NCBI GenBank assembly: GCA_015057875.1
Contig: SVDG01000002.1
Location: forward strand, 1 to 40,173
Direction: 5' to 3'
DNA length: 40,173 nt
Source of the DNA: Lachnospiraceae bacterium
GTDB lineage: Bacteria > Bacillota > Clostridia > Lachnospirales > Anaerotignaceae
A model generated the notes under the pieces. The model saw only the letters and a program-made list of their open reading frames with translations. It searched no databases and had not been told where the DNA came from. The stretch's first letter is position 1, and each line of letters starts with the position of its first letter. Made by a program: the position numbers and the translations under genes. Positions 1 to 40,173 of the stretch are shown piece after piece.

Positions 1-1
1 C

Positions 2-352
2 TATACAAGAAAAAGTGGTTTCGGTGTTGACTACAGAATGGATACACCTGAAGAGCTTGCTTCAGTTTTCTATACAAAAGAAACTCTCGGTTTAAAGGGC
101 GGTGTGCTTGTAACAAATCCCATCCCCGAGGAATATTCGATGGATCACGAGGTCATAAACAAAGCCATTGAAGAAGCTGTTGAGGAGAGCAAAAAACTCG
201 GCATCAAAGGCAAGGAAACAACTCCCTTCCTTCTTGCTAAGATTAAAGAGATCACAGGCGGAGACAGCCTTGATTCAAATATCCAGCTTGTTTATAACAA
301 CGCAAGACTTGCAGCTAAAACAGCAGCAGCACTTTGCGAGTTAAGGAAGTAA
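2..352 (+). CDS. psuG: Pseudouridine-5'-phosphate glycosidase (PsuG / indigoidine synthase A family), 3' part, truncated by window start
   Basis: Open frame continues to the window edge (YTRKSGFGVDYRMDTPEELA...GGVLVTNPIPEEYSM...NIQLVYNNARLAAKTA), matching the PsuG C-terminal pattern. Confidence 0.88.
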   Translation, partial: YTRKSGFGVDYRMDTPEELASVFYTKETLGLKGGVLVTNPIPEEYSMDHEVINKAIEEAVEESKKLGIKGKETTPFLLAKIKEITGGDSLDSNIQLVYNNARLAAKTAAALCELRK

Positions 353-560
353 TAAGACCTTGGGACGCTGTCCCAAACCCTGCCAAACTTTAACTGAAAA
401 CCCCCTATCCAATTTTGGATAGGGGGTTTTAAATTAAAAATTAGGTCAAGCCTTTTTAAATGACGAAACCGCCAGAGAAAGGGCGGCGGCATAGCCGTTC
501 GCGAAGCGAATTTCTGAGCTTGCCAGCTTGCGGAGTTTGAGGCAGAGCCTCAAGGTCTTA
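353..560. repeat. MITE-like/REP-like element with terminal inverted hairpins TAAGACCTTG...CAAGGTCTTA
   Basis: Perfect 10-bp terminal inverted repeats, extended imperfectly to ~28 bp; each terminus is itself a hairpin (TTGGGACgctGTCCCAA; TTGAGGCagaGCCTCAA); internal hairpins CGGCATAGCCG and TTCGCGAAGCGAA; non-coding. Confidence 0.6.
397..430. terminator. Intrinsic bidirectional terminator-like hairpin inside the 353-560 element
   Basis: AAAACCCCCTATCC-AATTTT-GGATAGGGGGTTTT perfect stem with A/T tracts, between convergent psuG and rlmH. Confidence 0.75.
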
Positions 561-567
561 ATATTTC

Positions 568-1047
568 TTACTTATGATAAGGCTCATGCTTGATTATGCG
601 AAATGCCCGATAAATCTGCTCCATCAGTATCATACGCATAAGCTGGTGAGGAAATGTCATTTTAGAGAAGCTGAGCTTATAATCCGCACGATCGACAACA
701 GCCTTACTAAGCCCTAAAGACCCGCCTATCACAAAGGCAATAGAGCTTATGCCGGACACAGCCTTCTTCTCAAAAAAGTCCGCCAAATCCTCGCTGCTCA
801 GCATCTTCCCGTCAATACAAAGGGCAACCACAAAGGCATCCTCGGTTATCTTTTTAAGTATCCTCTCGCCCTCTTTTGTCTTTACCTGTTCCTCTTCCGC
901 AGGGCTTAAATTCTCCGGTGCCTTTTCATCAGCCACTTCGGCTATCTCTATTTTAGCATAGCGTCCCAGTCGTTTTTTATACTCCTCAACGCCGTCACTG
1001 AAATATTTTTCTTTAAGCTTTCCAACACAAACGACCGTTATCTTCAT
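568..1047 (-). CDS. rlmH: 23S rRNA (pseudouridine1915-N3)-methyltransferase RlmH
   Basis: 159 aa; [15 protein letters not shown]...[13 protein letters not shown]...[27 protein letters not shown], highly characteristic. Confidence 0.97.
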
Positions 1048-1056
1048 CGTTATCTC

Positions 1057-1854
1057 CTAAAACGTAACGGGCATGCTGACAGAATATCTGAGAGCCATAT
1101 CCATTTTCAGATCCCGCCCGATATAAATATTGTTATTGTTAAGTATGGCCTCCACAGTATCATAGGCGAGGTGCGGCGTATTGTTTTCCGCACTTAAGTG
1201 ACCCAAAAAGACGTGCTTTAGCCTTTCGTTCATTATGCTTGCAAGAAGCTCTCCTGCGGCAATATTTGAAATATGCCCGAAGTCTCCCATTATCCTCTTT
1301 TTAAGTGCCCATGTATAAGGCCCGTTTCTTAGCATTTCAAGGTCATGGTTAGCCTCAAGCAAAAGCACATCGCTATCTGTTATGTTATCGCGTATTTCTT
1401 CTGTAATATGTCCTAAGTCCGTAGCAAGGGTCATTTTTATATTATCCGCAAAAACGCTGTATCCCACAGGGTCTGCCGCATCATGCGGTATACTGAAGGG
1501 TTTGACACACATATCGTTTATTATACAGTTTTCACCGCTGTAAACGATTTTTCTGTTATGTCTGGCTATAGTTCCAAGGCTTCCTTCCATCGCCTCCCAT
1601 GTAGCCTGAGTGGCATAAATGGGTATATCAAATCTCCTTGAAAGTATACCTGCACCCTTAATGTGGTCAACGTGTTCATGAGTAATAAAAAGGGCATCAA
1701 GACTGCCTCCGTCTACACCGAGTGTCTCCAAGCCCTCCTGTATCTTTTTGCCGCTTACTCCCGCATCAATAAGTATACGGGTACCGCCTGTGGCAATATA
1801 TGTGCAATTACCGCTGCTTCCGCTGGATATCGGACAAAACATAGCCTTGATCAT
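1057..1854 (-). CDS. walJ: MBL-fold metallohydrolase WalJ/YycJ
   Basis: FCPISSGSSGNCTYI, THEHVDHIKG, LATDLGHITEEI, LGHLSAENNTP motifs of YycJ. Confidence 0.88.
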   Translation of the reverse strand: MIKAMFCPISSGSSGNCTYIATGGTRILIDAGVSGKKIQEGLETLGVDGGSLDALFITHEHVDHIKGAGILSRRFDIPIYATQATWEAMEGSLGTIARHNRKIVYSGENCIINDMCVKPFSIPHDAADPVGYSVFADNIKMTLATDLGHITEEIRDNITDSDVLLLEANHDLEMLRNGPYTWALKKRIMGDFGHISNIAAGELLASIMNERLKHVFLGHLSAENNTPHLAYDTVEAILNNNNIYIGRDLKMDMALRYSVSMPVTF

Positions 1855-1873
1855 ATCCAACTCCTGCTTTTTA

Positions 1874-3136
1874 TCATTCTTTAACTCTTTTTATATAGGC
1901 ACCTAAAGCGGAAAGCTTTTCTTCAACCGCCTCATAGCCTCTGTCTATGTATTTTACATCATTTATCTCTGTTACGCCCTCTGCCGCAAGTGCCGCAACT
2001 ATCATAGCCGCACCCGCCCTTAAATCAGTTGCTTTAACAGTTGTACCTTTAAGTGCATCAACACCCTCAACAGTAGCCTCTCTTCCATCAACAGATATTT
2101 TTGCACCCATAAGATTAAGCTGGTCAACATACTGGAAACGGTTATCCCATACGTTTTCCGTAATAACGCTCTTACCGTTACATACGCTTAAAAGCGCCGC
2201 AATCTGGGGCTGTAGATCTGTGGGGAAACCAGGATAACTCATTGTTTTAATATTAGTATTATAAAGCTTTTTGCCGCCGATTATCCTGATTGAATCATCA
2301 TGCTCATGAACTTCAACATTCATCTCAACAAGCTTTGCTGTAAGGCAGTCCATATGCTTGGGGATTATATTCCTTACAAGAACATCTCCGCCTGTTATGG
2401 CTGAGGCTATCATATATGTTCCTGCCTCTATCTGGTCAGGGATGATAGTATATTCAGCACCCTTGAGGCTTTCAACACCAACAATTCTTATAACGTCAGT
2501 ACCTGCCCCTTTTATCTTGGCTCCCATAAGGTTAAGGAAGTTTGCTGTATCAACAACATGAGGCTCTTTAGCCGCATTTTCAATGATTGTTGTTCCCTCT
2601 GCAAGAATAGCCGCAAGCATTACGTTGATGGTTGCACCAACAGACACAACGTCCATATATATTGATGTACCAATAAGCCTGTTAGCTTTGGCAATAACTA
2701 TACCCTTTTCTTCATCGACCTCAACATCCGCACCAAGTGCTCTGAAGCCTTTGATATGCTGGTCGATAGGTCTGTTGCCGAAGTTACATCCTCCGGGAAG
2801 CGCTACTTCTGCTTCTTTAAAACGTCCGAGCATAGCACCCAAAAGATAATAAGATGCCCTTATTTTTCTTACATCCTCAGTAACAGCCTTCTTTGTTTTA
2901 AGATCTCTGCTGTCGATTTTAAGAGTATGGTTGTTTAAAAACTCACACTCTGCTCCGATATTTGTCAACGTATTGTAAAGGCAATATACATCCTCTATGC
3001 AAGGAAGATTATCTATAATACAAACATCATTTGCCATAATAGCCGCAGGTATAATCGCTACCGCAGCATTTTTTGCACCGCTTATGGAAACCTCGCCTTG
3101 TAATCGGCGCTGACCTGTAATAATCAGTTTATCCAT
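1874..3136 (-). CDS. murA: UDP-N-acetylglucosamine 1-carboxyvinyltransferase
   Basis: ~420 aa; GEVSISGAKNAAVAIIPAA, PGGCNFGNRPIDQHIKGF, YPGFPTDLQPQ, TDLRAGAAMIVAAL. Confidence 0.97.
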   Translation of the reverse strand: MDKLIITGQRRLQGEVSISGAKNAAVAIIPAAIMANDVCIIDNLPCIEDVYCLYNTLTNIGAECEFLNNHTLKIDSRDLKTKKAVTEDVRKIRASYYLLGAMLGRFKEAEVALPGGCNFGNRPIDQHIKGFRALGADVEVDEEKGIVIAKANRLIGTSIYMDVVSVGATINVMLAAILAEGTTIIENAAKEPHVVDTANFLNLMGAKIKGAGTDVIRIVGVESLKGAEYTIIPDQIEAGTYMIASAITGGDVLVRNIIPKHMDCLTAKLVEMNVEVHEHDDSIRIIGGKKLYNTNIKTMSYPGFPTDLQPQIAALLSVCNGKSVITENVWDNRFQYVDQLNLMGAKISVDGREATVEGVDALKGTTVKATDLRAGAAMIVAALAAEGVTEINDVKYIDRGYEAVEEKLSALGAYIKRVKE

Positions 3137-3270
3137 AGGTCTGATCAATCCTTCCGAAAATTATATATATAACATAGCTTTATAGCATACAAATCACTAT
3201 AAAACAGACTTTGTTCAAATTTTATCATTCTGTTATTATATCATACAATACTTAGCATTTAAAGGATTTT

Positions 3271-4638
3271 TTACTCTTTATCAGTATTTTTGTGGATAGC
3301 ATCCTTTTTCCATACGCCGCTGAAATAGAATATACTCGAAGGTATAAGCCCCGCAAACTGGCTTAAACCAAGAGCCATAAAGATCCCGCTGAGGCCAAGA
3401 CCTAAAATATCCTCAAAAACAAACACAAGGCTTATCCTTGCGAGCACCATATTGCAAATAGCATTCATCATAGCAAATATCGAATTGCCTGAGCCTGTGG
3501 CAAAACCGCTGAACATAAAAACAACCGCATTGCCTAAATAGCATATACTTACGTATTTTATATACTGAAGACCTATCTCCACCGTATCGGCATCGCAGCC
3601 AAAAAGCTCTATAAGCGTTCCTCCGTTAAGCCTTACAACAGCAAATATGCATACAGCAAACACAAGGCTCATCCTTATTCCCGCAAAAAGCGTCTTTTTG
3701 GCCCTTTCTATCTCCCTTGCTCCAAGGTTCTGCCCAGCCATAGAGGATATAGCCTGAGATATGGCTATAGCAGGAAGTATAGCAAAAGAGTCTATTTTTG
3801 AGCATATTCCTGCTGCAGTTGATGCCGCAAGTCCATAAGCATTTATACGACTTATAACAAAGAATATAGATACATTTACCACCGTTGACTGAACAGCAGA
3901 TGGCAGACCTATCTTAAATATAAGCGGAAGCTTGCTTTTATCAATAACAAAGCTTTTAGGCTTAAAGTCAAAAATAAAGTTCTGCCTGTAAAGAGTTATA
4001 ACGGCGAGAGTAAAGCTTAATGCCTGCGCTATTATAGTAGCAAGGGCAGCGCCTCCCGCTCCCATCTCAAGGGGACCTACAAAAATAATATCCAGTATAA
4101 TATTTGTAAACGCTGCAACAGCTACAAACATAAGCGGTCTTTTTGAATCTCCAAGGCCCCTTAAAACAGCACTTACTGCATTATAACCACAAATAAATAC
4201 TGTTCCCGTAAAGCAGATATAAAGATAATTACATGCCTCCCTGTAAGACTCCACAGGAGTTTTAAGCAGAGTAAGCAGATTAGGTGTTATAAGCATACCG
4301 CCCACAGTAAAAAGAACGCTCAGGATAAGGAACATAGTAAAAATAGTGCCTATGGTTTTTCTGGCATTTTCCTCTTCCCTTGCACCTATATACTGGGCAA
4401 CAAGCACCGTACCGCTCATAGCAAAGCCACTTACAAGGTTTGTTATAAAATAAGACACGTTTGAGCTGATGTTTACAGCTGTTATCCCATAATCACCCAT
4501 AAACTGCCCTACTATGAACATATCAACAATACCATATAATGCCTGCAGTACCTGAGCAAGCAAAAAGGGTATGGCAAATTTCAAAAGTTTTCTGCTTACA
4601 TTACCTTGTGTAAGATCACTTCTGTATTTATCTTCCAT
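3271..4638 (-). CDS. MATE family efflux transporter
   Basis: 455 aa polytopic protein; PFLLAQVLQALYGIVDMFIVGQF, GLGDSKRPL, SQAISSMAGQNLGA. Confidence 0.93.
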   Translation of the reverse strand: MEDKYRSDLTQGNVSRKLLKFAIPFLLAQVLQALYGIVDMFIVGQFMGDYGITAVNISSNVSYFITNLVSGFAMSGTVLVAQYIGAREEENARKTIGTIFTMFLILSVLFTVGGMLITPNLLTLLKTPVESYREACNYLYICFTGTVFICGYNAVSAVLRGLGDSKRPLMFVAVAAFTNIILDIIFVGPLEMGAGGAALATIIAQALSFTLAVITLYRQNFIFDFKPKSFVIDKSKLPLIFKIGLPSAVQSTVVNVSIFFVISRINAYGLAASTAAGICSKIDSFAILPAIAISQAISSMAGQNLGAREIERAKKTLFAGIRMSLVFAVCIFAVVRLNGGTLIELFGCDADTVEIGLQYIKYVSICYLGNAVVFMFSGFATGSGNSIFAMMNAICNMVLARISLVFVFEDILGLGLSGIFMALGLSQFAGLIPSSIFYFSGVWKKDAIHKNTDKE

Positions 4639-4726
4639 TTAAACTCATCTCTTCCAAAGTAAACATACTATATTGATTATAGTACATCCTTCTTGGTTTA
4701 TCCACCAAAAGATGACCTTATTTGCG

Positions 4727-4755
4727 TTGTTTTTTCACAATAAATTTAGTATAAT
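4727..4755 (+). promoter_or_regulatory. Predicted sigma-A promoter of walRK
   Basis: TTGTTT-N17-TATAAT upstream of walR. Confidence 0.6.
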
Positions 4756-4787
4756 TGTTTTAATCTTAAACCGGAGGTGCTTATATC

Positions 4788-5504
4788 ATGGGAAGAAAAA
4801 TTCTTGTTGTTGATGACGAGATGAATATAGTAAATATCCTTGCCTTCAACCTTAAAAAAGAAGGCTATGAAGTAATAACTGCTTTTGACGGAGCAGAGGG
4901 TATTAAAAAGGCTTACGAGCAGGAGCCTGACCTTATACTGCTTGACGTTATGATGCCTATTATAGACGGCTACGAGGCCTGCAGAAAGATAAGAGAAAGA
5001 TTCCAGACACCTATAATAATGCTTACAGCCAAGGCAGAAGAGGTGGACAAGGTTTTAGGTCTTGAGCTTGGAGCTGACGATTATGTTACAAAGCCTTTCA
5101 GCGTAAGAGAACTTATGGCAAGAGTAAAAGCAAATCTTCGCAGAAGTGCAGCTGTAATGCCCGCCGTTACAGAAGAAGTAAAACCCGCAGAACCCGAAAA
5201 CCCCAATATTATGAAATTCGGCACCCTCACAATAGATACATCTCTTTATGAGGTAAGAAAAAGCGGAGAGCTTATTGATCTCACATTAAGAGAATACGAG
5301 CTTCTTAAATTCCTTGCAGAAAACAATACACAGGTATTCTCAAGAGAAGCTCTTCTTGAAAAAGTGTGGGGATATGAATTCCCCGGTGATGTCAGAACAG
5401 TTGATGTAACTGTAAGACGTTTACGTGAAAAAGTAGAAGATAATCCCGCAAAACCTGCTTACATCATAACAAAACGTGGTGTAGGCTATCACTTCGGAGC
5501 ATAA
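4788..5504 (+). CDS. walR: OmpR-family response regulator WalR/YycF-like
   Basis: KILVVDDEMNIVNIL, LLDVMMPIIDGYE, LGADDYVTKPFSVREL, winged-helix tail VWGYEFPGDVRTVDVTVRRLREKVEDNP; followed by walK and yycHI-like genes. Confidence 0.92.
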   Translation: MGRKILVVDDEMNIVNILAFNLKKEGYEVITAFDGAEGIKKAYEQEPDLILLDVMMPIIDGYEACRKIRERFQTPIIMLTAKAEEVDKVLGLELGADDYVTKPFSVRELMARVKANLRRSAAVMPAVTEEVKPAEPENPNIMKFGTLTIDTSLYEVRKSGELIDLTLREYELLKFLAENNTQVFSREALLEKVWGYEFPGDVRTVDVTVRRLREKVEDNPAKPAYIITKRGVGYHFGA

Positions 5505-5528
5505 AAACGAAAGACAGGTGCACACCAG

Positions 5529-7292
5529 ATGAAAAGCATTAAACTGAAGCTCATCATAATGTATCTTGCTCTCGTGCTCATAGTTATGATGGTAAGCGGA
5601 ACATATATCATCTTCAGTCTTAAGGCTTCTGAAATAGACAAGGCCCAGAACCAGATGCAGCTTTATTCCGAAAAAATAAGCGAGCAGGTAGTGCTGAGCT
5701 TTGAGGAAACACAGTTCCAGTCAGGTCTTGACCAGTTTTCAACGGCAGATTCAACATCAAGCCAGATACAGGGAAACATCATAGACCTTAACGGCACTAC
5801 CTTAGCCTCAACTTCAGAAGAAAGAACGCCCTACCAGCAGTATAAATATTCCGTTATAATGACAGCTATGGCAGGCGAAGCATCCTTTTCGACCGAAAGA
5901 GATGATTCCTCAATAGAATGGCTCAGATCAGCCTATCCCGTCGATATAAACGGCGAAGTAAAATATATAATTTTCTGCCAGATGGATGCAACCGAGATAA
6001 ATGATCATTTATCACAGACAGCTACAACTATCATTTTCTCATCCGTTCTTGCGCTTATACTCACAGCCTTTATGGGATATTTCTTTGCCCGCAGTCTTAC
6101 AGGCCCCATAGCCGCCCTTACAAGCAGAGCTAAGGAAATGGCAGAGGGTAACCTTTCCAACAGCGCTACGGTATACGCAAATGACGAGATAGGTCAGCTG
6201 ACCCACAGCTTCAACTTTATGGCCTCAGAGCTATCAAAGCATATAGCTGAAACAACAAAGGAGAAAAACCGTATCGAGATCATCCTCCACAATATGACAG
6301 ACGGTGTTATATCCTACAATAACCACGGAGAGCTTATGCTTTTTAATCCCGTCAGTATGGATCTGCTTGAGCTTAAGGAAATGATACCTACCCTTGATGA
6401 ATTTATATCATCCTACGATATAGACTCCAGCGTTTATCTTGATATGGGTAACGATTTCTTTAAAACAGCAGTATTCCCCGTAGGCAACAAATACGTTAAC
6501 GCAAGCTTTTCTCCCTATACCAACGAGAAAAACGAGTTTGCCGGCGTTATCGTTGTTCTTCAGGATATAACAGAGCAGAAAAAACTTGACGATATGCGTA
6601 AGGAGTTCGTAGCCAACGTTAGCCACGAGCTGCGCACGCCATTGACCACAATAAAAAGCTATACAGAAACTCTTATAGACGGGGCCATTGATGAAAGAGG
6701 TATTGCCCTCGATTTCCTCGATATCATAAACAGCGAGGCAGACCGTATGGCCTTCCTTGTAAGAGACCTTCTCCAGCTTTCAAGACTTGATAACAATCAG
6801 TACACTCTTAACCTTTCAAGGTTTAACCTTAACGACCTTATAAACGAAAACATAAGGCAGAACAAAATACATGCGGAAAACAAGCATCAGTCACTCAGCT
6901 ACGTGCCCTTTGACAATGATGTATCCGTTACAGCCGACCGAGACAGGGTAACACAGGTAGTAAATAACCTTTTATCCAACGCCATCAAGTATAGTCCCGA
7001 ACAGGCAAAAATAGATATTTCAGTTTCCGAAGACAGCCGTTTCTATAAGATAACCGTAAAGGATACAGGTATGGGTATCTCCAAAGAAGACCTGCCCCGT
7101 ATCTTTGAGCGTTTCTATCGTGTAGATAAGGCAAGAAGCCGTGCTATGGGCGGTACAGGTCTCGGCCTTGCCATAGCCAAAAACATAATGGAAAGCCACG
7201 GCGGAACGATTACAGCCGAAAGCGAATATGGCAAAGGTACTGCTATGACGATCTGGCTTCCCAAAGAAACAACAGAAACACCCAAAAACTAA
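5529..7292 (+). CDS. walK: Sensor histidine kinase WalK/YycG-like (TM, extracellular domain, HAMP, PAS, HisKA, HATPase)
   Basis: FVANVSHELRTPLTTIKSYTETL H-box, VVNNLLSNAIKYSPE N-box, GTGLGLAIAKNI G-box; PAS segment ILHNMTDGVISYNNHGELMLFNP. Confidence 0.92.
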   Translation: MKSIKLKLIIMYLALVLIVMMVSGTYIIFSLKASEIDKAQNQMQLYSEKISEQVVLSFEETQFQSGLDQFSTADSTSSQIQGNIIDLNGTTLASTSEERTPYQQYKYSVIMTAMAGEASFSTERDDSSIEWLRSAYPVDINGEVKYIIFCQMDATEINDHLSQTATTIIFSSVLALILTAFMGYFFARSLTGPIAALTSRAKEMAEGNLSNSATVYANDEIGQLTHSFNFMASELSKHIAETTKEKNRIEIILHNMTDGVISYNNHGELMLFNPVSMDLLELKEMIPTLDEFISSYDIDSSVYLDMGNDFFKTAVFPVGNKYVNASFSPYTNEKNEFAGVIVVLQDITEQKKLDDMRKEFVANVSHELRTPLTTIKSYTETLIDGAIDERGIALDFLDIINSEADRMAFLVRDLLQLSRLDNNQYTLNLSRFNLNDLINENIRQNKIHAENKHQSLSYVPFDNDVSVTADRDRVTQVVNNLLSNAIKYSPEQAKIDISVSEDSRFYKITVKDTGMGISKEDLPRIFERFYRVDKARSRAMGGTGLGLAIAKNIMESHGGTITAESEYGKGTAMTIWLPKETTETPKN

Positions 7293-7293
7293 A

Positions 7294-7332
7294 TGTAATT
7301 TAAACGTAAGCCCCATGTAATACGGATGTAAT
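7294..7332 (+). promoter_or_regulatory. Putative tandem WalR/PhoB-type binding half-sites
   Basis: TGTAAT-ttaaa-CGTAAG-cccca-TGTAAT-acgga-TGTAAT: four half-sites at exact 11-bp period; the last pair matches the published WalR consensus TGTWAH-N5-TGTWAH. Confidence 0.65.
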
Positions 7333-7342
7333 AATAACAGTT

Positions 7343-7348
7343 TATAAT
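7343..7348 (+). promoter_or_regulatory. Predicted -10 element of the activated promoter
   Basis: TATAAT starting 10 bp after the last half-site; no independent -35. Confidence 0.5.
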
Positions 7349-7384
7349 AAAATTACTTATTATACCGTAAAGGAGGCTTGCGTT

Positions 7385-7831
7385 ATGAAAAAAATACCCA
7401 CATTGTTTATTACCCTTATCTGTACGATAGTTTTTGCTATATCCGTATACGCAAAGCCCCTCGATAGCTATACCATATCAGGCGGAATAGATTTCAGTAA
7501 GGAAAGCGAATCGACCTTTGATGAAAACAGAGTGATATCCGGCACGGCACCCTGCGGAACAAAGGTTTTAATAACCATCTCTAACTCAGACAGCGTCAAC
7601 ACCGAAGTATTTGAAATAACCGTAGGCGCATCGGGTATATTCAGCAAAACTCTTCGCCTTGATAATGGCGAAAATCAGGTAAGTGTTCTGCTTTCCCTTG
7701 ACGGATATGATACTGTTGAAAAAGGAACCGTAATAAACAAAAAAGACAATAAAATAAAACACACTCTCAAAAAAGGTATATGTATACCAGGAGAAGGCAT
7801 ATCTGGAGATATAGTTTTATTTTATTCATAA
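7385..7831 (+). CDS. Small secreted protein of unknown function, possibly Ig/bacterial-adhesin-like fold
   Basis: AAGGAGG RBS; N-terminal signal peptide (MKKIPTLFITLICTIVFAISVYA); beta-rich ...VISGTAPCGTKVLITISNSDS...GASGIFSKTLRLDNGENQVSVLL. Confidence 0.75.
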   Translation: MKKIPTLFITLICTIVFAISVYAKPLDSYTISGGIDFSKESESTFDENRVISGTAPCGTKVLITISNSDSVNTEVFEITVGASGIFSKTLRLDNGENQVSVLLSLDGYDTVEKGTVINKKDNKIKHTLKKGICIPGEGISGDIVLFYS

Positions 7832-7852
7832 AAGCAAAAAGCGGTGATTGAT

Positions 7853-9226
7853 ATGACCAGAAACAAGTTTACAAACTTGCTTATCGTTGTGCTTGCTTTT
7901 TTAGCTGTTGTTCAAACAGGTGGGTTATGGCTTAGTCAGACAAAAAGTCATAACCTTTTTTATTCCGCAATAAACAGCTTTTTAACAGCAAGCTCGGATA
8001 CAACCGAATACTACCGTACTATAGAAGCCGGAAAGACAGCCATTGGCACAGGCAACAACCGGTATGTGCTTTTATACGAAAAACAGGATAAAAAAGCCGG
8101 CTCTGCAATAAAAGACGCTATAGGTTCAGCCCTTGAGAACGGCGAGGAAAATATATCCGGTACTATCGACTGGAATATACTTTCAGGCAAAAACATAGTC
8201 CTTGAGTTTCCTTTTTCTGTTTCATCGGCAGAGTTTGCAAAAGGCTTCTCTTCTGCTTCCGGAAATAACATCGTGCCGGAAAACTTCAACTGCATCGTTA
8301 TAACCCCATCATTTGCAGATGACGGCACCTATATTACATTTATAACAACAGGTGAGCAGAAATTTGTTACTCTCGTTATTGAGGATAGTTCTATAAATTC
8401 CTCACTTCGTACCGTCATAGATTCAACCCCTGCCGATGGACTTGCCTATATATCTTCGGCACAGAGTGGCTTCAATATTTTCAAAAACAATGTTTTCCTC
8501 CCCCAGTGGGCCGAAAACGAGTATTTATATCCCTCTGTATATAGCGTAAATGCAGGCACGGATGGAAATGGTGTGTTTTCTTCATCAGAGGTAAAACAGA
8601 TGGTACAGCCTCTGTTTGCCCCCTCCGCCTTTGACCATTCAGGTATAGACGGAAACGGCATACATTTTTACAATTCCGATGAGATAGTTGTTAAATACTA
8701 TCCGAACGGTATACTTGAATACTTCAATTATAAAAAATCAACCGAAGCCCAGACTCTTGCTTCGGCTTATGACGCCTGTATGGAATTTATAGAAAAGGAT
8801 GTATCCATAAAAACAGATATATTCCTTACCGATGCAGATGTAACTACAGAAGGACTTGTTTTCAAGTTTGATTACAGCGTAAACAATATTCCTATAAAGC
8901 TCTCAGAAGCCCTTAAAGAAAAGCTTGGCATAGAAAGTGCCATAGAGGTTATAGTTACAAACAACACAGTTAAAAAATACAGAAAATACTCCTGCAATTT
9001 TTATGAAAGCAGCGAAAATGATATGTCAGCTAATGTAGACTTCCTTACAGAAATAAACAGAGTTATAACCGAACACTCTGCAGACGGAGAAATAGTTCAG
9101 GTCGATGATATCAGCCTTTGCTACTATGCTGACGAAAACAACCTTTGTTCTCTTAAATGGATAACAGATATAGACGGCTCATCATATACAGGTGATACTT
9201 TTGCTGTTGCTTACGAGGGGGAATGA
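7853..9226 (+). CDS. YycH-like regulatory protein of the WalRK system
   Basis: Single N-terminal TM then a large extracytoplasmic domain; position after walRK and before a YycI-like protein. Confidence 0.65.
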   Translation: MTRNKFTNLLIVVLAFLAVVQTGGLWLSQTKSHNLFYSAINSFLTASSDTTEYYRTIEAGKTAIGTGNNRYVLLYEKQDKKAGSAIKDAIGSALENGEENISGTIDWNILSGKNIVLEFPFSVSSAEFAKGFSSASGNNIVPENFNCIVITPSFADDGTYITFITTGEQKFVTLVIEDSSINSSLRTVIDSTPADGLAYISSAQSGFNIFKNNVFLPQWAENEYLYPSVYSVNAGTDGNGVFSSSEVKQMVQPLFAPSAFDHSGIDGNGIHFYNSDEIVVKYYPNGILEYFNYKKSTEAQTLASAYDACMEFIEKDVSIKTDIFLTDADVTTEGLVFKFDYSVNNIPIKLSEALKEKLGIESAIEVIVTNNTVKKYRKYSCNFYESSENDMSANVDFLTEINRVITEHSADGEIVQVDDISLCYYADENNLCSLKWITDIDGSSYTGDTFAVAYEGE

Positions 9227-9230
9227 TACC

Positions 9231-10097
9231 TTGAACCTGAGCAGATCAAAAAAAATAATAATCCTTGTGCTTGTTATACTAAACATCGTTCTTCTTGCCC
9301 TGCGTGTAATGGATAAACCGGACTATACTCTCTCATCTGACAGAGAAAAAGCAGTATATGAAGTATTGGGTAAAAACAACATAGCCCTCTACACAGAGCT
9401 TTTAACAGGCTACGAACCTATGCAGCAGATACTTGTAAGCTCAACTGAGGCAAATGTAGAAAAAATACTGCCCGCCTTTTTCGACAGTACAGAAAATATG
9501 GAGATGACCATTGAATTCTCCAAAACCATATACAGCGATAAATACCGGATCCTTACTTTAGGCGAAAATACTCTGCTTTTTGAAGATTACACACCTACAG
9601 AAGAAATAGCTAACTACAGCTATAGTCAGGCAAGTAATACCGCCTCCAACTTCCGTGAGGTAATTATGGCCGCACTTAATTTCTCCAAAAATGTTGAGCT
9701 TGAAAAAAATCATTTCAAAAATGGGGAATATACTTTCCGTTACGTTGAAAGCTATAATAAGAGCAAACTTTTCTGCAACTACATTGATATAACAGTTAAA
9801 AACGGAAAAATACTCCGTGCAGAGGCCTCCCGTTACGGCGTGGACGGTTTTACAGGAAACAAACAGAACATAGCCGCACCCGATGAAATAATGCTTACAT
9901 TCCTTTATGAGCTTAAAAAGAATGACTTGTCCTACGGAATAATAATAACTGATATGGAAATAGGCTATGATTTCCAATCATCAGACGATATAGCAAGTGG
10001 CGATTCCCTGAGCCTTGTGCCCTTCTACCGCATATATATACAGGGTACAGATAAACCATTCACCATAAATGCCTATACAAATGAGTTTATAAACTAA
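9231..10097 (+). CDS. YycI-like regulatory protein (TTG start preferred over the upstream in-frame GTG)
   Basis: SRSKKIIILVLVILNIVLLALRV N-terminus is YycI-like; GAGGGGG RBS ~10 nt upstream of TTG at 9231. Confidence 0.65.
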   Translation: MNLSRSKKIIILVLVILNIVLLALRVMDKPDYTLSSDREKAVYEVLGKNNIALYTELLTGYEPMQQILVSSTEANVEKILPAFFDSTENMEMTIEFSKTIYSDKYRILTLGENTLLFEDYTPTEEIANYSYSQASNTASNFREVIMAALNFSKNVELEKNHFKNGEYTFRYVESYNKSKLFCNYIDITVKNGKILRAEASRYGVDGFTGNKQNIAAPDEIMLTFLYELKKNDLSYGIIITDMEIGYDFQSSDDIASGDSLSLVPFYRIYIQGTDKPFTINAYTNEFIN

Positions 10098-10128
10098 TAA
10101 AAACCACGCAAAAGCGTGGTTTTTATTT
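10098..10128. terminator. Bidirectional intrinsic terminator
   Basis: AAAAACCACGC-AAAA-GCGTGGTTTTT between convergent genes. Confidence 0.85.
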
Positions 10129-10139
10129 ATCTTCTTTAT

Positions 10140-11192
10140 TTATCTTTTTCCTATCTCAATAACCTCTGTTACGGGTTCAACTATCGTTACCTCAGAAATA
10201 GTCTTCTGTTCCTCCTCAAAGCCATTTATCCTTATGATCTCAACAGTAACTTCTTTCTGTCCGTCCCTGCCTTGCTGGATAACTCTTTTATAGGAGCTGT
10301 CCTTTGATGAGTTTGTTTTATATTCAACTGTTTTATCCTGCTTTGCAGTATATGTAGTCTGTTCAACTGTTTTAACCGATAAAAAAGGTACCGAAACAAC
10401 AAGGTTAAGCTTGTCCCCTACTTTTATGGGTGTGTTTATAGTAAGCCCCGGATTAGCCTCAAGTAATTCTTCAACAGTTATACCGTTTACCGTTGCTATA
10501 AGATAGAAGCTGTCCCCTGATTTTACCGAATAACTCTTCTGTGTAGGCACGCCTTTTGTAAGTTTTGCAAGGGCTGTATCTCTGTCGATTATTGTCCCTT
10601 CAGGAACGTATGCCGCCTCTGTTTTTACATCATCAACAAAGCTTGCGGAAATTATCTTACTTCCCTCCGGCACATACTGAGCCTTTATCTCCTCAAGCAA
10701 TGCGTTCAAAGAATCGATATTATCCATTGCCAGCACCTGGGTACCGTTTACATATATAACTCCTCCAAGCACGTTATAGGTAACCATATTTCTTACAACG
10801 CTTATGGCATACTCAGATGATACCGCCTTGTCCTTATCTATCCTCGTTTTAACTGCCTCAACCTCATCCTGTATCTGCACCTGTGTGCCATATTCCGAGG
10901 CAAGCTGAGCCTCTACGGTTTTAACTATATATTCCGTGTCAACTTTTTTATCCGCTACGCTGGCAACGCTTTGCCCATTGACAATTATATCAACACCGTT
11001 TTTTCTGGTGAAAACAAAAACCAGAACAAGAATGATAATAACAACTACAGCGGCAAATCCCGCCTTCATCAGCATCTGTTCTCTTGCTTTCTTTCTCTTC
11101 CGGCGTTTACGTCTTTCGACATCCGTATTCGGAGCTTTTACGCTCTCCGTTTTTTTCCTTGAAGAAGATGCTTTTCGTCTTCTTTCTGCCAT
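10140..11192 (-). CDS. LysM and G5 domain membrane-anchored protein
   Basis: Basic N-terminus, TM (FAAVVVIIILVLVFVF), LysM (YSVKSGDSFYLIATVNGITVEELLEANPGL...IKVGDKLNL), C-terminal G5-like repeat. Confidence 0.85.
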   Translation of the reverse strand: MAERRRKASSSRKKTESVKAPNTDVERRKRRKRKKAREQMLMKAGFAAVVVIIILVLVFVFTRKNGVDIIVNGQSVASVADKKVDTEYIVKTVEAQLASEYGTQVQIQDEVEAVKTRIDKDKAVSSEYAISVVRNMVTYNVLGGVIYVNGTQVLAMDNIDSLNALLEEIKAQYVPEGSKIISASFVDDVKTEAAYVPEGTIIDRDTALAKLTKGVPTQKSYSVKSGDSFYLIATVNGITVEELLEANPGLTINTPIKVGDKLNLVVSVPFLSVKTVEQTTYTAKQDKTVEYKTNSSKDSSYKRVIQQGRDGQKEVTVEIIRINGFEEEQKTISEVTIVEPVTEVIEIGKR

Positions 11193-11226
11193 AAGTTCAT
11201 CACTTCCTTACATAGCTTTTCGTAAA

Positions 11227-11901
11227 TCATCTTTCCTCTATGAAATTAAGTATAGACTCGCTCTGATATTTAACATGCTCTTTGGCAACCTCTTCACCCA
11301 TGTTGGGAAGGTTGTTTTCAATAGCATATATCATATCGCTATGGTGTTTTATTATCGTATCAAGAGTACCTGCGATCTTTATGTATGTTATCCTGTATCT
11401 GTAAACCTGAAGTTTAAGGTTCTTTAAAATCTGTACAAGTCTGTCATTATCTGTAGATTCAAGTATTATGTTATGGAACTGCTCATCGCATCTTGCAGCC
11501 CCCTCAAAGTCTTTTCTGTCAAAGGCTGAAATAAAATCCTCATTAAGGTCTTTTAAAACCTGGATATTTTCCGCAGAAACCTTTCCGCAGGCAAGCTTTA
11601 CAGCAAGAGCCTCAAGACAGCTTCTTATCTCAAGCACATTTCTTAAATCACTTACACTAAGGTCAAGCACCTGTGCACCCTTTCTGGGGATAAGCTCAAC
11701 AAGATGCTCTATCTCAAGCATCCTTAAAGCCTCTCTTACGGGTGTACGGCTGACACCAAGTTTATCTGCAAGGTGATTTTCCATAAGCCTTTCACCGGGC
11801 TTTAAAGATCCGTTTAATATTGCATCCCTTAAATTGTTGAAAACAACATCCCTTAAAGGAAGATACTCATTTGTTGTTATATTGAATTTATATTCTGCCA
11901 T
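11227..11901 (-). CDS. GntR family transcriptional regulator, FadR/FCD subfamily
   Basis: LRDAILNGSLKPGERLMENHLADKLGVSRTPVREALRMLE wHTH plus helical FCD domain (EIRSCLEALAVKLA...DEQFHNIILESTDN). Confidence 0.93.
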   Translation of the reverse strand: MAEYKFNITTNEYLPLRDVVFNNLRDAILNGSLKPGERLMENHLADKLGVSRTPVREALRMLEIEHLVELIPRKGAQVLDLSVSDLRNVLEIRSCLEALAVKLACGKVSAENIQVLKDLNEDFISAFDRKDFEGAARCDEQFHNIILESTDNDRLVQILKNLKLQVYRYRITYIKIAGTLDTIIKHHSDMIYAIENNLPNMGEEVAKEHVKYQSESILNFIEER

Positions 11902-11914
11902 ATCCGCTTCCTCC

Positions 11915-12781
11915 TTATTTATCTTCTGTTTTAACTACATATACACTTTTAAGCTTAAGCTCTGCTCTTATTTTATCCGCCGCATCACAAGCTGTCTGCC
12001 TGTCAGCAAATATTCCAAAAACAGTAGGTCCGCTTCCACTCATAACTGAGCCTAAAGCCCCGTTTTCAATAAGCTTATTTTTAATATTATCTATGCGGGG
12101 ATGCATTTTTATCGTGACCGTTTCAAGTACGTTTGAAAGGCCTGATGCTATATCCCCAACATCTTTGTTTTTAATGGAACAAAGCATTTTTTCCGTATCA
12201 GGATGAAAAGGCAGTTCGTAGCAATTAAGATTTTTATAAACAGTCGCCGTAGAAACACTTACAGGCAGCTTTACAAGGACCATATTAAGCTCAGGACAAG
12301 GCTCAAGTCTTGTAAGTATATTTCCTGTTCCCTCCGCAAGAGCTGTCCCCTCCATTATGCAGAAAGGCACATCACTGCCAAGCTTTGACCCTATTTCCAT
12401 AAGGCTTTGCTCATCAAGTCCAAGCTCAAATATATCATTCATACCTTTGATCACTGCCGCACAGTCAGCACTTCCTCCCGCAAGCCCTGCCGCAACAGGT
12501 ATACGTTTTCTAATGCTTATGGATACACCCTGTTTTATACCAAAGGTTTCTATCATAAGTGCTGCCGCTTTATAGGCAATATTTCTCTCGTCACAGGGAA
12601 GCCATTTAACATCGCATTTAAGCCATATCCCAGGCTTATGCACTTTTTTAATAAGTACTGTATCACAAAGGGATATGGTCTGCATTATCATTTTAACAAA
12701 ATGATAGCCGTCCTCTCTTTTTCCCGTAACGTCAAGTGTAAGGTTTATTTTGGCTCTCGCCTTTAACAAAATACTCGTCAA
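11915..12781 (-). CDS. ispE: 4-diphosphocytidyl-2-C-methyl-D-erythritol kinase (TTG start)
   Basis: LKARAKINLTLDVTGKREDGYH, IPVAAGLAGGSADCAAV, GSDVPFC, GSVMSGSGPTVFGIF; GGGAGTGG upstream of TTG. Confidence 0.94.
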   Translation of the reverse strand: MTSILLKARAKINLTLDVTGKREDGYHFVKMIMQTISLCDTVLIKKVHKPGIWLKCDVKWLPCDERNIAYKAAALMIETFGIKQGVSISIRKRIPVAAGLAGGSADCAAVIKGMNDIFELGLDEQSLMEIGSKLGSDVPFCIMEGTALAEGTGNILTRLEPCPELNMVLVKLPVSVSTATVYKNLNCYELPFHPDTEKMLCSIKNKDVGDIASGLSNVLETVTIKMHPRIDNIKNKLIENGALGSVMSGSGPTVFGIFADRQTACDAADKIRAELKLKSVYVVKTEDK

Positions 12782-12796
12782 AGCCACCACTCCCAC

Positions 12797-12812
12797 ATAT
12801 TGTATACAATAT
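12797..12812. promoter_or_regulatory. Perfect 16-bp palindromic operator, candidate GntR(FadR-type) site
   Basis: ATATTGTATACAATAT; core TTGTATACAA fits FadR-subfamily TNGT-N(0-3)-ACNA; directly downstream of the -10. Confidence 0.65.
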
Positions 12813-12841
12813 ATTATATTCAAGGATTGTACTAAAATCAA
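12813..12841 (-). promoter_or_regulatory. Predicted promoter of ispE-gntR
   Basis: TTGATT-N17-TATAAT on the minus strand. Confidence 0.7.
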
Positions 12842-12895
12842 TACTTTATGTGTTTTCTTACAGCCATTTTAAAAGATTGCTTTTAAAATAAAACC

Positions 12896-12920
12896 AAAAA
12901 AGCCCATAAAGGGCTTTTTT
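12896..12920. terminator. Intrinsic terminator
   Basis: AAAAAAGCCC-ATAAA-GGGCTTTTTT downstream of the isochorismatase-like gene on -. Confidence 0.85.
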
Positions 12921-12928
12921 CAAAAAAA

Positions 12929-13471
12929 TTATTTAACTAATTTGGATACAGTTTTAAAAGCATCGCCGCCGGCTTTTCCAACAAGCTCAAAAAGCACAGT
13001 TTCACAGCATGAAACAGAAATGCCCTCGCAGATGGCACGTCTTAAACCGCTGTCTTTATCAGCCTGCTTACGTGATCCACAGCAATCATCCACCATCATA
13101 GCCTCATATCCTGCATACTTTAAGCCAATGGCCGTCTGTAAAGCACAGATGTGAGTTTCTGCTCCGAACACAAGCACGTTTTTTCTCCCGAATGAATCAA
13201 CAGCTTTTTTGATCTCATCATTTGCGTAGCCGTTAAATTCTGTTTTATCAAGTGGTATATATTCACCAAGAGCACTGTGTACGGGTTCAACCGTTCCGCC
13301 AAGGCCTTTTGTATACTGCTGTGTAACAAGTATGGGAACACCGCAGGCTTTAAGTCCTTTTATAAGTATCTCAGTCTTGTTAAGTACAGCTTCTTTATCA
13401 TTTATAGCCGGCATAAGCTTCTCCTGATAATCAACACAGATAGCCAGCGTATTTTCCGGTGTAAGTCTCAT
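12929..13471 (-). CDS. Isochorismatase family cysteine hydrolase
   Basis: ALCVDYQEKLMPAI-like start, KTEFNGYANDEIKKAV, VLVFGAETHICALQTA. Confidence 0.88.
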   Translation of the reverse strand: MRLTPENTLAICVDYQEKLMPAINDKEAVLNKTEILIKGLKACGVPILVTQQYTKGLGGTVEPVHSALGEYIPLDKTEFNGYANDEIKKAVDSFGRKNVLVFGAETHICALQTAIGLKYAGYEAMMVDDCCGSRKQADKDSGLRRAICEGISVSCCETVLFELVGKAGGDAFKTVSKLVK

Positions 13472-13472
13472 T

Positions 13473-13910
13473 TTATTTCTCCTCTCTCATTCCTATTGTA
13501 AAAAGCCCGGGCGGAAGCAAAAATACAAGAATAACGCCCATAGCTATAACACCTGCTGTTTTAAAAGTTTCAACACCTTTCATATAAGAAAACATAAGGT
13601 CTGAATTTATTATGCCGTACATAGTAAAATACATCCCTGCCCCCGGCACATGAGGCAGTATGCCCATTATAACATACATTGTAGACGGAGATTTGCGTCT
13701 GTAAGAGCATATCCTCGCAAAAGCCATGGCAACCACTGTAGCAATAAAAACAGATACCACAGGGCTTAAAAACGAACTTAAAGCAACATAAACCGCAAAG
13801 CTTACAAGTCCACACATTCCACAGCAGATAAGCTCCTTTCTGGGTGCGTTAAGAACGACCGCAAAGCCCATAATGGCAAAGAAAGCCATAATGATCCTTA
13901 AAACCGTCAC
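13473..13910 (-). CDS. Threonine/serine exporter ThrE C-terminal-like (DUF3815-type) membrane protein
   Basis: 145 aa, 4 TM, ILPHVPGAGMYFTMYGI; adjacent to the ThrE N-terminal-like ORF. Confidence 0.82.
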   Translation of the reverse strand: MTVLRIIMAFFAIMGFAVVLNAPRKELICCGMCGLVSFAVYVALSSFLSPVVSVFIATVVAMAFARICSYRRKSPSTMYVIMGILPHVPGAGMYFTMYGIINSDLMFSYMKGVETFKTAGVIAMGVILVFLLPPGLFTIGMREEK

Positions 13911-14692
13911 AGCAGGCCACCCCCAAACATATTAAGCGCTATACCCGCGCCTCCCGCAATGGCTACTGCCGTAAGCACTGCCTCCATCATACGGGATACA
14001 CCCGATACATAGTCGCCCTCCATTATATCCCTTATGGCTGTTGTTATGGCAACACCGGGAACAAGTGGCATTGCTGCACCTATGATTATACCGTCAACAT
14101 ATGTACCTATGCCAAAACGTACAGCGGCAACCGCAAGCACAGAAATTATTGCTCCGCCTATAAAGCCCTCAAAAAGCACCTCTGAACGGCTCCTGCTGTA
14201 AAAATAAATAAATATTCCAAGTAACATTCCTATCACAGCCGCACATATACCGTCAGTGATACTGCTTCCGAGCATGATAGCAAATCCGCCGCTTACAAGT
14301 CCGTCACTAAGCACCACCAGATAAGGCTTGAACGATTTTATATTTTTTATTTCCTCAAGTCTTTCAACTGCCTCTTTAAGGTTTACCTTTCCGCTTGTAA
14401 AATCCCTTGAAAGGGCATTTGCCGCAATAAGCTTTTCAAGGTTTGTACCTCTGTTTTTTATCCTTCTTACCATCGTAAAAGGATCTCCCTGATAGTTTTT
14501 TATACAGATAAAAATACCGGTTGTTGTAACAAACGTTTCAGGCTCACGCGGTGCACCTACTGATAACAGCCTTTCCAGCGTATCCTCAACTCTATGGGTT
14601 TCTGCCCCTGATGAGAGCATTATCTCCCCGATATCTGCCGAAAACTTTAAAAGATCCGAATCCTTCATACTAACTCCTATTGATACTGTCAT
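13907..14692 (-). CDS. Threonine/serine exporter ThrE N-terminal-like (DUF1212-type) membrane protein
   Basis: GEIMLSSGAETHRVEDTLERL, AAMPLVPGVAITTAIRDIMEGDYVSG. Confidence 0.87.
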   Translation of the reverse strand: MTVSIGVSMKDSDLLKFSADIGEIMLSSGAETHRVEDTLERLLSVGAPREPETFVTTTGIFICIKNYQGDPFTMVRRIKNRGTNLEKLIAANALSRDFTSGKVNLKEAVERLEEIKNIKSFKPYLVVLSDGLVSGGFAIMLGSSITDGICAAVIGMLLGIFIYFYSRSRSEVLFEGFIGGAIISVLAVAAVRFGIGTYVDGIIIGAAMPLVPGVAITTAIRDIMEGDYVSGVSRMMEAVLTAVAIAGGAGIALNMFGGGLL

Positions 14693-15480
14693 TTATTCAA
14701 AAACCTGTTTTTAATATACATACAATGCTCTTTTATATCAGCATAGTCAAGCCCACAGGTTGGTTTATATTCTAAAATTATATCATTAAAAGGTGTGTAT
14801 TTTTTATAAACTTTTTCAAATGCGGAAAAATCAAAGCTGCCCTCAAAAATACTGTTGTGGGTATCATATCTTCCTTTATTGTTATGGATATGATATGCCT
14901 TGACCCTTTCGCCATACTGGGCCACAAAAGCTTCAACATCAAGTCCTGTTATATTGGCATGGCCTGTATCGATTATAACATCCGCATCAAGTTTTTTAAA
15001 CATACCAAAAAACTTTTCATTATCTATAAGCGCCTCTCCTCCGGGAGGTATCGGAAGGTTTTCAACAAGCAGGCTTACCCCTGCCTGTTTTGCCATTTCG
15101 GCTATCCTATACGTGTTTTCAAGGCATACTTCAAATGCAAATGGTATGTCCTCCCTTTTATAAGGCTTATAGCTTGTGTGATACACGATATGCCTTGCAC
15201 CATACTTTACGGCAAGTTCAAAAGCCTTTTCATAGGCCTCAATAAACATATTGTAGTCCCTGCTTCCTTTTAAAGAAAACGGTTCTGCGTTTATAAGCGG
15301 CCCGTGGAAAGATATCGGATAATCCGCATATTTTATAACACTTTCAAAACGCCTGATATAATCAGTATCATTTTTAAATGTATATTCTCCGCCAAAAACA
15401 TCTCCACTATCCTTTAAAAATCTGTCAAGCTCTTCAATTTTTTCATATCCGCAGTAGAGCGAACTTATAAGTAATGCCAT
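14689..15480 (-). CDS. Sugar phosphate isomerase/epimerase (AP endonuclease 2 / xylose isomerase-like TIM barrel)
   Basis: YPISFHGPLINAEP, LLVENLPIPPGGE, VIIDTGHANITG, YHIHNNKGRYDTH. Confidence 0.83.
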   Translation of the reverse strand: MALLISSLYCGYEKIEELDRFLKDSGDVFGGEYTFKNDTDYIRRFESVIKYADYPISFHGPLINAEPFSLKGSRDYNMFIEAYEKAFELAVKYGARHIVYHTSYKPYKREDIPFAFEVCLENTYRIAEMAKQAGVSLLVENLPIPPGGEALIDNEKFFGMFKKLDADVIIDTGHANITGLDVEAFVAQYGERVKAYHIHNNKGRYDTHNSIFEGSFDFSAFEKVYKKYTPFNDIILEYKPTCGLDYADIKEHCMYIKNRFLNK

Positions 15481-15505
15481 TTAAAACACCACCTGTTATC
15501 AAAAA

Positions 15506-16741
15506 TCAAACGACCTGGAAAATGTAGAATTTTAAATAGTCCGTTTCAGGAACATTCCAGAGTACAGGGTGGTCACAGCCCTGCTGGCGTGCCTCTATCT
15601 GCCTTAAACTAACACCTGCATCAGCCGCCGCAGAATCAAGCATCTGCCTGAAAAGCTCATCCTTCATAAAATGAGAACATGAGCATGTCGCAAGATAACC
15701 GCCTCTGGGAAGAAGTTTCATCGCCTTAAGGTTTATTTCCTTATATCCTCTTATGGCGTTTTTAACAGTTGCACGACTTTTTGTAAAAGCAGGAGGGTCA
15801 AGTATTATAAAATCGAAATCACTTTTTCCCTTTTCCGCCATCTCAGTAAGCATATCAAACACATTGGCACACTTATACTCAACTATGTTATCAAGCCCAT
15901 TCATAGCCGCGTTTTTTGACGCCATCTCAATGGCATCGGCAGAAATATCCACAGAGCATACATATTCTGCACCACCCATTGCCGCATTAAGTCCGAATGA
16001 ACCTGTATGGGTAAAGCAATCAAGCACTCTCTTGCCTTTTGCTATTTTGCTAACAGCCTTTCTGTTATATTTCTGATCAAGGAAAAATCCTGTTTTCTGG
16101 CCGTTCATATAATCTACGTTATATTTTATCCCATTTTCCGTTATTATAACATTTCCGTCAAGATCATCTCTTAAACCATCACCTTTAAAAAAGCCCTTGT
16201 ACTCTTCAAGTCCTTCAAGCTTGCGGATAGCAACATCATTACGTTCATAAATGGCATCTGTTTCAAAGCCCTTTTCCCTGAGGATTATAACAAGCTTACT
16301 AAAAAGCATATCCTTAATTTTATCCGTGCCTAAGCATAATGACTGTGTAACAAGTACATTTTCAAACTTATCTACCGTTATGCCCGGAAGCATATCAGCC
16401 TCGCCGAAAATAAGTCGGCAGGATGAAAAATCATCTCCCATAACCGAAAGCCTGTAATCCACGGCATAACGCAGTCTTCTTTCAAAAAAAGCATCGTCAA
16501 ATCTGTCATTGGCATTTCTTGAAATTATTCGTATCCTTATTTTTGAATTATCATTTATAAAGCCCGAACCAAGATAACGGTTCTTTGTTGAAAAAACATC
16601 AACTATATCTCCGTTTTCATAGCTGTCATCTATGCTCAATATCTCATCAAAATAAACCCATGGATGCCCGCTCCTTAAGCTTTTTTCAGCTTTTGCAGTT
16701 ATAACAGCAACAGGGTAGTTTCTCTTATGTGCCATATCCAT
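15506..16741 (-). CDS. Class I SAM-dependent rRNA methyltransferase, RlmI-like
   Basis: PUA-like N-terminus (GHPWVYFDEI), GQKTGFFLDQKYNR, VLDCFTHTGSFGLNAA, FIILDPPAFTKS, ATCSCSHFM. Confidence 0.92.
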   Translation of the reverse strand: MDMAHKRNYPVAVITAKAEKSLRSGHPWVYFDEILSIDDSYENGDIVDVFSTKNRYLGSGFINDNSKIRIRIISRNANDRFDDAFFERRLRYAVDYRLSVMGDDFSSCRLIFGEADMLPGITVDKFENVLVTQSLCLGTDKIKDMLFSKLVIILREKGFETDAIYERNDVAIRKLEGLEEYKGFFKGDGLRDDLDGNVIITENGIKYNVDYMNGQKTGFFLDQKYNRKAVSKIAKGKRVLDCFTHTGSFGLNAAMGGAEYVCSVDISADAIEMASKNAAMNGLDNIVEYKCANVFDMLTEMAEKGKSDFDFIILDPPAFTKSRATVKNAIRGYKEINLKAMKLLPRGGYLATCSCSHFMKDELFRQMLDSAAADAGVSLRQIEARQQGCDHPVLWNVPETDYLKFYIFQVV

Positions 16742-16835
16742 TACCTCACAATAAAAAATTCACCAAAAGTATACCACAAAGGGTATATATACTGCAAACA
16801 GGATATAATCCATATCAAATAAATAGAAATTATTA

Positions 16836-16864
16836 TTGCACTAATCATATCCCCGTATTATAAT
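16836..16864 (+). promoter_or_regulatory. Predicted promoter of rrf2-tcdA
   Basis: TTGCAC-N17-TATAAT. Confidence 0.65.
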
Positions 16865-16888
16865 AGGATTAAGACTGGAGGTGTGTAT

Positions 16889-17308
16889 ATGAAAATATCA
16901 ACTAAAGGCCGTTACGGATTAAGGGTCATGCTTGACCTTGCTGTTTACGGAGAGGAAAAATTTGTATCACTTACTGATGTAGCACAAAGACAGGATGTAT
17001 CCCTTAAATATCTTGAAAGCATTATTTCCTCACTTAAAAGTACCGGTCTTGTACAAAGTACACGAGGAAAAAGCGGAGGATACAAACTTACAAAATCTCC
17101 CGCTGAATATACTGTAGGTGAAATACTCAAATCCGCAGAAGGTGATCTTGCACCCGTAAGCTGCCTTACAAGCGGAGAACCCTGCCCTCATGCAGATGAG
17201 TGTCTTTCTCTGCCTATATGGGAAGGACTTGACAAAGTAATAGATAATTATCTGGAAAATATAACTCTTGAACAGGTGATAAATAAGAAGGTTGCTGTAA
17301 ATGGATGA
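16889..17308 (+). CDS. Rrf2 family transcriptional regulator with conserved Cys triplet
   Basis: MKISTKGRYGLRVMLDLA, VSLKYLESIISSLKSTGLVQSTRGKSGGYKL, CLTSGEPCPHADEC; GGAGGTG RBS. Confidence 0.94.
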   Translation: MKISTKGRYGLRVMLDLAVYGEEKFVSLTDVAQRQDVSLKYLESIISSLKSTGLVQSTRGKSGGYKLTKSPAEYTVGEILKSAEGDLAPVSCLTSGEPCPHADECLSLPIWEGLDKVIDNYLENITLEQVINKKVAVNG

Positions 17309-18017
17309 AAAATTTAAAAGGACAGAACTGCTTTTAGGATGCGACTCCATGGAAAAGCTTAAAAACTCCCGTGTGGCAGTTTTTGGTTTAGGCGGTGTTG
17401 GCGGCAATGCGGCAGAGGCACTTGTGCGTGCAGGTATAGGCTCTCTTGATATAATAGACTGTGATACCGTAAGCGTATCAAATCTCAACAGGCAGGTGTT
17501 TGCAACAGTGTCATCTGTTGGTATGCCCAAAACAGAGGCCGCAAAGCACAGGCTCATGGATATAAACCCCGATCTTTCGCTTACTGTACATGATATGTTT
17601 TTTCTGCCGGAAAATGCAGGTGAAATAGATTTTTCGCTTTTCGACTATGTTGTAGATGCAATCGATACCGTTACAGGAAAGCTTGAAATAATAAAACGCT
17701 GTCAGAATGCAGGTGTGCCCGTTATAAGCAGTATGGGCACAGGCAACAAGCTTGATCCTACGCTTTTTGAGGTTACAGATATATATAAAACCAGCGTATG
17801 CCCTCTTGCAAAGGTCATGCGTAAACTTTGCAAAGAAAACTGTATAAAGAAGCTTAAGGTTGTCTATTCAAAAGAGCTTCCCATCAAAATCGAAGAAAAC
17901 GGAACAGACGAAAACCCCATACTCAAAAAAAGGCAGACTCCCGGCAGTATCTCTTTTGTTCCTCCCGTTGCCGGTCTTATCATTGCAGGCGAAGTTATAA
18001 AAGATATTATTAAATAA
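17301..18017 (+). CDS. tcdA: tRNA threonylcarbamoyladenosine dehydratase (ThiF/E1-like)
   Basis: RVAVFGLGGVGGNAAEALVRAGIGSLDIIDCDTVSVSNLNRQ, YVVDAIDTVTGKL, SFVPPVAGLIIAGEVI. Confidence 0.92.
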   Translation: MDEKFKRTELLLGCDSMEKLKNSRVAVFGLGGVGGNAAEALVRAGIGSLDIIDCDTVSVSNLNRQVFATVSSVGMPKTEAAKHRLMDINPDLSLTVHDMFFLPENAGEIDFSLFDYVVDAIDTVTGKLEIIKRCQNAGVPVISSMGTGNKLDPTLFEVTDIYKTSVCPLAKVMRKLCKENCIKKLKVVYSKELPIKIEENGTDENPILKKRQTPGSISFVPPVAGLIIAGEVIKDIIK

Positions 18018-18022
18018 AACAG

Positions 18023-18056
18023 ACCCCGGATCAGAAAAACTGATCAAGGGTCTTTT
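18023..18056 (+). terminator. Intrinsic terminator
   Basis: AGACCCcgGATCAG-AAAAA-CTGATCaaGGGTCTTTTT. Confidence 0.8.
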
Positions 18057-18058
18057 TA

Positions 18059-18484
18059 TTATCCGTTTATGAGAAATAAGCCTGCTATACACACAAGCAT
18101 ACCTACAATCTGTTTAAGAGTTATGGTCTCCTTATATAATAATGCCCCTATAAACACAAGAGCACAGGCAAGGCATATATTGCCCGTCATAGATGCGGCA
18201 CTTACCTTCCAGCCCGCACGGTATATACATATATAACCGAACTCAAGGCCTACACACACTATACCAAGCACTATTGCCGTCCAGTTTATATTTTTTATCT
18301 CTGCTCCAAATCCGCCTCCCCTGTCATAGAGGATAAAGGCACCTATGCTAAATGCCGCCGCTACAAGATAAGTTACAGCAAGGGACAAAAATGCATTTGC
18401 CTGTTCCGGTGTAGACTTTGTGCATATATTATACATACTGTTACATACAACGACCAGCCCTAAAGGCCATATCATATTCCACAT
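18059..18484 (-). CDS. DMT/EamA-type small membrane transporter
   Basis: ~141 aa with 4-5 TM helices; tail CLACALVFIGALLYKETITLKQIVGMLVCIAGLFLI typical of DMT/EamA. Confidence 0.83.
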   Translation of the reverse strand: MWNMIWPLGLVVVCNSMYNICTKSTPEQANAFLSLAVTYLVAAAFSIGAFILYDRGGGFGAEIKNINWTAIVLGIVCVGLEFGYICIYRAGWKVSAASMTGNICLACALVFIGALLYKETITLKQIVGMLVCIAGLFLING

Positions 18485-18502
18485 AAAAACCACTCCTTAA
18501 AA

Positions 18503-18539
18503 CAAAAAAGCGGCAGTAAGTTTATTAGCCTTACTGCCG
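18503..18539 (-). terminator. Intrinsic terminator of the amino acid ABC operon
   Basis: minus strand CGGCAGTAAG-GCTAATAAA-CTTACTGCCG-CTTTTTTG. Confidence 0.85.
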
Positions 18540-18559
18540 GTAGGTGCTCACCCGTTTTA

Positions 18560-19291
18560 TTATAATACACAATTAAGGAACTCTTTTGTACGCTCCTCTT
18601 TAGGGTTTGTAAATATCTCGCTTGGAGGACCCTGTTCAACGATCTGTCCGTCAGCCATAAATACTACCCTGTCTGCAATATCTCTCGCAAAGCCCATCTC
18701 ATGGGTAACAACAACCATAGTCATACCACCCTCTGCAAGCTCCCTCATAACCTGAAGTACCTCTCCAACCATTTCGGGGTCAAGAGCAGATGTGGGCTCA
18801 TCAAACATCATAATATCGGGCTGCATAGCAAGTGCTCTTGCAATAGCCACCCTTTGCTTCTGTCCACCGCTAAGCTGCGCAGGGTAATTATCAGCCTTAT
18901 CCTCAAGGCCGACCCTTTTAAGAAGCTCTATAGCCTTAGCTTCAGCTTCGGGCTTGTTCATCTTTTTACGGTCAACAGGCGCAAGCATGATGTTCTGCTT
19001 TACTGTAAGGTGAGGGAAAAGATTAAAGTGCTGGAAAACCATACCAATGTTTTCTCTTACCTTGTTGATATTTATTTTTTTATCGGAAATACAATATCCG
19101 TCAACCTCGATATCACCGCTTGTTGCTTCTTCAAGCCTGTTAAGGCAACGTAAAAATGTTGATTTACCTGAACCTGAAGGACCGATAAGACAAACTACCT
19201 CGCCCTCTTCAACCTCAAGGTCTATACCGCATAATACATCAAGCTTACCGAAGGATTTATATAAATTTTTAACTTTAACTTTTTTGTCCAT
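18560..19291 (-). CDS. Polar amino acid ABC transporter ATP-binding protein
   Basis: Walker [50 protein letters not shown]. Confidence 0.96.
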
Positions 19292-19952
19292 ACTTCGTTT
19301 TCCTCTCTATATGCTTGATAACAAACGAAAGCACAGTAATTATTACAAGATATACACAACCTACTATGATGTAAGTTTCAAAGCTCTTGAAAGTTCTTCC
19401 TACGTAGATCTTGCCCTGATAAAACAGCTCCTGAAGGCCGATAACCTGTGCAAGGGATGAATCTTTAAGTGTGATAATAAACTGGTTACAGAGTGAAGGT
19501 ATGCTGATACGCAATGCCTGGGGAAGGATTACTTTTATCATAGCCCTGCTTCTGGGAAGACCAAGAGAAGATGCAGCCTCCATCTGGCCGGGGTCAACAG
19601 CTTCAATACCGCCTCTGAATATCTCAGACATATAAGCTCCTGCGTTAAGTGAAAGTGTACCTACAGCAGCCTGGAAAATAGAAATATTGAAACCGTCAAC
19701 AAACATGCTGACAACCTGAGGCACACCATATTTAACGATGAAAAGCTGAACGATGAAAGGCGTTCCTCTTATTATCCATATATAAAGTTTTGATATCCAA
19801 GCCAGTGGTTTTATTTTACTCATTCCGAGTATGCAAGATCCCAAACCTAAAAAGAATGCTATAAAAATAGCAAGCAATGAAGCCTTGAGAGTCATCTGCA
19901 AACCGCTGAACAAAGAAGGATATACCTCCATAAATACTGTTGCGAAATCCAT
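19275..19952 (-). CDS. Polar amino acid ABC transporter permease
   Basis: HisM/GlnP-type: [55 protein letters not shown]. Confidence 0.95.
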
Positions 19953-20035
19953 ACAAACGTCTCCATCCTATAAAAAATAAAAAACACTCACCATAGCACG
20001 CACATCCAAACAAGCTGAATATGTATGCTATAGGA

Positions 20036-20066
20036 GTGTAATGCAGGGATAGACCCTGCATTACAC
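20036..20066. other. Strong stem-loop between substrate-binding-protein gene and permease gene
   Basis: GTGTAATGCAGGG-ATAGA-CCCTGCATTACAC, perfect 13-bp stem without a U-tract. Confidence 0.85.
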
Positions 20067-20079
20067 CAACATTTAAATT

Positions 20080-20850
20080 TTAGCCTCTTGAAATATATGT
20101 GTCAAGGATTTCCTGATATTTGCCGTTAGCAATGATATTTTCAAGACCTGCGTTGAACATAGAAAGGAGTTCAGCGTTGTTTCCTTTAAGAACTGCGAAG
20201 CCGTAAGATGAACCCTGAACCATGTCGCCTACCATTTTAAGACCGTTGCCCTGGCTGATACCATAGCCCATAACGGGGTAGTCTTCTACACAAGCAGCAG
20301 CGTCACCTGTTTTAACCGCCTCATACATAAAAGCTGAATCATCATAGTAGTTAAGTGTAAGCTCGTAAGCATCTTTGATGCTTTCTGCATATGTAGCGCC
20401 CTCTGTACCTGTTTTAACAGCTACTGTAGCGCCCTTAAGGCCTTCTAAATCAGCAATAGCGCTGTCGCCTTTAACTGCAACTACAACACCACTGTCGTAA
20501 TAAGGTGTTGAGAAGTCGTATGTTTCTTTTCTTGCTTCTGTGATGCTCATGCCGGCGATCATACCATCAACCTCGCCTGACTGTGTAGCTGTAAGAGATG
20601 CATCAAAGCCTAAAGGCTGAAGGTCATATTTGAAGCCCTGATCCTCTGCAACTGCTGCAAGTATATCTACGTCGATACCTACGAAGTTGCCGCTTGCATC
20701 TGTAAACTCAAAAGGTGCAAAAGTTGTATCTGTTGCGATCTTATAAGTTTTTTCCTCTGTTGTTGTAGTTTCTGTTGTTTCGCTGCTTGAGCAAGCTGCC
20801 ATTGAGAATGCCATTGCTAAAGCAAGTGCTGCACAAATAAATTTTTTCAT
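20080..20850 (-). CDS. Amino acid ABC transporter substrate-binding lipoprotein
   Basis: Lipobox FSMAACSS; YKIATDTTFAPFEFTDASGNFVGIDVDILAAVAE; GMSITEARKETYDFSTPYYDSG. Confidence 0.95.
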   Translation of the reverse strand: MKKFICAALALAMAFSMAACSSSETTETTTTEEKTYKIATDTTFAPFEFTDASGNFVGIDVDILAAVAEDQGFKYDLQPLGFDASLTATQSGEVDGMIAGMSITEARKETYDFSTPYYDSGVVVAVKGDSAIADLEGLKGATVAVKTGTEGATYAESIKDAYELTLNYYDDSAFMYEAVKTGDAAACVEDYPVMGYGISQGNGLKMVGDMVQGSSYGFAVLKGNNAELLSMFNAGLENIIANGKYQEILDTYISRG

Positions 20851-20876
20851 TTTTAATACCCTCCTTATAATAGTTA

Positions 20877-20934
20877 CCTGATAATATCAGGACCTTCAGT
20901 CCTGACAAAAAATGCAAGCCGATTAACCGGCTTG
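20877..20934 (-). promoter_or_regulatory. Structured 5' leader of the amino acid ABC operon (terminator-like hairpin plus two overlapping hairpins)
   Basis: minus strand CAAGCCGgttaatCGGCTTGcaTTTTTT; CAGGACtgaagGTCCTG overlapping CCTGATAtTATCAGG. Confidence 0.6.
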
Positions 20935-20951
20935 ATTCTGCTTCACCAAAT

Positions 20952-20980
20952 ATTATAATAAACTGTGGTGGAAAAATCAA
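20952..20980 (-). promoter_or_regulatory. Predicted promoter of the amino acid ABC operon
   Basis: TTGATT-N17-TATAAT on the minus strand. Confidence 0.75.
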
Positions 20981-21123
20981 GTCGTTGTAACGTATTAAAG
21001 CGGCCTTGTTCTCATAATTATGCAAATTATATTAAAATTTACACACCTTTTTGAGAGATTTCTTATTATTATCGCACATTTGCTATGCCTATTGCAAGTA
21101 TATTTATGTAAAACAACAAAATT

Positions 21124-21630
21124 TTAACGAATTTCATTGCCGTCTTTATCTAAAAAAATATATTCTCCCTCAAACTCCTTGTATTTATATACAAACGGAT
21201 GACTTTCTATATTTATTTCTTCACCGTTAAGGACCATTTTTACACAATCCTCATTATTAACCATAAAAAGATAATATGTATCAAGAACATTGTCACCCAT
21301 ACAGGTATAATAAAGTGCCCTTATATCCATACCTCTGTCCATAGGCTCATAAAGCTTAACAAATTCATACTCGTCTTCATCTTTAATATCTGTTTCCATT
21401 ACAAAATAACGGTTATGTTGATATTCGTTTCCCGTCATAAGCCAGAAAAGGTACTTATCGCCTAAATAGTGACTTCCTATAATTTTTATTTCCATATCTT
21501 CAGCGTCTGCAAGCGGAACTTCTTTTCTCGCCTTTTCTATAATACCCTCTTCTCCCTTCATAGTGTTTCCGCAGGCAGAAAATGAAAGCATCATAATCAC
21601 ACTTAAAACAAAAATTATAGTTTTTTTCAT
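21124..21630 (-). CDS. Hypothetical lipoprotein
   Basis: Signal peptide with lipobox LSFSAC-G; upstream ORF overlap with the xdhC-like gene. Confidence 0.7.
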   Translation of the reverse strand: MKKTIIFVLSVIMMLSFSACGNTMKGEEGIIEKARKEVPLADAEDMEIKIIGSHYLGDKYLFWLMTGNEYQHNRYFVMETDIKDEDEYEFVKLYEPMDRGMDIRALYYTCMGDNVLDTYYLFMVNNEDCVKMVLNGEEINIESHPFVYKYKEFEGEYIFLDKDGNEIR

Positions 21631-21635
21631 AAGCA

Positions 21636-22562
21636 TCATCCTCTTTTGTCACTTCTTATCTTAATAAGCTGGGCCGCAATGCTCACCGCAACCTCCATAG
21701 GCGTTTCCGAACCTATCTCTATTCCAATAGGTGAATAAATACGACCAAACTCTCTTTCATCAAAACCATCCTCTTTAAGCTTTGTGTATGCTGTCCTTAG
21801 CTTATCCTTGCTTCCCATTATGCCAACATAGCAAGCCTCGCTTTCAAGGGAGATTTTAAGGCATTCGTAGTCATAAAGGTGTCCCCTAGTTACTATAACG
21901 GTATAGTCTTTTTCAGTAATGTCTATCCTTTCAGTTATCTCCTCATAAGGAGCAAATATTATCTCGTCAACGTCCGGGAAGAATTTTCTGTCTGCAAACA
22001 TCTGCCTGTCCTCGTAAAGAACCGTTCTGAAATTAAGGGAAGGAAGAAGCTTTGCAAGCTTCTGTGCAACGTGACCTCCGCCGAATATATATACCGTTCC
22101 GCTTTTTGATATTGGCTCGGTGTAAAGGTTTCTGTCCGTATCAAAATCTGCACCGCCACCAAAACGCTTTGTGCTTATCCTTATATTATTATCAAGGTCT
22201 ATCTGTACCCATTTTTCATCATTCTCATCAAGGGAATTTACTATATCCATAAATGTTTTACAGTTTTCATCGTTTGCCTCAATATATTTAAAAAGCACTT
22301 TAACGCTTCCGTTTCCGCTTTCGATTATATCTATATCCTCAAGGCAGGAACTTTTTGTTCCGAACATATCGTTTGCAATATTTATGGATACAAACTCCGT
22401 ATTTCCTCCGCCCACAGTACCTGTTATTGTCCCGTCAGCAAAAACCGCCATCTTTGTACCCGCTTTTCTCGGTGTTGTGCCAAAGCATTTAGCCAGTATA
22501 ACAAGCACGGTATCCTGTCCACTATTAAGCTTATCATATATTTGCTCATAAAATTTTTTCAT
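21636..22562 (-). CDS. XdhC/CoxI family protein
   Basis: FGTTPRKAGTKMAVFADGTITGTVGGGNTE and Rossmann segment GTVYIFGGGHVAQKLAKLLPSLNF, YVGIMGSKDKLRT, SPIGIEIGSETPMEVAVSIAAQLI. Confidence 0.9.
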   Translation of the reverse strand: MKKFYEQIYDKLNSGQDTVLVILAKCFGTTPRKAGTKMAVFADGTITGTVGGGNTEFVSINIANDMFGTKSSCLEDIDIIESGNGSVKVLFKYIEANDENCKTFMDIVNSLDENDEKWVQIDLDNNIRISTKRFGGGADFDTDRNLYTEPISKSGTVYIFGGGHVAQKLAKLLPSLNFRTVLYEDRQMFADRKFFPDVDEIIFAPYEEITERIDITEKDYTVIVTRGHLYDYECLKISLESEACYVGIMGSKDKLRTAYTKLKEDGFDEREFGRIYSPIGIEIGSETPMEVAVSIAAQLIKIRSDKRG

Positions 22563-22583
22563 ATCTTTTCTCCATATCACAAA

Positions 22584-22625
22584 GGGCAGTAAGCGGCTCT
22601 TTTAAAAGAGCCTTCCTTCCTGCCC
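22584..22625. other. Nested stem-loop between the phosphoglucomutase and xdhC-like genes
   Basis: GGGCAG...GGCTCTTTTAAAAGAGCC...CTGCCC; 18-bp perfect inner palindrome, no U-tract. Confidence 0.6.
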
Positions 22626-22632
22626 CATCAGT

Positions 22633-24357
22633 TTATATGTTGCTTATCATAGCCATTACGTTTTTCTTAAGTGACTCAAGTTTTTCTTCTGCATCCTCTG
22701 CACTTGTTCCCTTAACGCCGATATATATTTTTATTTTAGGCTCTGTTCCGGATGGCCTTACACATACCCAGCTTTCATCCTCAAGGATATATCTGATTAT
22801 ATCGCTTGAGCCTACCTCCCTTGGCATACTTTCGCCTGTAATAAGGTTTGTGAAGCTTTCTTTTTTATAGTCACATTCCCATTCAACAACTTTGCCACCT
22901 ATGGCTTTAAGACTGTTTTCTCTTAAAAATGTCATTATACCCTTTATTTTTTCTGCACCGGAAAGGCCCTTCATAGTAATAGAAACAGTTTCCTCTTTAA
23001 AGAAGCCGTACTCCTCATAAAGTTTTTCAAGTCTTTCGGTGAGCGTCATACCAAGAGCTTTGTTATATGCCGCTGCCTCACACATAAGAAGTGCTGCACT
23101 TATGGCATCCTTATCCCTTGCGTATGTTCCGCTAAGACAACCATAGCTTTCCTCAAAGCCGAAAACAAAGCTGTTTGCCTTAGTCTTCTCAAACTCTTTT
23201 ATTTTTGCACCTATATACTTAAAGCCTGTAAGGACATTTATAACACCTAAACCGAAGCCTTTTGCTATTGCATCTGTCATAGGGGTTGAAACAACGGTTT
23301 TTATAACAACACCGTTTTCAGGAAGTGTTCCCGCCTCCTTATCAGCCGCACATATATACTCACATAATACTGCCGCCGTCATATTACCTGTAAGGAAAGA
23401 GAAGCTACCGTCCTTTTCCTTTACTGCAACACCGATCCTGTCTGCATCAGGGTCAGTAGCAATAACTATATCAGCGTCCTTCTCCTTCGCAAGAGCAATT
23501 CCCATTTTAAAAACTGCCTTATCCTCGGGATTTGGATAACCTATAGTAGTAAACTCGCTGTCGGGATATCGCTGTTCCTCTACATTATATACCTCGCTGA
23601 AGCCTGCCTCTTTAAGGGCACGGTTTACAGGCACGTTTCCCGTTCCGTTAAGTGGTGTGTATACCACCTTAAGAGCTTTGTTATCTGTTATTCTTCTACT
23701 CTGGGCAAGTACGTTTTCAATATATTCATCGTCTATATTGCCTTCGATATATTCCATAAGACCTTTTTCAAGGGCATCCTTTTCGTCCATAACCTTTATA
23801 AGAGAAAAATCTGTTATGGAGTTTACCCTTGTAATTATTTCCTTATCCATAGGAGAAGATACCTGTGCACCATCTGACCAGTACACCTTGTATCCGTTAT
23901 ATTCGGGCGGATTATGGCTTGCGGTTATAACTATTCCCGCCGCCGCACCGTATCTTCTTACCGCAAAAGAAAGCTCTGGCGTGGGCCTTAAAGACCTGAA
24001 CACATAAGCTTTTATTCCGTTTGCTGCAAAGACCTTTGCCGTTTCAAGCGCAAACTCAGGTGACATCCTTCTTGAATCAAAGGCAATAACAGCACTTGCA
24101 CTTTCTTTGGCTTTTTCTTTTATATAATCTGAAAGCCCCTGTGTTGCCTTTCTTACCGTGTATATGTTAAGGCGGTTACAGCCCGCACCTATAACACCTC
24201 TTAAGCCGCCTGTGCCAAATTCAAGGTCTTTATAAAACCTTTCCTTTATCTCTTCCTCATTATCCTTTATGCTTAAAAGCTCTGATTTTGTTTTTTCGTC
24301 AAAAACAGGGCTTTCAAGCCACATATTATATTTTTCATAATAGTTTCTGTCATCCAT
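22633..24357 (-). CDS. Phosphoglucomutase/phosphomannomutase family protein
   Basis: 574 aa; FGTGGLRGVIGAGCNRLN, GIVITASHNPPEYNGYKVYW, DPDADRIGVAV, CVRPSGTEPKIKIYIGV. Confidence 0.95.
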   Translation of the reverse strand: MDDRNYYEKYNMWLESPVFDEKTKSELLSIKDNEEEIKERFYKDLEFGTGGLRGVIGAGCNRLNIYTVRKATQGLSDYIKEKAKESASAVIAFDSRRMSPEFALETAKVFAANGIKAYVFRSLRPTPELSFAVRRYGAAAGIVITASHNPPEYNGYKVYWSDGAQVSSPMDKEIITRVNSITDFSLIKVMDEKDALEKGLMEYIEGNIDDEYIENVLAQSRRITDNKALKVVYTPLNGTGNVPVNRALKEAGFSEVYNVEEQRYPDSEFTTIGYPNPEDKAVFKMGIALAKEKDADIVIATDPDADRIGVAVKEKDGSFSFLTGNMTAAVLCEYICAADKEAGTLPENGVVIKTVVSTPMTDAIAKGFGLGVINVLTGFKYIGAKIKEFEKTKANSFVFGFEESYGCLSGTYARDKDAISAALLMCEAAAYNKALGMTLTERLEKLYEEYGFFKEETVSITMKGLSGAEKIKGIMTFLRENSLKAIGGKVVEWECDYKKESFTNLITGESMPREVGSSDIIRYILEDESWVCVRPSGTEPKIKIYIGVKGTSAEDAEEKLESLKKNVMAMISNI

Positions 24358-24359
24358 AA

Positions 24360-25712
24360 TTATTCTTCCTCAAGTATAAGCTTTGCTGTATAGCTCATAT
24401 CCGCACCGCTTATCGTTACTACATCTATACTGTCAGGATAGCCTTCAAGAGATGCTCTTACAAGATAATCACCGTATGCTTTTTCAAGCATTATAGGCGC
24501 TCTGCCAACATACTCCTCGTCTATATATATTTCTGCAGCAGAGGGCTGGCTGTAAATAGTTATCCTGCCTCTTTCATTTATCTTTTCAAGCTTGATCTCA
24601 AGCTCCATTGTCTTTTCTTTAAGCTCTATTTCCTTAAACCATGTATTATATCCGTCTTTAACAACAGAAAGTGTATACACTCCATAAGGAAGCTCGCATT
24701 TTTCGTTCTGCTCAAAAAGGCTTCCGTTTATATAGATATCGTAATCCTCAACATTTGCTTTAAAGACGACCTCGCCCTTTGAAAGATAGCTGTCAAGATT
24801 TATTCCGACCTCAGAACCAGGGGTTATATAAACTTCTGTTGTATAGTCGTCGATATTATCGCCCTTTATAACAACAGTATGCATCCCGCCTTCGATCTTG
24901 AGCTTATCGCTGTCTATTTTTACAGCAGCCTTTCCATCAACAGAAATAGTGCCGTTTTCAATGTCCTCCCAGCCGATTATGGATACATATCCGCCGCTTT
25001 CCTTTATCCTTATAGACCACACGTTATTCTGATAGCCCTGAACACATAAAACATCTCCGTCAGAAATATCGTTTATATCCGCTATACTGTCTTCAAAAAC
25101 AACTATCATTCCGTCTTTATAATTATAAACCGTGCTTCCTATTGTGATCGTATCGCCTGATACACTTACAGCAGAGCCTAAAATATTATCTCTTTTCCAT
25201 ACATCCTCTGTATAGTTTACAGACATAACCTGTTTTTTATCAAAATCTATATATGCCTTTATCATATCACCAACCTGAACAGTTGACTGCTTTATCATAC
25301 TTCCTGAGCTATCTGTTACAACAGTATTCTCATCTATAGCCATATTGTATATAACATCGTGCTCAAAGTCATAAAAGCCCACCTTGCCATTTGAATTCTT
25401 ACTGCTGATAAGGGCATAAAATCCTTCTTTTCCCGTTGTCTGATCATCTGTAAGCTCGGGTGCAGGTTTGATCCCTCCGCCCATAAGCACAAAAGCAAGA
25501 ACAAAAATAACAACGGCCGCAATTATACCGATAAGTACGGCAGGCACAAGGATGCCGCCGTTTCTTTTTCTTTTCCTTCTGCGCTTTCTTCCGCCGCCGT
25601 TTCCGCCTCTACCACCTGATGAGCGTTCTTCCCTGACTTTTTTATTAAGCCCGTCAAGCTTAATGGTTTCGCCAAATTCACTGTTACCTTTATCAAAATT
25701 ATATCTACTCAT
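24360..25712 (-). CDS. Membrane-anchored PEGA domain protein
   Basis: Basic/Gly N-terminus, one TM, PEGA repeats: GVYTLSVVKDGYNTWFKEIELKEKT, SQPSAAEIYIDEEYVGRAPIMLEKAYGDYLVRASLEGY. Confidence 0.83.
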   Translation of the reverse strand: MSRYNFDKGNSEFGETIKLDGLNKKVREERSSGGRGGNGGGRKRRRKRKRNGGILVPAVLIGIIAAVVIFVLAFVLMGGGIKPAPELTDDQTTGKEGFYALISSKNSNGKVGFYDFEHDVIYNMAIDENTVVTDSSGSMIKQSTVQVGDMIKAYIDFDKKQVMSVNYTEDVWKRDNILGSAVSVSGDTITIGSTVYNYKDGMIVVFEDSIADINDISDGDVLCVQGYQNNVWSIRIKESGGYVSIIGWEDIENGTISVDGKAAVKIDSDKLKIEGGMHTVVIKGDNIDDYTTEVYITPGSEVGINLDSYLSKGEVVFKANVEDYDIYINGSLFEQNEKCELPYGVYTLSVVKDGYNTWFKEIELKEKTMELEIKLEKINERGRITIYSQPSAAEIYIDEEYVGRAPIMLEKAYGDYLVRASLEGYPDSIDVVTISGADMSYTAKLILEEE

Positions 25713-25774
25713 TATGATCAATCCTTCTGTATATTAAAAGTGTCTTCCACACATAAACACACCTATTCGATTAT

Positions 25775-25788
25775 ATTGTATATACAAT
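25775..25788. promoter_or_regulatory. Perfect 14-bp palindrome upstream of the PEGA gene, possible regulator site
   Basis: ATTGTATATACAAT followed on the minus strand by TATAAT. Confidence 0.4.
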
Positions 25789-25804
25789 GCTAAAAAATAT
25801 CAAG

Positions 25805-26788
25805 TTAAATCCTCATAACAGAGCATAAGGTTTTTAAAAAAAGCTCTTCTCTTTCCGCCACGTCACAACACCTTGCAAACTTTTCCTCAACGGCTCCCGA
25901 AATAAACGAACGCCTTTTATTATAGTAACTGTTACACAGCTTAAAGAATTTTGAAGGGTAAAGAAGCATTGCATAGATCATTTTTATATCATCCTTGGAT
26001 ACAGCTCTTTTCAGACTATATATATCTATTATTTTTGCCGCCTCATAGCCGCTGCAGGCCGTATCCTTATAAAACCGCCTTATAAACTCCGCAACATCTA
26101 CTGTCCCCATATCAAAGGCACATTTTGAAAACCCCGTCACATATATATCCTCTTTTTCTTCGTCCAGCCTCACATTATCCCCTTTATAGCAGTTATGGCA
26201 TATAACACATTTGCTTTTATCACCATATCCTGCATCACAAAGCATATCCAGAGCCTTCTGTGCTCTTGCGATAAATACTTCTCCTTTATCCAATATCAAC
26301 CTGTCACAGTTTGTTTTTGTCTTTCCCTTTTTTATACGCCCAATTATCCTCAAAAGTTCCTGCTTGCGTTTTCCATAAAGCTCTGTAAGGTCTGTCCCTT
26401 GCCTTATTTCGCCATCAAAAACGAAGTCCTCCGTAAGATTATGTATGTCGGCAAGGGCCTCAACCGCTTTTTTCATAACTTTTTTATCAGTAAGCTCTGC
26501 GCCTTTGCAGGGTATATATTCCTCAAGCACATACCTTGTATCCTCATAGTTAAAAAAAGGAGTTCCGTCAGGAGTCTTTTCGTATAAACCGACTCCACGG
26601 AAGCCCCTTTGTTTTAAATGTCTTTTAACTGCATCTTCAAAAATCACAGCTTTTTCATCACTGAATACTTTTTTAAGTTCCTTGATACCTTTATCCGTTT
26701 TGCAAACAAGCCCTGTCCTTGTCCTTGTGCTTGATATGAGCTTAAGTCCGTAACCCTTGCTAAGGATAACCGAATTGCTGTTTTCCAT
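25805..26788 (-). CDS. CotS-like spore coat / aminoglycoside phosphotransferase-fold protein
   Basis: GLVCKTDKGIKELKKV, HLKQRGFRGVGLYEKTPDGTPFFNYEDTRYVLEEYIPCKGAEL, CVICHNCYKGDNV; CotS/YtaA/YutH-like layout. Confidence 0.72.
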   Translation of the reverse strand: MENSNSVILSKGYGLKLISSTRTRTGLVCKTDKGIKELKKVFSDEKAVIFEDAVKRHLKQRGFRGVGLYEKTPDGTPFFNYEDTRYVLEEYIPCKGAELTDKKVMKKAVEALADIHNLTEDFVFDGEIRQGTDLTELYGKRKQELLRIIGRIKKGKTKTNCDRLILDKGEVFIARAQKALDMLCDAGYGDKSKCVICHNCYKGDNVRLDEEKEDIYVTGFSKCAFDMGTVDVAEFIRRFYKDTACSGYEAAKIIDIYSLKRAVSKDDIKMIYAMLLYPSKFFKLCNSYYNKRRSFISGAVEEKFARCCDVAEREELFLKTLCSVMRI

Positions 26789-26855
26789 AGTCCTCCCCCT
26801 CTGTTTAAACATTTTAAAGCCCTGTTTAAATAGTATGAGGTCGACTCACCAATTA

Positions 26856-28052
26856 TTATAATTTAATTTCAGCCGCCATCAGAAGCAGCTTATCCTCTTT
26901 GTTGAGAGAAGGATCTTTCATGACCTCATCAAGAAGGGTGTTAAGCTTAAGTCCTATTTCCTTTCCCGAAGCAAGTCCGTTTTCCATAAGTATATTACCA
27001 TTTATTTTAAGGTCTTTTATCATAAAACATTCTTCGTTTTTTATTACCGACTCGTATAAATCCCTTATACCCGATACATCTTTGCCCTGTGCTTCTTTAA
27101 CCTCAAGCAGTAATTCAAAGTTCTGCGTACCCATTATATTGAGCTTCTTTTTAACAGCATAGGCATTTTCGATATCCGATATGACATTGTTTGATATTAC
27201 GGAAATCACGCTTTTCATAGTTTTATTATCAAACTTAAGCTCCTTCATAAAGGTCTCGGCTTTTTTATGTCCCATCCTTTCAAGGAAAATTATAAGCCTT
27301 GCGTATCCGTTACTGTTTGCGGCAGTTATTTCTTCCGTTATTTCTTTTCCGTATGCCCGTGCCATAGCATCAGCATCAGAAGAAACAAAGCCAAGAAGAC
27401 CGCTTTCCCAAAGAAGAGGTATCCTGCCTACAAACTTTCCATTTATAAGCTTTAAAAACTCCTCTCTTATTCGTTCCTTGCTTATGTTTTTTATAAGTCC
27501 GGCCTTATCTTTAACAGCCTCAAAAGTTTCTTCCTCTATATCAAAACCAAGCTGCGAAGAAAACCTTACAGCACGAAGCATCCTGAGCGCATCCTCATCA
27601 AACCTGTCAGCCGGGCAGCCAACACCTCTTATGATTTTATTGTCAATATCCTCCCTGCCGCCAAAAAGGTCAACAAAGCCGTCCTTTTCGTTATAGGCTA
27701 TGGCATTCATCGTAAAATCACGTCTTATAAGGTCATCCTTAAGGTTACGGGTAAAAAACACCTCTTTCGGACGGCGGTTATCCTCATATATTCCGTCCAC
27801 CCTGTAGGTGGTTACCTCATACCCCACCTTATCCATAAGCACAGTTATAGTGCCATGCTTTATACCTGTGTCATAGGTATGCTTAAAAAATGCTTTTATA
27901 TCCATAGGCTCGGCTGATGTTGTAATATCCCAGTCATGGGGTGTAATACCCATAATGGAATCTCTTACACATCCGCCCACAATATAGGCCTCATAGCCGT
28001 TCTCATTAAGCTTATCAAGTATATATTTAACATTTGAAGGAAGGTCTATCAT
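26856..28052 (-). CDS. cca: CCA tRNA nucleotidyltransferase
   Basis: AYIVGGCVRDSIMGITPHDWDITTSA, RRDFTMNAIAYN, DEDALRMLRAVRFSSQLGF. Confidence 0.95.
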   Translation of the reverse strand: MIDLPSNVKYILDKLNENGYEAYIVGGCVRDSIMGITPHDWDITTSAEPMDIKAFFKHTYDTGIKHGTITVLMDKVGYEVTTYRVDGIYEDNRRPKEVFFTRNLKDDLIRRDFTMNAIAYNEKDGFVDLFGGREDIDNKIIRGVGCPADRFDEDALRMLRAVRFSSQLGFDIEEETFEAVKDKAGLIKNISKERIREEFLKLINGKFVGRIPLLWESGLLGFVSSDADAMARAYGKEITEEITAANSNGYARLIIFLERMGHKKAETFMKELKFDNKTMKSVISVISNNVISDIENAYAVKKKLNIMGTQNFELLLEVKEAQGKDVSGIRDLYESVIKNEECFMIKDLKINGNILMENGLASGKEIGLKLNTLLDEVMKDPSLNKEDKLLLMAAEIKL

Positions 28053-28124
28053 AATAATCCACCTCATTTTCTATATAATAAATATACCTTCATGGCTTAA
28101 AAATGTAAATCAGCAATTTTTTAG

Positions 28125-28153
28125 TTGACAGAAAAAAAACTAAGTGGTATCAT
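28125..28153 (+). promoter_or_regulatory. Predicted promoter of tRNA-Lys
   Basis: TTGACA-N17-TATCAT 20 bp upstream of the tRNA. Confidence 0.75.
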
Positions 28154-28173
28154 ATATTTTGCATTTGAAATGT

Positions 28174-28246
28174 GCATCTTTAGCTCAGTTGGTAGAGCAA
28201 CTGACTCTTAATCAGTGGGTCCGGGGTTCGAGCCCCCGAAGGTGTA
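28174..28246 (+). tRNA. tRNA-Lys (anticodon CTT)
   Basis: Full cloverleaf GCATCTT TA GCTC..GAGC A ACTGA CTCTTAA TCAGT GGGTC CGGGG TTCGAGC CCCCG AAGGTGT A; no encoded CCA. Confidence 0.95.
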
Positions 28247-28253
28247 TTTGAAA

Positions 28254-28297
28254 TGGCGGTGTTTTGTAAGAAAACTTACGAAGCGCCGCTTTTGCTT
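28254..28297 (+). terminator. Imperfect hairpin with T-rich tail after tRNA-Lys, possibly a leaky terminator
   Basis: GGCGgtgttTTGTAAG-AAAA-CTTACGAAGCGCC followed by GCTTTTGCTTT. Confidence 0.4.
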
Positions 28298-28337
28298 TAT
28301 ATGCAGATTGTTTATTGTATCCAAGGAGGTATTTTTT

Positions 28338-29324
28338 ATGTATACAAAAATTTATAGTGACCCTGATATCTATAATCTTTACGTTCCGCTTCCCGATAAC
28401 CCCCTTAAAAACCTTAACTGCTACATAATAAAAACCGATGACCGAAGCCTCATTATAGACACAGGCTTTAACAGACCTGAGTGTCTTGAGGCTATGACAG
28501 AAGGTCTTAAGGAACTTGATATAGACCCCGAAAAAACAGATATCTATATCACTCATCTCCACTCCGATCACACAGGCCTTGTAAGCCTTTTTGTAAACGA
28601 TAAAATGAGGGTTTATATGCCAAGGATCGACCACGCCTATCTTGAAGGTGCTATCCTCGGAGACCAGTGGACAGACTTTGAAAACTACTATATGTCAGAG
28701 GGCTTCCCTCCAAGTGAGGTAACAGCTTTAAGGGTAACAAATCCCGCCCGCTCATTTGCTCCTTCAGGCTATTTTGATGCGATCCGTCTTGATGACGGAG
28801 ACAGTCTTATGGTTGGTAAATATGAATTCAAGTGTATATCGACACCCGGCCATACACCCGGCCATATGTGTCTGTACTACGAAAAGGATGCCATTATGTT
28901 CCTTGGCGATCATGTGCTTTTTGATATAACTCCCAATATTTGCTGGTGGAAGGATTTTGACAACTCTCTTGCAACATATCTTGAAAGCTTAAAGAAAATA
29001 CGAAGCTTTAAAATGGAAACAGTATTCCCTGCCCACAGAACAACAAGCCTTAACGTATATGACAGGATAGACCAGCTCCTTGAGCACCACAAAGCAAGGC
29101 TTCAGAACACTCTGGACGTTATAAAAGCCAATCCCGGTAACCACGCTTACGATATAGCAGGACTTATGAAATGGTCTATGAGAGGCAAAAACTGGGCTGA
29201 GTTCCCTATGCATCAGAAATGGTTTGCCGTAGGCGAAACTATCGCCCACCTTGACTATCTGCTTGATGAGGGACTTATTAAAAAAGAAGAAAAAGACGGG
29301 ATCAAATACTACTATGCACTATAA
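28338..29324 (+). CDS. MBL-fold metallohydrolase
   Basis: Start at the AAGGAGG-preceded ATG (MYTKIYSDPDIYNLYVPLP); THLHSDHTGL, TPGHTPGHMCLYY, FLGDHVLF. Confidence 0.92.
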   Translation: MYTKIYSDPDIYNLYVPLPDNPLKNLNCYIIKTDDRSLIIDTGFNRPECLEAMTEGLKELDIDPEKTDIYITHLHSDHTGLVSLFVNDKMRVYMPRIDHAYLEGAILGDQWTDFENYYMSEGFPPSEVTALRVTNPARSFAPSGYFDAIRLDDGDSLMVGKYEFKCISTPGHTPGHMCLYYEKDAIMFLGDHVLFDITPNICWWKDFDNSLATYLESLKKIRSFKMETVFPAHRTTSLNVYDRIDQLLEHHKARLQNTLDVIKANPGNHAYDIAGLMKWSMRGKNWAEFPMHQKWFAVGETIAHLDYLLDEGLIKKEEKDGIKYYYAL

Positions 29325-29326
29325 AC

Positions 29327-29360
29327 AAAAAAGCTGTGTCACAACTGACACAGCTTTTTA
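29327..29360. terminator. Bidirectional intrinsic terminator
   Basis: AAAAAGCTGTGTCA-CAAC-TGACACAGCTTTTT. Confidence 0.88.
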
Positions 29361-29363
29361 TAT

Positions 29364-29966
29364 TCATCTTGATTTTTCTACCATTTCAACAAAATCCATA
29401 ATAAGCTTGACCGTATTATCAATGCCAAGCATCGCGCTGTCTATGGTAAGATCATAGTTCTGGATATCTCCCCATTTCCTTCCTGTGTAGAAGTTGTAAT
29501 AGGATGCTCTCTGCTTATCGGTTTTAACAACGATTTCCGCAGCCTTCGCACTATCTACGCCATAGGCCTCAACAGCACGCTCGACCCTTTTTTCAGTATT
29601 GCCATGGAGATAGATATGTATAGCATTATCATAATCCCTCAAAGCATAGTCAGCACACCTTCCTATAATTACACAGGGCCCCTTATCAGCAAGGTCTTTT
29701 ATCGTCCTTAACTGTTCAAGGAATATTTTATGGTCCATAGGCAGACCGTTTTCTCCATAGGCACCCGCAACAAGGGAGTAAAGGAAGCTGCTTATATATT
29801 TTTCATCGTGCCTTTCAAACATATCAACAGCTATACCGCTTTTTTCCGATGCCGCCGATAAAAGCTCTTTATCATAGTAGCTGACGCCATATTTAGCCGC
29901 AAGCTTCTGCCCGACCTCCCGGCCTCCGCTTCCATACTGTCTTCCTATAGTAATAACACTTTTCAT
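29364..29966 (-). CDS. Cytidylate kinase-like family protein
   Basis: SVITIGRQYGSGGREVGQKLAAKYGVSYYDKELL, CVIIGRCADYALRD. Confidence 0.9.
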   Translation of the reverse strand: MKSVITIGRQYGSGGREVGQKLAAKYGVSYYDKELLSAASEKSGIAVDMFERHDEKYISSFLYSLVAGAYGENGLPMDHKIFLEQLRTIKDLADKGPCVIIGRCADYALRDYDNAIHIYLHGNTEKRVERAVEAYGVDSAKAAEIVVKTDKQRASYYNFYTGRKWGDIQNYDLTIDSAMLGIDNTVKLIMDFVEMVEKSR

Positions 29967-30002
29967 ATACGGCACCTCCTTTAAAACAAAATGTTATGAA
30001 TA

Positions 30003-30296
30003 TCAAAGCACTCTTTTATGTGCTAAAATTTCCTTTGCAAGATTATAAAGCTCATCACTTATATCATCAAACATAGTAACCCTTTCGATATCGTCAGGGA
30101 AAGCCTCTTTAAGCTCCTTCTCAACAAGGTCCTCCATTGTAAGCTGTGCTGAAGGGCAGCCCTCGCAATGTCCGAGAAGCTTAACTTTAAGCACTTTATC
30201 CTCATAACTTACTATCTCAATATCTCCGAAATGCTCTGCAAGATAGGGTCTAACCTGATTATTTAATACTTCTTCAATATCTTTAATTTCTGCCAT
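30003..30296 (-). CDS. NifU C-terminal domain (Fe-S scaffold-like) protein
   Basis: IEEVLNNQVRPYLAEHFGDIEIV...VKLLGHCEGCPSAQLTMEDLVEKELKEAFPD, CxxC motif. Confidence 0.93.
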   Translation of the reverse strand: MAEIKDIEEVLNNQVRPYLAEHFGDIEIVSYEDKVLKVKLLGHCEGCPSAQLTMEDLVEKELKEAFPDDIERVTMFDDISDELYNLAKEILAHKRVL

Positions 30297-30309
30297 TTTT
30301 ATCTCTCCT

Positions 30310-30732
30310 TTAATATTTTTCCTGTGCAACAGCTCTTAAAGTCTGTCTGAATTTTTCCGCATCCTCTACATTAAACATACCGAGAACACGCTTGTTTACA
30401 TCTTCAACTATCTGTGTGACAGGCTCTTTAAGCTCCTTACCCTTTTCGGTAACTATTACTCTTATACCTCTCCTGTCCTTTTCGTTAGCGGCTCTTTCGA
30501 TAAGCCCCTTTTTCTGCATCCTGTCAAGAACGCCCGAAATAGTGCTCATTTCAAGGCAAAGCTCCTCTGCTATCTGCTTGGGCGTAGAATACTCAATATC
30601 CCAAAGACAGCTTAAAACTCCGTACTGCGCCGGTGTTATATCGTATTTTTCAAGGCAGCCGCTGAAATACTGGAAAACAGAATGCTGTGCTGTTGTAAGC
30701 AAAAAATTTATGCACTGGTCATTTACTGCCAT
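30310..30732 (-). CDS. MarR family transcriptional regulator
   Basis: ITPAQYGVLSCLWDIEYSTPKQIAEELCLEMSTISGVLDRMQKKGLIERAANEKDRRGIRVIVTEKGKEL. Confidence 0.94.
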   Translation of the reverse strand: MAVNDQCINFLLTTAQHSVFQYFSGCLEKYDITPAQYGVLSCLWDIEYSTPKQIAEELCLEMSTISGVLDRMQKKGLIERAANEKDRRGIRVIVTEKGKELKEPVTQIVEDVNKRVLGMFNVEDAEKFRQTLRAVAQEKY

Positions 30733-30818
30733 AACAATCTACCTTCCTGATTTTATTCTTATACTGATTTTATTCTTATACTAATTATATTTTAACTCCA
30801 CTTTTATGTCAAATCCTT

Positions 30819-31577
30819 TCACTCATTGTCCAAAATGTAGTTTATCCTTGTGCCCGCCAGCACACAGAAGCTACTGAAATAAACCCACACAAGAAAAGCC
30901 ATAAGTGAACCAAAAGAGCCGTAAACTATACTGTATTTATTAAACGTATTTACATAAAACGAAAAAGCTATACTACCAGTATGCCACAAAAGAGAGGATG
31001 CTACAGCACCCTTATATATTCTTTTAAAGGGTCTTTTCGCTCCCGTTCTGAAAATAAAAGCAATAAGCACAAGCATAGCGGCACAAGGAGTAAAGTATTT
31101 TATATATCTTCCCAGAAGATCCCCAAGGAGCACAACTATCATATCTCCGCCTATCACCATTCCCACAACAGTAAAAACAAGCACCAGAAGCAAAAGCAAG
31201 GTGTATATAAACACCTGTAAATTTTTCTTTATAAAATGCATACCCTCCTTTATACCATAAACCTTACGTATATCCCAAAGTATAAATTTAACTGCCCTGA
31301 AAGGCATATAAAAAAACGCAAACGATACAGCGGAAAGCATAGTTATTTCAGGATAGGCCGAAACATGATCTATATACATTTCAACAATATCCGCCGTAAC
31401 AGCAGGAAGAAGGGCTATAAGCTTTTCTATCTGCCCGCTGTAGGATTTAAGCACTATATTAAAAACACCGATAACAGGAAAAACAGAAAACAAAAGATAA
31501 TAGGCAAGAGCCGCACTCCTTCCACCTGTTTCATTTTCAAAAATACAGTCTTTAAGTTTTTTGATAAATCCCGCCAA
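30819..31577 (-). CDS. YihY/BrkB family inner membrane protein
   Basis: 252 aa, ~6 TM; AALAYYLLFSVFPVIG, ALVLIAFIFRTGAKRPFKRIYKGAVASSLLWHTGSIAFSFYV. Confidence 0.9.
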   Translation of the reverse strand: MAGFIKKLKDCIFENETGGRSAALAYYLLFSVFPVIGVFNIVLKSYSGQIEKLIALLPAVTADIVEMYIDHVSAYPEITMLSAVSFAFFYMPFRAVKFILWDIRKVYGIKEGMHFIKKNLQVFIYTLLLLLVLVFTVVGMVIGGDMIVVLLGDLLGRYIKYFTPCAAMLVLIAFIFRTGAKRPFKRIYKGAVASSLLWHTGSIAFSFYVNTFNKYSIVYGSFGSLMAFLVWVYFSSFCVLAGTRINYILDNE

Positions 31578-31594
31578 AGGCTCATCTCCTCAAA

Positions 31595-31800
31595 AATAAA
31601 ACAGCAGGTTTATCTATCTACTCCCTAATAAGAAAACATAAAGAACTGAAATAGATGATTTTCTGCGTATTCACGGAAGTTTCCCGCAGGCGTTCTTTGA
31701 CTTAGGCCGTCAAGAGGAACTGACAAAGAAGACGCAAAAATCAGCATTTCCAGAATTTTTGTTTTCTTATTAGGGGGTAGCTTTACCCCTGCTGTCTATT
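31595..31800. repeat. ~206-bp imperfect palindromic element (MITE-like or structured RNA)
   Basis: CTAC(T/C)CCCTAATAAGAAAACA inverted at 31618-31638 and 31760-31780 (20/21); outer ACAGCAGG/CCTGCTGT; inner TGATTTTCTGCGTATTC vs GAAGACGCAAAAATCA. Confidence 0.65.
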
Positions 31801-31859
31801 AAATCTTTTGTCTTTTGTATTTTAATATGTTTTATCTTTAGTATGTATCTTAAGCCGTT

Positions 31860-32933
31860 TTAAAATTCGGCACAGATAGCGTCACCCATCTCTTTTGTTC
31901 CCACAAGGGTCATTCCCTCGCTCATTATGTCGGGTGTTCTCAAGCCCTTATCGAGCACTTTTGTAACCGCCGCCTCAATAGCCTCTGCCTCTTTTGTGAG
32001 ACTAAAGGAATATCTCATCATCATAGCAACTGAAAGTATTGTTGCGATAGGGTTAGCTTTGTTTTCACCTGCAATATCAGGTGCGGAGCCATGGATAGGC
32101 TCATACATACCGGGGTTAGCCTTGCCCATACTTGCTGAAGGAAGCATACCGATAGAGCCTGTGATCTGGCTTGCTTCATCGGATAAAATATCTCCGAACA
32201 TATTGCTTGTAACGATCACATCAAACTGTCTGGGGTTACGCACAAGCTGCATAGCCGCGTTATCAACATACATATGTGTAAGTGTTACCTCGGGATATTC
32301 TTCTGCGACATTATTAACTATTTTTCTCCATAATCTTGAGCTTTCAAGCACGTTTGCTTTATCAACGCTTGTAAGGTTTTTGTTCCTCTTCATAGCCGCA
32401 TCAAAGGCAAAGCGTGCGATCCTTTCTATCTCATATTCGCTGTATGTTTCAACGTCAAAGGCTTCGTTTCCGTATTTGCCCTCACGATAGCCTCTTTCTC
32501 CAAAGTAAATACCGCCTGTAAGTTCTCTTACTACCATTATGTCAAAGCTGTCACCTGTTATCTCTTTTTTAAGAGGACAGGCATCAGCAAGAGCCTTATG
32601 CATTATGGCAGGCCTTAAATTAACGTAGAGACCGAGATTTTCTCTTATGCCAAGAAGTGCCCTCTCGGGTCTTTTTGAACCCTCCATATTATCCCATTTA
32701 GGTCCCCCTACAGCACCTAAAAGAACAGCATCGCTGCATTTACATTTATTAAGGCTTTCTTCGGGAAGAGCCTCGCCAAATTTATCTATAGCCGCTCCTC
32801 CTGCATACACTTCATCAAAAATAAACTTATGTCCGAATTTTTCTCCAACGACTTCAAGTACCTTTAAAGCCTCAGCTGTTATTTCGGGACCAATACCGTC
32901 ACCGGCAACAACTGCTATTTTATATTCTCCCAT
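31860..32933 (-). CDS. leuB: 3-isopropylmalate dehydrogenase
   Basis: [67 protein letters not shown]. Confidence 0.97.
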
Positions 32934-32949
32934 TTCAAGTATCCTCCCA

Positions 32950-33441
32950 TTATTTAAGCTTTTCTTTTGTATATTCAACAAGACCGCCCTGTGCCATTAT
33001 CTTCTGCATAAACTCGGGGAACGGTGCTGCCTGATAGGTATGTCCCTTTGTTTCGTTTGTTATTATTCCTGTTTTAAAGTCAACTGATACCTTATCTCCT
33101 GCCTCAATATCCTCAGCAGCTGCCTCACATTCCATAATGGGAAGGCCAATATTTATTGCATTACGATAGAATATCCTTGCAAATGTTGAAGCTATAACAC
33201 AGCTTACACCCGCACATTTGATAGCGAGAGGTGCATGCTCTCTTGAAGAGCCACAGCCGAAGTTCTTTTTAGCAACGATAATGTCACCTTTTTCAACAAC
33301 ACCCGCAAATTCGGGGTCAATATCTATCATACAATATTTTGCAAGCTCCTCACCCGAAGATACGTTAAGGTATCTTGCAGGGATTATAACGTCTGTATCC
33401 ACATTATCGCCATATTTATAAACTTTTCCGCAAGCATCCAT
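32950..33441 (-). CDS. leuD: 3-isopropylmalate dehydratase small subunit
   Basis: [33 protein letters not shown]. Confidence 0.97.
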
Positions 33442-34715
33442 TATTCTTCTCCTCCTAACTCATCGGGTCCCGCAAGTTTGCCTAAGATAGCTGATGCCGC
33501 CGCAACAGCAGGGCTTGCAAGATATATTTCACTTTCAGTATGTCCCATTCTTCCAACGAAGTTTCTGTTTGTTGTTGAAACTGCTCTTTCTCCTGCCGCA
33601 AGGATACCCATATGTCCTCCAAGGCAGGGGCCGCAGGTAGGTGTTGAGAAAATAGCACCTGCTTTGATTATATCTTCAACATATCCCGCTTTTACGCAAT
33701 CAAGATATATCTGCTGTGTTGCAGGGATAACGATAGTTCTTACATCTCTATGTACCTTTTTGCCCCTTAAGATATCAGCAGCGATCTTCATGTCCTCAAA
33801 TCTTCCGTTTGTGCAGCTGCCGATAACTACCTGGTCTATTTTTATCTCTTCAGTTACCTCATCAATAGTTTTTGTGTTCTCGGGAAGATGAGGGAACGCA
33901 ACCGTAGGACGAAGAGAAGAAAGATCGATAGTATACTCCTCGCAGTATACAGCATCCTCATCAGGCTCATATACCTTAAATTCCTTTGTAGTATGCTCTT
34001 TTGCGTATTCAATAGTCTTTTCATCAACGATAAATATTCCGTTCTTTCCGCCTGCCTCTATAGCCATATTAGCCATTGCAAATCTGTCATCCATTGAAAG
34101 ATACTGTATGCCGTCACCCATAAATTCCATTGATTTATATAAGGCACCATCAACGCCTATCATGCCGATAATATGTAAAATGATGTCTTTACCGCTTATC
34201 CATTTCGCAGGCTTGCCTGTAAGGTTAAATTTAATAGCCTCGGGAACCTTAAACCACGCCTCGCCTGTTGCCATACCGATAGCCATATCTGTTGAGCCTA
34301 TACCTGTTGAAAAAGCACCTAAAGCACCGTATGTACAAGTATGGCTGTCTGCACCGATAATAACCTCTCCGGGTGCTACGATACCTTTTTCAGGAAGGAG
34401 TGCGTGCTCAATACCCATTTCACCTACATCAAAAAAGTTTGTGATATCCTTTTCCCTTGCAAATGTCCTGCAGGCTTTACACTGTTCTGCCGCCTTAATA
34501 TCTTTATTGGGTGTAAAGTGGTCTAAAACTATAACTACCTTATCCTTATCAAAAACACTCTTTGCTCCTGTTTTGTTAAACTCGGGCACAGCAACAGCTG
34601 TTGTGATATCGTTACCCATAACTATATCAAGCTTTGCCTGAATGAGCTGGCCGGGTTCTACCTTATCAAGCCCCGCATGAGCTGCAAGTATTTTTTGTGT
34701 CATTGTCATTCCCAT
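33441..34715 (-). CDS. leuC: 3-isopropylmalate dehydratase large subunit
   Basis: [71 protein letters not shown]. Confidence 0.97.
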
Positions 34716-34729
34716 TGTAATTATCCTCC

Positions 34730-36445
34730 TTAGGCATTGATTTTGATATTAGGCATAACTGAAGGCTTGATAACATTGCCTTTTTCCTTCTCGCCATCAA
34801 TATATTTGTTAAACGCACTTACTATACCACGAAGTGAAGATTTTGAAATATTCTTTGATGTTCCTGCACCGTAGTAACTGTCTTCCGCACCCTTTATCTC
34901 GATATAGCTTATAGCACGGGCCTCAGTACCGTATTCAAGTGAGTGCTGACGGTAGTCAACAACAACAAAAGGTCTGTCAAAGAAGCCGATAAGGGCATTA
35001 CAGAAGCCATTGATAACACCGTTTCCTCTGCCGCTTATTTTATATTCAAGGCCGTTGAAGGTTATATCTGCATTTACCTCAACGATGTCTATATCGATAG
35101 TTTTTTCTGTATATCTTTCAAGCTGAACGTGTGTCCTTATATCAACATACTCCTTGTTGAATACTTCATAGATCTTGTTTGATGAAACCTCTGCATGGTT
35201 AACGTCTGATATCCTTGTTATAAGAAGACTGAGATCCTGCTGGAAGCCCTTGGGAAGATGAAGTCCATAACACTGTTCAAGCACAAAGGCAACTCCACCC
35301 TTTCCGGACTGGCTGTTGATACGAATAATAGGGTCGTAATTTCTTCCAACGTCCATGGGGTCGATAGGAAGATAAGGAACAGCCCATGTTTCCACTCCTC
35401 TTTCCTTGTATTTTTCCATACCCTTTCTGATGGCATCCTGATGAGAGCCGGAGAAGGCTGTATAAACAAGGTCACCTGCGTAAGGATGTCTGGGATGGAC
35501 CATAATACCTGTAGACCTCTGATAAATATCAATGGCCTCATTGATGTTTTCAAAATCAAGTTCAGGATCAACGCCCTGTGAGAAAAGGTTAAGTGCCATA
35601 TTTAAAATATCCGCATTTCCTGTTCTTTCTCCGTTTCCGAAAAGAGTTCCCTCTACCCTGTCAGCACCTGCCATAACACCAAGCTCTGATGATGCTACCG
35701 CTGTACCTCTGTCATTATGCGCATGTAAGCTTACTAAAATACTGTCACGTCTTTCAAGATGCTCGCACATATATTCTATCTGGTCAGCGTAAATGTTGGG
35801 TGTTGACATCTCAACGGTTGAAGGAAGGTTGATTATCATTTTCTTCTCAGGTGTAGGTTCAAATACATCTGCCACGGCGTTACATATCCTTGCTGCAAAA
35901 TCCATTTCTGTTCCTGTGAAGCTTTCGGGTGAATATTCAAAAACAAAGTTTGTTTCCGGATATTTTTCAACCTCTTCCATAATCATTTTTGCACCCTCTA
36001 CAGCAAGCTCAACAGTCTGGTCCATTGTAAAATCAAAAACAACGTCCCTCTGTAATGTACTTGTTGAATTATAAAGATGAACGATCGCATTTTTAGCTCC
36101 CTTAAGGGCTTCAAATGTACGTTTGATGATATGTTCTCTTGACTGTGTGAGCACCTGAATAGTAACGTCATCAGGTATAAGGTCTTCCTCTATAAGTGCC
36201 CTTGTAAATTCATATTCGGTATCACTTGCCGCAGGGAAGCCAACCTCTATATGCTTGAAACCAATCTTAACAAGGAACCTGAAGAAATCAAGCTTCTGCT
36301 CAAGGCTCATAGGTATTTCAAGAGCCTGGTTTCCGTCTCTTAAGTCAACACTGCACCAGATAGGCGCTTTTTCTATCACATTGTCGGGCCATTTACGGTT
36401 AGGCATTTTCATCTGTGGGTAAGGTACATATTTACTGAATTTCAT
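34730..36445 (-). CDS. leuA: 2-isopropylmalate synthase
   Basis: [68 protein letters not shown]. Confidence 0.97.
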
Positions 36446-36483
36446 TATAATTTCCTCCTGTTAAAACAAATTAAAAGTAACAA

Positions 36484-36757
36484 AAAAGCCTTTCATCTCT
36501 TGTTACAGAGACGAAAGGCATTATATACATTCCGCGGTACCACTCTTGTTCATTCCTTATGGAACACACTCATAGGATACAGATATATCCCGTCCGCTGT
36601 ATCGGGCGGCACCCGTTTATACCTACTTGGCTTAAAGCCGTTTTCAGCAAACCACTCCGAGGCGAGTTCAAAATCTCTCACTCTGCTTACTTGCACCAAC
36701 CGTAAGCTCTCTGGGAAAGGATCAAAGTTTACTACTCCTCTTCAACGCGTTAAATCA
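36484..36757 (-). promoter_or_regulatory. T-box riboswitch (leucine) upstream of leuA
   Basis: minus strand AGAGTGGTACCGCGGA T-box motif, stem I with specifier in GAA-CTC-GCCTCGGAG (CUC = Leu), terminator GCCTTTCGTCTCTgtaacAAGAGATGAAAGGCTTTTTT. Confidence 0.95.
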
Positions 36758-36810
36758 TTTTTCAATTATTACAAATTTAGCACACTAAAGAGCCTTTGTC
36801 AACCCATTTT

Positions 36811-38100
36811 TTATTTATCTTCTTTTTTTATCATGCTGGGTGACGGCTCACTATATGTATTGGGTTTTTTGATTACCTCTCTTAAAACAACAAACATAAC
36901 TATACATAAAAGACCTGCACAGTATCCGTTATTGTAAAGGTTTGCACCTGAGTAGCCAAGGCCCGCATTCTGCACAACAGATGAATGTAAGAAGCCTGCG
37001 ATTATACCGGGTATAATGCCGTATGTACCCGCTATAGGTGCTAAAGTTGTGCCGAACATTGCGGCAAACTGTGAGCCGGGGGCTGTAATTGACCACTGTT
37101 TTGTAAGTCCACCAACAGCAACACCGATCATAATAGGAATAATGTTCTTTGCATGCTTGCCCTGACCACCAAAGCCCATAACAGTAAATATAGCACCTAC
37201 TGTTGCACCGTTGATGTGTCCTCCAATAAGCAGAAGATAGCTTGTTGCAACAATACCGTTTATACCGATATTAACCATTACAGCTCCAAAACCGTCAAGG
37301 TCACAAAAATCATCTGCAGGATTTCCGGGGCGTTTAAGTATGTTAAAGAAGTTTTTAATGGCATTTTCCTTATCCATTATTATGCCTATGATTATAAACA
37401 CAGCACATGTTACATACATAAGTACGCCAAGGCTGAAGTTATATTCTGTAGCCCAGATAGTATCTGTTGAGAATACCACTCCATAGCTTTTAAACACAGG
37501 AACGATAACAAGAGCTATAAGACCAACCGTAAAACCAAGATTATAAAGGCTCATGCCGTGTAAAAGTGTAGCTGTGTGGGCACTTAAAATAGGTGCAACA
37601 TAGCCGATGATAATACCTACTATAAGACCGATAGCCATCCATTTAGGATCAAGATAGCCGGGATAGAAAAAAAGTGTACTTACTATAGGGCCGATAGCCG
37701 CCGCAAGGAGACCGGGTATAACAACTGTACCGAATTTTACCTTTCTTACCTTGCAGTTTATAAAAGCACCAAGCATTATAGGCCACATATTGAATATATT
37801 TTTACCGAAAAGGGCGAACCCTGACATAAGGCCAATAACAAATATAGCCTTACCCTTAAGAGGAATATTGGCTATCCTCAAAAGCTCCGCCGAAAAAAGT
37901 GTTACAAGAGCCGCATTGGTAAATGACGCCGCTATACCCGCAAGGCCAACATAGTCTGTTATAAGTATATCGTTAGCCCAGATTATAGCCTTAAGCCCCT
38001 CCGGTATAGTTCTGAAATCTCCCATAAAAATTGCTACTAAAAAAAGATAAAGTGCAAATATATAGAAAGGAAGATACTCTTTAACTGTCCTTCTTTCCAT
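36811..38100 (-). CDS. DUF1576 family polytopic membrane protein
   Basis: MERRTVKEYLPFYIFALYLFLVAIFMGDFRTIPEG...GFALFGKNIFNMWPIMLGAFINC...SITAPGSQFAAMFGTTLAPIAGTYG. Confidence 0.78.
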   Translation of the reverse strand: MERRTVKEYLPFYIFALYLFLVAIFMGDFRTIPEGLKAIIWANDILITDYVGLAGIAASFTNAALVTLFSAELLRIANIPLKGKAIFVIGLMSGFALFGKNIFNMWPIMLGAFINCKVRKVKFGTVVIPGLLAAAIGPIVSTLFFYPGYLDPKWMAIGLIVGIIIGYVAPILSAHTATLLHGMSLYNLGFTVGLIALVIVPVFKSYGVVFSTDTIWATEYNFSLGVLMYVTCAVFIIIGIIMDKENAIKNFFNILKRPGNPADDFCDLDGFGAVMVNIGINGIVATSYLLLIGGHINGATVGAIFTVMGFGGQGKHAKNIIPIMIGVAVGGLTKQWSITAPGSQFAAMFGTTLAPIAGTYGIIPGIIAGFLHSSVVQNAGLGYSGANLYNNGYCAGLLCIVMFVVLREVIKKPNTYSEPSPSMIKKEDK

Positions 38101-38245
38101 TGTTATCCCTCCATGATCCATTGTTAAAATAAAAAATACTTATAGATTATATCATTTTAATAACCCTTCAACAACAAAAACCGACATATTTTTTCTGGCA
38201 AAACCTTGTTAATATAATTTTGCTTTAGGATAGTAAAGTTTTATG

Positions 38246-38274
38246 TTGATTTTACCATTAAAAGCGTTTATTAT
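38246..38274 (+). promoter_or_regulatory. Predicted promoter of the Ldh-family gene
   Basis: TTGATT-N17-TATTAT. Confidence 0.55.
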
Positions 38275-38309
38275 TGTAGAATAAATCTTTTTATAAAGGA
38301 GAAGTAAAA

Positions 38310-39434
38310 ATGGCATACTACAGATTCCCTTACGAATCTCTTGATAGATTCTGTACAGACGCGTTCAAGGCTATGGGCTACAGCGAAAGCGAAAGTAAAA
38401 TAATAACAGACGTGCTGCTTATGAGCGACCTTTACGGCATTGAGTCCCACGGTGTTTCAAGGATCATCAGATATTCAAAAACCGTTGAAAAAGACCTTGT
38501 TGATACAAATGCAAAGGCTGAAATAATAAAAGAAACACCCGTAAGCTGTGTTATAGATGCCCACAAATGTATGGGCCAGCTTGCAAGCCACCTTGCAATG
38601 GAAAAGGCTATAGAAAAAGCAAAAACAACAGGCATCGGTATATCTGTTGTTAAAAACTCAAACCACTACGGAATAGCAGGATATTATGCTAAAATGGCCT
38701 GTAACGAAGGTCTCCTTGGCCTTTGTATGACAAACAGCGAGGCAATAATGGTGCCTACCTATGCAAGAAAAGCCGCCCTTGGCAGCAATCCCCTCGCCAT
38801 AGCCTTCCCTGCAGAGCCTTATGACTTCCTTTTTGATGCCTCCACAACTGTTGTAACAAGAGGAAAGCTTGAAATATATAACAAACAGAGTAAACCCGTA
38901 CCCGAAGGCTGGGCACTTGATGCAACAGGCAAAGGCTCAAGCGATGCCGAAGATGTTCTTCTTAACATTGCCAACAAAAATGGCGGCGGTATAACACCCT
39001 TAGGCGGCCTTACAGAGCTTTTAGGCGGACACAAAGGCTATGGTTACGGTATGCTTGTTGAAATATTCTGCTCTATACTTTCAGGCGGAAGCACATCAAA
39101 CCATACATTTGAAGGCGACAGCACAGGAATATGCCATTCATTTATAGCTATAAATCCCGATATTTTCGGAAACAGGGATGAGATCAAAGCACATTTTTCA
39201 GCCTTTCTTCAGGAACTTCGTGATATGCCCAAGGCAGAAGGTGCCGAAAGAATATACACCCATGGCGAAAAAGAAGTTGAAGCTGAAATATACAACCGCA
39301 AAAACGGTATCCCTGTAAATGACGTTACCCTCGGCGAAATGGACGATATTGCAAAGCTTTGCGGACTTAAACTTGAGGATTACCTTGGCTCATTAGAGGG
39401 CAAAATAAGCAAAAAAGACAGTATATATTCATAA
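38310..39434 (+). CDS. Ldh family oxidoreductase (malate/L-lactate dehydrogenase type 2)
   Basis: SDLYGIESHGVSRIIRY, VVKNSNHYGIAGYYA, LGSNPLAIAFPA, LLGGHKGYGYGMLVEIFCSILSGG. Confidence 0.93.
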   Translation: MAYYRFPYESLDRFCTDAFKAMGYSESESKIITDVLLMSDLYGIESHGVSRIIRYSKTVEKDLVDTNAKAEIIKETPVSCVIDAHKCMGQLASHLAMEKAIEKAKTTGIGISVVKNSNHYGIAGYYAKMACNEGLLGLCMTNSEAIMVPTYARKAALGSNPLAIAFPAEPYDFLFDASTTVVTRGKLEIYNKQSKPVPEGWALDATGKGSSDAEDVLLNIANKNGGGITPLGGLTELLGGHKGYGYGMLVEIFCSILSGGSTSNHTFEGDSTGICHSFIAINPDIFGNRDEIKAHFSAFLQELRDMPKAEGAERIYTHGEKEVEAEIYNRKNGIPVNDVTLGEMDDIAKLCGLKLEDYLGSLEGKISKKDSIYS

Positions 39435-39442
39435 AAAATTTA

Positions 39443-39472
39443 TCTCCCATCATAAGATGGGGGATTTTTTTA
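39443..39472 (+). terminator. Intrinsic terminator
   Basis: ATCTCCCATC-ATAA-GATGGGGGAT-TTTTTT. Confidence 0.85.
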
Positions 39473-39721
39473 TATAACGCTTAAGCAGTAATAATCAGCA
39501 GAAAAGAAAGTATAGAATTAGAAAAACTAAATTTGTAAAAAACTTATATTCTTAAACATTAGAATTTTTGATAAGTTTCTGACTGCTTTTTTGACTACTT
39601 TCTGCTTTTCGTGAACACTTTACACCCTTTTGTGAACACTTTTTACTTGTTTTATCGAACACATTAAAAAGCAATAAATCAAATAAAAAATCCCAAAAAC
39701 CTTGAATTTTCAAGATTAGGA

Positions 39722-39752
39722 CAAAAAAATAGCACCCACATTAGTGGATGCT
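39722..39752 (-). terminator. Intrinsic terminator of the rRNA-tRNA operon
   Basis: minus strand AGCATCCAC-TAAT-GTGGGTGCT-ATTTTTTT. Confidence 0.85.
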
Positions 39753-39757
39753 TGAAA

Positions 39758-39831
<74 letters not shown>

Positions 39832-39844
39832 TCAGTATAAAATA

Positions 39845-39925
39845 TGGGCGGAGAAGGATTCGAACCTTCGAAGCTATCGCAACAGATTTACAGTCTGCCC
39901 CCTTTGGCCGCTCGGGAATCCACCC
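39845..39925 (-). tRNA. tRNA-Tyr (anticodon GTA), long variable arm
   Basis: GGGTGGA...CAGACTGTAAATCTG...GAAGGTTCGAATCCTTCTCCGCCCA. Confidence 0.96.
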
Positions 39926-39938
39926 AAATGAAAAAATA

Positions 39939-40011
39939 AGCCGATGATCGGACTCGAACCGATAACCTGCTGATTACAAGTCAGCTGCTCTGCCAATTGA
40001 GCCACATCGGC
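39939..40011 (-). tRNA. tRNA-Thr (anticodon TGT)
   Basis: GCCGATGTGGCTCAATTGGCAGAGCAGCTGACTTGTAATCAGC...CATCGGCT. Confidence 0.96.
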
Positions 40012-40094
40012 ATAGGGTTTCGTGTATCTGTCAGGATACGCCCTGACAGCACCTTCAAAACTGAACATATGTATTCTATCATCAAAATCTCCTT

Positions 40095-40173
40095 TGGTCA
40101 AGCCCTCGGTCTATTAGTATCAGTCAGCTCAACATGTTGCCATGCTTCCACCTCTGACCTATCTACCTCGTAG
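40095..40173 (-). rRNA. 23S rRNA, 3' end (partial, continues beyond window)
   Basis: minus strand CTACGAGGTAGATAGGTCAGAGGTGGAAGCATGGCAACATGTTGAGCTGACTGATACTAATAGACCGAGGGCTTGACC, conserved 23S 3' terminus. Confidence 0.95.

Follow-up and report, generated by a model that had tools for sequence, protein, structure and literature searches.

Background

In most Bacillota the essential regulator of the cell wall is WalRK. B. subtilis and S. aureus have walRKHI operons, in which walH and walI (yycH and yycI) are cotranscribed with walRK (PMC7299342, PMC4801191). WalH and WalI inhibit WalK in B. subtilis (PMC7299342), their role in S. aureus differs from this (PMC4801191), and the title of a study cited in PMC10746227 refers to activation of WalRK by YycHI. 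The C. difficile operon is walA-walR-walK-truA2 (PMC9210968), for which reason work on that organism could not have revealed the circuit proposed here. In all three bacteria the wal operon is stated not to be autoregulated (PMC7299342, PMC4801191 and PMC9210968, respectively). The closest functional precedent for what follows is the WalKR-SpdC negative feedback of S. aureus (PMC5854430), in which the product of a WalKR-activated gene restrains WalK; that product, SpdC, is a membrane protein with an Abi domain and differs from YycHI.

The window analysed here (the whole stretch of DNA, 40,173 nucleotides) belongs to one contig in a draft genome assembly (1.46 Mb, 85% complete). Among named genomes, WalK has three close relatives, in Anaerotignum sp. 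MSJ-24 and Candidatus Metalachnospira; on these three records the family is probably Anaerotignaceae (Lachnospirales, Clostridia), and the clade names used below rest on them. Its wal locus has the same neighbours as those of B. subtilis and S. aureus, walR and walK, then yycH and yycI, but differs from them in having a separate predicted promoter and an extra gene for a secreted protein before yycHI (Table 1). The layout walRK-array-small gene-yycHI is that of none of the three described loci. The array of half-sites between walK and the small gene is very probably a class II promoter for a WalK accessory operon, activated by WalR~P, through which the wal locus would feed back on itself. Neither the motif nor the promoter type is new; their combination was not found in the open-access literature searched.

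The array downstream of walK

Beginning 1 bp past the walK stop codon (7290-7292), with no terminator between, the sequence reads TGTAAT-N5-CGTAAG-N5-TGTAAT-N5-TGTAAT-N10-TATAAT. An earlier, sequence-only reading of the window had placed these hexamers in an 11-bp period and the -10 element 10 bp past the last of them; coordinates, period and gap are all correct on re-reading. It had also taken the last pair as an exact fit to the WalR consensus, TGTWAH-N5-TGTWAH, and had noticed no similar array elsewhere: the 7316/7327 pair proves to be the sole exact match in the 40 kb, and the next-best array of four hexamers at 11 bp has 5 mismatches vs 2 at 7294-7348. Its reading of the four hexamers needs one correction: the second, CGTAAG, has 2 mismatches to TGTWAH. 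Among 400 dinucleotide-preserving shuffles of the window, 2 get down to 2 mismatches over the four hexamers; when TATAAT is scored as well, none of the 400 equals the observed 2 mismatches, the best shuffle having 4. These shuffles, with the reversed-pattern controls given below, rule out local chance as the source of the array.

Table 1. Features of the wal locus and its predicted accessory operon (positions in the window)
Feature	Position	Strand	Basis or remark
walR (yycF), OmpR-family response regulator, 238 aa	4788..5504	+	Pfam Response_reg and Trans_reg_C
walK (yycG), sensor kinase, 587 aa	5529..7292	+	HAMP, HisKA and HATPase_c
Half-site 1, TGTAAT	7294..7299	+	Consensus TGTWAt across 64 loci
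Half-site 2, CGTAAG	7305..7310	+	Kept as nGTAAg, off TGTWAH; 64 loci
Half-site 3, TGTAAT	7316..7321	+	Positions 2-5 invariant in 64 loci
Half-site 4, TGTAAT, then conserved 7th-position A	7327..7332	+	Positions 2-5 invariant in 64 loci
-10 element TATAAT, without -35	7343..7348	+	Near invariant in 64 loci
Ribosome-binding site AAGGAGG	7370..7376	+	Read from sequence
Small secreted protein, 148 aa, tentatively Ig-like	7385..7831	+	Signal-peptide-like N terminus; first operon gene
yycH (walH)-like, 460 aa	7844..9226	+	Position and conserved small-yycH-yycI order
yycI (walI)-like, probable TTG start	9231..10097	+	Position and gene order in relatives
Intrinsic terminator closing the operon	10096..10127	+	14-bp stem, then T-rich tail

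Comparison of 64 loci shows which parts of the array are kept. The GTAA core of half-sites 3 and 4 does not vary and the -10 element hardly does; the base 3' of half-site 4 is A in 60 of the 64, in agreement with the extended VicR consensus, TGTWAHA-N4-TGTWAHA (PMC4168254). Half-sites 3 and 4, this extra A included, fit the WalR/VicR sites of Bacillus, Staphylococcus and Streptococcus exactly. The described WalR/VicR consensus has two half-sites, in contrast to the four in register found here, the second of them divergent and the last set a constant 10 bp before the -10 element. The departure of half-site 2 from TGTWAH is shared by nearly all the relatives and counts against the WalR reading; the mismatch is not noise, since this hexamer is itself conserved (G in 58/64, T in 62/64 and A in 64/64 loci at its positions 2, 3 and 5), in the form nGTAAg within the order and mostly nTTAAn outside it. 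Two A residues are conserved in the first spacer, and the flanks of the array carry little information.

No consensus promoter that would use the TATAAT at 7343 was found. When a -35 hexamer was sought at spacers of 15-19 bp, the best match was 2-3 of 6 bases in 60 of the 64 loci, and the -35 match in these loci is lower than in shuffled sequence. Phased half-sites that end about 10 bp before the -10 element, with no functional -35, are the class II geometry that had been suggested for this site. One alternative is that WalR binds the array and represses, the array being an operator laid over a weak promoter; B. subtilis WalR does repress some genes, iseA and pdaC (PMC4478028). This is very improbable, because the sites stop 10 bp short of a near-perfect -10 element at a spacing that does not vary, and because no -35 is present, matches to one being even poorer than in shuffled sequence; all of this suits activation. 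That the strong TATAAT makes the promoter constitutive or otherwise regulated, the repeats serving some other role such as DNA bending, is extremely improbable, given that there is no -35 to support constitutive firing and that register-locked TGTAAY copies are conserved base by base over class-level distance.

Distribution

The array follows walK, with identical phasing and spacing to the -10 element, in 28 of the 33 loci examined in the family, where WalK orthologs from other genera are 53-62% identical. Of the remaining five, two (G014 and G013) carry the array elsewhere, before the small-yycHI operon, one (G015) has neither small gene nor array, and in two (G023 and G027) walK has other neighbours. 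Loss of the 11-bp phasing in close relatives had been named as an outcome that would count against a regulator array; phasing and -10 spacing are conserved.

Genomes were also searched with the full pattern, allowing up to 3 mismatches and using the reversed pattern as control. The pattern occurs in 65/146 genomes of the order, vs one reversed-pattern match; 52 of the 146 have it no more than 500 bp past walK. In the class-level set 100/291 genomes have a match, vs 2 control hits, although some matches at 3 mismatches, such as 11 in one genome (G368), are surely chance or repeats. Beyond the order, the class adds 61 genomes in which the array directly follows walK. Of 27 loci from outside the order that were inspected with flanks of 1.5 kb, most show a recognisable small gene behind the array and, usually, yycH behind that gene. 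The predicted promoter element is found in a large part of the class Clostridia, an extent that the sequence-only reading underestimated because it was confined to one genome.

The position of the array so close to walK might make it seem a part of the 3' end of that gene. That notion is rejected: in 13 genomes of the order (G014, G013, G046, G139, G096, G124, G106, G160, G146, G107, G090, G071 and G057) the small-yycHI cluster does not adjoin walK, or belongs to a different contig, yet still has the array at its head. The same is seen in 10 further genomes outside the order (walK of one, G340, was not located). Separate contigs of draft assemblies do not prove distance, but in G014 a single contig carries both, with about 15 kb between them. 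The array stays with the small-yycH-yycI operon when the locus splits, as befits the promoter for these genes that it had been proposed to be. In the set of loci that have yycH or the small gene, array and small gene occur together in 64, the array next to the small gene has decayed in two, and 14 show neither; no locus has an array where the small gene is missing. Put otherwise, the array is present in 64 of the 66 loci with the small gene and absent from all 14 yycH loci that lack it. Since the loci were partly chosen by the array and are not independent, these counts describe rather than test the association.

The regulator

The walR product has YycF as its best NCBIfam model (E 6e-99, 330 bits vs a cut-off of 340), and that of walK has WalK (E 8e-151, under the curated cut-off). 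The recognition helix of the former, GDVRTVDVTVRRLREK, is identical to those of the solved B. subtilis YycF and Enterococcus VicR. The helices of two other response regulators read from the genome are DVHVRRLR and DVHIKRIR.

The rival that survives best, though it is quite improbable, is that the array serves a different regulator of the OmpR/PhoB family, the phosphate regulator PhoB/PhoP being the most plausible candidate. The four repeats recall B. subtilis PhoP promoters. Direct repeats of 11 bp over the -35 position are the hallmark of PhoB-type promoters (PMC4415409, PMC3348028), class II promoters in which, as in the array, the repeats replace the -35 beside a -10 element. The genome also encodes two or more further Trans_reg_C regulators with adjacent kinases. 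However, the half-site is not that of a Pho box: 9 of 13 pstS promoters in the family have TTTACA-N5-TTWACW, not TGTAAY, and a Pho-box reading of the array is rejected on these grounds. (Upstream of pstS, in L237-L248, this box is often followed by further TTAACA-like copies.) Also against a phosphate regulator, the array is bound to the operon of WalK partners, and genomes of the order without a clear WalK ortholog have no array before that operon. There are 31 such genomes, defined by a best WalK hit weaker than E 1e-90; 29 of them have no array, and in the two exceptions it is not before the small-yycHI operon. Finally, extra copies of the array precede cell-wall amidases, as described below. 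Because of the helix, the distinct Pho half-site, the co-occurrence with WalK and the amidase copies, WalR appears by far the likeliest binder of the array. A weaker array is found just after an ftsH-like gene in two genomes whose WalK match is only partial (L205 and L206), where it precedes the gene of a secreted protein with a copper-amine-oxidase-like domain.

The accessory operon and the proposed circuit

The small gene is kept before yycH across the order and beyond. Its product matches no Pfam or NCBIfam family above cut-off, Glucodextran_B and Big_6 of Pfam being sub-threshold; the AlphaFold model is mainly beta (pLDDT 66), and fold searches return only weak beta-sandwich or Ig-like matches. 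The model being of low confidence and the fold matches weak, the label "Ig-like" is tentative. The protein looks like an undescribed component of the Wal system. The yycH-like and yycI-like products have no significant match in Pfam or NCBIfam, and are so named because of their position and the conserved gene order.

Binding of the array by WalR and activation from it are what we infer from these comparisons. WalR~P, from the walR gene 2 kb upstream, would bind head to tail as two dimers on the four half-sites, cover about -61 to -23 and substitute for the missing -35, contacting sigma-A and recruiting the sigma-A polymerase to TATAAT. Transcripts would start near 7355, run through the genes for the small secreted protein, YycH and YycI and end at 10096-10127. 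WalR would govern how much of WalK's membrane partners is made, apart from walRK itself, and a feedback loop inside the wal locus would result; it would be a negative one if, as in B. subtilis, YycHI act as inhibitors of WalK. Transcription of walRK may run on into the operon and probably adds a basal level, there being no terminator before the array. Such read-through counts against the model, as do the reported lack of autoregulation in wal operons and the small number of convincing WalR-type sites elsewhere in the genome. The overall interpretation offered by the sequence-only reading is supported, each prediction of it that could be put to sequences having come out as proposed.

The wide distribution of the array suggests that many Clostridia run a WalR-type control of the accessory operon. 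A bolder version gives WalR's strongest, and often only, full-array promoter to the partners of WalK, including a secreted Ig-like surface component of the sensor complex, and sees in this a homeostat common to the class Clostridia; the chances of its being right seem to us about even. If it is, WalR output would tune how much WalK-YycHI complex there is and, with it, the set point of cell-wall hydrolysis, in contradiction to the rule drawn from B. subtilis. The array offers one defined 55-bp element on which WalR control of the accessory operon can be tested, and a highly specific motif with which WalR targets could be mapped in gut Clostridia; the unstudied secreted protein is a likely new Wal component.

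Array-like promoters at other genes

Cell-wall hydrolases and amidases are typical WalR targets. Further copies of the array stand, in one family outside the order, before Amidase_3 genes (L304 at 480 and L305 at 433), which encode N-acetylmuramoyl-L-alanine amidases with AMIN and copper-amine-oxidase-like domains. A related array precedes the genes of large secreted NAGPA-domain proteins in another family outside the order (L299-L302).

In the genome from which the window comes, TGTWAH-N5-TGTWAH has 28 matches vs 13 for the reversed control, many of them intragenic and with a mixed set of genes downstream; no clear cell-wall hydrolase lies downstream of these matches and few WalR-type sites are convincing. 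With 28 matches vs 13, a WalR regulon drawn up from them would be suggestive at best. Some TGTWAH pairs do lie upstream of genes for secreted or membrane proteins and are possible further WalR targets (G000:C62:22347, L018; G000:C10:5433, L008; G000:C37:20832, L011).

Two other occurrences stand apart. The 11 matches in G368, a 1.4-Mb genome, are TGTAAY repeats at 11-bp spacing scattered over many of its contigs; a dispersed repeat or else a large regulon may account for them. In three species of genus g13 a second, near-perfect array precedes a short ORF that starts MNFEKVVINSLCDMLISSRVF; it lies at 1568 in L175, 582 in L209 and 585 in L210, the last two being reverse-complemented.
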